Positions 1 through 64,000 of a stretch of 64,000 nt of DNA are shown in pieces. The translations under genes were made by a program, and so were the position numbers. The first letter of the stretch is position 1. The number at the start of each line of letters is the position of its first letter. This DNA comes from Vulcanisaeta souniana JCM 11219 (GTDB taxonomy: Archaea > Thermoproteota > Thermoprotei > Thermoproteales > Thermocladiaceae), in contig NZ_AP026830.1 in assembly GCF_026000775.1 (NCBI RefSeq), positions 2,193,056 through 2,257,055 of the forward strand, read 5' to 3'. The notes below the pieces were generated by a model. The model searched no databases. It was not told where the DNA came from and worked only from the letters and a program-made list of their open reading frames with translations.

Positions 1-174
1 TTGCTTGTGTTTAATGTTACGTACCCAATCTCGGTTAATTACAACTATGACAGACCTGGGACATACGTCATTAATTACACATGCGGCGCCAGGAATGAAT
101 TGTTAAGTAGCGACGTTGTGCTTAATGGAAAAATTGAAATACTCCCTATGTACATATATGTGTATTATGGGTGA
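1..174 (+). CDS. C-terminal part of a secreted or surface protein (cut by window edge)
   Basis: The frame is open from the first base to TGA at 172-174 and has no start in view. The 57 visible residues are rich in Asn, Tyr, Val and Thr, typical of extracytoplasmic archaeal proteins, with one Cys. The next gene starts 4 nt later and its Shine-Dalgarno GGTGAT overlaps this stop, so the two are in one operon. By its neighbours it is probably a pilin-like or pilus-associated protein; nothing more can be said from the fragment. Confidence 0.5.
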   Translation: MLVFNVTYPISVNYNYDRPGTYVINYTCGARNELLSSDVVLNGKIEILPMYIYVYYG

Positions 175-178
175 TTGA

Positions 179-1021
179 ATGAAGACTACGCCCAAGCCCA
201 TCCATACCCACTGGAGGCACGGACAAAGTGACGTATTGAGCACTGTTATCCTAATTGCCGTGATAATGGTCGTAAGTGCCATATTTATAGTCTTCTCCAT
301 GGTGCAATTTGGTAATGAGGTTTCTCAATCATCCATTGAGTACATTGCCTCGTTTCTCATAAATGTTGCAGATGATATTGATACATTCATGTTCGTTCCA
401 GGCGCAATACTTACGTATCAATTACCGAATACAAATTATGGAACATATAATTTCGTAAACTCATTATGTAACGTATCCATTAACGCGGCTTCGAATAAGG
501 TCATTAATGAAGTATCCGGCGGATTAGTATACGGTGTACCACCCACATATTTCTCATTGCCACCTGGGTTTAGTACGGTGTGGAGGGGTTCGACGTTTAA
601 TGGCATACCCGCATCATCACTAAACGACTTCTCATTGATCGTCAGCTACCAAACGCACGTCTTGATGGGTACATCAATGGCTGTTCTACAGTTTGGTTAT
701 GATAGCCTCAATGGTGCTGGCTATGGCACTTACTTGGTCATGGTTCCTAGGGTCATGGTTATAAATGGTACTGGACCTAGCGGGATTGGTTATGTGTACA
801 TACCAGTACTTAACCTAGTCAGTAATCAGGGTAGGGGTAAGTTAATCATTAGCATTCAGAACATTAGTTCTCAGTCAATAGTTCTTAAAAATGGTGGCGC
901 ATTGGAGATTAGCGAGGTTTGCTACTTCGGCAATGGCGTTAAGCCAATAAGCTCAAGCGCCGTTGTGGTTGGTAATACCGTGTACGTAACCATAGTTCAA
1001 ATAGGTGTTGGCTTTGGGTGA
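179..1021 (+). CDS. Archaeal type IV pilin-like secreted protein
   Basis: 280 residues. The N-terminus has a basic stretch ending RHGQSD (about residues 13-18) followed by a long hydrophobic helix (about 19-45). This is the layout of a class III signal peptide, cleaved after Gly by a prepilin peptidase, with the helix forming the filament core. The rest is Ser/Asn/Gly/Tyr-rich and probably extracellular. The ATG at 179 has a GGTGAT Shine-Dalgarno overlapping the upstream stop. The next gene overlaps this stop. The role in a pilus or surface filament is inferred from the signal and the operon; the C-terminal domain is not recognised. Confidence 0.6.
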   Translation: MKTTPKPIHTHWRHGQSDVLSTVILIAVIMVVSAIFIVFSMVQFGNEVSQSSIEYIASFLINVADDIDTFMFVPGAILTYQLPNTNYGTYNFVNSLCNVSINAASNKVINEVSGGLVYGVPPTYFSLPPGFSTVWRGSTFNGIPASSLNDFSLIVSYQTHVLMGTSMAVLQFGYDSLNGAGYGTYLVMVPRVMVINGTGPSGIGYVYIPVLNLVSNQGRGKLIISIQNISSQSIVLKNGGALEISEVCYFGNGVKPISSSAVVVGNTVYVTIVQIGVGFG

Positions 1022-1026
1022 TGGGC

Positions 1027-1584
1027 ATGGACACGCTGGCCTTTATAATAATGACCGTGGCCCTCATGGTTCTGGTTATAGCCTTCACCTGGTACATGAA
1101 TTACTACATATCCATGAACCTGCTCAACACGGCAAATTACATAACTTCACTGGTAACGTCAGCGTTGAAGCATGAGACGGAGACCGCCATATCAATAGCC
1201 TCCTTCAGTGATGTTACTGGGAGTTTCAACTTCACTTTTATGCTGCCCACATCTTCATTCTCAACCCAGGGACTTGCCATAAACTACTACATAACCTTAT
1301 ACCCAAGGAGTGAAAGCAGCATGATAGAGCTTATGGCTAACATAACCGTGGCGGCAAGCCTAGGCCCCATAACGAGAGTAATGAGGACGACAACCCTACT
1401 CTACTCATCAACACAGCCATATAAAATTACCGCTTATAACTGCGTTAATAGAAATCGTCCAGTAAACTTAGTAAATTCCACATGGTTATATCAAGTGCCA
1501 GTGAATTTATCGAACTATAACTGTACCTGGAATAGCACTGATATTCAATCGGGCTATGCGGTAATAAGTATAAGCAAGGGTTAG
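1027..1584 (+). CDS. Membrane-anchored pilin-operon protein
   Basis: 185 residues from ATG 1027, chosen because GGTGAT at 1017-1022 lies 4 nt before it; starts at 1018 (GTG) and 1021 (ATG) are also open. A single hydrophobic helix (about residues 3-24) has no basic stretch before it, unlike a standard prepilin signal. The rest is a Ser/Thr/Asn-rich extracytoplasmic domain with several N-x-S/T sequons and two Cys near the C-terminus. It is translationally coupled to the pilin-like gene before it and is the last gene of that operon. Exact function unknown; a minor pilin or anchoring subunit is a reasonable guess. Confidence 0.5.
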   Translation: MDTLAFIIMTVALMVLVIAFTWYMNYYISMNLLNTANYITSLVTSALKHETETAISIASFSDVTGSFNFTFMLPTSSFSTQGLAINYYITLYPRSESSMIELMANITVAASLGPITRVMRTTTLLYSSTQPYKITAYNCVNRNRPVNLVNSTWLYQVPVNLSNYNCTWNSTDIQSGYAVISISKG

Positions 1585-1813
1585 TTGTTAATCCCGTGTT
1601 ATTTCTTTTGGCTTTTGAACTTAAGGCCATTTAGTGCAGGTTATTTACTTGCACCGTAAGAATAATTTCATGATAATGCGGGTCCCAGGATTAGCTATAG
1701 TTGTAATTAATTATTGATGTTGGAAATACTACCCAGTGGCTGCTAGCTCAGGACTAACCGTGATTGGTATTGTGGAGTTAAAGCTTTAATTTACTAGGTG
1801 GTCTTGGTCGTTA

Positions 1814-2020
1814 ATGCCAACATGTAGGCTTTGTGGTAAGACGTTTGACACAATGTCGGAGTTGTACATACACCTGCGTAGCGAGTGTGGTAAAATTCCC
1901 AGGACTAGGAAGTGCCCCGTGTGCGGTGGTAGGTATAGGTCGATTAGGTTTATGAAGCTTCACCTAATTAATGAGGCGCTCGTTGATGGTAGACACATGA
2001 GCTACCTAATTAGCACTTAG
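1814..2020 (+). CDS. Small double zinc-finger protein
   Basis: 68 residues with two Cys/His modules: CRLCGKTF...H (C-x2-C, then His near residue 20) and CPVCGGRY...H (C-x2-C near residue 34, His near 50). This resembles tandem C2H2 fingers or treble-clef modules of small archaeal nucleic-acid-binding proteins. A TATA-like ctttaattt lies at about 1783-1791, about 26 nt before the ATG, so the mRNA is probably leaderless. Binding to DNA or RNA is inferred from the fold type only. Confidence 0.6.
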   Translation: MPTCRLCGKTFDTMSELYIHLRSECGKIPRTRKCPVCGGRYRSIRFMKLHLINEALVDGRHMSYLIST

Positions 2021-2051
2021 AGGCAGTATTAATTTTACTGCCATTTAATTT

Positions 2052-2501
2052 GTGGGTGTGGAGGTAACGAGGGTTATTAAAATACAATCGAGTTGCAGGG
2101 ATTGCCTGGACACCGTATTGAGGACAATGTCGACACTAGATGGCATTCTACTTATGAAGTTCTTTAATAATGAGTTGGTGGTTACGTATGAAACGAGTAA
2201 CGTGAGCTTCAGCGATATTGCTCAGCTGGTGCTTTCCCTTGGTATTGGGGTGTTGCTTAGGAAGGTCATAATGATAGTGGGCTCGAGGGGCATAGACATT
2301 GATGTCGTTAATTCGTCATTGGGTAGGATGGTTGATGGCGTTGTGGATCTACAATACGATCAAGCAACGGCGAGACTCACGGTAATAATGCACCCGGATA
2401 CTGACATAAATGCTGTCATTAATGGTTTAGTTGGTTTGGGCGTTCCTATTCGTGAAGTGACGGTTGATGAGTTATCCCAAATATTAATAGCGCGTTCATA
2501 G
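2052..2501 (+). CDS. Tandem HMA-like (ferredoxin-fold) protein
   Basis: 149 residues. The first half resembles a heavy-metal-associated (HMA) domain: beta strand, then SSCRDCL with a C-x2-C metal site at about residues 14-17, then a helix. The second half (about 75-149) repeats the beta-alpha-beta rhythm but has no Cys pair, so it may be a degenerate second domain. A role in binding soft metal ions or in metallochaperone-like regulation is inferred. The start is GTG 2052 or GTG 2058; a TATA-like element at about 2026-2035 fits a leaderless mRNA. It ends exactly against the convergent DUF763 gene. Confidence 0.5.
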   Translation: MGVEVTRVIKIQSSCRDCLDTVLRTMSTLDGILLMKFFNNELVVTYETSNVSFSDIAQLVLSLGIGVLLRKVIMIVGSRGIDIDVVNSSLGRMVDGVVDLQYDQATARLTVIMHPDTDINAVINGLVGLGVPIREVTVDELSQILIARS

Positions 2502-3662
2502 TCATGGTGGTGTTGGTCTCACGAGGTCCGTGGGCAGGTTTAATTGTCTAGCCACCTTCGCAAGGTGCCTTAGGTAAATCGTTAACCCACTATCCCGCCT
2601 AGCCCTATCCACTATCGCCTGTACTATGTCAATTACTGTGTCGTATACCTCCTTATTCACTGGGTATGGGGATCCATCCTTACCGCCCAACGCGAAGGCA
2701 TACCTCCTTGGGTCTATGTTGGCTGGGTCCTCCCAATCAACGGGATCCCTGTAGATCAATTCGGCTATTAATGCAAGTGCTAGCATGGTACTTGGGCCAA
2801 GGCCCCTGATTAGTAGTAGGTCCTTAAAGTCGTTGACATTCCTGGCTTGTCTAAGGGCGTCCTCATTTAATGAGGCTAGGTATGGCCTAAAGGAACCACT
2901 GAGGTATGGATTGTAGTACTTAGGTGGTTCTCTACCTAGGTACGTTAGTATTGTGGTGTTTCCCTTCATCATTGCCTTGATCACTGCCCAATCCCTAACC
3001 ACCTTATTGGGGTCTTGATGCACGATGTCGAGCACGGCATTCCTGGCATCACCACTGGCCCTACTGACCATATTAAGAGCGTGGTTGCCCTTGACACCTA
3101 CAATGCCAGTGTGTGGTTCGTTAACTAGGTCATTCTCCATCCAAATGTGGTACCTCCTGGCATACCTTATTTTCTCATTGAGTCCCTGCTGGATCACCGT
3201 CCACGTACCGTCAGAACCAACCAGCATCGCATGGTGGTAAAGCCTATACCCATCCTGCAATGCCGTGTTATCTATCTTGGCCGAGAGCCTTGACACAAAC
3301 TTAAGCGAGTCTACATCCACATCCCAAGTCCTGCTTAGTTCATTAATCTCCGCAGGTGCATTAAGGGCATAAACTCCTTTACCGCCAACAACCCTGATGC
3401 CGACGTCCTTCTTTGAAAGAGCCTCCTTTAGTGCAGCAGTGGTTATCGTGGTACTACCGGAGGAGTCCCAATCCATGCCTATTATGTTATTAAATGCCTG
3501 GAAGAATAATGGGTTTGAGAATAACCTAATGGTGTCCTTAATCCCGTGCTTGTCAACAAGTAGTTCGGCAATTAGTCCGCTGAGTTTAACCATCCTACTG
3601 TAGAGCCATGGTGGTACGTGCCCGCCATGAAGCGGTAAATCAGCTATCCCGGAAACACCCAC
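2502..3662 (-). CDS. DUF763 family protein
   Basis: 386 residues, full length for DUF763. The family N-terminus is clear, with ADLPLHGGHVPPWL at about residues 7-20. The C-terminal half contains IRGLGPSTMLALALIAEL, which looks like a helix-hairpin-helix, so DNA contact is possible. The biochemical role of the family is not established. A TATA box at about 3682-3692 is about 26 nt upstream of the ATG, indicating a leaderless mRNA, and the promoter region is divergent with the acyl-CoA dehydrogenase. Confidence 0.85.
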   Translation of the reverse strand: MGVSGIADLPLHGGHVPPWLYSRMVKLSGLIAELLVDKHGIKDTIRLFSNPLFFQAFNNIIGMDWDSSGSTTITTAALKEALSKKDVGIRVVGGKGVYALNAPAEINELSRTWDVDVDSLKFVSRLSAKIDNTALQDGYRLYHHAMLVGSDGTWTVIQQGLNEKIRYARRYHIWMENDLVNEPHTGIVGVKGNHALNMVSRASGDARNAVLDIVHQDPNKVVRDWAVIKAMMKGNTTILTYLGREPPKYYNPYLSGSFRPYLASLNEDALRQARNVNDFKDLLLIRGLGPSTMLALALIAELIYRDPVDWEDPANIDPRRYAFALGGKDGSPYPVNKEVYDTVIDIVQAIVDRARRDSGLTIYLRHLAKVARQLNLPTDLVRPTPP

Positions 3663-3774
3663 ATTTCTACCTTAATAATACGGGATATAAAGTCCTTTCG
3701 TTCTTAATACAACACTGATTGACCCATGTCAGCTGTGAGGTTATACTTTTATGTACCACAGTGTTTTTTAATTG

Positions 3775-4989
3775 ATGGATTTCGGTTTCACTAGGGAGGA
3801 GTCGCTGTTCAGGGATTCGGTTAAGGAGTTCGGTGAACGATTCATAAAGCCCCACTGGATGGAGCTTGATGATGGCAAGTACTCACTCCTCGAATTAATA
3901 CCAAGACTCGCGGAGCATGGCTTAATCGGCTTAACCCTAAGCTCCAAGTACGGCGGCTCAGAGGGCTCCTTTCTAATGGCTGCAATAGCTGCTGAGGAAC
4001 TGGCCTACGCGGATCCAAGCCTGGCGATACCCGTGTACTTCCTCCTTGAAATAGCTTGGCCCTTTATTGTGCAGCGATACGCCAAGGATAGTGTTAAGGA
4101 GGAAGTCCTGCCGAGACTAACCAAGGGTGAGGCCTGGATTGGAATAGCATCCACAGAGCCTCAGGGCGGCAGCGATGTGGGTAATGAGAGGACGGAGGCG
4201 AGACTAGTTAATGGTAGGTGGTTACTCACTGGGGAGAAGAACATGGCCACCGGAATATCGATAGCCCTGAGGCTTCCCTATGGTGGTGGCTTCGTGACTA
4301 TAACCAGAACAGGACCTGTGGAGGCTAGGCACAGGGCCATAACTACAATGCTTTTCATGGTTAAGAGGAATGGCGTTGTTAACACGGGTTTTGAGACCGG
4401 GGATTACGAGGAGTGGGGCAGGAGGGGAATACCAACTGGTTACTTGAGGCTTAATGGTGCTCCGGTGGATCCTGATTTCGTAATTGGTGAGGTGAATAAC
4501 GGGTTCAAGATTGCCATGGAGGGCTTCGATGTTGCTAGGACGCTCATTGGCGCAGCGGCCCTTGGGACTGCACGTTGGATGCTTGAGCAAGGCAGGGAAT
4601 GGATTAAGAATAGGGTCGTCTTCGGCAAGCCTATCTCCTCCTATCAATCAACAAGCTTTAAGTACGCGGAGCTCAGTACTAGGCTTGAGGCTGCGAGGCT
4701 CATGGTTTACAGGGCTGCCTGGCTCGCTGACAGGTTCTATAGGGGTGAGTCTGTGTCTATACTTGATATTGCTAATGCGGGCGCCATGGCCAAGATGCTA
4801 GCCGTGGAATTGGCTGTGGATGTGGGACTTGAGGTAATGAAGTGGTTTGGCGGCGTGAGTTACTTCAAGGAGACGCCTGTTACCAGGGCGTTCCTGGGTG
4901 CCCTGAGCTACTACGTCGGTGCCGAGGGTGCGCAGAGCATACTGAGACTAATAGTGGCAAGGAACCTAATAGGGCGGGAGGTTGAGTAG
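3775..4989 (+). CDS. Acyl-CoA dehydrogenase
   Basis: 404 residues. FAD enzyme that oxidises acyl-CoA to enoyl-CoA, passing electrons to ETF. The N-terminal helical domain starts with FTREESLFRDSVKEF; the middle beta domain has STEPQGGSDV (FAD/substrate loop, about residues 126-135); the C-terminal helical domain contains the dimer-contact motif GKPISSYQ and ends with AEGAQSILRLIVAR, whose Glu sits where the catalytic base of many family members lies. Starts at TTG 3772 and ATG 3775 are both possible; a TATA at 3741-3750 points to a leaderless start here. The likely partner EtfABCX is encoded at 55.6-59.1 kb, unlinked. The chain-length specificity cannot be read. Confidence 0.9.
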   Translation: MDFGFTREESLFRDSVKEFGERFIKPHWMELDDGKYSLLELIPRLAEHGLIGLTLSSKYGGSEGSFLMAAIAAEELAYADPSLAIPVYFLLEIAWPFIVQRYAKDSVKEEVLPRLTKGEAWIGIASTEPQGGSDVGNERTEARLVNGRWLLTGEKNMATGISIALRLPYGGGFVTITRTGPVEARHRAITTMLFMVKRNGVVNTGFETGDYEEWGRRGIPTGYLRLNGAPVDPDFVIGEVNNGFKIAMEGFDVARTLIGAAALGTARWMLEQGREWIKNRVVFGKPISSYQSTSFKYAELSTRLEAARLMVYRAAWLADRFYRGESVSILDIANAGAMAKMLAVELAVDVGLEVMKWFGGVSYFKETPVTRAFLGALSYYVGAEGAQSILRLIVARNLIGREVE

Positions 4990-5047
4990 TGACTTGGTTA
5001 TACAGTGAGTGCGGTTTTTAAAGGAACAGTGCCTTGCATGGATGGGT

Positions 5048-5467
5048 ATGAGTCAACAACCAGGTGCACAGGATGCAACTCCGCACACAGCATACATACT
5101 GTCCTTAATAGGTAGTATACTAATGATAATAAGCTCAATAGTAGCACTGGTGCTTGCGGGCTTCGCTAGTGCGCTCCCTCGCTACTATGCATTACATAGA
5201 CTTGGGTACTACTCAATGATGCCCCTCTTCATATACATGCCAGTGATACTGGTGATAGTAGGTATCATTGGCCTAGTGGTGGGTGCCTTAGCTACCTACT
5301 TCTCGCTGAGGCTTGGCAAATTAAACGATGTTAATGCCGTGCACAGTACGGGTATAGTGCTCCTTATATTATCAATAATTGGGCTCTTTACGGGAGCCAG
5401 TGGTTTCTTCATAGGCTTTATACTACTCCTAATAGGGTCTATTCTTGCAATTTCCTGGAAACCATAA
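5048..5467 (+). CDS. Four-helix membrane protein
   Basis: About 139 residues from ATG 5048. A TATA box at 5016-5023 lies about 26 nt before it, so starts further upstream (GTG 5009) would be outside the transcript; ATG 5042 is a possible alternative. Four hydrophobic helices: two in the first half, split by a loop with RYYALHRLGYY, and two at the C-terminus separated by a Gly-rich turn. Small archaeal multi-span membrane protein of unknown function, broadly similar in style to the DUF996 protein at 54.9 kb. Confidence 0.6.
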   Translation: MSQQPGAQDATPHTAYILSLIGSILMIISSIVALVLAGFASALPRYYALHRLGYYSMMPLFIYMPVILVIVGIIGLVVGALATYFSLRLGKLNDVNAVHSTGIVLLILSIIGLFTGASGFFIGFILLLIGSILAISWKP

Positions 5468-5500
5468 AAACAGGAATGCCAAATTTAGTTTGGGTTTAAA

Positions 5501-5743
5501 ATGGTCAGTGGTGCAGTGATTAGGTATATTAAGGAACTCCTCAATCCGTACTCGGAGTATTACTCGGATGGTTCATTAAATAGTGAGGGCATGACGCTCC
5601 TCAAGCTAATAGCCAGGGAGGTCCTTAGGGAATACCCCAGTTTAAAGCCTAGGTTCGCCAAGGCTAGACGTAGGAGGGATTATGAGTATGTCTCGGAATT
5701 ACTCAATGATGTAATTTCCTCTCTTTCGCAGTCTTTTCAATGA
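5501..5743 (+). CDS. Small helical hypothetical protein
   Basis: 80 residues, no recognised domain. It looks all-helical and basic in the middle (RFAKARRRRDYEY at about residues 51-63). A TATA-like aaatttag about 22 nt upstream fits a leaderless mRNA. Its 3' end overlaps a convergent 58-aa ORF by 41 bp. Codon use resembles neighbouring genes. Function unknown. Confidence 0.5.
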   Translation: MVSGAVIRYIKELLNPYSEYYSDGSLNSEGMTLLKLIAREVLREYPSLKPRFAKARRRRDYEYVSELLNDVISSLSQSFQ

Positions 5744-5879
5744 AGTTCGAGGCTTTATTATACATCTTACTGATGTTAAAACCGTGCCCCCTAACGATAA
5801 CCATAACGGCTAGCGTCAGTAACAGTACCGTAGATTTAACACGCCTATAGAACCTGCTTAATTGTCTCTGTTTTGCCAT
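5703..5879 (-). CDS. 58-aa putative single-span membrane protein
   Basis: Short ORF running from ATG at 5879 to TGA at 5703-5705. The protein is basic at the N-terminus (MAKQRQLSRFYRRVK), has a hydrophobic stretch (about residues 17-29) and a Lys-rich tail. GGAG is directly before the ATG, and an AT-rich TATA element at 5911-5920 would place transcription start about 10 nt upstream. Codon use (agg, aag, gtt) is like real genes here. It overlaps the convergent 80-aa gene by 41 bp. Function unknown; conservation would decide whether it is real. Confidence 0.4.
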   Translation of the reverse strand: MAKQRQLSRFYRRVKSTVLLLTLAVMVIVRGHGFNISKMYNKASNFIEKTAKERKLHH

Positions 5880-5910
5880 CTCCGATTCTTAGATTATTTA
5901 CGCCACACAC

Positions 5911-5920
5911 TTATATTTAT
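5911..5920. promoter_or_regulatory. Shared TATA element between divergent genes
   Basis: The sequence ttatatttat is nearly symmetrical. Counting about 26 nt to the right reaches GTG 5939 of the M28 peptidase frame; counting about 26 nt to the left reaches 5889, about 10 nt before the 58-aa ORF. It could therefore serve both directions, or only one of them. Inferred from spacing only. Confidence 0.35.
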
Positions 5921-5938
5921 CTCTGCGCTGGGCTATGC

Positions 5939-7450
5939 GTGTCTGAGTCGGCAATGGCATTTAGCATTGCAAGGAGATGTTCGTCATATATGGACTTGGT
6001 GGGTGGTTCAATGGCGGAATACGATTTCATAGAGTGGTTTCTCAACCAAATAGACAACCCCTTATTCTCCTACGAGCTACAACCGGTGAGTGTCCTATTA
6101 TGGAGGGATAGATTTTCGAGGGTAATTCATGGCAGCAATGAATTCAGGGCGTTAAGTATGCCGCTAACCCTGGGTGGTTCTGGCAGGGGTAAACTAACAA
6201 TGGATATCAATGATTCAGGAGGTAAGGTATTGCTCACGGATTTTCCAGAGGACATGGATGATGCGAAGTACATATACATAAGGGCCATGGAGAAGGGCGC
6301 CCTTGCGGTTATCTTCAGGGACAAGTATCCGGGTATTACCAGGAGGATTGTGGTGACGGCAACACAGGATTACTCCTGGGATAGGGCACCACCGCCGATC
6401 ATTCCTGCCCTTACTGTACCCAAGGAAGTTGGTGATGAATTGGGTAGGCATGTGGGTGAGGAGGTGGATTTCATTAGTGATGTTGAGACAAAACTCAGCA
6501 CGGGATATAACCTAGTTGTGAACCTAGAGAGTGATAAGGAGGAATCTGTGATACTGGCGGTTCACCATGATCATTGGTTAACGGGCTACGCAGATGATTG
6601 CCTAGGTGTTGGGCTTGGTACATTGCTTCTACTCAGTGCTGTCAGGAACAGATCCTCATTCAAGAGAGGGCTAAGCTTCATATCATTTACGGCAGAGGAG
6701 GCAGGCAATCCAGGCTTTGCAAGCCTGTATTGGGCATATGGCTCCACCAGGTACGTGGAGTACCTAAAGAGGAGGGAGCTACTTAACAGTGTGTATGCTG
6801 TACTTAACCTGGATGTCGTTGGTAGGCAATACGTGACCCACACGAGTGAGGACTTGTCAATGCAGTTAAGTCAATTCGTGAGTACACAGTGGGAGCTTCC
6901 GAAACCCTACTTCGATTCCCTGAACTTTGAGATGAATGGAATACCGGCAATGACACTGTCGAGCCTCGATTATTACTGGGATGTATACCATACGGATAGG
7001 GACACGGAAGACAAGGTGAATGTCCAGGAAATAGACTCGGCACTCAAGGTTTCCCACCAATTACTTAATCACCTTCTGACGAATGACCTAACCCCATCGC
7101 CCTACATCTCAGTCCTAAACAGAGACATAATAAGTGTGGGCCTTGGTATAGAGCTCCGGGAGGATTGGGAAACATATAGGTTGGTTAAGTACTTGTTGTC
7201 TAAGTACTTAGTTGAGTATAGGCGTGATGGTTCTGTGAAGACCATATACACGAATTCCATACTGTCCTATGTGAGGAGGTTCATAAACATAAACGACATT
7301 AACCAAGTGCCCCTTAGGGTTGAGGAGATGGGGACCGGTAGGGTAATCATGGACACAAGCACCATAAAGGACACCAGGCAGTTGAGTGAGTATATCACGC
7401 AGATAATTGAGTCCCTGACTGAGGACATGAACATTAACCTAGTCACTTAG
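5939..7450 (+). CDS. M28 family zinc metallopeptidase (aminopeptidase-like)
   Basis: About 503 residues from GTG 5939, chosen by TATA spacing; ATG 5954, 5990 and 6011 are alternatives and the family domain only requires the last. The catalytic domain shows the M28 order of metal ligands: VHHDHW (His, Asp), ADDCLG (bridging Asp), AEEAG (Glu-Glu), NLDVVGR (Asp) and YHTDRD (His). A PA-like insert appears to precede it. The expected reaction is removal of N-terminal amino acids from peptides, with two zinc ions. No signal peptide, so probably cytoplasmic. Its end overlaps the convergent coaD by 12 bp. Confidence 0.8.
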   Translation: MSESAMAFSIARRCSSYMDLVGGSMAEYDFIEWFLNQIDNPLFSYELQPVSVLLWRDRFSRVIHGSNEFRALSMPLTLGGSGRGKLTMDINDSGGKVLLTDFPEDMDDAKYIYIRAMEKGALAVIFRDKYPGITRRIVVTATQDYSWDRAPPPIIPALTVPKEVGDELGRHVGEEVDFISDVETKLSTGYNLVVNLESDKEESVILAVHHDHWLTGYADDCLGVGLGTLLLLSAVRNRSSFKRGLSFISFTAEEAGNPGFASLYWAYGSTRYVEYLKRRELLNSVYAVLNLDVVGRQYVTHTSEDLSMQLSQFVSTQWELPKPYFDSLNFEMNGIPAMTLSSLDYYWDVYHTDRDTEDKVNVQEIDSALKVSHQLLNHLLTNDLTPSPYISVLNRDIISVGLGIELREDWETYRLVKYLLSKYLVEYRRDGSVKTIYTNSILSYVRRFININDINQVPLRVEEMGTGRVIMDTSTIKDTRQLSEYITQIIESLTEDMNINLVT

Positions 7451-7909
7451 TTCCTTCGTCCCAGTCCTATCTCTGATTAGCGTACTGGACACCTTATTTC
7501 CAAATCCATCCTTAATTATTGGAACAACAATAATAAAGAGAGGACGTAGTCCCCTTTCCCTCCTTAGGTTGTTTATTTCAATGGCCCTGGGTAGGGTTTC
7601 AAGGCTAACCACTATGGCATCCACAGTTGGATCAACAATGGTTGGTCCATATGGGTCGTTTATAACGTCAATTATGACATTATTATCATCACCACCCAAC
7701 TCCCTGATCAAGCTCCTCAGGTTGAGGAACCTAATCTTCAACGGCTTTACCTTATACGTCTTGTAGGCCTGGGCAAACTCATCACTCGTGACGCCAATAA
7801 GCACCTTACGCCCATAATTAAGCGCGGTAAATAATAAGGCGGTGTGGCCAGTGTGTAGTGTGTCGAATGTGCCTCCAACGGCAACCTTCCTAAACCTGGC
7901 CCTCAGCAC
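7439..7909 (-). CDS. coaD: Phosphopantetheine adenylyltransferase (archaeal type)
   Basis: 156 residues. Transfers AMP from ATP to 4'-phosphopantetheine to give dephospho-CoA, the penultimate step of CoA synthesis. Nucleotidyltransferase signature GGTFDTLHTGH at about residues 12-22, and the second family motif SSTLIRDR near the C-terminus (about 141-148). Size and motifs match archaeal PPAT, a fold relative of the bacterial enzyme with low identity. It is monocistronic and convergent with the M28 gene. Confidence 0.88.
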   Translation of the reverse strand: MLRARFRKVAVGGTFDTLHTGHTALLFTALNYGRKVLIGVTSDEFAQAYKTYKVKPLKIRFLNLRSLIRELGGDDNNVIIDVINDPYGPTIVDPTVDAIVVSLETLPRAIEINNLRRERGLRPLFIIVVPIIKDGFGNKVSSTLIRDRTGTKELSD

Positions 7910-8056
7910 TGTGCAACACCCACTGGTGCTTCATATTATTGTTATTAATAAAATTGATTCCCTTATTAGCTCGCCACTTCTTGGCTTGTTCTGTGAATTA
8001 TATATTTAATTGTGGATTATATATAATGGGTATAAAAATATTACCTTAGACTTAGG

Positions 8057-8064
8057 TTTTTATA
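8057..8064 (+). promoter_or_regulatory. TATA box that fixes the start of the PhoU-like gene
   Basis: tttttata is centred about 25 nt before GTG 8085. It lies inside a longer open frame that begins at 8010, so starts upstream of it are unlikely. This supports a leaderless mRNA beginning at the GTG. Confidence 0.55.
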
Positions 8065-8084
8065 CCCAATTAAACCCTATACAT

Positions 8085-9074
8085 GTGTCATCAATTTACA
8101 GGAGGGTTATTAGGATTGGCGAGAAGAGTATTGGTATTACGCTACCCCGGCGTTGGCTTGACATGCTAAGTGTGGGTATTGGTGATGTGGTTGAGATAAG
8201 TCTCGTTGGAAAGGTCATTGTGGTTAAACCAGTGACCCAGGCAGGCGGCGAGACTAATGAGGTTAGTATATCACTCAGTGGTGCCATTGATGAGGCGACA
8301 AGGGTAATAATCGCAAGTTACATTGAGGGTTACGATAACGTGGAGATAATTGGACAAAAGGATAGCATTAGGAGGGCGTTCTCTAATGTTGAGAATAAAC
8401 TACCTGGCTCATTAATGCTTGAGAGTGATGGTAGTGTGTTGATTAAGGTGGCAACCAGTGAGTCAAATGTTGATCTAAACGAGGTGATAAATAGCATGGC
8501 GAATATCCTAAATTCCATGTTTAACAAGTTCATTGATTACCTTGGTACGGGAAAGGAGGACTCGCTCAAAGAGGTACTTGAGCTCGATGATCAAATGGAC
8601 AAGCTCTACTTCCTGGCGCTGAGGACTATAAAGAAGTTATCCTTCAGGGACCCGAAGAGGGCCATTGACGATACTATCGTGGTTAAGAACCTGGAACATG
8701 CGGCGGATGCCCTGGACAGGCTCTCGAATGCCTTCATGAGGGTGCAGGCGACTCAATGCAAACGCGAGATCGGTGAGAAACTCAGGGACGTCTGGACATA
8801 CATAATGAAGGCGGTATATGCATACCTAGACAATAATATAAATAACGCCCTAAAGGTCCTGCTAGACAGAGAACGCATGCTCAATAGCATGCTGGAGTTA
8901 GCCAACATGGGATGCACTGGGTTAAGTGGACTACTAACGGCATCAATACACGAGGGGCAATTAATAGTGGCTTTGGCAGCTGACATAGCCGAGGCAGCCT
9001 TCAGTAGGCACGTGAGGAGCATTGCAAAACCCACCAGGTTAGTGGCTGGAGAGGAACTGGGCGGTGAGGAATAG
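8085..9074 (+). CDS. AbrB/SpoVT-PhoU family regulator
   Basis: About 329 residues from GTG 8085; the open frame reaches back to 8010 but a TATA box at 8057-8064 excludes that. The N-terminal swapped-hairpin AbrB-type DNA-binding domain (RRVIRIGEKSIGITLPRRW, then GDVVEI) is followed by two PhoU-like helical bundles with several EXXXD-type acidic metal sites. The archaeal family is annotated as phosphate uptake regulator; here no pst transport genes are adjacent, so the target is unknown. Confidence 0.8.
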   Translation: MSSIYRRVIRIGEKSIGITLPRRWLDMLSVGIGDVVEISLVGKVIVVKPVTQAGGETNEVSISLSGAIDEATRVIIASYIEGYDNVEIIGQKDSIRRAFSNVENKLPGSLMLESDGSVLIKVATSESNVDLNEVINSMANILNSMFNKFIDYLGTGKEDSLKEVLELDDQMDKLYFLALRTIKKLSFRDPKRAIDDTIVVKNLEHAADALDRLSNAFMRVQATQCKREIGEKLRDVWTYIMKAVYAYLDNNINNALKVLLDRERMLNSMLELANMGCTGLSGLLTASIHEGQLIVALAADIAEAAFSRHVRSIAKPTRLVAGEELGGEE

Positions 9075-9082
9075 TGGGTCTG

Positions 9083-9137
9083 CCCATGATGAACACGTCG
9101 GTAGCTGAACGATGAAGACGGTCAGAGATCCTGAAAT
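9083..9137 (+). ncRNA. Candidate C/D box sRNA overlapping the methylase start
   Basis: All four boxes are present at canonical spacing: C ATGATGA (9086-9092), 12-nt guide, D' CTGA (9105-9108), 3-nt spacer, C' ATGAAGA (9112-9118, one mismatch), 12-nt guide, D CTGA (9131-9134). This 12/3/12 geometry is that of archaeal dual-guide 2'-O-methylation RNAs bound by L7Ae, Nop5 and fibrillarin. The C' box coincides with the ATG and first codons of the downstream gene. Targets were not identified; each guide would need a complementary rRNA or tRNA site. Confidence 0.5.
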
Positions 9138-9762
9138 ACACAACCTAAGGGAACTGGAATTAGTAATTCAGGGTATACCGGGTTATAGGACGCCAAGGTT
9201 AAGGCTTGAGCAGTACGTAACCGACTCAAACATAGTGGCGGTTGCGGTTTGGGACGCTCACATGAGGAATTACCTAACTAATGCAAGGGTGCTTGACCTG
9301 GGCTGTGGAACAGGCAGGTTTGCAATAGCGGCGGCACTAATGGGCGCTGCGCAGGTACTCTGCATGGACATTGACCAAGATGCCCTGGATACCGCCAGGA
9401 AGTCAGCGAGTAATTACAACCTTAATAATGTGGATTTCATAGTCGAAGACGTCAGAAACCTCGAACTAATGGGCAAATTCAACATTGTATTTCAAAACCC
9501 ACCATTCGGAATATGGACCGAGAGGGGACTCGATATGAAATTCCTAAGCACAGCAGCAAAATACAGCAACATAATATACACAATACATAAGTTAAGCACC
9601 CTAGACTACGTAAGCAATAAAGTTAACTCATTGGGATGCACAATGAGTGTTCTGGATAAAGTAACAATAACAATACCGCGCACATACAAGCATCACAAAA
9701 AAGAAAAATACAGAACAGAGGTATTCCTAGCCAGAATAGAATGCAAAAACACGAAGCCGTAA
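9112..9762 (+). CDS. METTL5-type N6-adenine RNA methyltransferase
   Basis: 216 residues. Rossmann SAM-binding motif LDLGCGTGRFAIAA (about residues 62-75), acidic motif MDIDQDAL, and catalytic NPPFG (about 131-135), the signature of amino-methylases that act on adenine. N-terminal LEQYVT matches the archaeal/METTL5 group, whose known eukaryotic member modifies an adenosine of small-subunit rRNA; an rRNA target is inferred here. It overlaps a C/D sRNA candidate at its start codon. tRNA-Leu follows 41 nt downstream. Confidence 0.8.
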   Translation: MKTVRDPEIHNLRELELVIQGIPGYRTPRLRLEQYVTDSNIVAVAVWDAHMRNYLTNARVLDLGCGTGRFAIAAALMGAAQVLCMDIDQDALDTARKSASNYNLNNVDFIVEDVRNLELMGKFNIVFQNPPFGIWTERGLDMKFLSTAAKYSNIIYTIHKLSTLDYVSNKVNSLGCTMSVLDKVTITIPRTYKHHKKEKYRTEVFLARIECKNTKP

Positions 9763-9803
9763 ACTGAGTAAAGCTAAAAAGACCGAAACTAACAGACACA
9801 CTA

Positions 9804-9891
9804 GCGGGGGTGCCCGAGCCAGGTCAAAGGGGACGGGTTCAGGTCCCGTTGGCGAAGGCCTGCGTGGGTTCAAATCCCACCCCCCGCACCA
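9804..9891 (+). tRNA. tRNA-Leu (anticodon CAG), CCA encoded
   Basis: Class II tRNA. Acceptor stem GCGGGGG (9804-9810) pairs with CCCCCGC (9881-9887); anticodon stem-loop ACGGG-TTCAGGT-CCCGT places CAG at 9840-9842; a long variable arm follows; T arm GTGGG-TTCAAAT-CCCAC. Discriminator A and encoded CCA end at 9891. No intron is seen, notable in a lineage rich in tRNA introns. The integrase remnant within 200 bp downstream suggests this tRNA was used as an integration site. Confidence 0.95.
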
Positions 9892-10057
9892 GGGGTTGAA
9901 TTGTTCATGTTTCGTGTTGTTTACGTGGTCATGAGTAGACATTTACGCAAACCTTATATACGTGACCGATGCGGTTTTGCAGTGAGTAGGCGTGGTGGAT
10001 TGCTCATTAATTGATACCGAGCAAATAACCCAAAGAGCAGCGCCTTTTGATTCTTAA

Positions 10058-10273
10058 CAACCTGCTGACTACCTCGGTATTAATCCGAATCCCGAGGATT
10101 GGGCTAGGAAGTTCATACCCTTCGACAAGGACAGGTTTAGGAGGGAAATCAAGGAGGCCACGGGACAAGTGCTTGGCAGGGAGTTTGAGTTGTATGAGTT
10201 GCGTAAACTCTTTGCAACTTACATGATTAGCCAGGGAGCACCTGAGTCCATAGTCAATACGCTTCCAGGGCAG
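10058..10273 (+). pseudogene. Tyrosine integrase C-terminal remnant
   Basis: The frame is open from 10058 and reads ADYLGINPNPEDWARKF, then ELRKLFATYMISQGAPESIV (about 10196-10255). The last part resembles the box II region (LRK-xFATY) of archaeal virus/plasmid integrases. The usual continuation to the catalytic Tyr is replaced by unrelated sequence after about 10273, and no N-terminal half is visible upstream. It lies 166 bp from tRNA-Leu, the usual kind of attachment site, and is best read as the scar of a lost element. Confidence 0.6.
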
Positions 10274-10331
10274 GGGTACCAATTGGGTTGTAATCCTTGT
10301 GTGTTTTTAATTTTGGGTTTTGGGTTTTTGT

Positions 10332-10685
10332 TTATGGTGCGCCTATTATTTTTGCTACGTCGTATATTATTGTTGGTTTCCAGTAGATTGAGTTGCGTTC
10401 TCTTAGTATTCCGATTACCCACACTATTAGGAATGCCAGTCCAGCCAGGTAACCCAGTGCCGTTATTACTATGTGCATTGGTGGTATTAGGATGGTTAAT
10501 AGTGATAGTATTCCAAGAACCACATCAACAACAATAATGACAAGACCAAAGGCAATACTCAAGTAAGACCAATGCCTAACATAACCCGAACCAGGCCTAA
10601 CCACCAAACCAATCACACCACCAACAAGCGGAACCAACCAAGCAACCAAAGCCCAAACACCCTCATCCCCACTCAACTGAGACAT
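10332..10685 (-). CDS. Small multi-span membrane protein (DUF4870-like)
   Basis: 117 residues with an N-terminal amphipathic segment and three to four hydrophobic helices; GDEGVWALVAWLVPLVGGVIG and the later Tyr/His-rich turn resemble small DUF4870/TM2-like membrane proteins. A TATA box gtttatata at about 10706-10716 (minus strand) fits a short leader. Function unknown. It sits between the integrase remnant and a decayed gene, so it may belong to the integrated element. Confidence 0.55.
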   Translation of the reverse strand: MSQLSGDEGVWALVAWLVPLVGGVIGLVVRPGSGYVRHWSYLSIAFGLVIIVVDVVLGILSLLTILIPPMHIVITALGYLAGLAFLIVWVIGILRERNSIYWKPTIIYDVAKIIGAP

Positions 10686-10869
10686 ACAAGCAATAAGAAA
10701 AAACCCCTATATAAACACTTCCAAAATCATCATTACCCATGCTCAAAACAACCCTTGTGTTTAGCAAATAATAATTACACAAGGTAGCAAATTAACCGTT
10801 CGATCTTAACTCCACTCTGCCATACAACCTCTTGCCATTTATTTTTATTAATATTAAGCATTCTATCGC

Positions 10870-11318
10870 CTATGCTTTTACTATATTTTCTATTTTATTC
10901 ATTAAATTCCTTGGGTTTTCTACGTTATTAAATTCCACCTCCACCTTATCATTTTCCATAAATGCAATATTGACCACGGACTCCGATACCACTCTTACGT
11001 TCCTCAACGTAGGTACAGAATCAAAAAGACTAACTTGTTTTACTATTCCATCTCTACTTTGTATAATAGCTTTTATTTGTTAATACGTATTTGCGCCCAG
11101 TTGGAATTGAGTACATAATATTTCCTTCTTTGCCTTTAATATATAGATAAATGCCCAGCATTATTAGGATTATCTCCACGTAATAGACGGCCAGTAAAAT
11201 AATTCCAATAATTATTGTTAATAATACCCAAGGTCCTATGCGACGGCTTTTTAGACCCAATAGCCTCATTAAAACTTAATACTATTTGCTCGTCAGGCAT
11301 TAAATTTAACTCATCCAT
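10870..11318 (-). pseudogene. Frameshifted membrane protein with PH-like domain
   Basis: Three frames together give one plausible protein. From ATG 11318: MDELNLMPDEQIVLSF; after one extra base near 11272: RRIGPWVLLTIIIGIILLAVYY and a second helix, then YVLTNK; after one extra A near 11062: IIQSRDGIVKQVSLFDSVPT, ending in NIVKA at 10870. A two-helix membrane hairpin followed by a beta domain containing YVLTNK-x-I is the layout of membrane-anchored bacterial-type PH (DUF304-like) proteins. Both breaks are in short homopolymers, so sequencing error is an alternative to decay. Confidence 0.5.
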
Positions 11319-11657
11319 ATAACACTATAATTCTTAATTAATAATATAAATCCTTCCTTTTAGCCTGAACTGCTTAATAATTAGTTAAAACTTACTTGAT
11401 ATAAATATAGTTCCTAGGGAAAGGCTTTATCCTTCTAAGGCATAGCTTATGTTCAGCATGGTATGACTCTACAGGAAGAGTATAAGGGTATTTTCATTTT
11501 CCCTTACTCATATATGGTCTCTATATAAGAAGAGCTTTCCATAAACCTATATTTAACTTCCCATGGAAATAATATACTGCTTCCCCTCTACGGTACTTTA
11601 GATGAAATTCTTCTACGTTATAGAAGTAAATTATCACAATGAGCTAGGGCTTTAGTT
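11319..11657. other. AT-rich intergenic stretch, no gene seen
   Basis: 338 bp, strongly A/T-rich, with several TATA-like runs. No frame longer than about 20 codons with a start was found on either strand. It may hold the promoter of the decayed gene to its left, and the 3' end of the TPR gene to its right. Confidence 0.4.
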
Positions 11658-12497
11658 TTAAGAAGAAGACTCTGAATTTATTCTTTCTCTTGCGGCCTTG
11701 AATAACTCGTTTGTTGGGTCAAGTTGACATGCATTCTCTATTTCAGTCTTCGCAAGCCTGTAATTCCCCAGTTTTTCAAGTGCTATGGCCTTACCGTAGT
11801 GGAAAAATGCGTTTCCTGGGTTTATTTTCAGTAATGATGTGAATTCATCAAGCGCCTCCTGGTACCTACCCGAAAGGTTCAGCAGGTTCGCCCTCATTAA
11901 CCTCCTTGTATCATACCCCCTCTTGTTAGAAGGGCTTATCCTCTCAGCCTCATCAAGCACGGAAAGGGCTTCATTAAAATTCCCAATTGCCATGAGTATA
12001 CCCGCCTTCGTCTCATAATAGTGGGCTAGAAAGACCTCGAGCCCAGCATGTCTCGGGAGGTACTGAATTGCTGAATTTATTGAGGATAGAGCTTCATTAA
12101 GCCTTCCAAGGTTTTTCAACACCAAGCTTCTCTTGCAAAATGCATCAGCATACCTTGGGTTTATGGAGACAGCTTTATCTAATTCCTCAAGGGCCTCCTG
12201 ATATCTACCCAGTTCATTCAGCGCCATGCCCCTTGCCTTGTGATAACTTGCGGAGTCAGGCTTTATTTCCAGGGCTTTATTGAATTGTTCCAAGGCCTCC
12301 TGAGGTCTTCCAGTCCCTAGTAAAAGTTCCCCCACCTTTATGTAGTATGTCGGGTTCGCAGGATCCCTTTGATGAGCCTTATTATACTCCTCCAATGCCT
12401 TTCTCGCCTCCTTCTCAGCCCCCTGTTTATCGGTTAAATAGAGAGCCTTTGCCGTTCTTGCGTGCTCATCTCCCTCCTTAAAATTCTCATCAATCAT
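11658..12497 (-). CDS. TPR repeat protein
   Basis: About 279 residues from ATG 12497, which overlaps the upstream stop in TAATG; upstream in-frame starts are inside the preceding gene. About six to seven tetratricopeptide repeats span nearly the whole chain; typical repeats are GRPQEALEQFNKALEIKPDS and GRYQEALEELDKAVSINPRY, with the W/G/Y/A/P pattern. A helical scaffold for protein-protein contact in the cytosol. Coupled to the zinc-ribbon gene before it, probably its partner. Confidence 0.85.
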   Translation of the reverse strand: MIDENFKEGDEHARTAKALYLTDKQGAEKEARKALEEYNKAHQRDPANPTYYIKVGELLLGTGRPQEALEQFNKALEIKPDSASYHKARGMALNELGRYQEALEELDKAVSINPRYADAFCKRSLVLKNLGRLNEALSSINSAIQYLPRHAGLEVFLAHYYETKAGILMAIGNFNEALSVLDEAERISPSNKRGYDTRRLMRANLLNLSGRYQEALDEFTSLLKINPGNAFFHYGKAIALEKLGNYRLAKTEIENACQLDPTNELFKAARERINSESSS

Positions 12498-13189
12498 TAT
12501 GGAACACCCCCTCCAGAGCCAATAAACGACCATTGCACCGTGTCATCGCCTCTTTTTATGGCGTAAATTAGGGCAGCGAGTATTACAGGCTGAAGCTTAT
12601 TCGAGTAAAGGTAAAGGTGGTACCTGAGGTGTAGGAAGCTTACATTAATCATGCTGGTTCTTGGTTCAACCCTTGCTATGGTATCCTTTTCATCCACTAT
12701 GTAGTATGTGAGGTAGGGAATTGAATTCAGGAAATTCCCACCAGCATTTTCTGACACAGTTTTAGCCAGGACGTTCCCTGATGGTTCTTCTATCCAGTAA
12801 GACCTCACCACAGGGACACCTGTCCCGGGAGCCATGGTTGAGTTTATGTAGTTCCTTAGTTTATCCTGGGTTGGCTTTACGTTCGGGTTCCCTATAACAG
12901 CGAGTAGCGTGCTCCCTGAACCATCGTATACCCTATTTCCATTTATCTTACCGATAACTAATCCGGATTCCGTAATTAAGTGCTCCTTGTTAATTAAGCC
13001 CGACTTCCTTACTGTTAACTCAGGAACCTTTTCCTCATTACGGAACTCAATGTTACCCTTATTCACATATATGTCATATTTCTTTAATACGCTTCCAGGG
13101 ACTCCAGAGGACTGGAGCTTGCTTCCACAGACCACGCAGAAGGCAGAGCCTTCTGGATTGTAAGCCCCGCAAACGGGGCAAAGCACCAT
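12497..13189 (-). CDS. Zinc-ribbon protein with a scramblase/LURP-like beta domain
   Basis: 230 residues. An N-terminal zinc ribbon CPVCGAYNPEGSAFCVVCG (C-x2-C...C-x2-C, residues 4-22) is followed by a beta-rich domain. Strands such as YWIEEPSGNVLAKTV and YYIVDEKDTIARVE, ending in a hydrophobic helix (about 205-220), recall the tubby-like/LURP-one/scramblase fold; this is a pattern impression, not a family match. First gene of a two-gene operon with the TPR protein. Confidence 0.5.
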   Translation of the reverse strand: MVLCPVCGAYNPEGSAFCVVCGSKLQSSGVPGSVLKKYDIYVNKGNIEFRNEEKVPELTVRKSGLINKEHLITESGLVIGKINGNRVYDGSGSTLLAVIGNPNVKPTQDKLRNYINSTMAPGTGVPVVRSYWIEEPSGNVLAKTVSENAGGNFLNSIPYLTYYIVDEKDTIARVEPRTSMINVSFLHLRYHLYLYSNKLQPVILAALIYAIKRGDDTVQWSFIGSGGGVP

Positions 13190-13282
13190 TTATTTTTCAC
13201 CATATGTTTTTAATATAATGAACTATAAAAACCTTACTAAAAATCGAAAGATCATATTTAGATAGATTTAATAAGAGGACTT

Positions 13283-13870
13283 ATGAAGATAAAAAGGTGG
13301 TATACTTTGGGTTGCCAACCATATGTACTGTATTATGGGAACAACTTCTTCAATAGATTGAGGAAGGTATACGGAATAGGGATGCTTGACAGACCTCTGC
13401 TAAAGATATTTGAAAGGTATGGAGAAAATGCGAACTTTTTAAACAGAGAGCAAGCAGCAGGGCTCTTAAATTCCGTAAAAGGACAGGGCTCTGTTACAGT
13501 AAGTAACGCCCAAATCATGAAGAACTTGTTTGAAGCCCTCTTCCTTCCAACAGCCCTAATATACTCTTACCTCAAAAAACTCTCCTTTTCCGAAGCCGCA
13601 GAAACCGATGGCTTCATTATAATGGAATTCATGGGATCCCAGTCGAGACCCATGAAGATTACACCTCGTATAGTCTATATGTGGTTCATAATTCCAAAGT
13701 CAGAGGAAGGGTGCAAAAGGTCTGAGGATTTAATGAAGAAAATCAAACAAGACACAGGCGCTGTGCCCATAAGTCAAGAAGAGTGGGAAGAGTTGAAGCC
13801 ATTAATTGAGAAGTTCTCAAAGGTTCTTCCCGTTTACGGTTCAGGAGAAAACCTGTGGGAAAAGATCTAG
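13283..13870 (+). CDS. Hypothetical protein
   Basis: 195 residues, no recognised domain. Mixed alpha/beta, basic N-terminus (MKIKRWYTLG), one hydrophobic stretch at about 90-105 (ALFLPTALIYSYL), and a Glu/Lys-rich helical C-terminus. Divergent from the zinc-ribbon gene. The sequence is AT-richer than the core genes, consistent with the accessory island. Confidence 0.5.
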   Translation: MKIKRWYTLGCQPYVLYYGNNFFNRLRKVYGIGMLDRPLLKIFERYGENANFLNREQAAGLLNSVKGQGSVTVSNAQIMKNLFEALFLPTALIYSYLKKLSFSEAAETDGFIIMEFMGSQSRPMKITPRIVYMWFIIPKSEEGCKRSEDLMKKIKQDTGAVPISQEEWEELKPLIEKFSKVLPVYGSGENLWEKI

Positions 13871-14038
13871 CTAGTGCCTTAACATTGATCTTCATCCGTT
13901 TATTAGTTTTATTTAGTATTTAATAATGCAAAAAGCATCCTTGTTAATATGGCTAAATAGCAAAATTAGGAAAGGAGTTCAGCCTGGTTTGTGTTTTGTC
14001 AGTTCTGCTACGTGATTCTGAAGAGTCTTGCCTTGTAA

Positions 14039-14335
14039 ACGTAAAAGGGCTTTATAATTAATTTTCATATATCAGCAGTTTTTGGTTTAAGTGCGAGAAT
14101 GGGAGGAATATTTAGCGGATCGTATGCGGGATGGGCAAATTGGTGGGGTAATATTATAGGTGGACTTGCTCCTTATATAGTTACTTATATATCTTCAATT
14201 TATGGTTGGTTCTGGGGATTATTCTACGTGGGTATATGTGCAATAATCGGTGGCATATTATGGTTAGTAAGCCAGCCCGATAAATCGTTTGCACCAGAAA
14301 TAATACCAAGCTATATACCGAAGAGATATGGATAA
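14039..14335 (+). pseudogene. C-terminal remnant of an MFS transporter
   Basis: The frame is open from 14039 and carries the pattern of the last two helices of a major-facilitator transporter: ISAVFGLSARMGGIF, GWANWWGNIIGGLAPYI, YGWFWGLFYVGICAIIGGIL, then a polar tail PDKSFAPE. About 95 residues of an expected 400-450 remain, with no N-terminal part upstream. ATG 14099 exists, but the homology-like pattern begins before it, so this is a relic rather than a small gene. Confidence 0.5.
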
Positions 14336-14619
14336 GTTTACAAATTTTTAATTAAATATTTTCAATTTTCCATATGATGTTAACTTCAAGTAACCTGGAG
14401 TTTGTCAACATTTTCTCGGCTTCCTTATGTGTACATATGCTGTGAAGTTTCTGAAGTTGTTGTAAATATTAGTATTAAAACTCGCAGTGAGGAGTATGGT
14501 GCTACCACTAACAATTATTGAAACTGAACGCGACACGTATTTGAACTGATTTGCATTGCACCTATGTTTATCAATACTCCCTGGACTTTCATGCCGAGGG
14601 TTTGACTGCATGATCATAG
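14336..14619. other. Intergenic region with no gene seen
   Basis: AT-rich, with only short chance frames on both strands (for example a 70-residue minus frame without coding character). It separates the MFS remnant from the insertion-sequence relic. Confidence 0.35.
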
Positions 14620-14770
14620 GGATCTAAATGTAAGCCCAAGTATCCTAAGGTATGTAGCTGGGAACAAGTCCACCGCTTGTCGTGCCTCACGTAATACCCC
14701 TGGACACGCCCAGAGTTAAGATGAGGCAGTGAAGCAGGAAACCTTGTTCCTCAGGCCAAGATGACTTGTC
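14620..14770 (+). mobile_element. Possible tnpB right-end relic (IS200/IS605 or IS607)
   Basis: One frame reads LNVSPSILRYVAGNKSTACR, then RNTPGHAQS, a stop, and DEAVKQETLFLR. The DNA from gatgaggcagtgaagcagg (14720-14738) followed by a GC-rich inverted segment resembles the conserved 3' end of archaeal tnpB elements. No other part of the element is visible. The match is from memory of such ends, not an alignment. Confidence 0.3.
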
Positions 14771-14778
14771 ATCATAAT

Positions 14779-14787
14779 GTTTAAAAG
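14779..14787 (+). promoter_or_regulatory. TATA box that decides the aminopropyltransferase start
   Basis: gtttaaaag is centred about 27 nt before ATG 14810. ATG 14777 lies upstream of the box and so would not be in the transcript. Confidence 0.55.
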
Positions 14788-14809
14788 TTGGGTGTATGGT
14801 CATGATTTG

Positions 14810-15739
14810 ATGAGTATTAGGAATATAAGTGCGGAGGGTAGTTGGTTCATTGAGTTTAATACACCCTTTAGTTGGCATGTTAGGGGCGTGAAGAGGGTCC
14901 TCTATAGTGGTACCACGAAGTACCAGAGGGTTGCCGTGGTGGAGTTCGAGGACTTAGGCAAGGCATTAATACTTGACGGTAAGGTTCAGAGTTCCTTCTA
15001 TGATGAGTTCGTTTATCATGAGTCCCTGGTCCACCCGGTCATGATCACGCACCCGAATCCAAGGAGGGTCCTCATTCTCGGTGGTGGTGAGGGTGCCACG
15101 GCAAGGGAGGTGCTTAGGCATAGGAGTGTTGAGGAGGTTGTGATGGTGGACATAGACAACGAAGTACTTAGGTTGGTCAAGGAGTACCTTCCGGAGATGA
15201 GTCAGGGTGTTTTTGAGGATTCCAGGTTTAAGCTCGTCATTGATGATGGTAGGAAGTTCCTTGAGAGGTCCAGGGATAAGTACGACGTAATAATACTTGA
15301 CCTAACGGACCCGCTTGAGGGCGGTCCCTCGTACTTACTATACACAGTTGAATTTTACAGCATTGTTAGGGATAGGCTGAGCGATGATGGTTTAATGGTT
15401 ACTCAGGCAACGTCAACGTCATACTCTCTCAGGACCTTTGCAACGATATACAGGACCATTGCCTCAGTATTTCCAATAGCCAGGGCTTACCAGGTGTATA
15501 TGCATTCCTTTGATAGTACGTGGGGCTTCGTTATTGGGTCAAAGAGGCTTGACCCAGCATCACTATCACTAGAGGATGTTAATGGCAGGATAAGGGAACG
15601 CATTGGTAAGGAACTTAGGTTTTATGAGGGCGACATACATAGGGCGCTTTTTGCTCTACCTAAGCACATAAGGGCTGTGCTTGAGGATAAGTCCATAATG
15701 CCCGCCACAGACAAGAACCCAACATTCCTACCAGCATAG
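14810..15739 (+). CDS. speE: Polyamine aminopropyltransferase (spermidine/thermospermine synthase family)
   Basis: 309 residues from ATG 14810. Transfers an aminopropyl group from decarboxylated SAM to an amine. N-terminal beta domain ending in YQRVAVVEFEDLGKALILDG, substrate gate SFYDEFVYHESLVHP, SAM-type motif LILGGGEGATAREVLRH (about residues 85-101), acidic VDIDNEV, and DLTDP. Hyperthermophile members make spermidine, thermospermine or N1-aminopropylagmatine; the acceptor cannot be told from sequence alone. Monocistronic and leaderless by TATA spacing. Confidence 0.85.
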   Translation: MSIRNISAEGSWFIEFNTPFSWHVRGVKRVLYSGTTKYQRVAVVEFEDLGKALILDGKVQSSFYDEFVYHESLVHPVMITHPNPRRVLILGGGEGATAREVLRHRSVEEVVMVDIDNEVLRLVKEYLPEMSQGVFEDSRFKLVIDDGRKFLERSRDKYDVIILDLTDPLEGGPSYLLYTVEFYSIVRDRLSDDGLMVTQATSTSYSLRTFATIYRTIASVFPIARAYQVYMHSFDSTWGFVIGSKRLDPASLSLEDVNGRIRERIGKELRFYEGDIHRALFALPKHIRAVLEDKSIMPATDKNPTFLPA

Positions 15740-15841
15740 TGGGTCCCTTGATAATATTCGGTGCAACACGTTGTGAGTAAAATCATTAACTCATTAATTA
15801 ATTGCGTACTGGTGCACATTGGATCAAATAAGGGAAGGGAC

Positions 15842-16690
15842 TTAGGCATTATTTTTCCTGCTTACAACTAGGAATGTGGTTGCCATGTACTTAAACGGCG
15901 CATGTCGTCCCAGGGTGTCGTCAAATAGGTACAACAGTGATGCAAGGCTACTCGTTATTCCATTATTCCATTGATGAAGCCTAGAGGGAATTACATTGGA
16001 TAATACGTGAATGCCCCTAAGGCTTATTAACCTGAACCCGTAATTACTCAGTATATTCCTAATCTCCTTAATTGTGAAGAACCTAAACGGTATGTTCTCA
16101 TGATCATGATTATACCAATAACCCACATGCCCGTTCCCACTAATTAAGCCCTTGAGGAAGCCCCTTATGGGCACGCCGCCAAGTAATGATTCATACGCCA
16201 TGTCCGGGCACACTAAATTATCAACATCAAATATCAAGTAACCGCCACCGCTTAAAACCCTTGAAACTTCCCTAAATGCATCCTCGGTCTTCACTATGTG
16301 ATTAAAGACACTGCCATAGGCCACAACCGCATCGAAGTAGCCATCCCTAAAGGGCAGTTTAACGGCATCGCCCTGCACCGGATCACTGCATCTCCTTGAT
16401 CTAACGCATTTATTGAGTGATGCGTGGGAGATATCGAGGCTTACCACGTGGTATCCACGTTCCCTAAGGAGCCTTGTCCAAATGCCGGTGCCACTGCCGA
16501 GGTCCAGGATCTTACTTCTTATTTTCACGCCATTAAAGTAATCCCTGAATACCGCGTATAATTCACTATATACATGCCTATAGTACTGAGAGAGCTTTAG
16601 GTAAATCCTTTCATAGTTCGACGCCATTTCATCATAGACGTTACTCACGTACGTTTCGTAATTAGATGATTGATCGTCACCCTCCACCAC
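15842..16690 (-). CDS. SAM-dependent class I methyltransferase
   Basis: 282 residues. Motif I ILDLGSGTGIWTRLL (about residues 63-77), motif II VVSLDIS, and later FDAVVAYGSVFNHI and SGGYLIFDVDN, all typical of small-molecule methyltransferases (methyltransf_11/25 type). No transmembrane segment. Substrate unknown. It is divergent from the nucleotidyltransferase-like gene and convergent with speE, with no operon partner. Confidence 0.8.
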   Translation of the reverse strand: MVEGDDQSSNYETYVSNVYDEMASNYERIYLKLSQYYRHVYSELYAVFRDYFNGVKIRSKILDLGSGTGIWTRLLRERGYHVVSLDISHASLNKCVRSRRCSDPVQGDAVKLPFRDGYFDAVVAYGSVFNHIVKTEDAFREVSRVLSGGGYLIFDVDNLVCPDMAYESLLGGVPIRGFLKGLISGNGHVGYWYNHDHENIPFRFFTIKEIRNILSNYGFRLISLRGIHVLSNVIPSRLHQWNNGITSSLASLLYLFDDTLGRHAPFKYMATTFLVVSRKNNA

Positions 16691-16880
16691 TAACCTCCCA
16701 ACCTCTAGTTAAAGGGCGGCGGCTTAATAAAGCCTTCTATTGCATAAATATAGTATATATTTCACGCCTCAGTAGCCATAACAATGCGTATAAGCGATCC
16801 ATTGTTCTGAGGAGATTTATTGACCTGGCTAGTGGATATGAATAAAAATTTTATTAAGTAAACGATTTGCCAATACCTCA

Positions 16881-17639
16881 ATGGATCAAGGTATTATCGA
16901 GAAAAAGCTTAGGAGAGGTTTGTCATTTATTGAGGGATGTAGCAATCACGGTGCAATATGCAGGTTACTCGGTGGTATAGCCATAGTGCACCTAGTACGC
17001 GATATTTACACAGAGGTGCCTGCAGTTATGCGCGAACCCAAGGACATAGACCTGGCCACTCGCAGGAAAGACTCACCAAAGGTTGTAAGGGCCCTGGAGA
17101 GCCTTGGAGCACAGGCTGATAAACGCTTCAATGCCCTTCATGGGTCAGAGAGACTTAGGTTTATTGATCCTCAAATGAGCATGAAGATTGACATATTCCT
17201 CGAGATCTTCAGGGAGAGTCACGTGATTGAACTTAGGGACAGGCTCGAGAAATTCAGTCCAACAATACCACCAAGCGACCTATTAATGACCAAGCTCCAG
17301 ATTTGGGAGATTAATGAGAAGGACCTAAAGGACATAGTTGCGATGATGTATAAATTTGAATTAGGAGATAAGGATGATGCGAGCACGATAGACCTGGGTA
17401 GGATAATAGAACTGACCTCAGACGACTGGGGGCTCTATAAGACAACCACCGTCAACATAGAAAGAACCCTAAACTACCTAAACACCATTGACTTACCAAG
17501 TAAGGCTAAGGATAGAGTCGCAAGCAATCTAATCAGGATTAGGGAAGCCATGGATAAGGCCCCAAAGAGCATGAAGTGGAAGATGAGAGCAGCCATTGGA
17601 GAGAGGGTTAGGTGGTACGAAACACCCGAGGAGGCCTAA
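16881..17639 (+). CDS. Nucleotidyltransferase-like protein
   Basis: 252 residues. Near the N-terminus LLGGIAIVHL (about residues 28-37) and later KDIDLATRR resemble the G-G/S...D-x-D pattern of Pol-beta-type nucleotidyltransferases, with a possible third acid in MKIDIFLE. This resembles AbiEii-like or uncharacterised archaeal NTases. The C-terminal half is helical. It could be a toxin-like NTase, but no partner gene lies beside it. A TATA at about 16848-16857 fits a short leader. Confidence 0.5.
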   Translation: MDQGIIEKKLRRGLSFIEGCSNHGAICRLLGGIAIVHLVRDIYTEVPAVMREPKDIDLATRRKDSPKVVRALESLGAQADKRFNALHGSERLRFIDPQMSMKIDIFLEIFRESHVIELRDRLEKFSPTIPPSDLLMTKLQIWEINEKDLKDIVAMMYKFELGDKDDASTIDLGRIIELTSDDWGLYKTTTVNIERTLNYLNTIDLPSKAKDRVASNLIRIREAMDKAPKSMKWKMRAAIGERVRWYETPEEA

Positions 17640-17673
17640 GCATTCATGAATTACAACCCTTACCTACTCCTCA

Positions 17674-17820
17674 TTACCTCATTAATAACGTCTCCAGGAC
17701 TTCCCTCAATAGTTCTGATAATACTGTTCCATAAATATCAATGAGTGTGTTCATAATCATTAGATAGTCACCACCAAAGTATAGGTAAGGGGTGCCAGCA
17801 CTCAGCGGCGCTGCGTGTCC
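17674..17820 (-). pseudogene. Possible C-terminal gene remnant
   Basis: A 48-codon minus frame without a start reads PLSAGTPYLYFGGDYLMIMN and ends ELLREVLETLLMR. The composition and codon use look coding, and a stop cuts it upstream. It may be the tail of a larger lost gene in the island. Family not recognised. Confidence 0.25.
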
Positions 17821-17919
17821 TCAGTATATCCACATTAATGCAGTATTTTTATAACAAATTTTTATCTAAATTGTGATAAAGTAAGGGATAAATAAGGAAT
17901 TAATTATGATTTAAGTAAA

Positions 17920-18657
17920 ATGAAACTTACATATGCATCATTAATCATGTTATTGGTAGTCGCACTATCCATATTTACGTACTACGTTTACCAATACCTA
18001 ACAAGACCCACATACTGCATGTGTCCCGCAGTCCTACTAGATAACGTATACAACACCTATGTTTACTACGGCGGCAAGTTGATATATCACGGATGGTACT
18101 TCGAAGCATGGCCAGTACCCTGCTGCGATAATTTCCCAGGGCTTATTCCACCAATAACCTTCGCCCAAACAATCAATGAAACAATATGTGAGTATATTAC
18201 GGGGATAACAGCGCCACCTGGCATCATTAATTACACGTGCATCATATCGCGCAGTGGTAATGCTGTAATCGCAATACCATCTAAAATAATCGCCCAGGAG
18301 GGTAGGGCATGTAGTATTGAGAGGTTACTACTGCGTTTCCTCACCTATGATGAGAGTGGGTTAACCACGTTGTATGGTAATACGAGGATTTTCATAATGG
18401 GTATACCAGTTATCGAGGAGTTCATCGGCAGTAATGGGATTTTCCTGTCCAGCCAGGAATTCATAGTCAATGCAACTAGGGTTGATAATTACGTAATTGC
18501 CTACATAAGCGGTATTGAATTAACGATGAATGTGGAGTCAGTGAACGTGAGAACTGGCATCACGCATTTTGTTGGTACCATAACCGTGCATTATTACTAC
18601 TCAACGAATGTTAACGAGACCAATACAATAATCATAAGGTTAACGCCAAGGCAGTAA
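17920..18657 (+). CDS. Membrane-anchored extracytoplasmic protein
   Basis: 245 residues. One N-terminal hydrophobic helix (about residues 5-27) acts as an uncleaved anchor or signal. The outer domain is beta-rich with Cys in CMCP, PCCDN, ETICEY, YTCII and RACSI, suggesting disulfides or a metal site, and has N-x-T/S sequons near the end. Family unknown. The gene ends 1 bp before the convergent hepT. Confidence 0.55.
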   Translation: MKLTYASLIMLLVVALSIFTYYVYQYLTRPTYCMCPAVLLDNVYNTYVYYGGKLIYHGWYFEAWPVPCCDNFPGLIPPITFAQTINETICEYITGITAPPGIINYTCIISRSGNAVIAIPSKIIAQEGRACSIERLLLRFLTYDESGLTTLYGNTRIFIMGIPVIEEFIGSNGIFLSSQEFIVNATRVDNYVIAYISGIELTMNVESVNVRTGITHFVGTITVHYYYSTNVNETNTIIIRLTPRQ

Positions 18658-18658
18658 C

Positions 18659-19099
18659 CTAGACATCAATATTATTACCCACGGCATAATCAAACAACTT
18701 AATGGCAATTCTCAGTAAGTCCTTATACAACGCCTTAGCCAGGATTTCGCGGAGAACATCGATAGAGACCTGCGAGTAATTATGCACTAGAACATTCCTG
18801 AAGCCTATCATCCTCCTAAAGATCCTCGAGTCATCACCACTTATAACACCGGCCTGGCTCAGGTAAATAGGTACCTCTGAGTACGTCGATGGCGCCTTAA
18901 GCCCTCTCTCAACCATTATGTGCGAGCCCATGTCGATTAATGCCTGTATTGCGACCTGTAACATATGTAACACGGCGTTCAGCAGTACGTAATCATTAAG
19001 TAATTCATTAATGCCATACCTGGAGACCAGGGTGTCAACCTCCTCAACATTCCTCTTAATAACCGCCAACAAATCACCTAGTCGACCCACGCAACTCAC
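18659..19099 (-). CDS. hepT: HEPN-domain toxin, HepT family
   Basis: About 146 residues, all-helical. The HEPN catalytic motif R-x4-6-H is present as RNVLVHNY (about residues 101-108), matching HepT RNases of the MNT-HEPN toxin-antitoxin type; Tyr after His is the residue AMPylated by MntA in characterised systems. The start is uncertain (TTG 19102, GTG 19099 or GTG 19090), with a GGAGG at about 19107-19112. It overlaps mntA by about 26 bp, so the two are co-translated. Confidence 0.75.
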   Translation of the reverse strand: MSCVGRLGDLLAVIKRNVEEVDTLVSRYGINELLNDYVLLNAVLHMLQVAIQALIDMGSHIMVERGLKAPSTYSEVPIYLSQAGVISGDDSRIFRRMIGFRNVLVHNYSQVSIDVLREILAKALYKDLLRIAIKLFDYAVGNNIDV

Positions 19100-19538
19100 C
19101 AACCCTCCTCCTAATTAATTCATTAAATCCATTAACCCTTAAAAATACTTGGTAATCACCGTAGAGACTAACCGCCCTAACAACCTCCCTAATGAATACC
19201 CCACGGTCACCAATGTAGACAGGCACACCCTGAGCTAAAGCCCTAAACCTAACCTCAAAGGGCAGTAGTGGGTCATTAAGCACGGCAACATCAACCCCAT
19301 CCTCAGGAACACCCAATGCCAGGGCAAGGTCGCTAATGAACATGGGTAATACATCAATAACGTTAACGTCATCCCTAAACAATACTGCAATATCCACATC
19401 ACTAAGGGGACCAAACACCCCATAAACCAGCGAGCCGTAAAGCACAGCAAACTGAATAAAATCCTTATAATAATTATTAGTAATTACACCCCTAACAACA
19501 CCCAACACCCTAAGGCACTGCTCACTACATGCATTCAT
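19074..19538 (-). CDS. mntA: MNT-family nucleotidyltransferase antitoxin
   Basis: 154 residues. The minimal nucleotidyltransferase motif GSLVYGVFGPLSDVDIAVLF (about residues 34-53) has the GS...D-x-D arrangement, and a third acid is in VDVAVL. In characterised pairs MntA adds AMP to HepT and so silences the RNase. Leaderless by a TATA box ttttaaat at about 19560-19570. A small, mobile defence or stabilisation module in the island. Confidence 0.75.
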   Translation of the reverse strand: MNACSEQCLRVLGVVRGVITNNYYKDFIQFAVLYGSLVYGVFGPLSDVDIAVLFRDDVNVIDVLPMFISDLALALGVPEDGVDVAVLNDPLLPFEVRFRALAQGVPVYIGDRGVFIREVVRAVSLYGDYQVFLRVNGFNELIRRRVGELRGSTR

Positions 19539-19632
19539 TTAAAATCAAGGGTAATAGCCGATTTAAAAGGATTTATGGCTAAGTGAGCATGAATGTATAA
19601 AGAATTTAAGAATACCCTAGGAAATATTCAAA

Positions 19633-20535
19633 ATGGTTAGGCGAATCAATACCAAGACATTGCTACTAGTAATTATTGTAGCGTTAGTAATTACTGATGC
19701 ATACTCAATCTACACATAACCTCCAGGCGCCACCATTACCCATCTCATGCAGATTTGGAGACTCTGCATACTACATATTGAACAGCCATAACGGTAAACC
19801 AATATTCATGACCAAAACTAGCATGGGCATATACGGCGTTGCTGGAAACACCCTTTTACCAATGCCCATCCCGGCTTATGCGAACTAAACCTCATCAATA
19901 ATAAGACGTGGAAACTACCCATAGTTGGAAATGTGACATCAGCGGTGTTTAATGGCAATGAAGTGGTCATATTCACCATGGCCAGGTATACCGTGTGGGC
20001 ATACGGCGTCTTAAGTAACGGTACACTACTGTTCCATAAAGAGTTATGGTCATACTACACGTCATCATCGCTATGCTCAGGACCCTTTAGGCTTCAATTC
20101 GTGATTCAATCATACCTAGTTAATAATATACTAATAACGATACTACTTGGAGGAGTAGGATTCTTCATCATCCCCAGCCCTGGGTGCGTACCGCAGTCAG
20201 TAATGCTCCTGAACCCAATCAATGGTGACGTGATATTAAGCATAACTAAGCTCATTTAGATTGCGAATTCAAACATCGTAGGACCCTCATTGGGAATCGC
20301 TTATTTAGGCAATAACCACATCGTATATGTAATGAGCACATACTCACCATATACTGACACCGAAGAATTTACCTACTACCTAACAACACCAGAAACAATA
20401 ATCAAGGACCAATGGTACTACACAATAAACGACACACCCTACCCAACAATCACCACAACAACACTACTAACAATACTATACGAAACAACCACAAAACAAC
20501 CAAGAAAACAAAGAAACAAAACAAAATTTAAATAA
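19633..20535 (+). pseudogene. Decayed secreted beta-propeller-like gene
   Basis: ATG 19633 starts a signal-peptide-like segment (MVRRINTKTLLLVIIVALVI) with a TATA about 26 nt before it. The frame then stops at 19717. Frame 2 continues with AYYILNSHNGKPIFMTKTSM; near 19850 frame 1 resumes (PGLCELNLINNKTW...) to an in-frame TAG at 20257-20259, and the same frame goes on to 20535. The repeated pattern of short beta segments (for example INGDVILSI) looks like a PQQ-type propeller. At least two frameshifts and one stop are needed. Confidence 0.5.
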
Positions 20536-20540
20536 CCAAG

Positions 20541-20699
20541 TCACGAAACCTGCTGACCCTGACCAAGCCTATAAAGCAAACGCCTATAATTACGACTATT
20601 CCTCCTCCTAGGCACAAGATTTCTCCTAGGCTTAGCCGGAATCTTAGGCGTCTGACTCCTCACCTTACCTGCTTTTGTAAGACTGCCGTGGGACGGTAC
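20541..20699 (-). CDS. rps30e: 30S ribosomal protein eS30 with apparent GTA start
   Basis: 52 codons reading [19 protein letters not shown] then [18 protein letters not shown], a clear match to archaeal eS30 (Fau): basic, 50-60 residues, on the 30S beak. The expected Met position, just before Pro-Ser-His-Gly, is GTA (20697-20699); a stop lies three codons upstream and there is no ATG, GTG or TTG between. A TATA box (20733-20740) puts transcription start at about 20710, and GGTGAT (20705-20710) sits 5 nt before the GTA at ideal distance, so initiation here is well supported. Either a rare start, a lesion or a sequence error. Confidence 0.75.
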
Positions 20700-20794
20700 G
20701 TCTAATCACCCATCAACATTCAATTGAGGTTCTATTTAAGTGTTTCCTCATTGGTTGAGTGAGGATTATTGACCCCTGAGACCTCGGGGAACCC

Positions 20795-20810
20795 CCGCCC
20801 TTCAGGACGG
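20795..20810. repeat. Right-end hairpin of the IS relic
   Basis: ccgccc-ttca-ggacgg forms a 6-bp stem (one G-T pair) with a 4-nt loop, followed by agaggaggtcag. This is the style of the 3' end of archaeal tnpB elements, where the hairpin is also the end of the guide-RNA scaffold. Confidence 0.55.
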
Positions 20811-20840
20811 AGAGGAGGTCAGCCTCCCTCTTCTCTTTGA

Positions 20841-21092
20841 TTAATGTGAAGAAGCCCCTCCAGTCCTCGTGACTTGTTGAACATTAACCCTCAGCACGTG
20901 TTTATGCCTATCATAAACCTGCTTCTCAGTCCTAGCGAAATCAACCCCCTCCCCCCTCTTGAACTGCTGCATTCTTAACCAGTTCACTTCGTTCCAACAC
21001 TTGGCTGTTGCTATAGCCAGTTCCTTTAGCTTCTCGTGGGTGTTCTTGTCCACGATGAGTTTAACTATGTTAGTCCTCTTCACTGTTGGCAT
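20841..21092 (-). pseudogene. tnpB: tnpB N-terminal fragment, frameshifted
   Basis: The N-terminal 70 residues match the archaeal TnpB start: VKLIVDKNTHEKLKELAIA, then CWNEVNWLRMQQF and a Tyr/Lys-rich stretch. After VNVQQVTR the frame shifts (about 20870); the correct frame continues as DWRGFFTLIKEKRE and then joins the right-end sequence (EADLLSVLKGG). The RuvC nuclease centre and zinc finger are missing, so it cannot act as an RNA-guided nuclease. Confidence 0.65.
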
Positions 21093-21214
21093 TTCCTATA
21101 CACATCAATTAACCTCCTAATCACATCATCATAAGTCTCCCTAGGATGAACCTTCAACCTCCTCAACTCCTCCTTAGTATCCCTCCCAACCCTAATCGGC
21201 TCAGTAACAGGCAT
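21080..21214 (-). CDS. 44-aa RHH/antitoxin-like protein preceding tnpB
   Basis: ATG at 21212-21214 and stop at 21080-21082. The protein EPIRVGRDTKEELRRLKVHP followed by RETYDDVIRRLIDVYRK has the beta-helix-helix pattern of small ribbon-helix-helix or VapB-like proteins. It overlaps the tnpB ATG (21092) by 13 nt, so was co-translated with it. Such a short gene before tnpB is a family-like arrangement, but its role is unknown. Confidence 0.5.
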   Translation of the reverse strand: MPVTEPIRVGRDTKEELRRLKVHPRETYDDVIRRLIDVYRKCQQ

Positions 21215-21252
21215 ACTACAGAGGTAGCAAGAAGTAGCTTAAAACCTAACCC

Positions 21253-21269
21253 CGCCCCTAGAAGGGGCG
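21253..21269. repeat. Left-end hairpin of the IS relic
   Basis: cgcccc-tagaa-ggggcg is a perfect 6-bp inverted repeat with a 5-nt loop, placed upstream of the tnpB operon as the imperfect palindrome of an IS200/IS605 left end would be. Confidence 0.5.
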
Positions 21270-21273
21270 AGGC

Positions 21274-21743
21274 TTGTCATTCTTCTTGTCGACTAGTGAC
21301 GTGGGCTTGGCATCGGCCATAGCCAATGATTTGAGGGCGGCTGGGTTCAACGTCAGTGTTCATAACCGTGATGGTGAGTTCGAGATATACGTGCCCATCA
21401 GGACACTAGGCGTATCCTGAGGATGCTCGGCGTCTATGAGAGGTTTTATGGCGAGCCGAGGAGGTTGCCGAGTGTTGATGATGTGGTTGGCGTGCTGAGG
21501 AGGTATGGCATCAGGAGGTGGCATGTGCATGAGGCGAGGGCTCGTAATGGCAATGGCTATGAGTACACCGAGGCCTGTGTATTGATCTCCCTGGGTAATT
21601 CCGGGGAGGCCAGGAGGCTTAGGGATGAGCTTGTTAGGCTTGGTGTTAGGGTTCGTAAGGTTGTTTGGGGCACCGTGATTATATGCAACGGTGAGGATAG
21701 AGAATTGCTCATTCACGCCCTTAGTGCCATGGCGCCTCAGTAG
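21274..21743 (+). pseudogene. Truncated, frameshifted gene, possibly of a Thermoproteales repeat family
   Basis: From 21274 the frame reads LSTSDVGLASAIANDLRAAG then FEIYVPIRTLG and stops at 21418-21420; shifting frame continues as RRILRMLGVYERFYGEPRR, SVDDVVGVLRRYGIRRWHVH and ends ELLIHALSAMAPQ. Together this is one protein with a single frameshift near 21405. It resembles PaREP-type multicopy families of this order, from memory only. The 5' end is cut exactly at the IS left-end hairpin. Confidence 0.45.
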
Positions 21744-22320
21744 TGGTTTGTTCCCAAGCCCTGTATTGCTTAGTCGTTGATTTGGGGGCGCGTCATTGGT
21801 GGGTTCGCGTCCCTCATGTAATGACTTATGGAAGGGTTCGTGAATAGTGGGTGGCATGGCTTAGCATCTCTACGTGAAGGATAGGTATGTAATTGAGGGC
21901 CAGTTATCTACATTATAAACGTCGAGAAGCCAATGCAGGAATTGCCCATAGGGTGGAACCATTCATTGTAGGATATGCACCATCATACGAAGTAAGGCAA
22001 ACCTTGCCGTCACTAATATTTCCATGATTATTAAATCTCGTGTTTAACCTGGTGGGAGGAGCGTTATGTGAGGAGGCTCTTGGGATGGGGTGGGTTAGGA
22101 GTGGTTTAATTAATTGTTGACTAAGCCAAAGCTTGCCTTTTTACTAATTGGGCTTAGCCCCTGAGGGGCCCACCGACGGTATTGGGAGGATATAGAGCCG
22201 CGCGTTCAATCGCTAATCCCAGGGATAGTATCAGCATTTGTATCATGAGCACACCTAATGCCTTTAACTCCATAGCCCATGGTAACGAGCAACCCCGTTG
22301 AAACTACGTTAACGTTAAAT
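21744..22320. other. Intergenic region with scattered relic-like sequence
   Basis: 577 bp. No intact gene. A GC-rich inverted repeat gcccc-tga-ggggc lies at 22157-22169, similar in size to IS200/IS605 end hairpins. Several short frames (for example at 21870-22030) look coding but are broken by stops. Probably the scar of lost mobile DNA. Confidence 0.35.
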
Positions 22321-23145
22321 CTACGTGATTTCCTCGAAGTCTTCTTCGTGGATGTGCCTGATAATTTTTATACCATTGGCCCTGGCAAGCTCCACAGCCT
22401 TGTTGAAGTCCCTGGCCTTGAATACGTAGGCGATTACGGCAACGACTTCCCTACCCGCCATTGCCCGCCTCAACTTATTGACCTTCTCCACGAAGTCCTC
22501 CACATCCCTAAACCTAAGCGTAGTCTTAACCTCAGCCACAACCACCTTATCACCAACATCAGCGTAACCATCAAATTCGCCTATATTCTCAATTACGTGC
22601 CTTTCGAGTCTCTCAATATTGAGGTTAAGCCTTCTCCTGATCCAGGTGGGTAGGTAGTGCCTAGTATCACGCTCAATCAATAAACCAATGCTCTTGGAAA
22701 GCCCACCATAATTCCTAGAGAGATCACTAAGTCTACGTTTAATATCGCTAACCTCCTTCCACATCCTCTCAATATTCTCATTTATTTTCCTAACTTCCTG
22801 CCATAATTTCTCCACTTCCTGCCATAGCTTCTCCTGGTTCTCAAGGATTTTTTGACTTATCTCAATATGCCTTTGGCTAATCTCTAGAATATTTCTCGTA
22901 ATCTCCAAGTGACTTTCCTCTACTTTTGCGAGTTGCTCAGTAATTTCGAGCACTTTATTCAATGTATCTATCATGACCGCTTGATTCCTGGCGAGACCAT
23001 CAACGGCATTAAGCACCTTATTTAGTGCATCAATTAATTGCTTAAGGCTTGATTGAACATCAGTGATGCCTAGCAACCCCATCACTGCATACCTAAGCTC
23101 CTTATCACGCTCTAGTAATTGTAGGAGTTCGTCCTTAAGCTCCAC
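22321..23145 (-). CDS. Coiled-coil protein with PD-(D/E)XK-like C-terminal domain (DUF3782-like)
   Basis: About 274 residues from GTG 23145, chosen because a TATA-like atttttaaata lies about 38 nt upstream; the longer frame to 23268 would cross it. A long coiled coil (about residues 50-150, repeated EKLWQEVEKLWQEV and similar) leads to a nuclease-like core: EFDGYADVGDKVVVAEVKT, with the D...E-x-K pattern, then a Rossmann-like beta-alpha end. Archaeal DUF3782-type proteins share this layout; nuclease activity is unproven. A toxin or DNA-maintenance role fits the island. Confidence 0.65.
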   Translation of the reverse strand: MELKDELLQLLERDKELRYAVMGLLGITDVQSSLKQLIDALNKVLNAVDGLARNQAVMIDTLNKVLEITEQLAKVEESHLEITRNILEISQRHIEISQKILENQEKLWQEVEKLWQEVRKINENIERMWKEVSDIKRRLSDLSRNYGGLSKSIGLLIERDTRHYLPTWIRRRLNLNIERLERHVIENIGEFDGYADVGDKVVVAEVKTTLRFRDVEDFVEKVNKLRRAMAGREVVAVIAYVFKARDFNKAVELARANGIKIIRHIHEEDFEEIT

Positions 23146-23298
23146 CAGTAATAAACGGGTTCTCGGGTTAAAAAGCCTATTTAAAAATATGGTGAGACAA
23201 AACCAAGCACGACAGAAGTATTCATTTAATATAGCTAATTCAGAATAAAAGCTACGGTAGCAACCCACTGCCCAGTTATTGAGCTGGCTGTTCTACGC

Positions 23299-23727
23299 CT
23301 ATAATAATTTACTCATGTATTGATTTAGGTAGTTCATTAGCCTAATACCAGCGTCCCTACTCAGCGGCACCTTGATAATGACCTTATTGTCGTTTATTAC
23401 GAGTTCGTAGGGTATCCCATAAACGGTCATTAACACGTGCTGAATGAACATTAGGTCAATGAGGAACTCCTTATCACCATAAAGGAGGTGCGCAAGAAGC
23501 CAAGCCCTAAACCTAAACCACAACTCCCCAAACGCCGCACCAACGCCAACCCAACCACCGAGGATCCAACCAATGCCCGCAATACCGAACAACAGCGGGA
23601 TTAGGATGGCGATTACGAATATGGCACCATTACTAGTTGAGAAGTAAAACGTATAAAATAACAATGAAACAATGATACCCACAATAATTACCACAAACCC
23701 AACTGATAAATCAAGAAGGCGCATCAT
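23299..23727 (-). CDS. Membrane protein with a C-terminal cytosolic domain
   Basis: 142 residues. Two long hydrophobic segments (about residues 7-28 and 36-60) are followed by an amphipathic region and a small alpha/beta domain ending in LMNYLNQYMSKLL. Family not recognised. Lies between the DUF3782-like gene and a decayed gene. Confidence 0.5.
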   Translation of the reverse strand: MMRLLDLSVGFVVIIVGIIVSLLFYTFYFSTSNGAIFVIAILIPLLFGIAGIGWILGGWVGVGAAFGELWFRFRAWLLAHLLYGDKEFLIDLMFIQHVLMTVYGIPYELVINDNKVIIKVPLSRDAGIRLMNYLNQYMSKLL

Positions 23728-23777
23728 TAAAGTGACTGAATCATCAATTTAAATTTTAATTTAAAACGAAATCTTCA

Positions 23778-24394
23778 TTAACTGCAGACAGACAGCCAAC
23801 CGGAGCTTGCTGGTGAGTTGAGTATTGCTGTGCCCGATGTAACGTAGTAAATACCCGCTGGGTATAGGTCCCAAGTAACTGATGCGGTTGCAACCTGCCC
23901 AGAGACGCCATAACCATTCTCATTAATGCCAAAGTAGAAGCCTGTTGACTCCTTAACCTGGACAAACGAGACCGGTGGTGAGAATGGGACTTGTGGTGCC
24001 GCTAAGTTGCCCCAGCCACTTCATACTTGTCCGCCAATGGTTATTTCGTTGTAGAAGGTGTACCCAGGTATGCCGCCAACGTTTATCCAGCCCGTGGCCC
24101 AGTAAATACTTGATACACAGTCAGTCTCGTACTGCACATACTGATCAGCCTTGGCTACTGTTAAACCAAACACGTCCTTAAGATCCCACTCAATGGAATC
24201 GGTCACGATTAGGTTATCACCGTATTCACTGGGCTTCGGTAATAGTACGTTTATGGCGTAGGGCACATACTTGAGGAGGCTGGATCCGTTTTATTTAACT
24301 CCTGCAATACCTGACTATCGAGTAGGTACGTGAGTAATACAGTGGTGAATAGGGCAGCCGCGCCAAGGATGATTATGAGCCCCCTCTTATTCAT
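23778..24394 (-). pseudogene. Frameshifted membrane-anchored surface protein
   Basis: From ATG 24394: MNKRGLIIILGAAALFTTVL, a signal-anchor, then LQELNKTDPAS. A shift near 24270 gives YVPYAINVLLPKPSEYGDNL up to TIGGQV; a second shift near 24025 gives WGNLAAPQVPFSPPV and a beta-rich domain ending GWLSVCS at 23778. The three pieces join end to end in order, giving about 205 residues. Two frameshifts make it a pseudogene or sequencing-error case. Confidence 0.5.
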
Positions 24395-24467
24395 TGTTCG
24401 GTTCATTAAGTTACCTTATTTTAACTAATATATATCGCTGGTATTATTTTTGAAAAATTCCTGGGTA

Positions 24468-24526
24468 AGGTTGATGAGGCATTTTGGGCATTGAGCTATG
24501 GTGATTGGCGCATCCTAGGCTGAGGA
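24468..24526 (+). ncRNA. Weak C/D box sRNA candidate
   Basis: C-like TTGATGA (24471-24477), 13-nt guide, D'-like TTGA (24491-24494), spacer, C'-like GTGATTG (24501-24507), 12-nt guide, D CTGA (24520-24523). A TATA-like ctaatatatat at about 24425-24435 lies upstream. Two of four boxes are imperfect, so chance is a real alternative. Confidence 0.3.
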
Positions 24527-24627
24527 GGTGATGAGCTGGGGTTAGATGATCATTAAGGATTGTTGGTTAATCGCCGTCGGCCCGGTTTACATCACCGGTT
24601 CAGTGGGGACGGGAGGAGCTCATCCAA

Positions 24628-24726
24628 TTACTTACTCACCAGCACTTCCCTTATCAACCTTTCCCAATCCTAGTCCTGGTTAGATTCCCTTATTTTGTAC
24701 CCGGCGATTTCATGGTAATCATATAG
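24628..24726 (-). pseudogene. Short coding relic
   Basis: The minus frame reads LYDYHEIAGYKIRESNQD, a stop, then DWERLIREVLVSK and a stop. The second piece is a plausible C-terminus of a small protein. No start, family unknown; part of the decayed edge of the island. Confidence 0.2.
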
Positions 24727-24837
24727 TTAATCGGTAAATGGGTTCCCACGTATAGCAATACATACGTGAGCTATACACAATAGTGATGTGGTCTTGCCAA
24801 AACTTAAATATCCCTGAATCTAAAGTTTAGTGTTGAC

Positions 24838-25317
24838 ATGCCTCAGAATTACACCCGTTTGTTATATGGGCTTGGTGTTGCTATCTTTCTTAACCCGTTT
24901 GCCTGGGTCCTCATCATTCCTATTGCTTTAACTAATGGTTTCTCACCATCAATGCTTTATTGGATAGCTATTATAGCTATTTCGGTTATCGGCTTCGCCC
25001 TAATAACCAAGTTCCTTAAGGATGATGTTGTGGAGCTTGGACTTAGTTTTAGGAGGGCTCTTTTTCAGTCCTCGGTCTACTTAGCCCTATGCCTTATCAT
25101 GCCCATTGGCGAGCTCGGCTTTATATATGCCGTCACGGGCTTCCCGCCGCACTTAAGTATTTCAGCACTTACGCCTAGCAATTTAGCTGTTCTCTACATG
25201 GCTACCTACGTCCCAGTAATAATCATCACTTTAATACCCATCTACGCCTTTGCCGCAACCCTCCTCAGTACGTGGTGGTTTAGGTCCGCGGCAAGGGGCG
25301 TATATGCCGTGCCCTAA
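24838..25317 (+). CDS. Four-span membrane protein
   Basis: 159 residues with four hydrophobic helices at about residues 10-32, 38-58, 75-100 and 115-140. A conserved-looking WWFRSAARGVYAVP tail is cytosolic. TATA-like cttaaatatc at 24805-24814 gives a near-leaderless mRNA. No family recognised. It directly precedes the ATPase-TOPRIM pair but has its own promoter. Confidence 0.55.
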   Translation: MPQNYTRLLYGLGVAIFLNPFAWVLIIPIALTNGFSPSMLYWIAIIAISVIGFALITKFLKDDVVELGLSFRRALFQSSVYLALCLIMPIGELGFIYAVTGFPPHLSISALTPSNLAVLYMATYVPVIIITLIPIYAFAATLLSTWWFRSAARGVYAVP

Positions 25318-25358
25318 TTCCTCAAAAGATATTTTAACTACGTTGTTGTAATTACTCT

Positions 25359-26633
25359 GTGGTTGTTGTATTAAGGCGGTTGTCGCTTGAGGATTATGGC
25401 CCCTTTACTAAGCTTGATGTCGAGCTTGGCGATATCACGATATTCGTTGGTAGGAATAACACGGGCAGAAGCACGGCACTGGAAGCCATTACATTACTCC
25501 TCTCATCAATCAACAACTTTAGGGTAATAACATCCAGCATTGACGTGCTTTCGAACCTTGGGTTAAGGAGCAGGTACTTAATTAATTTGAGGAGTAATAA
25601 AGGTGTTGCGGTTGTTTCCGGCGATGTGGTTAGCCAGGGCATGAAGCATAGTATTGAGGTGATGGTAATCAGGGGCATTAATGGGCTGGGTGATCTCCGT
25701 GATAACGCGGTACGAGAGATCATTAGATCAATTACTGAATTAACACCGACATCTCAGAAAATACTTATGGAGGCATTTCATCGAGTATTACGGGAACGTA
25801 AGGATGGTAAGGATATTACTGAGGCGTTTAAGGAGTTTGTTGATGGTGTGATTTCCGTACTTAATAATCGTGTAGATGATTTGTTAGTGAATGCCGTTTT
25901 CGTAAGTACGTATATTGATGGTGAATTACTCAATGCTGCATTACTACCCTTAAGTGGAGTAAGGGTTAGTGAAGATATAATTGATAAGTTAAAGGAACTA
26001 GGATTGAGTTCTTCCGAAGCCAGGAGATTATTGAATATTCAATTGGGGAAAGTTATTTCGGGAGGTCGGATTATTCTCACTAGTAAAAAGTTGAATGTTG
26101 AACCAATACGTGTTCAGCACTTGTCGTTACACCCATTTTTAATAGATGATTTACCCCCTGATAAGCAGACGGAATTGATTGACCTATTGAGGAAGGAGAT
26201 TCGTTATTTCTATGATTATAGGGGTGGGCAGGTTATTCTTAATTTTGATGGTAGTAGGGTCTCCGTACCCTACGCCCTGATGGGTGATGGCTTTAAGGCC
26301 TTGGTTAGGATGCTCGGTCTCATTGTCATGGGCGTTGACGTTACCCTGATTGATGAACCAGAGGCTCATTTACACCCTGGCTTTATGGAGGTGATTACTA
26401 AGTACATGGTTGAGCCCAGGTTCCTTGATCGTATTCAGTTCGTGATGGCAACACAGTCACTTGAGTTCCTCGACTACTTGCTTAGAGCGGCTGAAAAAAG
26501 CGGTGTCCTTGGTAGGGTTAGGCTTGTTAGGCTCTACTTGATGCCTAATGGTAGTATTGATTATGAGCAGTTGAGTGGTGAGGAGGCGTATGAAGAGATG
26601 GATGAACTCAAGTCGGACCTCAGGGGTCCCTAG
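25359..26633 (+). CDS. ABC-type AAA ATPase, OLD/AriA-like, with Arg in Walker A
   Basis: 424 residues from GTG 25359, with a TATA ttttaact about 26 nt before. RecF/SMC-like: N-terminal FGPFTK-type strand then Walker A GRNNTGRST (about residues 32-40), where the usual Lys is Arg. The long middle is helical. The C-terminal lobe has a signature-like MGDGFKALVRM, Walker B VTLIDEPEAHLHP (about 334-346), and TQSLEFLDYLL where the switch His is replaced by Ser-Leu. The next gene, a TOPRIM protein, overlaps by about 32 bp. Family members act in phage defence (OLD, PARIS), but this one is uncharacterised. Confidence 0.75.
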   Translation: MVVVLRRLSLEDYGPFTKLDVELGDITIFVGRNNTGRSTALEAITLLLSSINNFRVITSSIDVLSNLGLRSRYLINLRSNKGVAVVSGDVVSQGMKHSIEVMVIRGINGLGDLRDNAVREIIRSITELTPTSQKILMEAFHRVLRERKDGKDITEAFKEFVDGVISVLNNRVDDLLVNAVFVSTYIDGELLNAALLPLSGVRVSEDIIDKLKELGLSSSEARRLLNIQLGKVISGGRIILTSKKLNVEPIRVQHLSLHPFLIDDLPPDKQTELIDLLRKEIRYFYDYRGGQVILNFDGSRVSVPYALMGDGFKALVRMLGLIVMGVDVTLIDEPEAHLHPGFMEVITKYMVEPRFLDRIQFVMATQSLEFLDYLLRAAEKSGVLGRVRLVRLYLMPNGSIDYEQLSGEEAYEEMDELKSDLRGP

Positions 26634-27213
26634 CCATGCTTTGATTATACTATGTGAGGGTAAGCACGATTATGAATTTATTAAGGAATTGATCAGTAAG
26701 ATAAACGTTAAGTGTGACGTTAAGGACCAGGGTCCCAGGGATAAGGACTTCATTATTGGGCACGTCGTGGATGGCAAACGGCTTTCTTACGTTCCTATCA
26801 TCATTGAGGGTGGTAAGGATAGGCTTGATGGTAATGTTAGGCTCCTAATTAGTAAGTTACGTTCCGTCCATGGATCATCTACCTGGGTGTTGATTCTGCG
26901 TGATTCCGACTCTAATGATGCAGATAGCGCCTTCGATAAATTAAGGCGTGATATTGTCAGCCTCATTAATAACCCCTCTAAGTTTTTGCTATATAAACCG
27001 AGCATGGATTGCGGGCAAGGAATCCGTGTGGGGTCCTTCGTGTACTATGACTGTGACTTGAAATATATGGATGGCGTTGTCCATTTTCGGTTTATCTTTG
27101 TGGTTCCATCTCTGGAGGTTTTTCTTCGTAATTATGAGTATGTTAATGATGATTCAAGACTTCATTATGCCATTGATAAAGCCCTTAGTGATCCAGGAAT
27201 AGTAATGCAGTAG
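26602..27213 (+). CDS. TOPRIM-domain protein (OLD/AriB/DUF3226-like)
   Basis: About 203 residues from ATG 26602; GTG 26575 and ATG 26590 are alternatives. The start overlaps the ATPase end in another frame. TOPRIM motif: IILCEGKHDYEFIKELI (catalytic Glu, then HDY), and LILRDSDSNDADSA, the D-x-D metal pair. A C-terminal beta-rich segment (VHFRFIFVVPSLEVFL) follows. TOPRIM domains cut or nick DNA or RNA in OLD and PARIS systems. In single-chain OLD proteins the ATPase and TOPRIM are fused; here they are separate genes, like AriA-AriB. The tail is shorter than most AriB. Confidence 0.65.
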   Translation: MNSSRTSGVPSHALIILCEGKHDYEFIKELISKINVKCDVKDQGPRDKDFIIGHVVDGKRLSYVPIIIEGGKDRLDGNVRLLISKLRSVHGSSTWVLILRDSDSNDADSAFDKLRRDIVSLINNPSKFLLYKPSMDCGQGIRVGSFVYYDCDLKYMDGVVHFRFIFVVPSLEVFLRNYEYVNDDSRLHYAIDKALSDPGIVMQ

Positions 27214-27280
27214 ATATCTTTAGGGGTGCAGTCGGTTCATGCTTGTTTGATGAGTATTAGGGTTTTGGTTTCTTTTGTTT

Positions 27281-28762
27281 TTATGTTTCCCTTACCTTGA
27301 TTAGTATTGGTTTTCTCAGTGGGTTCATTAGGCCTGCCACGAAGAATTCCCTAGTGCCTAATTGGGCTAGGGTTGCCTCGCTCACGTCAGCCAGGTCCAT
27401 GTATGCGGCTATCTCCCTGAGATCACCCTGGGCGCTTAACCTGCTGAAGAATATTGTGCCGAGGTTAGCCCTAATGCTTGCTCTAATGTCCCTGGTTATT
27501 CTTTGGCTTGCTGTGATTAGTGATAGGCCCCACTTGCGGCCTTCCCTGGCTGTGGTCTCGATGGCGTCGCCGCAGATAGTCCATTCATTCTCAGGTACGT
27601 AGTTCTGAGCCTCATCGATGACGAAGACTAGGTCTAGCGGTGACTTGCTGGCTTTAACGAGTCTCCAAGCTGCATCAATGACGTCGGCAACAATTGCCTG
27701 CTTAACCACTAACTCAGGGTCAAGGCTCAGGTCAATGGTCACTAGGCTTGAGCTTAATGCCCTGTTGATTATGTCCATGGGCGACAGAGACCTCCTGTTG
27801 AGTTCCTCGAAGAATTCATTCTCTATGAAGTAGTCAATGAAGAGCCTGGCCTTCTCCACAGTGGAGTCCCTGGCGCCCAGTCCCCTCATGCTATCCACCA
27901 AGTGCCTTATGAAGGACATCTTTTCCCACTTCACGGGCTGGCCTACCTGCCTTGACTGATTGTCAAGTTGCGGATCCAATAATTGCGCTGATTGTTGTTT
28001 CTTCATTTTCTTGTCGCTGCTCACGTACGTGATTACGGCTACCTCCAGGTACTCACCGAAGGTCTGCCAATTAAGCCTAGCCTTCTCGGCAATGACAGAG
28101 GCTATTGTGGGTGGTGAGATGGATATCTCCTTAGACGTGATAACTCTATCCTTAAAATACGGCGTGTAATCCACACCACTGTGATCAAAGATGATCACGT
28201 GCTTCCCAACTCTGATCAACTCCTCAACTAATACCTTAACGAGCCTGGATTTACCCACGCCAGTGGCCCCAAATATGCCGATGTGCTGATTGGCAAAGCT
28301 GGCGTCTAGGTTAATGGGCCAACCACTGTACTTATGATTGCCGACATGTATTGATAAGTTGGGCTTCACGTAATCATTGAGGAACTTGCCATCCCTAATC
28401 ACAAAGACCTTAGAGCCTGGTGTTGGTACATGCCTAACCTCAAGCACGGACTTAGTACTCGGTTTTAAAGCTGCGTAGAGCCTAACCATGGCCGACGTGA
28501 AGGGCATGAGTATTGTTTGGTCAAGGACCTCAGGCCTGTCAACGAAGGGTGACCTAACCCTGTCCCTAATTAGTGGTTCGAGTTTTGTCACATTCCTAAT
28601 CACGCCGAGGAGTAGTTCATCTTCGAGGGATGGATCATTAATAATGACGAGTTGTTCCTCTAGGGCCATGTTTTCGTTCTTCTTATAGAATTGAATGGGG
28701 ACTAAACCAACCGATGCACCGCTTGTGGTTATCCCAATCTCTATGCAACACCTATCAAGCAT
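27281..28762 (-). CDS. herA: HerA-like hexameric DNA translocase ATPase
   Basis: 493 residues. N-terminal HAS-type beta barrel (residues 1-120), then HIGIFGATGVGKSRLVKVL (Walker A, about 167-185), IIFDHSGVDY, a long helical insert with RHLVDSMRGLG, Walker B LDLVFVIDEAQNYVPE (about 382-397), and the sensor/arginine-finger region ASQRITRDIRASIRANLG. It is the DUF87 HerA family, which pairs with NurA and Mre11-Rad50 in end resection, or with nucleases in defence; none of those genes is adjacent here. It ends 68 bp from the convergent TOPRIM gene. Confidence 0.85.
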   Translation of the reverse strand: MLDRCCIEIGITTSGASVGLVPIQFYKKNENMALEEQLVIINDPSLEDELLLGVIRNVTKLEPLIRDRVRSPFVDRPEVLDQTILMPFTSAMVRLYAALKPSTKSVLEVRHVPTPGSKVFVIRDGKFLNDYVKPNLSIHVGNHKYSGWPINLDASFANQHIGIFGATGVGKSRLVKVLVEELIRVGKHVIIFDHSGVDYTPYFKDRVITSKEISISPPTIASVIAEKARLNWQTFGEYLEVAVITYVSSDKKMKKQQSAQLLDPQLDNQSRQVGQPVKWEKMSFIRHLVDSMRGLGARDSTVEKARLFIDYFIENEFFEELNRRSLSPMDIINRALSSSLVTIDLSLDPELVVKQAIVADVIDAAWRLVKASKSPLDLVFVIDEAQNYVPENEWTICGDAIETTAREGRKWGLSLITASQRITRDIRASIRANLGTIFFSRLSAQGDLREIAAYMDLADVSEATLAQLGTREFFVAGLMNPLRKPILIKVRET

Positions 28763-29103
28763 ACATGATTTAATCCCAGGAAGACTTATAAATTAAATAC
28801 GTACATAAACCACCAATTACCTATCACAGGATTCATCTCTTTTCCTCAAATAATAAAATCATCACGTGTTTAAAGTTCCGATGCCTTCTGAATAATCTAT
28901 AGGGCGTGAATAATCAATAGACCAGTAGGATTATTACACGGTTTTTCTATAGGTTATTAAATTGAAAATAAGTCATGATTTGCCTATAAATAATATATTT
29001 GTAAACTATAAGATAAGTATTTAATTTCAAAATATTTTAAACTGGTAAAATCTATTGATAAGGGGAAATTTTTTAAAAGGAGAGCAACAATCTATATTTC
29101 ACT
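28763..29103. other. AT-rich divergent promoter region
   Basis: 341 bp between herA and the permease gene, with no gene seen. It contains the herA promoter at its left end and the permease TATA at its right end. No repeats beyond short A/T runs were noticed. Confidence 0.45.
29069..29078 (+). promoter_or_regulatory. TATA box of the permease gene
   Basis: ttttttaaaa follows an A/G-rich element (aaggggaaa) that fits a BRE. Its centre is about 30 nt before ATG 29104, giving a near-leaderless mRNA. Confidence 0.55.
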
Positions 29104-30990
29104 ATGTCAAATCCACCGGAAAGGGGTCCTGAGATAGGCGAAAAGAGTGCAATAAAGAGTGATAAGCAATTAAGGAGAGCCCTGAACCAGTGGGATATTG
29201 CTTTCCTGGTCGTTGGCGCAATGATCGGTAGCGGCTGGTTATTTGGTCCACTTGGTGCAGCATCTACAGCAGGCCCAGCAGCTATACTGTCCTGGTTAAT
29301 AGCTGGCTTCCTAATGATATTCATAGCATTGGCATATGCTGAGATTGGTGGTATGCTACCCAAGACTGGTGGTATCGTTAGGTATCCGCAGTACACACAT
29401 GGCGGTTTCACATCATTCCTAATGGGTTGGGCATACTTCCTGAGCGCCGTCACGGTCGCGCCATCTGAGGCTATAGCAGCTGTGTCGTACATGTCCAGTT
29501 ACTTACCGCAATTAATGTCCAGTGGATTATTAACCCCATTGGGCACTCTCGTGGCCGCTGTTTTAGTGATTTTCTTCTTCTTTCTTAATTGGTATGGTGT
29601 TCATGTCATGGGCAAGACAAATACGGGTGTTGGCTGGTGGAAGCTTCTAATACCAACCCTAACCTTCATCTTATTAATGACGCTTGCAATGCATGCTATT
29701 AATTATTCAGGCCTAGCTGGTGGTTTCATACCGTATGGATGGTCTGCTGTTTTCCTTGCAATACCAACCACCGGTATAGCCTATTCTTACTTAGGTTTTA
29801 GGCAGGGTATTGACTATAGTGGCGAGGCAAGGAAGGCAACTGACGTGGTTTGGGGTACAATAATTGGCTATGTAATTGTCATGTTTATATACGTAATGCT
29901 CCAAGTGGCATTCGTGGGCGCGGTTAATTGGGGTGCCGTTAAGGTTAGTCCAGGTAATTGGCAAGCTCTATATTCCTCAGTACTCAGTAGTGGTCCCTTC
30001 TATGAGATCATGACTACGAGTGGTATAGCCATACTCGCGGGTTTTGCCGTAATACTACTCATAGACGCAATAATATCACCATCAGGTACGGGCTGGATAT
30101 GCATAGGCACAACGGCTAGGACAATATATGGATTAGCAGCTGATGGGCACTTACCGCAGACATTCCTGAGACTAAATAAGTATAGGGTTCCGTTGTGGCC
30201 TATGATAACAGCTTTGGTGCTTGGTTTATTATTCCTGCTGCCATTCCCAACCTGGTTTTCAATATCATCATTCATAACTATGACAACCGTATTCACTTAC
30301 ATAATAAGTGGCCCATCGTTAATGACACTCAGGAAGATGGCACCGAACGCCAATAGACCAATTAAGTTATCCGCCGCTTCAGTCATTGGTGCAATAGCCA
30401 CAATAGCCGCCTTCCTAATTGTTTATTGGTCCACCTTCTACGTCCTATGGTTTGCAATAGCCCTAATACTTGCTGGCTTACCATTGTTTTACATGTACAC
30501 GATGGTTAATAAGTACGGAGCCAGTAGAACAACGGCAATAATCTTAGGGATTATTTACTGGGTGGTCCTAGTACTATCCACATACTTCCTAATATACCTG
30601 CCATTTGCTGCTCCAGCTGGTTGGCCAGCTTCGTCACCGACCACAATGCTTAAGTTTGAACCTACGCACTTAATCGATTTCGTATCATACGTAGTGATAA
30701 TGATTGCAATGGTAGTTGGCTTAACGCTCTATATGGCGTCAACGACTAAAGACCGCGAAACAGCCATGAAGCACATAGGAGCTGGTTGGTGGGTTGTGGC
30801 AACGATATTCTCGGCATACGTGCTATCATTCCTAGGCTCCTTCAGCATATTCCAGACGCCAATTATACCATTCCCGTGGGATACAGTGATAGCGGCATTG
30901 GTAGCCCTTGGGTTATACCTGTATGGTTCATATAGTGGTATATTCACTGAGGACCTTGCGGTTGCATTGAAGGAATTGGGAGGCGTCTAG
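29104..30990 (+). CDS. APC superfamily amino acid permease
   Basis: 628 residues, about 12-14 transmembrane helices. The family signature is at the N-terminus: GAMIGSGWLFGPLGAA (about residues 38-53), followed by PKTGGIVRYPQYTHG and, later, PSGTGWICIGTTAR. Couples uptake of an amino acid or polyamine to ion gradients, substrate unknown. Longer than usual by about 150 residues at the C-terminus, which adds two helices. The cytosolic N-terminus is charged (RGPEIGEKSAIKSDK). Confidence 0.85.
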   Translation: MSNPPERGPEIGEKSAIKSDKQLRRALNQWDIAFLVVGAMIGSGWLFGPLGAASTAGPAAILSWLIAGFLMIFIALAYAEIGGMLPKTGGIVRYPQYTHGGFTSFLMGWAYFLSAVTVAPSEAIAAVSYMSSYLPQLMSSGLLTPLGTLVAAVLVIFFFFLNWYGVHVMGKTNTGVGWWKLLIPTLTFILLMTLAMHAINYSGLAGGFIPYGWSAVFLAIPTTGIAYSYLGFRQGIDYSGEARKATDVVWGTIIGYVIVMFIYVMLQVAFVGAVNWGAVKVSPGNWQALYSSVLSSGPFYEIMTTSGIAILAGFAVILLIDAIISPSGTGWICIGTTARTIYGLAADGHLPQTFLRLNKYRVPLWPMITALVLGLLFLLPFPTWFSISSFITMTTVFTYIISGPSLMTLRKMAPNANRPIKLSAASVIGAIATIAAFLIVYWSTFYVLWFAIALILAGLPLFYMYTMVNKYGASRTTAIILGIIYWVVLVLSTYFLIYLPFAAPAGWPASSPTTMLKFEPTHLIDFVSYVVIMIAMVVGLTLYMASTTKDRETAMKHIGAGWWVVATIFSAYVLSFLGSFSIFQTPIIPFPWDTVIAALVALGLYLYGSYSGIFTEDLAVALKELGGV

Positions 30991-31050
30991 GTAATTTTAA
31001 CATCCAATCACAGGGGTTTCCTTAAAAATACCCCCTTTAATTGTATCCTG

Positions 31051-31713
31051 ATGATATTAAGAAGTACGGGAATTATCCTAGCCCTGGATGTGGAGTGGAG
31101 TGTTGATAGATCCATTGCATTCCTTAATGACCTTAGTGAATTGATTGATGCAGTTAAGGTTGGTTGGTATCAATTACTGAACATGGGTCCGCAGGGAATT
31201 AGGGAACTAACCACTAACGTGGATAAGTACTTCCTGGCAGACCTTAAACTTGGGGATGTGGCTCACATTAATGAATACGTGATTAAAAAGATGCATGAAT
31301 TGGGCATTAATGGCGTAATAATGCATGCAATAACTGGCAGGGAAAACCTAATTACTACCGTGAATACAGCCCATAAACTGGGCGTCGACATATATCTATT
31401 AGTCTCCATGAGCTCTGGTGGTGAGTTGTATGATAGTAACCTCAGGTATAACGTGTCCCTTGGCATGAGTCTCAATGTTAGTGGGTTTATTGTGCCAGCA
31501 ACGAAACCAAGTGTAATAAGGCAGGTAAGGACTATGGTTGGCGGCGGGTACCAGTTATTGTCACCGGGCATTGGTGTTCAGGGTGGTAAACCCGGCTGTG
31601 CCATAGCCAATGGTGCCGATTTCGAGATCATAGGCAGGGCAATAATCAATAGCGAATCACCCAGGAAAGCAGCCCTTGATTTATTAAATTCAATTAGGGG
31701 TGCAGGGTGCTAG
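31051..31713 (+). CDS. pyrF: Orotidine 5'-phosphate decarboxylase
   Basis: 220 residues. Last step of UMP synthesis: decarboxylation of OMP. TIM barrel with LALDVEW at the start, catalytic DLKLGDV (D-x-K-x-x-D, about residues 61-67), MHAITG, then SPGIGVQGG (phosphate loop, about 172-180) and IIGRAI. Length matches archaeal enzymes. TATA-like ccttaaaaat about 26 nt upstream gives a leaderless mRNA. Convergent with the Lrp regulator; no other pyr gene nearby. Confidence 0.93.
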   Translation: MILRSTGIILALDVEWSVDRSIAFLNDLSELIDAVKVGWYQLLNMGPQGIRELTTNVDKYFLADLKLGDVAHINEYVIKKMHELGINGVIMHAITGRENLITTVNTAHKLGVDIYLLVSMSSGGELYDSNLRYNVSLGMSLNVSGFIVPATKPSVIRQVRTMVGGGYQLLSPGIGVQGGKPGCAIANGADFEIIGRAIINSESPRKAALDLLNSIRGAGC

Positions 31714-31715
31714 TT

Positions 31716-32234
31716 TTAATCCGGGAGTACCTTATCAATGGGTATTAATCTATCTCTCCAATCCGACACTAGTTCCAGTACTAGCATGGTCTCGGTCTGC
31801 GCAATGTCTGGATGTGTGGGTAGGTAATTAATCAGGAAGTAACTGAGTTGCCTGAGGTCCTTGGCCCAAACCTTAAGTAGAAGGTCGTAGTGGCCGGTTA
31901 TTACGTAGGCCTCCTCAATCCAGGGAAGCCTCGGATCCTCGTCACTGTCCTTAAGTATCCTCTCCACAAGAACCACCTGGGCAGACTTACCACCACTGGG
32001 CGCACTTCTCCTAACACTAATCAACACATAGGCAAGTAATGAGAAGCCAACCTTAAGCGGATCGATCACAGCTCTGTATGAAGTTATTACCTTATCGTCC
32101 TCGAGCCTAGCCAACCTGGTGGCTACGGTAGTCCTCGGCCTATTTAGGATCTCGGCCAACTTACTTAATTGTAATCTACCGTCTTTCTGAACCTCCTTGA
32201 GTATTTCCTTATCCAGCTTATCTATTATTGTCAT
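31716..32234 (-). CDS. Lrp/AsnC family transcription regulator
   Basis: 172 residues. N-terminal winged helix (LDKEILKEVQKDGRLQLSKL, then NRPRTTVATRLARLE) and C-terminal RAM/ligand-binding domain (EAYVITGHYDLLLKVWAKDL). Binds DNA as dimers/octamers and responds to amino acids or related ligands. A loop with Ser/Gly/Lys (about residues 76-88) is longer than usual. The target could be the permease or pyrF, but no binding site is evident. Confidence 0.88.
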   Translation of the reverse strand: MTIIDKLDKEILKEVQKDGRLQLSKLAEILNRPRTTVATRLARLEDDKVITSYRAVIDPLKVGFSLLAYVLISVRRSAPSGGKSAQVVLVERILKDSDEDPRLPWIEEAYVITGHYDLLLKVWAKDLRQLSYFLINYLPTHPDIAQTETMLVLELVSDWRDRLIPIDKVLPD

Positions 32235-32325
32235 TGTTGGGCAATTAGTTTTTCCTTGTTTTAATTTTTCTGTTATTATGAAGAATAATTATTTTTTAAA
32301 GATTTAATTAAATGAGAATGCTTCA

Positions 32326-32652
32326 TTATGCAGGTGACCAGCTAATCTTGTATTTAGCCTTCCAGTCATTAAACTCCTTCTTTTCAGCATCGCTTAGTGC
32401 CTTACTGAACCTGTACCAGTTGGCCTTGCCCTTGGCTGAGTCCGGAGCCTCACTGGTCTTCCATATGCAGTTCACTGGGCATACTGGTACGCAGCTGAAG
32501 TCGTCCTTACACATGTCCCATATTAGTCTCGCCTTACCGTTCTCGTCAAGTTCCAACGCTTGGTATGGGCATACGCTCACGCATGCACCACAACCGATGC
32601 AGATGTCTTGGTCAACAACAACCTTCTGGAATGGTCCTGTCTTCTCTGCCAT
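32326..32652 (-). CDS. Ferredoxin with two iron-sulfur clusters
   Basis: 108 residues. A canonical [4Fe-4S] motif CIGCGACVSVCP (about residues 18-29) and a second cluster motif built from C-x6-C-x3-C, MCKDDFSCVPVCPVNC (about 47-62). A Trp-rich C-terminal extension of about 45 residues (KANWYRFSKAL...) is specific to archaeal long-chain ferredoxins. Soluble electron carrier for oxidoreductases; possible partner of EtfABCX. Short leader with TATA upstream. Confidence 0.85.
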   Translation of the reverse strand: MAEKTGPFQKVVVDQDICIGCGACVSVCPYQALELDENGKARLIWDMCKDDFSCVPVCPVNCIWKTSEAPDSAKGKANWYRFSKALSDAEKKEFNDWKAKYKISWSPA

Positions 32653-32753
32653 ACGGAATTAAGTCCCTAATTGGGGTCTTAATAACTATTACTATTGATA
32701 CTGCATGAACGTAAGTATGAACATAGAGTATCAATTGATAAATAGAGTAAGTA

Positions 32754-33467
32754 TTATACCCTAAAAAGTCTGGAGAAGTTGTTGGCAATTGATTCCCAAA
32801 GATTATCAATACCAACGCCCTTCAACTGGGCCACGATATTGGCTGCTTCCTTAACCATGGGAGGCTCAAGGGTAATACCCCTATACTCATATGGTCCATC
32901 GCTTTCAAGGAGGATCATGTCAAGCGGCGTCTCCCTAGCCACAACCCTGGACTTCTCCTGAACCTTTATTGCTGCATTAATCGATATGTAATAACCATAA
33001 TCCCTAATCTCCTGAATCAGGTTAAGAGGACCCGTGTACCAATGGAACAACGCTCCATCCACATCAGCCCTCCTAACAATCTCAAGGACATCCACCCAAG
33101 CATCAGGCGCATGGATATTAAGCGGCAGACCATAATCTCTAGCCCAATTAACGAACACTCGAAAGAACTCAACCTGTCTACTGAAGGTCTGGGGAACAAA
33201 TCTCCTATCAAGTCCAACCTCACCAATGCACCTAGCCTCAGATATTAGCTTATCAAGCTGCTTCAGCTCATCAAGTCCAACCTTATCCACATTCCAGGGA
33301 TGAATACCAATACAAGGCACGATATTCTCATAGGTATTTGCTAAATCAATGGTTCTCTTTGACGATGGGTAGTCATCAGAGACCGCAGTAATGGTGATTT
33401 CCCTCACAAACTCAGCAATTCTACTATCCAAAAACTCATGTAGGTGTGTATGAGCATCGTAAAGCAT
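32754..33467 (-). CDS. TatD family metal-dependent hydrolase
   Basis: 237 residues from ATG 33467, chosen because a TATA at 33488-33496 sits 26 nt before it; upstream ATGs at 33473 and 33476 are alternatives. TIM-barrel amidohydrolase ligands: DAHTHLH (start), GIHPWNV, GEVGLDRR, NIHAPDAW, LFHWYTG, and LESDGPYE. The TatD family has 3'-5' DNase/DNA-repair activity. The insertion-free sequence and the ESDGP motif place it with archaeal TatD-like proteins. Confidence 0.85.
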   Translation of the reverse strand: MLYDAHTHLHEFLDSRIAEFVREITITAVSDDYPSSKRTIDLANTYENIVPCIGIHPWNVDKVGLDELKQLDKLISEARCIGEVGLDRRFVPQTFSRQVEFFRVFVNWARDYGLPLNIHAPDAWVDVLEIVRRADVDGALFHWYTGPLNLIQEIRDYGYYISINAAIKVQEKSRVVARETPLDMILLESDGPYEYRGITLEPPMVKEAANIVAQLKGVGIDNLWESIANNFSRLFRV

Positions 33468-33487
33468 CAGCATCATGAAAACACTTG

Positions 33488-33496
33488 TATATTAAA
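33488..33496 (-). promoter_or_regulatory. TATA box fixing the TatD start
   Basis: Minus-strand tttaatata is centred about 26 nt from ATG 33467, which supports the third of three in-frame ATGs as the start of a leaderless mRNA. Confidence 0.5.
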
Positions 33497-33505
33497 GAAT
33501 TATTG

Positions 33506-33952
33506 CTATTGTTCGACCCTGAGTATTTTAGGCTTTGCCTCTGTAACATCTTCATTCCTGCCAATAATAACATACCTAATGGACTTAGCCAAGGGCTTAG
33601 TTTCACCGATATAGACAACATCACCGGGTTTAATATCGATGCATGGAGGAGCCCTAACATGAATTTTTTTCCTTCTCCTTTCATATCTCTTATACTTAGG
33701 GTTGTAGTGTAACCATTCATGAACAACAGTGGCTGATCTACCACGAATACTTTCAACGGTAACAGTAAAGACCTGGCCCCTGACGCTCAGATGACCATGC
33801 CAGGGGCACTCAGGGTCATTACAAACCTTCCTAGGTGGCAAAAGCCAGGGAATACCAACATGCCTAACCCTAACAAACTCACCATTAGGCAACTGAACCT
33901 CCTCACCAGGCCTAGGCCTCTCAGGCAACTCCTTAACAATGACCTCAACCAT
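33506..33952 (-). CDS. rps17: 30S ribosomal protein uS17
   Basis: 148 residues from ATG 33952; the open frame extends to 34108 but crosses a TATA box (about 33974-33982) and the ncRNA candidate. The start is 26 nt from that box (leaderless). The uS17 core GHLSVRGQVFTVTVESIRGR with HEWLHYNPKYKRYERRRKKIHVRAP and PGDVVYIGETKPLAK is clear; the N-terminal CNDPECPWHG zinc-like extension is typical of archaeal members. Standalone copy, away from the main ribosomal operon, which is unusual for uS17. Confidence 0.93.
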   Translation of the reverse strand: MVEVIVKELPERPRPGEEVQLPNGEFVRVRHVGIPWLLPPRKVCNDPECPWHGHLSVRGQVFTVTVESIRGRSATVVHEWLHYNPKYKRYERRRKKIHVRAPPCIDIKPGDVVYIGETKPLAKSIRYVIIGRNEDVTEAKPKILRVEQ

Positions 33953-34010
33953 CAAGCCATGAACAAAGGACCCCTTTAAAACAATTTCTTTTGAGAGGTA
34001 ACACAAAGAC

Positions 34011-34018
34011 TTAAATAT
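34011..34018 (+). promoter_or_regulatory. TATA box upstream of the GC-rich island
   Basis: ttaaatat, with an A-rich element (acaaagac) before it, lies about 26 nt before position 34040 where the GC-rich, structure-forming stretch begins, on the plus strand. Confidence 0.4.
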
Positions 34019-34037
34019 ACAAATGCCACAAGATAGA

Positions 34038-34125
34038 AGGAAGTCCCAGAGAGGACCGAGGCGGTCCCCAATGAATACGGACGGACGAGCCGCGGGGATT
34101 ACGAACATCCCTCCATCACCATTCT
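34038..34125 (+). ncRNA. Unidentified GC-rich structured RNA candidate
   Basis: A stretch of roughly 60 percent G+C stands out in an AT-rich gap. It can form two hairpins: ggacc-gaggc-ggtcc (34053-34067) and gggat-tacgaac-atccc (34096-34112), and the ends gaagga (34035-34040) and tccctcc (34109-34115) can partly pair to close the molecule. A TATA box at 34011-34018 is at the right distance for transcription on this strand. No C/D boxes were found. The identity is open. Confidence 0.4.
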
Positions 34126-34275
34126 AGAACCTATCAAAAGGTATTACTAAGTTACAAACTATGCATCGCGTATTGATGGATTAATACGATTAAACACGTA
34201 ATCACATTGATAAGACAATGATCCAGCATTAAACTATATTGATTAGCTTACACATGCGAAAATAATGATACCTCA

Positions 34276-35946
34276 TTAACTAATTATTACCACCTTCCCA
34301 TACTTACATGAATATGACGTTGGATTTTCGTAGTAGTTCGTAGCGTTAAGTATGAAGCCGAAGGTCGGTATTCCAAAGGCCTTAGATGCCACCATAACGG
34401 ATATGTAAAGGTTCGTGCCCTCAGCAATACCAAGCAACTCTAGTTGAGTATTTGTGATGGTGGTGCTCGATGATGGCGGTATAATACTTGCTATCCCAAG
34501 CCCTGTTGCCACAATACCCGCTATTATACTGTATGGTGAAGGCGTCGCAAGTGACGCAATACCTGCTGCTAATGACCCAATGCCCGTACCCAATTGAGCT
34601 GTGCTTATGGCGTACTTAATCCCACCAAGAGTAATATAGTATATTGTCCCTAACGTACCGGTCGTATTGTAGACTGGACCATTGCACATGCTGAGTTGTT
34701 CAGCTCCAATTAGCGGATTAGGTGTAAAGCTCGCATAATCAATTACCGAGGATGCATTCAGAACTGGATAACCAATTAACCCCTTAGATACTGCAATGGC
34801 GCCGTAGTATAACGTGCTGATTGGGCCATTACCATAATCAACACCATATGTTAACTGTTCCTGCCTAGGCACGTAGAGAATTTCTGAAACAGTCGCTGAA
34901 CCTAGATACCACGTGTAGCCAGTCGTTACATCTACATACCAGGCATCATATTTAACCAACGCCCACGTACCACCGTACGCCCAATAAAGTGATCCAGGAC
35001 CTTGCGTTGAAGACATATTTATCGATATAGCTAGCGTCCACGACTCGCCCGTGCTATAAGATGTGCCTGTATCCCCATAGTTAGTTGCCAGAGCATCCCA
35101 GGAAACCGTACCACTATAGTAAACACCCAAGTAAGTTAATAATTTATTATCGTACTGCCTAACAGATTTATCCCACGTGACCCAGGCTAGTGGTAGTGTT
35201 CCGTTTATGCCTAGGCATGTTGATTCCGGTATGAATTCATAGGGCAAAGGCATGTAGATCTCCGGCTGAGGACCACTAACAGAACAATTATAAAGCACAT
35301 AACCACCATAAGAACCAAAGACCTGAGGGTCAATCTCTCCTGTCGAATTAATTTTCATCTGAATAACCTTAAAGGGTTTTATCGTATTTACGTTAATGTT
35401 TATGGAGACCACTATGTACCTTGGTACTGCCGGGTTCATTGGAGCAACTTTAACGTCTCTGGCGGCTAAGACCCAACCGACGTTGTATGGTATAATTATT
35501 GGCACGACCCACGAATCATTACCGCTTATGTACGTTACGAATACTAGAAGTGACGTATTGTAGTCATTAACCGGCATTCCAGTGCCCAACCACTTATTGA
35601 TTATAAATGACCATGCACTCTCATTGAAGGGTAGTGTGATTACACTGCCGTATGTGTGCTTCATTGGTGTGACTCCGTTGGGTAGGTTTGCGTAGATGCT
35701 TACGAATGCGTTTACTGGCTTTATTGTTGAGCCATTTATTACGTAAACCCTAATTACAATGCCGGGCGCCATCGATGGTAATGACTCGTAGTAGGATATT
35801 ACACCGTTGTTCACCTTAATTGACTGTATTGGCGTGGGTTGTGCCTGTGCGGTGTTTAATAATAAAATTAGGATTGATATTATGGATAGAGTAAGTATGA
35901 TTAATACCAGTGCTCTTACGTATTTTACTTGAGCCATAATCATCAT
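34276..35946 (-). CDS. Secreted surface protein
   Basis: 556 residues. A signal peptide (MAQVKYVRALVLIILTLSII, hydrophobic to about residue 30) has a cleavage site near AQAQ. The mature part is a long beta-rich chain with many Tyr, Gly, Ser and N-x-S/T sequons, and no C-terminal anchor is evident. Possible S-layer-associated or extracellular protein; domain not recognised. ATG 35946, 35943 and 35937 are all possible starts. Divergent from the cysteine synthase-like gene. Confidence 0.6.
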   Translation of the reverse strand: MMIMAQVKYVRALVLIILTLSIISILILLLNTAQAQPTPIQSIKVNNGVISYYESLPSMAPGIVIRVYVINGSTIKPVNAFVSIYANLPNGVTPMKHTYGSVITLPFNESAWSFIINKWLGTGMPVNDYNTSLLVFVTYISGNDSWVVPIIIPYNVGWVLAARDVKVAPMNPAVPRYIVVSININVNTIKPFKVIQMKINSTGEIDPQVFGSYGGYVLYNCSVSGPQPEIYMPLPYEFIPESTCLGINGTLPLAWVTWDKSVRQYDNKLLTYLGVYYSGTVSWDALATNYGDTGTSYSTGESWTLAISINMSSTQGPGSLYWAYGGTWALVKYDAWYVDVTTGYTWYLGSATVSEILYVPRQEQLTYGVDYGNGPISTLYYGAIAVSKGLIGYPVLNASSVIDYASFTPNPLIGAEQLSMCNGPVYNTTGTLGTIYYITLGGIKYAISTAQLGTGIGSLAAGIASLATPSPYSIIAGIVATGLGIASIIPPSSSTTITNTQLELLGIAEGTNLYISVMVASKAFGIPTFGFILNATNYYENPTSYSCKYGKVVIIS

Positions 35947-36094
35947 TTATGATGAATTTCTTGGATTTTTTACTCTGGTGTTCATTTAAAATATGCCTGC
36001 TCTCTACATTCAGCGTCTCATTGATTTCCACTTAACAGTGAATACTGGAATAATCCTTATTAAGCCACTAAGTGCCCATGCCTCAGTATGGCAG

Positions 36095-37015
36095 GTGTTG
36101 GTATTTGCAGGTGGTGATGGTAAGAATGTTTTTCCTAGTGTAGTTGATTTCATAAATGGTTTTTACCCAACGCCCCTCGTTAGGCTTGACCGCTTTGGTG
36201 ATGTCTGGGCGAAGCTGGAGTTTTTCAATCCACTTAGTAGGAGTATTAAGGATAGGACCGTGCAGTTCCTGCTTCGTAAATACTTAGATAGTGATTTGCG
36301 TGGCCGTTTTGTCTTTGAGGCCTCCTCAGGTAATGTTGCAATTTCTCTGGCAGCCCTGGCTAATGCTTATGGGTTTAAGTACAGGGCTTATGTCACGAAG
36401 CATTTACCTGAGACCACGGAGATGCTTCTCAAGGTCTTGGGCGCTGAGGTTGTTAGGGTTGATAGAGAGATGATTGATGAGGAGTTTTGGCATTGGGTTA
36501 GTGAGGAGGCGGCTAAAAATGAGGCAATTAATCTTAATCAGTTTGAGAATGTTGATAATCCCGAGGGTCATTACCATGTTACTGGCGAGGAAATCGTCAG
36601 GCAATTCAGAAGTATTGGTAAGGTACCCAGGGTATTAATTGCAGGTATTGGCACTGGTGGGCATATAACCGGTATCGCCAAGAGGCTTAGGGATGAGTTT
36701 GGCAGTATTTATGTCGTTGGTGTTGAGCCTGCGGCGAGTAGCGCAATACCCGGCATAAAGAGGCTTGAGTCTGGGACTAGGTGGGTTCGTGAGGTTGTTA
36801 ATGAAGTTGTTGATGTTAGTCTTGAGGAGGCTGTTAGAGGTGTCATTACTGTGGCCAGGGGTACGGGTTTACTCGTAGGCCTTAGCAGTGGTGCTGTTTT
36901 TCAAGCCTTCCTAAGGGTTAGGGAGAGGTTTGGTGATGTGACTTACCTATTGATCTTCCCTGACGATATTTATAAGTACGTAAGTATCATTAGTCGTTTC
37001 GTGAATCCTACGTAG
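36095..37015 (+). CDS. PLP-dependent cysteine synthase family enzyme
   Basis: About 306 residues from GTG 36095, taken because the family fold begins at FPSVVDFINGFYPTPLVRL; ATG 35993 overlaps a TATA box and GTG 36038 is an alternative. Fold type II PLP enzyme: Lys in SRSIKDR (about residue 53), SSGNVAIS substrate loop, and GIGTGGHITGIAK phosphate-binding Gly loop (about 186-198). Makes Cys from O-acetylserine or O-phosphoserine plus sulfide, or is a cystathionine beta-synthase relative; no CBS domains. The PDDIYKYV end resembles archaeal O-phosphoserine sulfhydrylases. Confidence 0.8.
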   Translation: MLVFAGGDGKNVFPSVVDFINGFYPTPLVRLDRFGDVWAKLEFFNPLSRSIKDRTVQFLLRKYLDSDLRGRFVFEASSGNVAISLAALANAYGFKYRAYVTKHLPETTEMLLKVLGAEVVRVDREMIDEEFWHWVSEEAAKNEAINLNQFENVDNPEGHYHVTGEEIVRQFRSIGKVPRVLIAGIGTGGHITGIAKRLRDEFGSIYVVGVEPAASSAIPGIKRLESGTRWVREVVNEVVDVSLEEAVRGVITVARGTGLLVGLSSGAVFQAFLRVRERFGDVTYLLIFPDDIYKYVSIISRFVNPT

Positions 37016-37090
37016 GTTTAGTAAAAGTTTTAATGTACTGTTTAAATAAAAACCTGGTAGGACTTTTTAACCTGTACACGTATACGTGAT

Positions 37091-37324
37091 ATGATGACTG
37101 GCAGGTACAAAGTCTTCATAAACAGGAAAATGGGTAGGATCCTAGTCAGTGGTAAGTCTGAGGACTTATCGCTCATTAAGGAGGGTTGGAGAATAATTTA
37201 TGAGGACAATGATTGGAAAAATGCCTTTGAGTTCGCAAGGGATTATGCAGATAAGCACGATTATGTGCTTGAGTGGTACCTTGAAGAGGAAAGTGAGGTT
37301 TTAAAGGATGCCATGGTTAATTAA
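37091..37324 (+). CDS. Small hypothetical protein
   Basis: 77 residues, acidic, no recognised domain; pattern YKVFINRKMGRILVSG then a helix with ENDWKNAFEFARDYADKH suggests an alpha/beta fold. ATG 37091 or 37094. It ends 2 bp before the convergent aminotransferase gene. Confidence 0.5.
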   Translation: MMTGRYKVFINRKMGRILVSGKSEDLSLIKEGWRIIYEDNDWKNAFEFARDYADKHDYVLEWYLEEESEVLKDAMVN

Positions 37325-37326
37325 AA

Positions 37327-38766
37327 TCACTTAACACGTTCCCTATCAACCCTCTTAATAACATCGATTATTATGTTCACAGCCTTCTCGGCCAACTCCA
37401 TGGGTATGTTTAGCGGTGGCGCGATCCTAATCGTGGACTTACCCGCGCTTATCACAGCAACACCCCTCTTGAAGGATTCATAGAGTACTTGCTCAAGTTC
37501 CTTGGTCGCATACTCCTTAGTTTTTCTGTTCCTAACTAACTCAACACCAATCATTAATCCCAAGCCTCTTACATCGCCAATTAACTCCACGTGGTCCATC
37601 TCTTCCATAAATCTTCTCCTAATGTACTCGCCAACCCTCTGGGCGTTCGTCATTAGGTCCTCATCAAGTATTACATTGATTACCTCGACGCCTGCTGCCA
37701 GCGCCACTGGATTTCCTCCAAAGGTATTTGCATGGGAACCCCTGGGCAGGTCCATGATGCTTGCCCTACCTACAATGGCGCCAAGCGGTAGTCCAGCGGC
37801 TATTGCCTTGGCCATGGCTATTAGATCAGGCTCAACACCCCAGTGTTGTATTGCGAACCACTTACCCGTCCTGCCGAAACCCGCCTGCACCTCGTCGTCG
37901 ACTAGGAGTATTCCGTACTTATCAGTGATCTTCCTCAAACCAGGGAAGAAGTTCCTCGGTGGAACTACATAACCACCCTCGCCCTGTATTGGCTCAAAGA
38001 ATATTGCAGAGATTTCACTTGGATCAACCATTTTATTGAATATCCAGTCCTCCAGGTAACCAAGGACTGCCTCGCCGCACTCCTCTTCGCCTAGGTTCCT
38101 TCCGAAGGGGCATCTGTATGGGTATGGATATGGTATGTGGACTACGTTTGGCATCATTGGGTTAAATCCAAGTCTCTGCACTGGCTTGCTTGCAGTTAAT
38201 GCCATAGAGCCGTATGTCCTTCCATGAAATGCCCCTAGGAAGGCTATAACGTATGGTCTCTGGTTCCTGAAATGACCGCGTACGATCTTTATTGAGCCCT
38301 CTATGGACTCAGTACCGGAGTTTGTATAAAAGACTCTCTTATCGCCACTTATTGGTGTAATGCCTTTAAGCATGGATGCGTGTTTTACAATTAATTCGTA
38401 GTAGAAGTCCGTCATGCTGTAATGCGTAAAGAATTCTGCTTGTTTCCTAATTGCCTCAATGATCCTTGGGTGGCTGTGGCCTACGTTCATTACGGCTATA
38501 CCCGCATTGAAGTCTATGTATAGGTTGCCGTCGACATCCTCAACGACAGGTCCGTAACCCCGCTGAATAACCAGTGGGTACCACCGGCCGAAGGACTGCA
38601 TTATCAGTGACTCATCCATTTTTATTACCTCCTGGGCCTTGGGCCCTGGTGGTTCAACGAGAATCTTGGGCACATTACCAGGGTCTATTGACCAATACCA
38701 CTTGGGTGGCATTGAGTATGCGGTTTTTATCTGATTAATAAATTCTTCTTTATAGGCCTTTGGCAT
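37327..38766 (-). CDS. Class III PLP aminotransferase (acetylornithine/4-aminobutyrate type)
   Basis: 479 residues, with an N-terminal extension typical of archaeal members. Motifs: DFNAGIAVMNVGHSHP, FYTNSGTESIEG, FHGRTYGSMALT, EPIQGEGGY (about residues 258-266), LLVDDEVQAGFGRTG, and the PLP Lys in AMAKAIAAGLPLGA, followed by HANTFGGNPVALAAG. Transfers the omega-amino group of ornithine, acetyllysine or GABA, or acts as a racemase in some thermophiles. Specificity not decidable. TATA upstream, monocistronic. Confidence 0.9.
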   Translation of the reverse strand: MPKAYKEEFINQIKTAYSMPPKWYWSIDPGNVPKILVEPPGPKAQEVIKMDESLIMQSFGRWYPLVIQRGYGPVVEDVDGNLYIDFNAGIAVMNVGHSHPRIIEAIRKQAEFFTHYSMTDFYYELIVKHASMLKGITPISGDKRVFYTNSGTESIEGSIKIVRGHFRNQRPYVIAFLGAFHGRTYGSMALTASKPVQRLGFNPMMPNVVHIPYPYPYRCPFGRNLGEEECGEAVLGYLEDWIFNKMVDPSEISAIFFEPIQGEGGYVVPPRNFFPGLRKITDKYGILLVDDEVQAGFGRTGKWFAIQHWGVEPDLIAMAKAIAAGLPLGAIVGRASIMDLPRGSHANTFGGNPVALAAGVEVINVILDEDLMTNAQRVGEYIRRRFMEEMDHVELIGDVRGLGLMIGVELVRNRKTKEYATKELEQVLYESFKRGVAVISAGKSTIRIAPPLNIPMELAEKAVNIIIDVIKRVDRERVK

Positions 38767-38806
38767 TAATAGTTAGATAAATAAGCTATATTTATAGTAA
38801 TAAGGG

Positions 38807-39736
38807 CTACTTAGTAGTTAATAGCCTGAGTCCAGCCACGGTAGGCGTGACCACAGCTCTACCATCAGGCAAGTACCTAATCCTAACCAGGTTCATATTT
38901 GATGCCCTAATTAATGCCTTTGTCACATCATTCTTCGAGGTCCCAGTCGACTGTGATACCATGTCTATTAATGAGCTCATTGTAGTGAAGCCAAGTTCAT
39001 TAACGGATCTCAGGATCTCCATCTCAATATCGCTCATACCCACTGCAACAGACTCAAAGTTATTCCTCGCAATACCCAACCTAATTCCTGTAATTAGCAT
39101 CTCAGAACTATTTCCATTACTTATTCTTACTAACTTGCCAAAGGTCTCCTGAGGCACTGCCGTTGATGTTATTATTAATTCATCAAATACGCCTAGATCA
39201 CGGGGCAGTCGATTAGTCATAACGTAAACATTACCGGCCCCCCTCACTTCCTGTAGGACGTCCTTGATTTCATCAATGAAGTCAGCGACGAGGATCATGG
39301 AGCCCCTAATACCGTTTGTTGCACTATATGCAAGTATGGCTGCAGTCACCAGAGACCTCAATGGTTCAACTAGGGGCATGTCCACGCAGCCCCTACCTAT
39401 GGGCTTCCAAATGCCGAGGGTGTTCATGATTCTCATGAAGAAGTAGAGCCGTGCAGCATCATAGTCTATGTAAGTTTCAAGAATGTAGTTGATCGCATCA
39501 TGGAGTCTTGATGAGTTAATTAAGGCATCAAGCAGTAGCCTTGAGTCATCATCCCTTAATTCAAGTATCTTACTCCATAACAGCGCTATTCTTGAGTTGA
39601 TACCGGGGCTTAAGTCCATGTCAATGCCAATACCGCCATTGCCCTGGCAAATCATTGATACCCACCAGTCATTATTCGGCAGTATATTGCGGACTAGGTA
39701 ATCGAGTCCCAGGGAACCATGCACCAGCGTTAGCAT
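38807..39736 (-). CDS. Hypothetical protein with C-terminal winged helix
   Basis: 309 residues. The N-terminal 220 residues look alpha/beta but contain no P-loop or other motif. The last 75 residues form a winged helix (EMEILRSVNELGFTTMSSLI, then SKNDVTKALIRASNMNLVRI and a beta wing), typical of archaeal regulators. A DNA-binding regulator with an unknown sensing domain is plausible. Divergent from the flippase-like gene. Confidence 0.5.
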   Translation of the reverse strand: MLTLVHGSLGLDYLVRNILPNNDWWVSMICQGNGGIGIDMDLSPGINSRIALLWSKILELRDDDSRLLLDALINSSRLHDAINYILETYIDYDAARLYFFMRIMNTLGIWKPIGRGCVDMPLVEPLRSLVTAAILAYSATNGIRGSMILVADFIDEIKDVLQEVRGAGNVYVMTNRLPRDLGVFDELIITSTAVPQETFGKLVRISNGNSSEMLITGIRLGIARNNFESVAVGMSDIEMEILRSVNELGFTTMSSLIDMVSQSTGTSKNDVTKALIRASNMNLVRIRYLPDGRAVVTPTVAGLRLLTTK

Positions 39737-39842
39737 TGGATCATTTTTCTTACATCGTTGTAAAAGATTAATGATTAAAAATAAATGATTCGATTAATGT
39801 GAGGAATTTTTAAATTAGCGATTTATGCGGTTTTGGGTATCA

Positions 39843-41360
39843 ATGGCGAGGAGTGTAAGGACCCTGGCTGTATTCGCATCGTTACTGGCACTATTGAGTA
39901 GTTTCACGTATAACATAGCCATTACCAGAAAGATACCCACGGTTGGACTGGGATTATTATCACTGCTGAACGCTGCAGCTGCTTTCTCAGCACTACCAAC
40001 GGCCTTGATAGGATTTACATACCCAAGGTTGACCGCTAGGGATAAGGGACTGAACATTAAGGCAGCCCTAGGTGTTTCATCAATACTATACCTAGTAACC
40101 CTAGCCTTAACAGCAGGATACCTAATCAGCGTCTGGTCAGAGATGGGTAACTACGCATTGCTGATATTCACAATAGCAACTCTTTCTGAGGTGACAGTAT
40201 ATCTGCAAACCGTAACTAACTCAGTACTCATGGTTAAGGACAGGAGTAGGTTCATAATAACCTCCATTATTCAATCAATAATGAAATTCATGTTCATACC
40301 AGTAATAATGTTCATGGGTTGGACGATCGCTGCCGTGCTCTGGTCCTCATTCTTCATAGCCATCATACCATCAGTATACGCCTTCCTCTATACACTGAGG
40401 TTTCATGTCGATGTACATAATGTTCGTAGATACCTCAGGGAGGTCATTAACTCCTCCTGGGTTCCGTTAATGGGCTATGCCATTAACTCCTTTAGATCCC
40501 TCGATGCAATGTTCATCGGCATCTTTGGATACGCCCAGCTGGGTGTTTGGTACGTGATCTTCATCCTCAGTAAGCCCTTTGGTTATGGTAATGCCATTGT
40601 CAATGTTACGTATGGAGAATTGCTTGAACGTAACAGACTCAGCATAATATATAGGGACCTACTAATAATACTATTCATCACCACATACGCTGCACTGGCA
40701 CTAACCCTTTTCCCCAGCGTTTACCTAAACCTAATTAGGCCTGGCATGAGAGGTGAATTTAGCCTGTTGGTACTACCCATCGTCCTGCTGGCCATAAATA
40801 GTGTGTTGGGCAATGTTAATCAATTCATTAGTAATGTGATGCAGGGCATTGATAAGAGGGACATAGAGGGTAATAGCGAGATAAGGCCCGGCGTTTATCT
40901 GAGGAGCTTAGTACTGCATACGCATTTAGCGGAGCTTATGTTCACGATCGTCTACCTATCAACAATGATCCCACTAATACTCCTATTCAAGGGCCTTGGT
41001 TTTGTATATTATGCCGTAATTGGCGCGTTGATATCCTCATTACTAGCCAACCTAGTGGCATTGGGCTTTAGATTCACTAAGTTCGGTGTCTTCAGGACCG
41101 TGTTCAAGGGTAGGGATTTCCTTATTGACTATGTGGCGCCATTAATAGCATCAATAGCCATACTAATACCCATAACACGCATTATTAGGTTCACCCTTTA
41201 TTCGAGCGTTATAATTTCACTGGTACAGGCCCTAATAGTGTCTGTTATAACCCTGGCAGTTTATGCGGGCATATCAATGCTTATATCGAGAAATGTTAGG
41301 ATAATGATTACGATTTTAATTAGGAGAATGCTAGGGGCGGTCACGATTTCTCAACCCTAA
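39843..41360 (+). CDS. Polytopic membrane protein, MOP-flippase-like
   Basis: 505 residues from ATG 39843, about 26 nt after TATA tttttaaat (39807-39815). About 12-14 hydrophobic helices with few charged loops, in the style of the MATE/MOP superfamily (polysaccharide or lipid-linked-sugar flippases). A basic loop (RRYLREVINS) lies mid-chain. Substrate unknown, possibly lipid-linked glycans. It overlaps the convergent cydA' by 20 bp. Confidence 0.55.
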   Translation: MARSVRTLAVFASLLALLSSFTYNIAITRKIPTVGLGLLSLLNAAAAFSALPTALIGFTYPRLTARDKGLNIKAALGVSSILYLVTLALTAGYLISVWSEMGNYALLIFTIATLSEVTVYLQTVTNSVLMVKDRSRFIITSIIQSIMKFMFIPVIMFMGWTIAAVLWSSFFIAIIPSVYAFLYTLRFHVDVHNVRRYLREVINSSWVPLMGYAINSFRSLDAMFIGIFGYAQLGVWYVIFILSKPFGYGNAIVNVTYGELLERNRLSIIYRDLLIILFITTYAALALTLFPSVYLNLIRPGMRGEFSLLVLPIVLLAINSVLGNVNQFISNVMQGIDKRDIEGNSEIRPGVYLRSLVLHTHLAELMFTIVYLSTMIPLILLFKGLGFVYYAVIGALISSLLANLVALGFRFTKFGVFRTVFKGRDFLIDYVAPLIASIAILIPITRIIRFTLYSSVIISLVQALIVSVITLAVYAGISMLISRNVRIMITILIRRMLGAVTISQP

Positions 41361-42615
41361 TGACTTGGGGGACCCACTTCCAGGACAGGGCGGCGTAAAT
41401 AATGTACAACAGTAATGCATTGAAGAATGCAAAAACAACAAGACTTCCATAGAGCAACCCAGGTTCTACAGATACAAGTTGCAATAATGCGTTTAATTGG
41501 GGCGTCAACAATGTGGAAACCTTAAGCGTATCAGCCACTTGCAGTGTAAACTGCAGTCCATAGGCCTTAACCAATACCGGCACAGCAGATAGGGGCGGTA
41601 CAATGGCATATGGCAAGTGGGCAAGTCCGTTCATTACCTCTGCACTGACCATAAGCAGGAGCACCAGGACCAACTTGAGGGCTGAGATGGGTCTATTAAT
41701 GAACTTTAGGGATAGAGTTATTAGTATTAATAGTATTGCGCCTAGGGCTACGTCCATGTAGAATACGCCAGTCAGCATCATTGTCGGTTCATAGACTGGG
41801 TATAGACTTGAGGGCAGGTATGCAGGTGGCTTGCCGAATATTGACCAAGCAACCGTTGGGGAGTATAGGTATACCTCGTATAGGTATAGCCCGGCGAATA
41901 CCGCATAGAGTACACCGAACACTAGGCTTACCCAATTGCTAATCCTGTAACCCGTTAATCTATACTCGCTTCTATCCACGGCATACCTCCAACCAAATAT
42001 GGAGTTCATGAGGACTCCCGTCATGGCGATTGCACCAAAGAGTGTGGCGAGGAATAGCGGGATATATGTTGGGTTCAGGAATACCTGGGACCAATTAATG
42101 CCCAGTGTGAATCCAACAATTGATGTCTCATCCTTAAACACCTCAACACCCGCTGGGTAGTTTATGAAGGCGAACACTAGCCTAAACATGGCTGGTATGA
42201 CTGTGAGAGCTATCGCCATACCATAGCCAATTGCCACATGTTTCACTGGGCTGACTCTGCCGAAACTTCTGTAGTAGAAGCCTATGAAGGGCAGGGCTAT
42301 GGCTACGCCAAAGGCTATTGCGATACCCCACACTGGCCATAATAGGGCTCCGGCTATGTTTGTGAATATAGGTAGTAACCCAGCGAGGAATACGGTTATT
42401 ATTGTACCGAAGAGACCGCCAATCGCGTAAACAGTGATCAAGTAATTAGCCATGTTATGGGCCAACTCAACATAGACCTGCCTATTACGCCTATGACCAA
42501 TCAACTCAAGCGTTGGTAATAACCACCCCAGGCCAAGCACTGTGTAAACCAGCGGCAGGTGTACTGAGAAGGCCCAGGCGATTAGGCCCACGGCTATGTC
42601 TGTTGCCGAGACCAT
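41341..42615 (-). CDS. cydA': CydA'-like second subunit of an archaeal cytochrome bd-type oxidase
   Basis: 424 residues from ATG 42615, set by a strong Shine-Dalgarno that overlaps the stop of cydA. About nine helices with CydA character: AFSVHLPLVYTVLGLGWLL keeps a His at residue 19. In the helix where CydA has two Glu the sequence reads ALLWPVWGIAIAFGVAIALP with none, and no Q-loop KLAA-E motif is seen. That is the profile of CydA', the degenerate partner of CydA in archaeal CydAA' oxidases, rather than CydB. It would form the heterodimer that reduces O2 with quinol electrons. Confidence 0.75.
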   Translation of the reverse strand: MVSATDIAVGLIAWAFSVHLPLVYTVLGLGWLLPTLELIGHRRNRQVYVELAHNMANYLITVYAIGGLFGTIITVFLAGLLPIFTNIAGALLWPVWGIAIAFGVAIALPFIGFYYRSFGRVSPVKHVAIGYGMAIALTVIPAMFRLVFAFINYPAGVEVFKDETSIVGFTLGINWSQVFLNPTYIPLFLATLFGAIAMTGVLMNSIFGWRYAVDRSEYRLTGYRISNWVSLVFGVLYAVFAGLYLYEVYLYSPTVAWSIFGKPPAYLPSSLYPVYEPTMMLTGVFYMDVALGAILLILITLSLKFINRPISALKLVLVLLLMVSAEVMNGLAHLPYAIVPPLSAVPVLVKAYGLQFTLQVADTLKVSTLLTPQLNALLQLVSVEPGLLYGSLVVFAFFNALLLYIIYAALSWKWVPQVIRVEKS

Positions 42616-42619
42616 ACCT

Positions 42620-42627
42620 ATCACCTC
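42620..42627 (-). promoter_or_regulatory. Shine-Dalgarno that decides the cydA' start
   Basis: Minus-strand gaggtgat matches the archaeal 16S 3' end over 8 nt, overlaps the cydA TGA, and is 4 nt from ATG 42615. It shows the two subunits are translationally coupled and excludes the upstream in-frame ATG at 42654. Confidence 0.7.
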
Positions 42628-44029
42628 AATACTCCACCACCTTGACCTCTTCACGCCTTGGTGACCTCCTTAGGTATAGGTATACCATGAACACCGCCAG
42701 TGATGGCATTGCAACCTCAACAATAAGCACCAACACGGCTAACCAAACTGGGAAATAAAGCGTTGGGTTCAACAAACCACTTGGTCCAACCGGTACGCCA
42801 GTAATTACCGGCGGACCACCACTTGGATTGGAGCTAACTTGAACAAGTATGAATGGGTACCTACCAGACTCTGCAGATACTGCGCCGCCGATTGATGCGA
42901 AGGCCGCAAAGAATGGCATTAGGTAAATGCCGCTCTTCTCGAAGAAGTTCGCCAAGGCCCTAGCCCAACCAAAACGACCAAAGAAGTTTGGGAATAAGTA
43001 CCATAGCGATAAGGCACCGCTCCATATACCAAGCAGTACCCCGAATATAACCATGAATACCCAGTAGAAGACAAATACAAAGGAGGGCGGCCTAACATCA
43101 GCTGGCCAACTGAAGTAGCCCCAGAACGCGTGGTTAAACGATCCATAGGCTAGGAAACTCGTCAAAGGATCAACCTTGAGACCGTTCCAGAACATGCCCT
43201 CGAGAGCTGCCAACTTAAGTGGATCATCCTGTAAAACGAGCTCGCCCTGCAGATGCCCAATTACGAAGCCCTGTATTGCCGTTAGTACGGCTACCGTTGG
43301 CACCAGGATCTTAAGCATCATTAACCTCTCGGGTTTCCTATCACGTATGTATAGATACAGGTATATCGCAGCTATTATCGACCAGGTAAGTATTACTACG
43401 GCCAGTATGCCGTGGAATATGAATACGTTCGCGCCCCACCAAAACACGTTCCAAGCATCTATTGGTGAGGCCCACTTAATTACGTAATCCGTTAAGCCAA
43501 CAACGCTCTGTCCAGTGGCTTGGTATAGGTTTACCACCTCGAGGCCTGGTGGCCTCATGCTCAGTGACGCCATGACGGCAAGGATATTATAGGCGCTGTA
43601 GTAGCCGCCAAGCGCTGCCACTATGCCTATTACCCAGTGCAGTGCTTGGTTTCTTATCTTATTCCACGTGAATACATAGAGCGGCAGTATTATCACCTCA
43701 ATGAGGAAGGCAAATAACTCAAGGTAAAACGGTAATACTATTGCCTCGCCGATCAGTGATATGAAGTTGCTCCATAATGTGACCAAGCCGAACTCAACCA
43801 ATGTACCGAAGGCCGCACCAACGCCAAAGAATATTGTTGATATTACAGAGAAAGTCCTAGCCGTATCATACCAGAATTGATTGCGGCTCCTTATGTAAAG
43901 GAACTCCGCAACTATTGCCAGGAGTATAGTGCCGAGGAAGCTTGATGCAATGGCCAGGTGGGCCAGTATACCGACTGCGGACACGACTCTAACATCCGTT
44001 GGTGCACCAAGTGTGGGTTGGTCCATCAT
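42626..44029 (-). CDS. cydA: Cytochrome bd-type oxidase subunit I (CydA-like)
   Basis: 467 residues, about 9 helices. His in ILAHLAIASS (residue 24) matches the haem-ligand His of helix 1. GTLVEFGLVTLWSNF followed by FYLELFAFLIEVIILP gives Glu at about 104 and 111, near the helix-3 glutamates of the family. The Q-loop core DDPLKLAALEGMFW keeps the Lys and Glu linked to quinol binding. Oxidises menaquinol and reduces O2. TATA at 44051-44060 is 26 nt before ATG 44029, a leaderless operon start. No CydB, CydX or CydDC is nearby. Confidence 0.85.
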   Translation of the reverse strand: MMDQPTLGAPTDVRVVSAVGILAHLAIASSFLGTILLAIVAEFLYIRSRNQFWYDTARTFSVISTIFFGVGAAFGTLVEFGLVTLWSNFISLIGEAIVLPFYLELFAFLIEVIILPLYVFTWNKIRNQALHWVIGIVAALGGYYSAYNILAVMASLSMRPPGLEVVNLYQATGQSVVGLTDYVIKWASPIDAWNVFWWGANVFIFHGILAVVILTWSIIAAIYLYLYIRDRKPERLMMLKILVPTVAVLTAIQGFVIGHLQGELVLQDDPLKLAALEGMFWNGLKVDPLTSFLAYGSFNHAFWGYFSWPADVRPPSFVFVFYWVFMVIFGVLLGIWSGALSLWYLFPNFFGRFGWARALANFFEKSGIYLMPFFAAFASIGGAVSAESGRYPFILVQVSSNPSGGPPVITGVPVGPSGLLNPTLYFPVWLAVLVLIVEVAMPSLAVFMVYLYLRRSPRREEVKVVEY

Positions 44030-44050
44030 TATATTATTAATAATTCTATA

Positions 44051-44060
44051 AGCTTATATA
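44051..44060 (-). promoter_or_regulatory. TATA box of the cydAA' operon
   Basis: Minus-strand gtatataagc is centred 26 nt before ATG 44029, giving a leaderless cydA-cydA' transcript. The surrounding gap is AT-rich, with no clear operator. Confidence 0.6.
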
Positions 44061-44172
44061 CTGATAAGGGATTTATAATTCCCCAGGCATTATGCTATGT
44101 ATGTTCATTGAAAATAACAGCATTTATTAATAATAAAATGTATAATTATCTATGCAATTGAGTATAAATTGT

Positions 44173-45492
44173 TCAATTCCTAAGGAACTGCCTAGCCGCA
44201 ATTATCAACGGATCCCAGACCTGGGTCACAGCAGGTAGATAGGCCAGGTCGTTCATGAATAGGTCCTCAACGGTAGAGCCCCTAGCCATCAATGCAGCTA
44301 ATACATCGATTTTACCAAGGACATAGGAACCATCATCACCAAGTACCTGGGCGCCCATAACTCTCATGCTGTCCTCATCGACTATTAATTTTATCGTTAC
44401 ATAACCACCGCCAGGGTAGTACCTAGCCTTGGTCCTCGCCGTTATTATCGCGACCTTTGCCCTAAACCCATGTCTCACTGCTTCCTGTGTTGTCAAGCCA
44501 GTGCTCGCTATGTATAGGTTCATGAACTTGGTCATTGATGTACCAACAACCCCTGGAAAAACCATGGATCTGCCGGCTATATTACTACCGGCAACGAACC
44601 CCATCTTATTAGCAGTGGTCCCGAGGGGATGCCAATAGGGCTTGCCCGTTATTAAGTTCCTGGTCTCGGCAATATCACCTGCAGCATAGACGTTATCAAT
44701 GCTCGTCCTCATATGGACATCAACCCAAACAGCCCCGGTCTCACCAATGCGTAGATTAAGTTGCCTGGCGAGTTCCACATTTGGCCTTACACCTGTCGCC
44801 AGTACTACAGCATCAACCACATACCTACCACCATCCGTGATTATCACTTGCTTACCACCCTGGTTATTTACCTCAAGTACCCTTTCGTTCAATTGCAGTT
44901 TTACACCATGCTTAATTAATTCGTTCTTAACGATATTACCAACATCCTCATCCAGGGACCTACGCAGTGGATAACTTGATCTACCAATCATTATCACATC
45001 CTTGCCCCTAAACCTAAGCGCTTCAGCTACCTCAATACCCACATAACCAGTACCAATAATGCCAATGGTACCCGCGGAGTATAATGCGTCCCTCAATTTT
45101 AATGCATCGGCTGGGTGATGAACCGTGAACACACGATTACCCATAATTGGTATACTGGGTATGGAGGGCACGGATCCCGTTGCAAGCACCAGATAATCCC
45201 AATCAATCTTGTTCCCCCTATTGGTCCTTACATAGTTCCAACCAACCTCAATGACCGCCTCATTAAGCCTAACGTCAATACCCCTGGTACTCCTAAAGTA
45301 ATCCGGTGCGTAGTGCATGAGTAATTCGTAATTATCAAACAAGCCCTCTAGGTAATAGGGTATTCCACAGGGTGCGTGACTAACCATGTTACTGCCTTCA
45401 AGCACTACTACATCGACGTCGCGCTTCAGCCTCTTTATTCTTGATGCAGCGCTCATCCCAGCGGCTCCACCACCAATTATCACCGCCCTCAT
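44173..45492 (-). CDS. FAD-dependent NADH oxidase / CoA-disulfide reductase family
   Basis: 439 residues. FAD-binding GGGAAGMSAASRI at the N-terminus, redox Cys in SHAPCGIPYY (about residue 42), second Rossmann IGIIGTGYVGIEVAEALRF (about 143-161), and YAAGDIAETR FAD motif (about 268-277), with a C-terminal dimerisation domain. The single active-site Cys, rather than CxxxxC, is that of NADH oxidase/CoADR enzymes: reduction of O2, CoA disulfide or polysulfide by NAD(P)H. Just upstream of cydA, so an oxygen-related role is likely. Confidence 0.85.
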   Translation of the reverse strand: MRAVIIGGGAAGMSAASRIKRLKRDVDVVVLEGSNMVSHAPCGIPYYLEGLFDNYELLMHYAPDYFRSTRGIDVRLNEAVIEVGWNYVRTNRGNKIDWDYLVLATGSVPSIPSIPIMGNRVFTVHHPADALKLRDALYSAGTIGIIGTGYVGIEVAEALRFRGKDVIMIGRSSYPLRRSLDEDVGNIVKNELIKHGVKLQLNERVLEVNNQGGKQVIITDGGRYVVDAVVLATGVRPNVELARQLNLRIGETGAVWVDVHMRTSIDNVYAAGDIAETRNLITGKPYWHPLGTTANKMGFVAGSNIAGRSMVFPGVVGTSMTKFMNLYIASTGLTTQEAVRHGFRAKVAIITARTKARYYPGGGYVTIKLIVDEDSMRVMGAQVLGDDGSYVLGKIDVLAALMARGSTVEDLFMNDLAYLPAVTQVWDPLIIAARQFLRN

Positions 45493-45555
45493 GATTACAA
45501 ATCAAGAGGAAGAAAAATTAAATTATTCCTGTGTCATCCTGTAGATTGATTATTA

Positions 45556-46116
45556 ATGAGCAATGACGGCAGCGAGGGCTTGCTCAGGGTAATAGACATG
45601 ATGAGGGAGCTGGAGAGGTACCTGGCTATTCTCTACAGTATTGCGGCCTTCGGCATCAAGGACCCATACATAAGCGCTGTTATGAGGAAGATAAGCATTG
45701 AATCAGCAATGCACAACTACATACTCACCATGCTGAAGCCCCTGATCCACGAGTGCCCACCAAAGAATGTACTTGATATTGAGACCCTGGTCTCCCTACA
45801 GGGAAATATCGAGGAAGCAATAACGCATACAAAATCATTAATAGACTTCATGGATTCCATGGTGAAGACAAACAATGACATAACCAGCTCAGTTGTGGAT
45901 AAATTAACCGAGCTTGAGAATTACGAGGAGAGTGCCGTAAAGATATACAGCTTTCTGCTCAGGAGTTACCTACCAATAACGAGCACCAGGGTGGACTCTA
46001 AGTACCGTGTGTCCTCAAAACTCATTGTTAAGCTACTAAAGAGTATATCTGACGATGAGAAGCACCACAATGAATTACTGCAATCCGTTAGAGAATTAAT
46101 AATGGAAAGAAAGTAG
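45556..46116 (+). CDS. Ferritin-like / rubrerythrin-like four-helix protein
   Basis: 186 residues, all-helical. Possible di-iron ligands: Glu in MRELERYLAI, ESAMHNY (E-x3-H, about residues 51-57), ENYEESAVKIY (about 118-128) and DDEKHHNELL (E-x2-H, about 168-177). This is the two E-x2/3-H pattern of ferritin-like diiron proteins, without a rubredoxin domain. It is divergent from the NADH oxidase. Peroxide or O2 detoxification is inferred from fold and context. Confidence 0.5.
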   Translation: MSNDGSEGLLRVIDMMRELERYLAILYSIAAFGIKDPYISAVMRKISIESAMHNYILTMLKPLIHECPPKNVLDIETLVSLQGNIEEAITHTKSLIDFMDSMVKTNNDITSSVVDKLTELENYEESAVKIYSFLLRSYLPITSTRVDSKYRVSSKLIVKLLKSISDDEKHHNELLQSVRELIMERK

Positions 46117-46186
46117 GTCCACTTGGTGGCTTCATTGTTATCTACGACACCGTAAGAAATTAAAGGTCTCCAGTACGTGCATTACC

Positions 46187-47749
46187 GTGGATAAACCAAG
46201 GCCCTTCCTTAGGGAATCCACAGGGCTTGTTAGGGAGATTGGTCCATGGGCAGCCCTGCTCATGAATACGGCATTCATGGCCTTTCAATCGGGTTTCATA
46301 TTACTGGTTTCAAGTATGTTCAATTTCCCAAGAGGAAATCCAATAACTGCAATAATAATCGGCGCAGCCCTGTTCCTGCCGTTCACAATACTACTCAATA
46401 GGGTTGGTGTGACGTATTACAGGACAGCCAGTGACTACGTATTCGTAACGAGGAACTTACACCCATCCATAGGTTTCGCATCAATGTTCATGTTCATCAT
46501 AGACCAAATGTTCTTTAACGCCGTACTAACAAGCCTAGGCATAATCACAGGATTAGCGCCTGCTGTAATGGCAATGGGAATTTCAGACCGCTCGGCGGTT
46601 CTCACGGGTCTTGGCAATGCATTAATGAATGATCCACTGATGATCTTCCTAACCAGCGCCATGATCCTGATGATCCTCATACTGATTAACGCGCTATCAG
46701 CAAAGGCAGGCAAGTACCTCGCATCCGCAATCTCCCTTTTCGGCATAGCAACATATGTGCTAACAATAATACTATTCTACGCATACACCCCGCAAATAAT
46801 TAACGCAATTAACCTCGTCGTCCCAAACCTACTGAACCAGGCAACTGTGGTGTCGAGGGAGTTGCCGAGTTATGGGTCAATTACGGATACAATCTACCTA
46901 ATACCCTACCTGGCCTACGTGTTTCCGTTCGTGAACTTCATACTATCCGTTGGTGGCGAGGTCAGGAGGGGTAGCGCAATACCACTTGCGGTCTTCGGAA
47001 CCTACGTAATAAGCACCCTATTCCTGGCATTTGGCGTTTGGGCAGTGATGGCCTCACTGGGTACCAGTGCACTGAATGGATTATTCGCAATATACTACGG
47101 TGTTGCCAGCGGTACCTCCTGGCCAAGTTCATTACCACCACCATACCCACAAGCCCTCCTAATACTGGCTGTTAGGAACCCGGTGTTCCAGTGGCTATTA
47201 GCCATTGGTTCATTTACCTGGTACATCAACGTGGTTTCAGTGCTAGTGATACAGATAGCCAGGTACCTACTTGCCCTGTCATTCGATAGGGTGTTGCCAT
47301 CGATCTTCGCATATGTAAGCCCGAGGACACGCACACCCGTGATCGCCCACGTGACTGACCTGGCAATAACCCTGATAATAATGTATCTATATAACTTCAG
47401 TGTTGTTCCGTTGCTGTCGGCCACCATGGACGTGAGCACCCTAGTCACGATCTTCATGTACTTCATGATAATTACAATAACAGCAATAGCCCTTGGCCTA
47501 AGGTCGAGAAAAATGGGCACTGCATTACTCGGTATGTACACAACAGCATTATTCTCCTGGATAGCCTATGAGGAAATAGTGAACCCAATGGACTATCTAT
47601 TCGTACAATCAATAAATATCTACATAATAGGCTTCTTTGTGGCAATATTTCTAACGGGCCTGGTAATTTACTACGTAATGCGACTATACAGGTTAAGCAG
47701 AGAGGGCATAGACATAAACGTACTGTTCAGGGAAATACCGCCAGAGTGA
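46187..47749 (+). CDS. APC superfamily permease
   Basis: 520 residues from GTG 46187, about 12 helices. The family start is degenerate: REIGPWAALLMNTAFMAFQS lacks the usual GxGI motif, but the helix count and RTPVIAHVTDLAIT loop fit amino-acid/polyamine permeases. Substrate unknown. Different lineage from the 29 kb permease. Ends against a convergent small gene, sharing the 47749/47750 border. Confidence 0.75.
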   Translation: MDKPRPFLRESTGLVREIGPWAALLMNTAFMAFQSGFILLVSSMFNFPRGNPITAIIIGAALFLPFTILLNRVGVTYYRTASDYVFVTRNLHPSIGFASMFMFIIDQMFFNAVLTSLGIITGLAPAVMAMGISDRSAVLTGLGNALMNDPLMIFLTSAMILMILILINALSAKAGKYLASAISLFGIATYVLTIILFYAYTPQIINAINLVVPNLLNQATVVSRELPSYGSITDTIYLIPYLAYVFPFVNFILSVGGEVRRGSAIPLAVFGTYVISTLFLAFGVWAVMASLGTSALNGLFAIYYGVASGTSWPSSLPPPYPQALLILAVRNPVFQWLLAIGSFTWYINVVSVLVIQIARYLLALSFDRVLPSIFAYVSPRTRTPVIAHVTDLAITLIIMYLYNFSVVPLLSATMDVSTLVTIFMYFMIITITAIALGLRSRKMGTALLGMYTTALFSWIAYEEIVNPMDYLFVQSINIYIIGFFVAIFLTGLVIYYVMRLYRLSREGIDINVLFREIPPE

Positions 47750-48040
47750 TTAATTGACCTCCATTGAAAAGACGTCAATTATCCTATTACTCCTTATCCT
47801 GATCACGGTCTCCAACGGCCCATCCCTAACTACCACAGTTATCATACCATTCTCATAATCAATAAACGAAGCTTTCCACTCATAATTAAGTTCCATTATC
47901 TCACCATTCTTCCAAACGCCAATAACCTTGGGATCAACATGGACTATGGATAAGCCGTCATTAATCCGACACCTCCTCTTAACAAGCTTTACGAAGTACC
48001 CAAAGCCGCTTGCCACCAAGGTCTCTCCACTACACCTCAT
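47750..48040 (-). CDS. Small hypothetical beta-rich protein
   Basis: 96 residues, predicted mostly beta, with several Val/Ile strands (VIGVWKNGEIMELNYEWKAS, MITVVVRDG). Two Cys near the N-terminus. No family recognised. Tail-to-tail with the permease. Confidence 0.5.
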   Translation of the reverse strand: MRCSGETLVASGFGYFVKLVKRRCRINDGLSIVHVDPKVIGVWKNGEIMELNYEWKASFIDYENGMITVVVRDGPLETVIRIRSNRIIDVFSMEVN

Positions 48041-48165
48041 GGATTCACCTGTGTACTCGCCATAGACTTCCCGTTAAAGCCCACGTGGCGCTTTTAAAGA
48101 CTTCCTATCCAAGGGAAGAGTTAATCAAAAGACCTATATAATGCCCAGGCCCGGTTATTACTAAG

Positions 48166-49401
48166 GTGCGAATAAACCCAGCACTATGCATTAGATGCAG
48201 GGGGGAATACAACCTATGCGGTCTATCCTACTGTCCGGTCCTCACAGAGTTACGTACAAGACACATACTCAGGGGCGTAACTAACAGGGATCGCATTGAC
48301 GGATCATCACCGCCAAGCGTATTCATTGGCCGCGTTGGTTACCCAAGGGTCAATGTATATCCAGCGACGCCACCTGTTCATGGTGATACGAGTAGCCTTG
48401 AGGACCCAAGGGCTTGGATGGGCATGAGACTGGAGGACTTCCTATCAAGTAGGTTATCCCTGGTAAGAGGTTCTGTGAGGGTTAGGGTTGAGGATGCAAG
48501 GAATCCGCCGAGGACTCTTCATGATGTTCAAGTAATGGTGTTATCAGGGAAACCCGTGGATTCCGAACTAGTGCTTAAGAAGCCAGTTAGTGGTAGGTAT
48601 GTGCTTGATGAGCATGCGCCGCCCTTTGGTCCATCATCACCACTACAGAAATTACGCGTGAATACATTGCCGCCACCACCAAGGATTGTTGATAGGGTTC
48701 ATAGTGATACGGACCTAAATGCCACAGAGGCCATACTGACGCTGTACTATCATGGCATTGACGTTCATCACATATCAAGGCTATTAAGCGTTGGCGCCCT
48801 CGGTGTTGGTAAGAGGAGGAGACTAGTGCCGACTAGGTGGTCTATAACAGCAGTTGATAAGCAAGTCTCCGATAAACTACTCAATGAAGTTCGTGATTAC
48901 CCACTTATAAGTGAGTACAGAGTTTACGTGAGGAAGTTTAAGGACAACACGTTCATAGGCATACTGGCACCCCATACCTGGCTTTACGAGTGGGCTGAGG
49001 CCTGGTGGCCCGGCTCAACGTGGAACATGTGGGGTGGCGAAACAGCCCTAGAGCTTGATTATGAGGGTTACTGGGGACGCGATGACTATCCATCAATAGG
49101 CGGTTGCTACTACGCGGCCAGGATAGCCGTACTTGAGGCATTACACTCAATACGTAGACAGGCGGCTGTCATACTATGGCGCGAGATCTACCCAGGCTTC
49201 AACCTGCCAATTGGTGTCTGGTGGGTTAGGGAGAATATTAGGGCTATGCTTAGTGGGCCATACGAGAGGTTTCATGACCTACATGACGCCCTCAAGTATG
49301 TTACCGGTTTCCTCAAGTTACCAATAAGTACCTGGGTATCCAAATCATATGTAATAAGGATGCTAACTAGGCAGTCAAGTATAGTTGATTGGCTGGGGTA
49401 G
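48166..49401 (+). CDS. nreA: Nre family DNA repair protein
   Basis: 411 residues. N-terminal zinc cluster CIRCRGEYNLCGLSYCP (residues 8-24, four Cys) and conserved Nre blocks such as GRVGYPRVNVYP and EDPRAWMGM. The C-terminus RQSSIVDWLG is a PIP-box-like PCNA-binding motif, as described for archaeal Nre proteins, which are linked to repair of DNA damage. TATA cctatataat at 48131-48140 gives a leaderless GTG start. The next gene begins 4 nt later. Confidence 0.85.
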   Translation: MRINPALCIRCRGEYNLCGLSYCPVLTELRTRHILRGVTNRDRIDGSSPPSVFIGRVGYPRVNVYPATPPVHGDTSSLEDPRAWMGMRLEDFLSSRLSLVRGSVRVRVEDARNPPRTLHDVQVMVLSGKPVDSELVLKKPVSGRYVLDEHAPPFGPSSPLQKLRVNTLPPPPRIVDRVHSDTDLNATEAILTLYYHGIDVHHISRLLSVGALGVGKRRRLVPTRWSITAVDKQVSDKLLNEVRDYPLISEYRVYVRKFKDNTFIGILAPHTWLYEWAEAWWPGSTWNMWGGETALELDYEGYWGRDDYPSIGGCYYAARIAVLEALHSIRRQAAVILWREIYPGFNLPIGVWWVRENIRAMLSGPYERFHDLHDALKYVTGFLKLPISTWVSKSYVIRMLTRQSSIVDWLG

Positions 49402-49405
49402 GCAA

Positions 49406-50239
49406 ATGGCAGGTACAGTCGGGTTAGGCAACGTGGTTGTCAAGGAAATAAGGGTTAAGACCGCACTATCCAGGTCAGGACTGCCTGAGTACGACTACGC
49501 ACTAAACCCATACCTAGGTTGTCAGCATGGCTGTATTTATTGCTACGCCATGGATTTCACCAGGAGCGAGCCAGGGAGAAGGTGGGGCGAGATAGTTTAC
49601 GTAAAAGCCAACTTAATATATGCCCTCACGAAGGACATAAGGAAACTTAAGCCAGGCATTGTCGGCGTGTCCACAATAACCGACCCATACCAACCCGTGG
49701 AGTCCAGGTATAAGTTAACCAGGAGAGCCATTGAGTTACTATGTAATGCTGGTTATCACGTTAGCGTACAAACGAAGTCAGCATTAATCATTAGGGACCT
49801 GGACATAATAAGTAAGTGCGGCAAGTCGGTAGACGTGGGTCTCACAATAACCACAATGAGGAATACGTACAGAGCCGTAGAGCCCATGGCCGCACACCCA
49901 ACGGCAAGGGCATCAGCACTTAGAAGGATCGCCAGTTTGGGTATTAAGACCTGGATATTCCTAGGCCCAGTGATACCCGGCGTAAACGATAAAGTGGAGG
50001 ATTACGAACCAGTAATACGCCTGGCCAAGGAAACAAATTCACAGGTAATAATTGATAGGTTCAGGCCAAGACCAGTCGTAATTAAGTTCATGAGCAGGAA
50101 GTTAAACCCCATATACCCGGCGACCAGGGACTGGTGGAGTGAAACCCTGAACTCAATAATGAGACTGTGCAGGGAGTACGGCGTTAATTGCATCACGGCA
50201 GAGGATGAGTGGGAAATAAATCGAAAACGAGAGAAATAA
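49406..50239 (+). CDS. SPL-like radical SAM enzyme
   Basis: 277 residues from ATG 49406. Radical SAM cluster motif GCQHGCIYCYA (C-x3-C-x2-C, about residues 39-49), ALNPYLGC before it, STITDPYQPVE and LLGPVIPG-like loops after it. This pattern is that of the SPL-related (spore photoproduct lyase-like) group of archaeal radical SAM proteins. Being coupled to nre, it is a candidate DNA-lesion repair enzyme, though the substrate is unknown. Confidence 0.8.
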   Translation: MAGTVGLGNVVVKEIRVKTALSRSGLPEYDYALNPYLGCQHGCIYCYAMDFTRSEPGRRWGEIVYVKANLIYALTKDIRKLKPGIVGVSTITDPYQPVESRYKLTRRAIELLCNAGYHVSVQTKSALIIRDLDIISKCGKSVDVGLTITTMRNTYRAVEPMAAHPTARASALRRIASLGIKTWIFLGPVIPGVNDKVEDYEPVIRLAKETNSQVIIDRFRPRPVVIKFMSRKLNPIYPATRDWWSETLNSIMRLCREYGVNCITAEDEWEINRKREK

Positions 50240-50288
50240 TAGGTTAATGCAGGAAGATTTAGATAAAGTGTAATAATTAGCAGTATAG

Positions 50289-50435
50289 GTGAGCGTGGTT
50301 AAAATTGATAATAGACTACCAGGGGGACTTGCCAAATATGGCTCAGTGATCATAATTGATGTTGGCGAATACTTCATCGGCATCCCAATACCTAAGGTTC
50401 CATTGACATCAACGTTAGGCATTATCAAAAAGTGA
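50289..50435 (+). CDS. 48-aa hypothetical protein
   Basis: GTG 50289 (or GTG 50295) to TGA 50433-50435. Beta-rich reading: VKIDNRLPGGLAKYGSVIII then DVGEYFIGIPIPKV. A TATA-like atttagata at 50257-50265 would allow a near-leaderless mRNA. Good codon use but too short for certainty. Confidence 0.35.
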   Translation: MSVVKIDNRLPGGLAKYGSVIIIDVGEYFIGIPIPKVPLTSTLGIIKK

Positions 50436-50624
50436 GGAAGCTGATAAATTAACTATTATGTGTTGTGAATGAATACTTCAGTGGGATGTTGCTAAATAAA
50501 GAGTTTTTGATGCGCATATGATAAGACGGTAGGATTATCGAGAATTGGCCCTAGGGGTTTCGTTTAGTGTTGTGCACTTAGAAACCTTTATTAATTAAGT
50601 CGTTGATTTTTATTTGGCGATTAA

Positions 50625-51482
50625 GTGGCTCAGTCAGGGAATGAGGAGCAAATAATTAGGGAGATAATGAATGCTTTGTCAGGTTCTGCGCGTTATATGG
50701 CTGATGAGATCAGGAGTACCTTTTCTAGGTATGTGGATATTTACAGGGGTGTCTCTGGTTTTGAGACTCAGCAGGTTAGTCTTGGTACTGTGGAGAATAG
50801 TAAGAGGATCTTCTTGATTCAGTCCTCGGTTACGGAACCGAATTACGACTCAGGTAATTACCTGGTGAACGCATTCAAGGGTTTCTTTAGTATTGATGAA
50901 AATTTCTACCCAACATACCTAATGGGTGGTATTGAGTGCTATATGCAGTCATCACCAAGTGAACCCACTGGGATTAAGGTTGGCGGTTCCATGGTTTCGA
51001 TCTATAACGGAGTTGAGAACGTTGAGGATAAGGACATGGGACAAGTGGTTTGTGCAAAGAAGGCTAGTATTAGGTTCTCAGACAACGTTAATGGCGAGGT
51101 AACCGCAAACCCAAGTGACCTATTCAAGGCAGCACTGGATGTTTTGAACAATGTTAGGGGTAAGTTTAACAATATGCGTGATGATTTCGTGAATACATAC
51201 GGCTTCGAACCAGGCGACATAACGCTAACGGGTAACGAGGTTATGCTAAGTACCTTATTCGACCTTAACATGTCAAGCACAATGAGGGACTACATACAGA
51301 GGGTTTTCTCGAGTATTGTTCCTGGACAAACCCCTGAACTAGTGGGGTTGGGGTTACTGTGTGGTGCTCAGCCTGACCTAGTGTTCTCATACGATGATGC
51401 AGAGAGAATACTGGTGCTCGGTCATCCGCACAAGGTTAGTTCAGGGGATTGCCTTAAGTACTCAATAATCAAGTACATGTGA
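50625..51482 (+). CDS. Hypothetical protein
   Basis: 285 residues from GTG 50625. N-terminal helical segment (EEQIIREIMNALSGSARYMA), then alpha/beta with a well-conserved-looking core (FLIQSSVTEPNYDSGNYLVN, GPHKV-type end). No transmembrane segment and no recognised domain. Cys at four places, scattered. Preceded by AT-rich promoter tttattaatt. Function unknown. Confidence 0.5.
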   Translation: MAQSGNEEQIIREIMNALSGSARYMADEIRSTFSRYVDIYRGVSGFETQQVSLGTVENSKRIFLIQSSVTEPNYDSGNYLVNAFKGFFSIDENFYPTYLMGGIECYMQSSPSEPTGIKVGGSMVSIYNGVENVEDKDMGQVVCAKKASIRFSDNVNGEVTANPSDLFKAALDVLNNVRGKFNNMRDDFVNTYGFEPGDITLTGNEVMLSTLFDLNMSSTMRDYIQRVFSSIVPGQTPELVGLGLLCGAQPDLVFSYDDAERILVLGHPHKVSSGDCLKYSIIKYM

Positions 51483-51501
51483 TTTTATTGAATCATAAAA
51501 A

Positions 51502-52296
51502 TCACTGACTTAAAATCTCACCATTCCTCTCCTTAATTGCGTTCATCAGAAAATTAATTACCCTGTTAATCTCGTTCTCAGCAGCTTTCTCGTCCTCTGA
51601 ACTCACGTATACATGGATCTCGACAAGTGGTGACCTAATCTCGTGACCCTTGGGATGGCTCTTAATGTAGACCCTGTTGCTCATTTTCATGCCTCTCTCG
51701 ATTATTGGAGCCAGGTCAGCCTCGGGAACACCCTTCACGGTTATTGATCTTTCAACAAAGTGAAGTCTAGGTCCTATCTCGCGTAGTTTCGGCTCTACGT
51801 AGTTTTCGAATATGCCCATCATCTCCGCGGGCACGCCGGGTAGCGCAATTATTACCGTATTGCTCTCCTCAACCCAGATACCCGGCGCAGTGCCAACGGG
51901 GTTTGGAATTGGTTTCGCGCCCTCAGGCATCTTCGCCTGTTTAAGCCTTGGTTCCGTTAATTCCAGCCCCTTCGTCCTGAAGGTCTCTGTGACGAGCTTC
52001 AGTGCATCATCATTAACAACGTACCTTCTGTTGAGGGCCTTGGCGAGGTACTCACTCGTCCTATCATCAAATGTTGGTCCTAAACCACCTGTGGAAATAA
52101 CAACCCTAATGCTCCTCCTAATAGCATCCCTGAATACCTCAACCTCGTCCTCCTCATTGTCGGGGATTGCTATTATCCTTCTGACATCATAGCCAAGGAG
52201 CGTTAATTTCTTGGCAAGCCAGGTGGCGTTTGTATTCACGGTCTTTCCAATCAACAATTCATTGCCTATGGATATGATCCAGGCCGTATAACTCAT
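51502..52296 (-). CDS. CinA-like/MoCF-biosynthesis domain protein
   Basis: 264 residues. Molybdopterin-binding (MoaB/MogA-type) fold: IISIGNELLIGKTVNTNATW, STGGLGPTFDDRTSEYLAKAL (about residues 69-89), and IPNPVGTAPGIWVEE, all of the CinA N-terminal/COG1058 domain. The C-terminal amidase domain is absent, as in archaeal homologues. Possibly ADP-ribose or nicotinamide nucleotide hydrolysis or molybdopterin-like binding. Confidence 0.82.
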   Translation of the reverse strand: MSYTAWIISIGNELLIGKTVNTNATWLAKKLTLLGYDVRRIIAIPDNEEDEVEVFRDAIRRSIRVVISTGGLGPTFDDRTSEYLAKALNRRYVVNDDALKLVTETFRTKGLELTEPRLKQAKMPEGAKPIPNPVGTAPGIWVEESNTVIIALPGVPAEMMGIFENYVEPKLREIGPRLHFVERSITVKGVPEADLAPIIERGMKMSNRVYIKSHPKGHEIRSPLVEIHVYVSSEDEKAAENEINRVINFLMNAIKERNGEILSQ

Positions 52297-52395
52297 TGTT
52301 TTCCTAGTTTTATCACTTATTAAATTGCTTTTTGTGATTGGTTAACGAGGGTATATTAATAAATGAGTCAACTTAATTAGTGGGTGGTTTTAGGT

Positions 52396-52641
52396 ATGAG
52401 AAGGTTTGCAATCATAATCCTGGATTTAGATGATATTCACCCAGGCGAGGAGGATAAGGCCAGGATTGTGAAGATGATTGAGGAGTCCCTACAGTGGTGG
52501 CATGGTTACTTGGGTCATAGTGACAGGTTAGAGTTTGATAAGTGGAAGGTTTACTACATGGAGTTCGGTGACGAATTAATGGTTGCCAGGGTACTCAATG
52601 CCCTTGGTAAGTTCAGGGAGTACATAAAGGGAGAGATATGA
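52396..52641 (+). CDS. Small hypothetical protein
   Basis: 81 residues from ATG 52396, with ggtggttttaggt upstream. IIILDLDDIHPGEEDKARIV then a Trp-rich helix (QWWHGYLGHSDRLEFDKW). Possibly related to archaeal DUF-type small proteins; family not recognised. Ends 14 bp before the convergent recombinase. Confidence 0.5.
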   Translation: MRRFAIIILDLDDIHPGEEDKARIVKMIEESLQWWHGYLGHSDRLEFDKWKVYYMEFGDELMVARVLNALGKFREYIKGEI

Positions 52642-52655
52642 CGCCTCCCTGAGGA

Positions 52656-53414
52656 TTACTCCACCTTGGATTCCTCATAACCACAGTTTGTGCAGTGCAG
52701 TACGTACTTAATGGCGTACCTTCCATCAACCTGGACAAGGGCCTTGTCAGTGATGATCATCCTATGGAGACAACGCGGACATGTATAACTACCCCTATAG
52801 CCATGCTTACCCAGTATTCGCCTCACGGCATATAGGCTGATACCCAGCTTGGTGGATATCGCCCTCTGGCTTAACCCCTCCGTGTATAGCTTAAGGACCT
52901 CCTCAATGACGTCCCTTGGCATTAGATCAACCTTAGAAACCACCTTGCCCTCCGTCCTAAGTCTCTCCATTGCAGCCTTGGTCCTCTGTCTAATGAATTC
53001 CCTCTCCATGGATGCTACAAAGGCCAGGACGGTCCTAAGGAACTGCCTGTAGGCGCCATCAAGGTTCTGAAGCACTGACTCCTTTTCACTAGTACTAACT
53101 ATGAGTAAGCCAAGCCTGTTTTCTACGATATCCAACAACCTGAAGAGTTCCTGGAAGTTCCTAACGAGTCTTGAGGTTTCATAAACCAGTAAGACCATGG
53201 GCCTTGGGCTCAATGTGCCGCTTTCCACGTCCTTAACCAATTCCCTGAATGCCGGCCTGTCCATGATCGGAGAGGCACCGCTGATTGCCTCGTCAATGTA
53301 GAGCTTCAGTATTTGGAATCCCCTGGATTCACTCCAACGCTTTAGATACTCCACTTGGTTTGCTGGATCCTGCATTTCCGTGGAAACCCTAACGTAGGCT
53401 ATTGCTGGTATCAC
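52656..53414 (-). CDS. Serine recombinase (resolvase/invertase family)
   Basis: 252 residues from GTG 53414, TATA about 26 nt before. N-terminal catalytic domain with nucleophile Ser in AIAYVRVSTEMQD (about residue 11), SGASPIMDRPAF, YETSRLVRNFQEL (about 78-90) and MEREFIRQRTKAAMER helix E. Then a DNA-binding HTH (GLSQRAISTKLGISLYAVRR) and a C-terminal zinc ribbon (CPRC...CTNC). No tnpB or other transposon part is adjacent, so it is either domesticated or a stand-alone invertase. Confidence 0.85.
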   Translation of the reverse strand: MIPAIAYVRVSTEMQDPANQVEYLKRWSESRGFQILKLYIDEAISGASPIMDRPAFRELVKDVESGTLSPRPMVLLVYETSRLVRNFQELFRLLDIVENRLGLLIVSTSEKESVLQNLDGAYRQFLRTVLAFVASMEREFIRQRTKAAMERLRTEGKVVSKVDLMPRDVIEEVLKLYTEGLSQRAISTKLGISLYAVRRILGKHGYRGSYTCPRCLHRMIITDKALVQVDGRYAIKYVLHCTNCGYEESKVE

Positions 53415-53530
53415 TTCGTTGATTATTGGATGGTTGCGTTTTTAAATGATGCGTAGGGGTATTATTGTTTTCATAATTATAAATAATATAAATAATAATG
53501 CTTAAAAAACATAGCCTATTTAGGTTGTGA

Positions 53531-54463
53531 ATGGTTCGGGTATTAATAACGGACTCCGTGGACGAATACATAATCAATGGTTTAAAAAGCCGCGGTATTG
53601 ACATTGATTATAGGCCTGGGATAAGCAGGGAGGATTTACTTAAGGTCGTCCCTGGTTATGAGGCCCTGATAGTTAGGGGTAGGACCAAGGTCACTAGGGA
53701 TGTTATTGATGCAGCCAGTAGGTTGAGGGTCATAGCCAGGGCTGGCGTTGGGCTTGACAATATTGATGTTGAATATGCCAAGGCAAGGGGTATTGAGGTT
53801 ATTAATGCACCCGAGGGTTCAACGCAGTCCGTTGCCGAGTTAACCATTGGTTTGATGATTGCAGCTGCAAGGCTTGTATCGCTTCAGGATAGGTTGATCA
53901 AGGGTGGTGAGTGGCCCAAGGGCAAGTACATGGGTATTGAATTGTTTGGTAAGACGCTCGGTATTATTGGCTTTGGCAGGATTGGGCAGAGGGTTGCTGA
54001 GTTGGCTGGCGCGATTGGCATGAGGGTTATTGCATATGATGTAGTTGACATTGGGGATAGGGCATCGAAGCTTGGCGTTGATACAGTAGGCTTTGAGGAA
54101 TTACTGAAGAGGAGTGACTTCATTGCGATTCACGTATCCCTAACACCAAGCGCCAGGCATTTGATTGGTGAGAGGGAGCTTCAGCTAATGAAGGATGGGG
54201 TAGTGATAGTTAATGCATCGAGAGGTGAGGTAATAGACACAAAGGCATTACTTAAGGCCATTAATGATGGTAAGGTGGCTGCGGCAGCGCTTGACGTACT
54301 TGAGAATGAGCCGCCGAAGGAACCATGGGAAATAGAACTAGTAATGCACCCGAGGGTCATTGTAACGCCGCACATCGGCGCAGAGACCAGGGAAGCACAG
54401 AGGAAAATCGCAGAGATACTGGTTGATAAGCTAGTGAATTACCTGCAGAGGATCAATGCATGA
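53531..54463 (+). CDS. serA: D-3-phosphoglycerate dehydrogenase
   Basis: 310 residues. First step of serine synthesis: 3-phosphoglycerate to 3-phosphohydroxypyruvate with NAD. NAD-binding [21 protein letters not shown] (about residues 140-160), catalytic Arg in NASRGEVID (about 230-238), Glu in LENEPP, and His in VTPHIGAET. No C-terminal ACT regulatory domain, so a short type. Divergent from the recombinase. Confidence 0.88.
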
Positions 54464-54627
54464 ACGGTAATTAATTTCTATTAATGTTCAAATTATACAA
54501 TAAGGGGATCTGACTACCTGTATCGCTCTGCAGGCATAATACAAGGTATAGAATTGTTGCCTTTTTATTTTCGTTTTTGTTCTCAACAATTAAGTTTATA
54601 TTAAACGGGAAACCTAACGGTCCCAAT

Positions 54628-54906
54628 ATGGCAAGTATTGATGATATAGTGAATAAACTGCTCAATACTGCTAGGGAGTTAGGTATTACTGCGGAGGTTG
54701 ATGAGTATGGCCGTGAGAAGATCGTAATACTAAACCTAGCCGAGGACTTTAGTATCTATGTCTCTGTGGTTTGTAATAATGAGTGTGACGTTGAGTATGC
54801 TATTGGTGATGATAACTTCATATTTAAGCCAAAGCAACTTGACTTCCTCAAAAGATCTGTGGAGATCATTGAAAGTATTAATAATGAGATTATTAAATCA
54901 CCTTGA
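54628..54906 (+). CDS. Small hypothetical protein
   Basis: 92 residues from ATG 54628; a TATA gtttatatta at 54591-54600 is about 30 nt before it, so the longer frame from 54577 is not transcribed. Acidic alpha/beta protein: DIVNKLLNTARELGITAEVD then strands (KIVILNLAEDFSIYVSVVC, FIFKPKQLDFLKRS). Family not recognised. Convergent with the DUF996 gene. Confidence 0.5.
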   Translation: MASIDDIVNKLLNTARELGITAEVDEYGREKIVILNLAEDFSIYVSVVCNNECDVEYAIGDDNFIFKPKQLDFLKRSVEIIESINNEIIKSP

Positions 54907-54914
54907 TTTAATCT

Positions 54915-55430
54915 TCACTTGACCTGGGATAACTTGTGGTAACCTATTATTGCATATATGTCTGCAATGAGCGTTAATATTGCTCCTACGAGTATTATAG
55001 TCAGTAGCGCCCCAAGCCAGTACCACCTTGATGCATTATTAAACTCATTCATACCGCTTGACCTGCCCAATTCCGCGTAGGCGTTTCTCCAGAAGTACCC
55101 GCTTATTACCATGAATATGTAGAAGACTATGAAAAATACGATTATGGAAGTAACAGCCCCAATGGTGCTGTAGGATATTGATGAGAGTAGGGATAGGGAA
55201 CCCACCAATGTGAATGTTGCGATTGCCACGCCAATTATTGAAAATACCACTGCGTAAATGGCGTTTCTCCAAATACCTTCATTACCATAGTCGTGAGATA
55301 ACTTATAAAGTGCAATCAAAACCATTATGAGTCCTACAAAGTCGATATAGGGTATTAGCGCCAATATGCCGCCGATGAAACCAATAGTACCGGCTGACCT
55401 AATATCTTCCTGGGAACTCATACTAAACAT
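54915..55430 (-). CDS. DUF996 family membrane protein
   Basis: 171 residues (ATG 55430 or 55421). Four to five helices; GTIGFIGGILALIPYIDFVG followed by MVLIALYKLSHDYGN is the DUF996 pattern, and EGIWRNAIYAVVFSIIG and FWRNAYAELGRSSG recur. Archaeal membrane protein of unknown function. Confidence 0.7.
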   Translation of the reverse strand: MFSMSSQEDIRSAGTIGFIGGILALIPYIDFVGLIMVLIALYKLSHDYGNEGIWRNAIYAVVFSIIGVAIATFTLVGSLSLLSSISYSTIGAVTSIIVFFIVFYIFMVISGYFWRNAYAELGRSSGMNEFNNASRWYWLGALLTIILVGAILTLIADIYAIIGYHKLSQVK

Positions 55431-55620
55431 GTATATGTCCTGGTGTTTTATTAATTTTATCTTTTCAAAAATTGAGCATTATGATAAAGTAACTCTCTAA
55501 GTATTAACAAGAATAATTATTATAAATAGATTTATCATATACGGTTGTATCAATTCAATTCTCCCTCAATGAGAAGGGAATTATTAATATTAATGAATGA
55601 GTTAATGGAATTGCAGTGTT

Positions 55621-56682
55621 CTACTTGCTTCGTGAGTTTTTCAGTAATTCTATTAACTCCTTTACGATTTCCCTGTAATCACCTACCACTCCATAATCTG
55701 CATATTCAAATATTGGCGCATTCGGATCACTGTTTATAGCCACAATTACCTTGGATTCCTTCATGCCAAACACGTGTTGAATCGCACCACTAACACCGAC
55801 ACCTATGTACAGCGCGGGCCTTATTGTCTTTCCTGTCTGACCCACTTGTCTATCAAGATCTAGCCAACCGGCATCCACAGCCTTCTTAGTACCGCCTATT
55901 GTACCGCCAAGTAATTTGGCGAGTTCTGTGAGAAGCTTGACGCCATCTGTACTCCCTACTCCGCGCCCAGCCACCACTACCACGTCCGACTTCTCAACTG
56001 GTGGTAGTTCCTCGCCCTTGACCACAGGCCTTACGTTAATGAGCCCATGTCCATTAATGCCTGGTGGTGTGTCTATTGTCTCAACTATTATTTCGCCATT
56101 CCTGTTGGGGTCCCTTGGTGGTGTTGGAAATACGTTAGGCCTGACACTGGCGAGTTGGGGTCTCCTACTTGGGGTCCTTATATGGGCTAATATGCTACCA
56201 CCATACGTTGGTCTTACTTGGTCTAGGTCCCTCGTCTTTGGATCTACGTCTAACTCGGTACAGTCAGCGGTTATACCGGTCTTAAGTGAGTTGGCTACGT
56301 ATGGTGCTAGTTCCCTGCCCCTCTTTGTTGCTGCGAATAGTATTATTTCCGGTTTATACTTGGTGGCTAGTTGTACTATGACATTGGAGTAAATGTGCGG
56401 TACGTACTTTTCCAGGGCTGGGTGATCTATGTAAATGACCTTATCGGCACCGTAATAAATGGGTTCCTTGACTACGTCACCGATGTTGTGACCAAGCATT
56501 ATTGCGGTCACGTCAGTACTTATCTTGCCAGCTAATTCCCTGGCCTTACCAATTAATTGCAAACTGCCGTCCTTAATAACCCCATTAATGAGCTCAACGT
56601 AGACCCAAATACCCTTATGCTCATTCTTATTTACTGGATTCCACTCACTGCAAATCTTCTGCTGTGTCTGTGCTGTGCTCAT
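55621..56682 (-). CDS. etfA: Electron transfer flavoprotein alpha subunit
   Basis: 353 residues. FAD-binding C-terminal domain: VVVAGRGVGSTDGVKLLTE (about residues 236-254), DLDRQVGQTGKTIRPALYIG, VSGAIQHVFGM and INSDPNAPIFEYADYGVVGD. The N-terminal domain carries HNIGDVVKEPIYYGADKVIY. Overlaps etfB by 4 bp (ATGA). With EtfB, FixC and FixX this forms an EtfABCX complex, which in related archaea couples NADH oxidation to quinone and ferredoxin reduction (electron bifurcation). Confidence 0.92.
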   Translation of the reverse strand: MSTAQTQQKICSEWNPVNKNEHKGIWVYVELINGVIKDGSLQLIGKARELAGKISTDVTAIMLGHNIGDVVKEPIYYGADKVIYIDHPALEKYVPHIYSNVIVQLATKYKPEIILFAATKRGRELAPYVANSLKTGITADCTELDVDPKTRDLDQVRPTYGGSILAHIRTPSRRPQLASVRPNVFPTPPRDPNRNGEIIVETIDTPPGINGHGLINVRPVVKGEELPPVEKSDVVVVAGRGVGSTDGVKLLTELAKLLGGTIGGTKKAVDAGWLDLDRQVGQTGKTIRPALYIGVGVSGAIQHVFGMKESKVIVAINSDPNAPIFEYADYGVVGDYREIVKELIELLKNSRSK

Positions 56683-57500
56683 GGTTTGATCACCCCCTCC
56701 TTAGTTAGGTTATCCAATAACCACTTGGCAGCCTCCCTTGGATCACCCTTGAATATCTGCTTCTTTCTTTCGACCGGTTTTGCATCCTCAATCTTGGCTA
56801 CTATCGTTGGTGAACCCCTAAGGCCAATGCATTCCCTTTCCAGTTTCAATGTGTTGTTATCCACGATCTTTACCAGGTTATTTAACTTGGCCTCCACCTT
56901 CCTAATTAGGCCTATGTCCCTGGGGGGATTACTATTTCTATACACGCTTACTACTATTGGCAATTTATACTCATAAGTTTCGTAAACACCCTCATCCTCT
57001 AGATACCTATTTACAGTAATTAGCCTATCCTCAGGCTTAACCTCAGCGTCAACGGCATAGTAAATATAGGGCAGGTTCAGCCAGGAAGCCACTTGAGCTG
57101 GCATGTGAGCTGTTGAGGAATCCGTGGTCTCCTCACCAAATACTATTAAGTCAAAGCTAGAGAACAATCTCTGTATACTCCTAGCCACTGCGTAGGAGGT
57201 GGCCAGCGTATCGGCACCAGCAAACGCCCTGTCAGAGAGTAGGTATGCCTCGTCGGCGCCCATTCCTATTGTCGACTCTAGGAAGTCCTTACCGCTGAGT
57301 GGCGCCATTGATATTGTAATGACCTTACCACCATACTTATCCTTAAGCCTGAGCGCGAATTCAAGGGCGTTCCTATCGTACGGATTAATCATCAGTGGTA
57401 CACCCTCACGTACTAGGTTGTGTGTTACTGGGTCCAGCTTAACGGCTGTTATGTTGGGTACGGCCGCCTTCACAGGTACTATTATCGTTAATCCGCTCAT
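56679..57500 (-). CDS. etfB: Electron transfer flavoprotein beta subunit
   Basis: 273 residues. AMP/FAD-binding fold: NPYDRNALEFALRLKDKYGG, ISMAPLSGKDFLESTIGMGADEAYLLSDRAFAGADTLATSYA-type motif split across about residues 60-101, and GEETTDSSTAHMPAQVASWL (about 125-144). In bifurcating complexes this subunit holds the bifurcating FAD with EtfA. It has an AT-rich TATA at 57547-57556 and so may have its own promoter in addition to read-through from fixX. Confidence 0.92.
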   Translation of the reverse strand: MSGLTIIVPVKAAVPNITAVKLDPVTHNLVREGVPLMINPYDRNALEFALRLKDKYGGKVITISMAPLSGKDFLESTIGMGADEAYLLSDRAFAGADTLATSYAVARSIQRLFSSFDLIVFGEETTDSSTAHMPAQVASWLNLPYIYYAVDAEVKPEDRLITVNRYLEDEGVYETYEYKLPIVVSVYRNSNPPRDIGLIRKVEAKLNNLVKIVDNNTLKLERECIGLRGSPTIVAKIEDAKPVERKKQIFKGDPREAAKWLLDNLTKEGVIKP

Positions 57501-57581
57501 CGAGAAGAGGTAAACGTTTGACTTAATATGTATTTCTGGAACTTTGACATATATAGAATTATATAGTTAATTTAATTGTAA

Positions 57582-57875
57582 TCAGCCAAACCTGTATTGA
57601 ACGCCAAAGCCGCTCTTGGGGTAGTTCCACTCAATGTTATTCTCTGGGCAGACCAAGCGGCATGTGCCGCACTCTAGGCAGCCCTCGTGTGAGAATAGGA
57701 CTGTGCCGTCTGGGCCCGGCGTGTAACACCTTGCTGGGCATAGGTATAGGCAGGGCTTCTTATCGCACTTCCTGCATTGGTCTGGGTCTATAATCCTAAT
57801 GTGCGGTCTCTGGTCAACATCCCATGCATTACTATTCAATCTCTCCTCAATTATTATCTTTCTCTCCAGGCTCAT
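57582..57875 (-). CDS. fixX: FixX-type ferredoxin subunit
   Basis: 97 residues. Four Cys of one cluster plus a second set: CRKCDKKPCLYLCPARCY (about residues 34-51) and CLECGTCRLVCPENNI (about 71-86), giving one or two [4Fe-4S] clusters. Typical FixX, the ferredoxin partner of FixC at the membrane. It overlaps fixC by 4 bp (ATGA). Confidence 0.9.
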   Translation of the reverse strand: MSLERKIIIEERLNSNAWDVDQRPHIRIIDPDQCRKCDKKPCLYLCPARCYTPGPDGTVLFSHEGCLECGTCRLVCPENNIEWNYPKSGFGVQYRFG

Positions 57876-59149
57876 AGGTTCATCACCAGTCTCACGGCAT
57901 CCTTTGCAAGGTCAATTAGTGATAACTTACCTTTGCTCCCCAGGAATGTTGAGCCTATCTTCTTTGGCGTACCATCAACCTCGAAATACCTCTTCAACAA
58001 GTTGTTTATCATTCTCACGTAGTCACTGTATAGGCTCGGCTCTATTAAAACCTTGTGTGCATTCCTAAAGGTCTTGAGTTCCTTAAGTACAAAGGAGTCC
58101 TCAAGCAGTTTTCCATAAACAGACAGGGCCTCTTCATCATATTTTCCCAAGTCGTGTGCCTTCACAATGGCCTCAGCGGCCAACCTACCGCTCTCCATGG
58201 CGAAGTCCACGCCCCTAATAATTATGCCAAGGTGAAGCAGGAAACCAGCCGCATCACCTGCAACCAGGTATCCATTACCGTACAGTTTGGGCGGTGCCGC
58301 ATTGATACCGGCAACCGGCGTTAGATGGGCCGAGTACTCAAGAAGTTGACCGCCCTTGGTTACTCTCTTCACCATTGGATGAAGCCTAAACTCCTCAACT
58401 AAGTCATGCACTGGCGTATCGAGTTGATAACCATAACTCAGGTAGAGGACTACTCCCAGGGTTATTGCATCCTTATTTGTGTAAATGAAGGCGCCTCCTG
58501 GTAGGTAGTGCGTTGGGAATCCAGCTGCGACCCACGCCATGCCCTCATCCTCATCTAGGTTAAACCTTTCATTAATTGTCTCCCTGCTCAGTTTGATGAC
58601 TTCCTTGGCACCCAGGGCCACGACCTCTGGACTTAACTTGGGCGCTAAACCGCTCCTTTCGAGAACCAACCTGTTTATGCCCTCAGCCACTATCGTTACG
58701 TCTGCATAAACCTCGTCATTACCGGCCCTGATGCCAACCACCTTACCGTCTTTGATTATTAGTGAGTCGACGGGTATCTCAGAAACGATAATCGCGCCGG
58801 CTGACTCGGCCTTCTTATCAAGCCACTCGACGAAGTTAGTTAGGTAGGCAGTGAATGATTTGTGTTCAATGTTCATAGTCTCGAAGTCCACGGTTGTCCA
58901 AGTATCCTCAGTCATCATAGTTATTCTCTCTCTCCTGACCCAACGTTCGACGGGCGCCTCCTTAACGTACTCTGGGTATAGCTTATCGAGTACGTGGGCG
59001 TATATCCTACCTCCATAGACGTTTTTGCTACCTGGCTTCTTCCCTCTCTCGATGACCAGTACCTTGAACCCCTTGCTGGCTAGTTGCTGTGCTGCCGTTA
59101 GCCCAGCGGGTCCACCGCCAACGACTATTACATCAAATCGAACTCCCAC
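57872..59149 (-). CDS. fixC: FixC-type ETF-quinone oxidoreductase
   Basis: 425 residues. FAD motif DVIVVGGGPAGLTAAQQLASKG (about residues 6-25), then GSKNVYGGRIYAHVLDKLYP, and GDAAGFLLHLGIIIRGVDFAMESGR-type motif (about 300-330, second FAD motif GDAAG). Passes electrons from EtfAB to menaquinone with FixX. The lack of a C-terminal ferredoxin domain is explained by the separate fixX. Start of the operon fixC-fixX-etfB-etfA. Confidence 0.9.
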   Translation of the reverse strand: MGVRFDVIVVGGGPAGLTAAQQLASKGFKVLVIERGKKPGSKNVYGGRIYAHVLDKLYPEYVKEAPVERWVRRERITMMTEDTWTTVDFETMNIEHKSFTAYLTNFVEWLDKKAESAGAIIVSEIPVDSLIIKDGKVVGIRAGNDEVYADVTIVAEGINRLVLERSGLAPKLSPEVVALGAKEVIKLSRETINERFNLDEDEGMAWVAAGFPTHYLPGGAFIYTNKDAITLGVVLYLSYGYQLDTPVHDLVEEFRLHPMVKRVTKGGQLLEYSAHLTPVAGINAAPPKLYGNGYLVAGDAAGFLLHLGIIIRGVDFAMESGRLAAEAIVKAHDLGKYDEEALSVYGKLLEDSFVLKELKTFRNAHKVLIEPSLYSDYVRMINNLLKRYFEVDGTPKKIGSTFLGSKGKLSLIDLAKDAVRLVMNL

Positions 59150-59390
59150 GAGGTCAAAGCCTAGACATATACCTTATTAAGTATTAAGACTACATAGATT
59201 TGTTATACAAAGTACTTAAGCATCATATTATTCAGAAAAGGGCATCACGGTGTTGCAAGCCCATTCCTCCGGAAAGGGCGCCATTAGTCAGGTCATGTTT
59301 TTAATCAGTCTTAGGCTTGGGGCAGATTGGTTTAAATTCTGTTCGTGATATATAAGTGTGGTTTATGGTTTGGTTAATCTCCTTTTTAGG
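59150..59390. other. Divergent promoter region between fixC and the radical SAM locus
   Basis: No gene seen in this part of the gap. A TATA atatata (59348-59354) lies about 26-30 nt before the C/D sRNA candidate. A GC-richer patch (about 59245-59300) has no clear structure. Confidence 0.35.
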
Positions 59391-59445
59391 GTGATGAAAA
59401 CGAACCCAATGATCTAAATGATGTGGCTCTATCCTTACTGATTTT
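59380..59445 (+). ncRNA. Candidate C/D box sRNA
   Basis: C GTGATGA (59391-59397), 11-nt guide, D'-like ATGA (59409-59412), short spacer, C' ATGATGT (59418-59424), 13-nt guide, D CTGA (59438-59441). The C-to-D distance of 40 nt is right for an archaeal dual-guide sRNA. A TATA at 59348-59354 is positioned for transcription start near 59380. The D' and C' boxes each differ by one base from consensus. Targets not identified. Confidence 0.5.
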
Positions 59446-59546
59446 AGACTAAGAGAGAAATCTGTTTGTTTGTACAGCTACGTGGTTGTTCCATGTGGTT
59501 TTTCGAATAAACAGGCTTAATTTTAGCGCAAAAGAGAAATCGCTGT

Positions 59547-61058
59547 ATGTCATCTCTTGGTGAAAATATTGATAAACTTGTTGAAAAGAAAATTGAAAAA
59601 TCAGGAAACGGCACAGGTACACTAATAACGGCCATTAGGTTGTTGAATAGGGGTGCCGTTAGGTGGGCACTGAGGGTATTGACCAAGGAGGTTGAGTTCA
59701 AGGGTGAAAAGAAGCCACTAATGGAGTGGGTTTTAGCTAAGTACGCCGGTGAGTCCCAATGCCCAACAGTGGCTCATTTCGTTGCCCCATTCTTTGAGAT
59801 GGGTATGAAACTAGCCACGGCTTGGCTCCACGCTGATGAGGAACCAGTTAGGGAGTTGCTCAATGACCCAGCAATTAGGAGGGGCATAGTCACAACGCTG
59901 AGGGGCATAGCCCTATTTGGCGTAACGACGCCACAGAAACTACCTGCCCCATTCTTCATAGTCTGGAACTTCACGAACGCCTGCAACCTAAAGTGCATGC
60001 ATTGTTACCAGAATGCTGGTAAGCCGCTGCCCAATGAGTTGACGCTTGAGGAGAAGCTTAGGGTTGTTAAGGAGCTAGATGAGGCCGGTGTACCGGCAAT
60101 CGCATTGTCAGGCGGTGAACCAACGGTTCACAGGGACTTCTGGCCAGTGCTAGCTGAGATAGGCAGGAGGGGCTTCTACCCAGCCATTGCGACCAATGGA
60201 ACTACATTTGCAAGTATTGAGGTTGCCGAGAGGGCTAGGAAGCTTGGACTTAGGTATGTTGAGATTAGTATTGACGCAGCTGACCCCAATGTTCATGATA
60301 AGTTCAGGGGAGTACCAGGCGCATGGGCTAAGGCCGTGAAGGGTCTTGAGAATGCCGTTAAGCTGGGCTTCAGTGCGGCCTTGGCGTTCACAGTGACCAA
60401 GTACAATATCCATGAGGTTGATAAGATACTCGACCTGGCCCAGGAGATTGGTGTTAAGAGGGTCGTGTTCTTCAACTTCATACCGGTTGGTAGGGGCCGT
60501 GAGAACCTGGAGATTGACTTATCGCCTGAGGAGAGGGAGGAGTTCCTTAGGCACATTTATAGGGAGATGAAGAGAAGGAAGATGGAGATCATAAGCACAG
60601 CCCCTCAGTACGGCAGGGTTGTTAATCAATTAAGCAATGGTGAGGACGTCTCACCAACGCACTTCGTGGTGGCCAACGACCCAGTGACTAGGGAGTTAAC
60701 GGAGTTCATCGGTGGTTGCGGCGCCGGCCGTGTCTATGCAGCTATTGAGCCTGAGGGCACCCTAACACCCTGTGTCTTCCTGCCATATCCAGTGGGTAAC
60801 CTCAGGTCCAAGTCCTTCTGGGACATTTGGATAGACCCATTCATGGAGAACTTCAGGGATAGGGACAGGCTTGAGGGGTTCTGTGGTAGGTGCCCGTATA
60901 AGTTGATTTGCGGTGGTTGTAGGGCTAGGGCATATAACTACTTCGATGACGTACTTGCCCCAGACCCAGGATGCATATACAACTCGGCCGAGTGGAGGAA
61001 ATTGCAGGAGGACGTGCTTAGGATAAAGGTGAGGGTGTCACCATTAAACTTCAAGTGA
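59547..61058 (+). CDS. Radical SAM/SPASM domain enzyme
   Basis: 503 residues. An N-terminal helical extension (about 125 residues) precedes the radical SAM core: NACNLKCMHCYQNAG (C-x3-C-x2-C, about residues 146-160), ALSGGEPTVHRDFW, ATNGTTF, and SIDAADPNVHDKFRG. The C-terminal SPASM domain is Cys-rich: GGCGAGRVYAAIEPEG, TPCVFLPY, FCGRCPYKLICGGCRARAYN, DPGC. Auxiliary [4Fe-4S] clusters are expected. Family relatives include AhbC/AhbD, NirJ and peptide-modifying enzymes; no context decides among them. Coupled to the B12-radical SAM gene 1 bp later. Confidence 0.8.
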   Translation: MSSLGENIDKLVEKKIEKSGNGTGTLITAIRLLNRGAVRWALRVLTKEVEFKGEKKPLMEWVLAKYAGESQCPTVAHFVAPFFEMGMKLATAWLHADEEPVRELLNDPAIRRGIVTTLRGIALFGVTTPQKLPAPFFIVWNFTNACNLKCMHCYQNAGKPLPNELTLEEKLRVVKELDEAGVPAIALSGGEPTVHRDFWPVLAEIGRRGFYPAIATNGTTFASIEVAERARKLGLRYVEISIDAADPNVHDKFRGVPGAWAKAVKGLENAVKLGFSAALAFTVTKYNIHEVDKILDLAQEIGVKRVVFFNFIPVGRGRENLEIDLSPEEREEFLRHIYREMKRRKMEIISTAPQYGRVVNQLSNGEDVSPTHFVVANDPVTRELTEFIGGCGAGRVYAAIEPEGTLTPCVFLPYPVGNLRSKSFWDIWIDPFMENFRDRDRLEGFCGRCPYKLICGGCRARAYNYFDDVLAPDPGCIYNSAEWRKLQEDVLRIKVRVSPLNFK

Positions 61059-61059
61059 G

Positions 61060-62481
61060 GTGGTGAGCGTGAAGGTGCTCCTAGCGGTCCCGCCAGGTAT
61101 TGATAAACTGGAGCTCTATAAAGTCCTTGGACTGAAGGCACCACCACTTGGTCTTGCATGGATAGCGGCAGTACTTGAGAGGGCTGGGCATAAGGTTAGG
61201 ATTATTGATTCACCCACTGAGGGCATTGACTTGAGGACTTTTGTTAATGAGGTTAAGTCCTGGCAACCTGATGTTGTTGGGTTAACAGCGATAACACCGA
61301 CGGTTTACAAGGCGTATGAGGCCGTTAAGGCAATTAGGGAGTACGATAGTGATATACCGATAATTATGGGTGGCCCGCATGCAACATTTATGTACGAAGA
61401 AGCGCTAAACAATGGCATTGACGTGGTTGTCAGAGGTGAGGGTGAATACTCAACACTTGAGTTTGTGAGTATACTCGATAAGTACGGCCTTGATGCCAAG
61501 CGTTTAAGGACAGTAAGTGGATTGGTCTTTAGGGATGGTTCTCAGATAGTAAGGACGTCAGATAGACCGCCGATTAGGAACCTCGATGAACTACCACCAC
61601 CTGCCCGTCACCTGTTGCCCATGGATAAGTATACCATATTCGGTAAACCGATTAGGATAGTTCACGTGATGGCCAGTAGGGGGTGCCCATACGGCTGCTC
61701 CTTCTGTTCCACGTCGTACTTCTGGGGCAGGATGGTTAGGTATAGGTCCGCCAAGGCCGTGGTTGATGAAATCGAGGACTCCATGCAGAAGTATAAGACT
61801 AACATCATTGTCTTTACGGATGATGAGTTCACCCTAGGCAAGAGATTCGTTTATGAGTTCCTAAGGGAAATAGAGGAGAGGAAGCTCGACATAAACTTTT
61901 CCTGCGGTTCCAGGGTTGACACGATAGACAGGGAAATGATGAATGCCTTGAAGAGCCATGGATGCACGGCCCTGTACTTCGGGGTTGAGTCCGGTAGCCA
62001 GGAAACGATCAATAGGATTGGAAAGAGGATAACACTGGAGCGTACAATTAAGGTCTTTCAATGGGCTAAGGAGACCAGCATTGATCACGTGGGTTCCTTC
62101 GTGATAGGTTTCCCATGGGAATCCATTGATGACATGAAGAATACAGTTAAGTTCGCCATGAAACTCAACCCATCCTATGCCCAATTCACTGTGGCAACTC
62201 CATACCCAGGCACACCACTTTACCAGCAGGCAGTTAATGATAACCTAATTGAGGATTTCAATTGGGAGCATTACACCACGTTGAGGGCCGTTATGAGGGG
62301 TTATAAATTCACCAAGGAGCAGGCCCAGAAGATGCTTCAGTGGGCTTACGTGAAGTACTACAGTAGGCTTGGCTTTTTGATTCATGAGTTGGTGCATGGT
62401 AGGTTGGGGACTGTGATAACGGCCATTAAGAATTCATTAGTGCCGTGGTTCACCGAGAGACTGCTTGGGCGTAGTGAGTAA
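61060..62481 (+). CDS. B12-binding radical SAM enzyme
   Basis: 473 residues; GTG 61060 to GTG 61069 are the possible starts, with ggtggtgag overlapping. The N-terminal cobalamin-binding domain (PPLGLAWIAAVLERAGHKVR and GLTAITPTVYKAYEAV, IMGGPHATFM) has no obvious D-x-H-x-x-G. Then radical SAM SRGCPYGCSFCSTSYFWG (C-x3-C-x2-C, about residues 210-227) and ESGSQETINRIGKR. The end has TPYPGTPLYQQAV. Class B methylases, ring-forming GrsA/B lipid enzymes and related families share this layout. Confidence 0.8.
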   Translation: MVSVKVLLAVPPGIDKLELYKVLGLKAPPLGLAWIAAVLERAGHKVRIIDSPTEGIDLRTFVNEVKSWQPDVVGLTAITPTVYKAYEAVKAIREYDSDIPIIMGGPHATFMYEEALNNGIDVVVRGEGEYSTLEFVSILDKYGLDAKRLRTVSGLVFRDGSQIVRTSDRPPIRNLDELPPPARHLLPMDKYTIFGKPIRIVHVMASRGCPYGCSFCSTSYFWGRMVRYRSAKAVVDEIEDSMQKYKTNIIVFTDDEFTLGKRFVYEFLREIEERKLDINFSCGSRVDTIDREMMNALKSHGCTALYFGVESGSQETINRIGKRITLERTIKVFQWAKETSIDHVGSFVIGFPWESIDDMKNTVKFAMKLNPSYAQFTVATPYPGTPLYQQAVNDNLIEDFNWEHYTTLRAVMRGYKFTKEQAQKMLQWAYVKYYSRLGFLIHELVHGRLGTVITAIKNSLVPWFTERLLGRSE

Positions 62482-62482
62482 A

Positions 62483-63169
62483 TTAAGTGCTGGTGCTAAG
62501 TATTTCCCTCAAGGCCGTTAGACTTCTCCTACCTGGCAATGTGGCGTTAACAAAGGAATCTCTATTCATGTTCACACCCCACGCCTTAATGATCTCCAGC
62601 ACCCTATCAAGGTCATCCGTGAATGTTCCATTCTCGACATAATTATGCACAAAGTTTAATGCACTATACATGGTATTAAGGCCGTGAACCTTGGCTAGCC
62701 AAACAATAATGTCAGGCACGTTTAGGACCACCAGGTTTTTCTCGCTCATTCTAATGATTAATCTCATGTATAATGTTGTGACGTTATTCACAGTAACGCA
62801 CTGTACCTTTTCGCAATCGTTATCGTTTACTATATAAGTATCATGAACCTTAATACTACCTGTCCCGAATTCTATGGATAACGAGGCACTTAACTTTCCA
62901 AGCCTAAAGATTTCTATTTCACCACCAAGTTTCTCCACAATCCTTCTCATTCTCCTGAAGAACTTGTGAACTTCATTCCTATCGCAGTTTCTGGTCAGTA
63001 ATGGCGTTGTTGCAAGTATAGGCAAATCCATGCAGTTTAGGTTAAGGTTACTGCATCGTTCAGCTCTTTTATATAGAATAAACAGTATTAGGTGCAGGGT
63101 ATCCAGGTACTTTATTGGGCATTCATTAATTGGTACATCTCTAAAATCCATAAAGCCAATCACTTGCAT
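62483..63169 (-). CDS. Hypothetical protein
   Basis: 228 residues (ATG 63169, or ATG 63151). Alpha/beta; Cys in NECPI, RCSNLNLNC and DCEKVQC; the C-terminal part helical (LDRVLEIIKAWGVNM). No recognised family. Its stop sits just after the end of the convergent B12-radical SAM gene. Confidence 0.5.
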   Translation of the reverse strand: MQVIGFMDFRDVPINECPIKYLDTLHLILFILYKRAERCSNLNLNCMDLPILATTPLLTRNCDRNEVHKFFRRMRRIVEKLGGEIEIFRLGKLSASLSIEFGTGSIKVHDTYIVNDNDCEKVQCVTVNNVTTLYMRLIIRMSEKNLVVLNVPDIIVWLAKVHGLNTMYSALNFVHNYVENGTFTDDLDRVLEIIKAWGVNMNRDSFVNATLPGRRSLTALREILSTST

Positions 63170-63222
63170 CCCGGTAGTTACTTAAAAACCTATTGATATA
63201 CACCCGTAGAACTACAGGTCAA

Positions 63223-63612
63223 TTACTTCTTAACGGCTTTCTTTTCAGACTTCCTCTTCTTCATCTCCTCACGGAATTTCTTAGCCTCCTCCTTAGGCAT
63301 ATTCCTAAGCTTCACGTAAAGCGGCTCCAGTCTCTCGCCAGTGTTTGGGTCGTCATAGACATGCGCCTCCACAGTGCTCCTGTGCCTACCATACTCAGTG
63401 ATCACCCTTAACACATATACCTGCTTGGCATCAACACCAATTGCCTTAGCAACCTCCTCCCTTAACTGTAACCTGCTTGGTGTTGGTAAGCCGACGTGCC
63501 AAGCCTCAGCAATAACCTCCTTACGACCAATTGCCTTATTCTCCCTAATATTGAGTAACTTAAAACTGATCTTACCAGCCTCCACACCCTCTGGTAATTG
63601 TGGTACTGACAT
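63223..63612 (-). CDS. rps24e: 30S ribosomal protein eS24
   Basis: 129 residues. ENKAIGRKEVIAEAWH, TPSRLQLREEVAKAIGVD, VYVLRVITEYGRHRSTVEAHVYDD-type strands and a long Lys/Glu/Arg C-terminal tail (KKFREEMKKRKSEKK) are the eS24 pattern; binds 16S rRNA at the small-subunit body. Follows spt4 at 54 nt, an arrangement common in archaea. Confidence 0.92.
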   Translation of the reverse strand: MSVPQLPEGVEAGKISFKLLNIRENKAIGRKEVIAEAWHVGLPTPSRLQLREEVAKAIGVDAKQVYVLRVITEYGRHRSTVEAHVYDDPNTGERLEPLYVKLRNMPKEEAKKFREEMKKRKSEKKAVKK

Positions 63613-63666
63613 CCCAGTGTGAGGCGGAGCAACCCCTTAATAAGCATTAAACCCTTTAAGTGGGAT

Positions 63667-63900
63667 TCACAGGACCTCGATTGCGTACATGCCCTCCTTA
63701 GTAATGCCGAGTTTCTTGGCTATGCAGGACTCCTCAGGCTTCAGTATTATTATCAAGCCCATCCAGTCCTTAGTGAACTCCGTACCACCGCAAACAGGGC
63801 ACTTATCACTTTCCTCTGGCACGATAGCCTTACAATTCCTACAAGCCTTATAACCAGGCAATGGACTGCGCCTTACCGGTCTTCTGCCCCTTGTGCTCAT
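63667..63900 (-). CDS. spt4: Transcription elongation factor Spt4 (RpoE2)
   Basis: 77 residues. Zinc ribbon CRNC...CPVCGG (C-x2-C at about 20-23 and 35-38) with Spt4 features GTEFTKDWMGLIIILKPEES and a hydrophobic C-terminus. Partners Spt5 to promote processive RNA polymerase. An N-terminal basic extension (STRGRRPVRRSPLPG) makes it longer than the usual 60 residues. TATA ctttaataaac at about 63921-63931 upstream. Confidence 0.9.
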   Translation of the reverse strand: MSTRGRRPVRRSPLPGYKACRNCKAIVPEESDKCPVCGGTEFTKDWMGLIIILKPEESCIAKKLGITKEGMYAIEVL

Positions 63901-64000
63901 TACATGCGTTGTGCGGTTTACTTTAATAAACTTTAACTTTTATTCATCATTAAATTATTATATTTTCGTCATTGCCATAGCTATAAATAGGCGTTGAACC

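Follow-up and report, generated by a model that had tools for sequence, protein, structure and literature searches.

The question raised by this locus is whether an archaeal ATPase gene, overlapped by a gene for a TOPRIM-like protein and facing a HerA-like helicase gene, belongs to a defence system of the PARIS or OLD kind, and which of its unusual features are properties of such a system. The locus lies in a stretch of 64,000 nucleotides of the hot-spring archaeon Vulcanisaeta souniana JCM 11219, referred to as the window. The genome of the window is designated G000; the other G labels stand for compared genomes and the L labels for other ATPase-TOPRIM loci of the Thermoproteales. The open reading frames and codons confirm the preliminary description of a 424-aa ABC ATPase with the motif GRNNTGRST, overlapped by a gene with EGKHD and RDSDSND motifs (Table 1). 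The HerA-like gene is convergent with this pair, as had been described, with a gap of 67 bp and not 68 bp. The pair is not a chance arrangement, since other Vulcanisaeta genomes contain related pairs whose proteins are about 50-97% identical, and a pair of about 30% identity is present in another family of the same order. Elsewhere in the window, a repeated element of about 88 bp at 9804-9888 is a tRNA gene.

Table 1. Features of the ATPase-TOPRIM locus and its surroundings (window coordinates).
Feature	Position	Strand	Details
HepT-like (HEPN) and nucleotidyltransferase genes	18659..19538	-	PF01934 5.7e-25; PF18765 2.7e-8; same laterally exchanged block
Remnant of a gene 528 aa long in G015	21423..21743	+	Weak LAGLIDADG-like matches
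OLD/AriA-type ABC ATPase, 424 aa, AAA_21/AAA_15	25359..26633	+	GTG start; Pfam, PADLOC and PDB profile matches
Walker A GRNNTGRST, Lys37 to Arg	25449..25475	+	Arg codon AGA at 25467-25469; codon comparison
Walker B region VTLIDEPEAHL	26340..26372	+	Asp-Glu intact; conserved across all homologues
H-loop switch position, Gln366 in ATQSLEF	26454..26456	+	Alignment of homologues
Two-gene overlap	26575..26633	+	TOPRIM in +1 frame relative to ATPase
TOPRIM-like gene	26590..27213	+	207 aa from first ATG 26590; ORF 26575-27213 = 212 aa, first possible GTG 26575
1-nt deletion site, TOPRIM C-terminus truncated	27190..27213	+	DPRNNDVVDIF... in G015, DPGIVMQ-stop here; alignment and 3-frame translation
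Rearrangement junction	27214..27288		Pair-side homology ends ~27268, HerA-side starts ~27288; c8 start cut
HerA-like (DUF87) helicase gene	27281..28762	-	DUF87 E=2.7e-22

The ATPase is matched above the Pfam cutoffs by AAA_21 (E=2.5e-17, 64.3 bits against 27) and AAA_15 (E=2.5e-12, 47.6 bits against 32.1), the families that mark the AriA-type ATPase of PARIS. Among the PADLOC models, AriA (3.7e-19) and PDC-M38A (3.7e-18) were found, the GajA profiles scoring below PDC-M38A, and the PDB profile matches include OLD, PtuA, AriA (1.2e-5) and GajA, which are the closest solved relatives. The AF2 model of this protein (pLDDT 48) is too poor for use. In the TOPRIM-like protein, numbered from ATG 26590, the motifs CEGKHDYEF (E23, D27) and RDSDSND (D105, D107) provide the catalytic ExxxD/E and DxD residues of OLD, which are invariant in alignments of intact relatives; their spacing agrees with that of E398/E402 and D453/D455 in P2 OLD (PMC7049728). 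Its best profile match is PDC-M38B (1.9e-5), and several TOPRIM-bearing models give weak but concordant matches, mostly over residues ~16-128. The preliminary description had also suggested DUF3226, whose match (E=5.3e-4) is below the Pfam cutoff; no paper on DUF3226-TOPRIM proteins was found among the literature searched. The AF2 model of the TOPRIM-like protein has a pLDDT of 67, a moderate confidence, and a PDB search with it gave no TOPRIM relative; a profile comparison with two other Thermoproteales TOPRIM groups was not significant.

The arginine of the Walker A motif had been considered as a property of the system. It is a private mutation of G000 (AAA to AGA), as every related copy found with a readable motif carries lysine: G015, at 97% identity, with the codon AAA, and G017, G019, G020, the G022 remnant and G001 with AAG. 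A family trait is thereby ruled out, lysine alone among homologues having been named beforehand as the outcome that speaks against it. ATP binding may be kept despite the substitution. Two further changes affect the same copy, namely the single-nucleotide deletion that truncates the TOPRIM C-terminus, which could be a sequencing error, and the absence of c8, a third gene that overlaps the pair elsewhere. Taken together, these three changes suggest that the G000 copy is probably impaired. The dN/dS of the ATPase between G000 and G015 is nevertheless 0.31, which indicates some purifying selection on the pair, so that a dead copy is not proven. The frameshifts of G017, G019 and G020 were left out of this count of decay because core genes of G017 and G020 carry similar small indels and G019 is a draft of the same kind.

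The HerA-like gene, taken earlier as a possible partner, is a bystander placed beside the pair by a chromosome rearrangement. The junction was mapped by blastn to the corresponding loci of G015, G017, G018, G019 and G020, and in each of these five genomes the HerA-like gene occupies a locus unrelated to that of the pair or its remnant; adjacency of the two is seen only in G000 and in the G022 remnant. The partner reading is therefore rejected by synteny. The gene itself is a core gene, present in 10 of the 12 genomes of the genus with a dN/dS of 0.05, and encodes a HerA-like protein of the DUF87 family and not a canonical HerA (63.5 bits with NCBIfam HerA_Thermprot, against an equivalog cutoff of 800).

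The distribution of the pair is patchy: it is intact in G015, reduced to remnants in G018, G022 and G005, and absent from G025 and G016. Between G000 and G015, which represents the nearest species, dS is 0.046 for the ATPase, 0.139 for the TOPRIM gene and 0.17-0.42 for the flanking block, against 1.0-1.9 in five of six core genes at the HerA locus (1.22 for the HerA-like gene, with 0.375 for one small gene); the values for MCM and GINS are 0.97 and 0.60. The pair, whose dS is far below that of most core genes, was therefore recently exchanged laterally. No relatives of it were found in the viral contigs or the plasmid records searched. The gene decay and defence-type neighbourhood noticed at first are borne out, with HEPN/MNT genes in the same block as the pair; VapBC-like genes are found in two genomes. 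The patchy distribution, the frequent remnants, the HEPN/MNT genes and the low dS strengthen a defence-type reading of the pair, even if it is still unproven.

A housekeeping role, with the host chromosome as the target of the pair, appears unlikely. This possibility is suggested by the position of the pair or a remnant directly upstream of c8-GINS-MCM, in a variable cassette, in G015, G017, G018, G019 and G020, and by Cran1, an OLD-family nickase of Saccharolobus which is likewise an archaeal ATPase-TOPRIM nuclease, is needed for cell-cycle progression and has apparently no role in defence (PMC12796447). However, the GINS-MCM site of G000 itself is without the pair. Moreover, Cran1 is a single polypeptide, apparently essential and vertically inherited, its clade following the species tree and its gene not being deletable (PMC12796447), whereas the pair is split and mobile, and several related genomes lack it or have only a remnant.

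The missing switch histidine of the ATPase was correctly noticed, glutamine being present instead, but it is not an oddity of one copy. It is a fixed trait of the subfamily: glutamine is found at this position in G000, G015, G017, G019 and G020, histidine in G001, and glutamine again in L021, L024, L025 and L032, which make up another group among the ATPase-TOPRIM pairs of the Thermoproteales. In the Thermus scotoductus OLD, mutation of K34 or H310 abolishes the ATPase (PMC7049728); the pair departs from this OLD-type combination of Walker A lysine and H-loop histidine by the private Arg37 and by the clade-wide Gln366. The conserved glutamine suggests weak or no ATP hydrolysis, in which case ATP binding would be what is read. 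For GajA, it is reported that hydrolysis was probably lost and that binding was kept and used for regulation (PMC12796447). With this case and a glutamine fixed in the clade, Arg37 and Gln366 could be regarded together as a deliberate non-hydrolysing nucleotide sensor; this is improbable, however, as Arg37 occurs in G000 only and coincides with the TOPRIM truncation and the loss of c8. Gabija GajA (OLD class 2) resembles the ATPase in a nucleotide thought to be read and not hydrolysed. It differs in being a fused protein whose partner is the helicase GajB; the HerA-like helicase here is a chance neighbour, and no UvrD-like gene that could stand for GajB was seen in the open reading frames at 20-34 kb.

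As in PARIS (AriA and AriB, OLD class 4), the ATPase and TOPRIM genes are separate and adjacent in an operon, with similar metal-binding acidic TOPRIM residues, and this general plan, announced in the preliminary description, stands. A true archaeal PARIS, composed of an AriA-like sensor and an AriB-like tRNase, is nevertheless quite unlikely; in PARIS, AriB is sequestered by a hexamer of AriA until a trigger sets it free to cleave tRNA. The AriA matches of the ATPase favour such a system, but the PADLOC AriA model and Pfam AAA_21 do not differ in length or in the range aligned, so that this match appears generic, and the ATPase has glutamine at the switch position. In the second protein no AriB/DUF4435 match was found at E-values up to 10, nor in five relatives at up to 1, and membership of PARIS by sequence was rejected. 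Furthermore, one phylogeny finds OLD classes 3 and 4 in bacteria only (PMC12796447), although PARIS was counted in 'bacterial and archaeal genomes' in an earlier survey (PMC9122126). OLD class 1, represented by the Thermus scotoductus and P2 proteins, also has an ABC ATPase and a TOPRIM nuclease, but in one polypeptide, unlike the two genes found here. By profile comparison, the closest catalogued kind would be the PADLOC candidate PDC-M38, which also comprises two adjacent genes, an ATPase (A) and a second gene (B); the match of the ATPase extends to the C-terminal end of PDC-M38A, the PDC-M38B match is weak and covers about half of the profile, and these E-values were read without PADLOC cutoffs. 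No paper naming this candidate was found among the literature searched, and it therefore appears unvalidated itself.

The overlap of the two genes is a shared feature as well. The ATPase ends in SDLRGP followed by a stop (CCC TAG) and the same +1 overlap is present in L021, L024, L025 and L032; a DLR end of the ATPase with an overlapping TOPRIM gene is common to the parallel pairs L021, L024 and L032. A single polypeptide, typical of OLD classes 1-3, is not encoded in G000. That ribosomal frameshifting partly yields an OLD-like fusion is very unlikely: CCC TAR at the ATPase stop in G000, G015, G017 and G020, a single 624-codon frame found only in G019 and the lack of ATG, GTG or TTG between the upstream stop and the TOPRIM catalytic Glu in G001 would agree with it, but the TOPRIM-frame ATG is retained by all five copies from Vulcanisaeta, the other pairs have overlapping ATG starts of an ordinary kind, and G019 and G001, the latter with a five-G run, are draft assemblies that may lack one base of a G run.

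The locus is probably best explained as a displaced and degenerating copy of an accessory module of ABC ATPase and TOPRIM nuclease, which circulates in Vulcanisaeta and is sparse in other Thermoproteota. In intact copies, the ATPase would serve as a sensor by binding nucleotide and would hold the TOPRIM protein, or position it, within a complex, ATP binding with weak or no hydrolysis being the readout at the H-loop glutamine. An infection cue or a nucleotide change might switch the ATPase; the TOPRIM protein would then cut nucleic acid by two-metal chemistry through E23, D27, D105 and D107, leading to antiviral or abortive defence. It is possible, if tentative, that such copies represent a defence system of archaea in its own right, split into ATPase and TOPRIM genes and moving laterally, which combines a Gln-type non-hydrolysing nucleotide sensor with a non-AriB TOPRIM nuclease.

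The locus illustrates how a system that does not exist can be read into one mutant copy and an accidental neighbour; the copy in the window is the wrong one for study and the intact one is that of G015. Little is known of archaeal defence other than CRISPR and restriction, especially in the Thermoproteota (PMC12988326), and a split pair in an archaeon is to be set against the phylogeny in which split OLD systems are confined to bacteria (PMC12796447). With its consistent switch glutamine, this mobile split pair would provide a clean archaeal test case of whether an OLD-type system can work by nucleotide binding alone.

The overlapping arrangement of separate ATPase and TOPRIM-motif genes, as proposed in the preliminary description, was confirmed by reading the frames and motifs in the window genome, a single contig of 2,432,148 bases from the genus Vulcanisaeta. 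The ATPase displays the motifs GRNNTGRST (Walker A), LIDEPE (Walker B) and ATQSLEF (H-loop), scores above the Pfam cutoffs for AAA_21 and AAA_15, and its profile matches solved structures that include OLD, PtuA, AriA and GajA. For the second protein, the match to DUF3226 lies below the Pfam cutoff and the profile search gave no match to AriB/DUF4435. It weakly matches the PDC-M38B, mad4, retron RT-Toprim and HEC-01B models, for the most part within residues ~16-128, and its four catalytic acids, E23 and D27 in CEGKHDYEF and D105 and D107 in RDSDSND (numbered from the first ATG), are invariant in an alignment of the intact Vulcanisaeta relatives and the related genome G001. An AF2 model built from three sequences (pLDDT 67) presents a beta/alpha alternation compatible with TOPRIM; a fold search with this model found no TOPRIM relative, and the designation TOPRIM-like is therefore based on the motifs and the concordant weak profiles.

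Features of the window, with positions numbered along it
Feature	Position	Strand	Remarks
ATPase gene	25359-26633	+	GTG start, 424 aa
TOPRIM-like gene	26575-27213 (first ATG 26590)	+	+1 frame relative to ATPase gene
HerA-like gene	27281-28762	-	tail to tail with the pair, 67 bp gap
tRNA gene	9804-9888	+	52.4 bits to Rfam tRNA; read as Leu-like; accounts for the seeming 88-bp repeat in all relatives searched
Short ORF	20841-21092	-	resembles start of TnpB-type transposase gene, by reading only

The ATPase gene ends in CCC TAR, with the TOPRIM frame at +1, in the window (26620-26640) and in the relatives G015, G017 and G020; this is a possible +1 frameshift site. In G019, both parts form a single frame of 624 codons that reads through. 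In G001 (locus L049, 10290-10420), the TOPRIM frame lies at -1 to the ATPase at a run of five Gs and offers no start codon (ATG, GTG or TTG) from the upstream stop up to the catalytic Glu, pointing to a one-base error in the assembly or else to -1 frameshifting. G017, G019, G020 and G001 are drafts, and frame breaks in these four were left out of the evidence.

The switch His is indeed replaced by Gln, a feature that is not peculiar to the window: Gln is present in all readable Vulcanisaeta copies, and His in G001. Since the other ATPases from Thermoproteales with both motifs readable combine either EEPE with THS or DEPE with ATQS, this Gln is a subfamily feature accompanying Asp at Walker B. 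The DEPE/ATQS ATPases of four further genomes (G026, G028, G035 and G042) are also overlapped by a +1-frame TOPRIM-like gene (EGDDDE...FDCDAP; interrupted in G028), which makes the two-gene overlap a recurrent design within Thermoproteales. Loci L021, L024, L025 and L032 represent, beside the Vulcanisaeta one, a second family of such pairs, a DEPE/ATQS ATPase with a TOPRIM characterized by EGDDDE, FDCDAP and a Cys-rich C-terminus; no PADLOC model matched the TOPRIMs of L021, L024 and L032 at E up to 0.01.

The Walker A Arg, by comparison, is not conserved. The window codon AGA contrasts with AAA (Lys) in G015, whose ATPase is 97% identical, and with AAG (Lys) in G017, G019, G020, G001 and the remnant of G022; the other Thermoproteales ATPases with a readable Walker A likewise carry Lys, so that Arg is private to the window genome. 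It coincides there with two further changes. The TOPRIM C-terminus, DPRNNDVVDIFKSLLGSCLFDE in G015, ends as DPGIVMQ-stop, with the remainder legible in another frame, through a C-terminal frameshift; and the gene c8, which begins within the final TOPRIM codons in G015, has been lost. The state of this copy, intact or not, rests on one assembly. Either K34A or H310A suffices to abolish the ATPase activity of Ts OLD, and K37A and H332A abolish the lethal effect of P2 OLD (PMC7049728). Arg being a milder substitution than Ala, impairment of the window ATPase is likely but not certain. The ATPase dN/dS of 0.31 between the window genome and G015 indicates that purifying selection has acted at some point along the line connecting both copies.

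The preliminary description had also pointed to HerA as a neighbor of the pair. The convergent gene is present, at 67 rather than 68 bp, but a partnership is contradicted by its location elsewhere in G015, G017, G018, G019 and G020. Homology to the pair loci of relatives stops at about 27268 and homology to their HerA loci begins at about 27288, so the two meet at a rearrangement junction. In G015, G016, G017, G019 and G020, the HerA-like gene lies at most about 0.9 kb from the homologue of window 1-1583, two flanks separated by about 25.7 kb in the window; in G018, it is located away from the pair remnant. As G022 retains ATPase and c8 remnants beside HerA, the move is common to its lineage. 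The HerA-like gene itself occurs in 10 of the 12 genus genomes and evolves slowly (dN/dS 0.05); its product belongs to the DUF87 family and, at 63.5 bits, falls far below the NCBIfam HerA cutoff of 800. The interval ~1584-27287 (~25.7 kb) separates sequences about 0.8 kb apart in G015, and different portions of it correspond to two or more distinct places in G015 (about 0.48-0.50 Mb and 1.41 Mb), so it is a composite rearrangement.

Between the window genome and G015, the ATPase has a dS of 0.046, the TOPRIM one of 0.139 and the other block genes 0.17-0.42, versus 0.60 for GINS, 0.97 for MCM and 1.0-1.9 in five of six core genes measured at the HerA locus (HerA-like gene, 1.22; one small gene there, 0.375). 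These low values mean that the pair and its block were exchanged laterally, and recently. The block carries HepT/nucleotidyltransferase genes and the remnant of a LAGLIDADG-like gene, with VapBC-like genes read in G019 and G020. Of 81 genomes of the class, 10 match the TOPRIM profile, as do 5 in a sample of 300 from the phylum; a diverged pair (EEPE/THS, separate start) is found in G053, from another family of the class. Only the TOPRIM C-terminal part persists in G018 (with RSSGSDD) and G005. c8 (L043, 11679-12074; lost in the window at ~27268) is an orphan gene of 132 aa that matched no family in Pfam and PADLOC searches; it occurs, once as a remnant, in 7 of 12 Vulcanisaeta genomes, with three matches in the sister-genus genome G003.

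A cell-cycle role similar to that of Cran1, the Saccharolobus OLD-family nickase, has a single hint in its favor, the position of the pair beside GINS-MCM: it lies upstream of c8 and GINS-MCM in G015, G017, G019 and G020, and as a remnant in G018. Against this role, the pair is patchily present and laterally exchanged, and the window genome's own GINS-MCM site lacks both pair and c8; this site has c8 without the pair in G016, and neither in G025.

The suggested PARIS/OLD likeness holds for the probable mode of working. The pair differs from PARIS in sequence, AriB/DUF4435 being unmatched, and from OLD in its unfused genes; the nearest catalogue entry is PDC-M38 of PADLOC, for which a literature search found no paper. 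In PARIS, AriB is sequestered by an AriA hexamer and released by a phage protein (PMC12409363), and the Gabija nuclease is regulated by nucleotide (PMC12796447). By analogy, the intact pair is best read as an ATP-binding sensor, the ATPase, that would control a metal-dependent nuclease, the TOPRIM-like protein; with Gln in place of the switch His, sensing may proceed without much hydrolysis.
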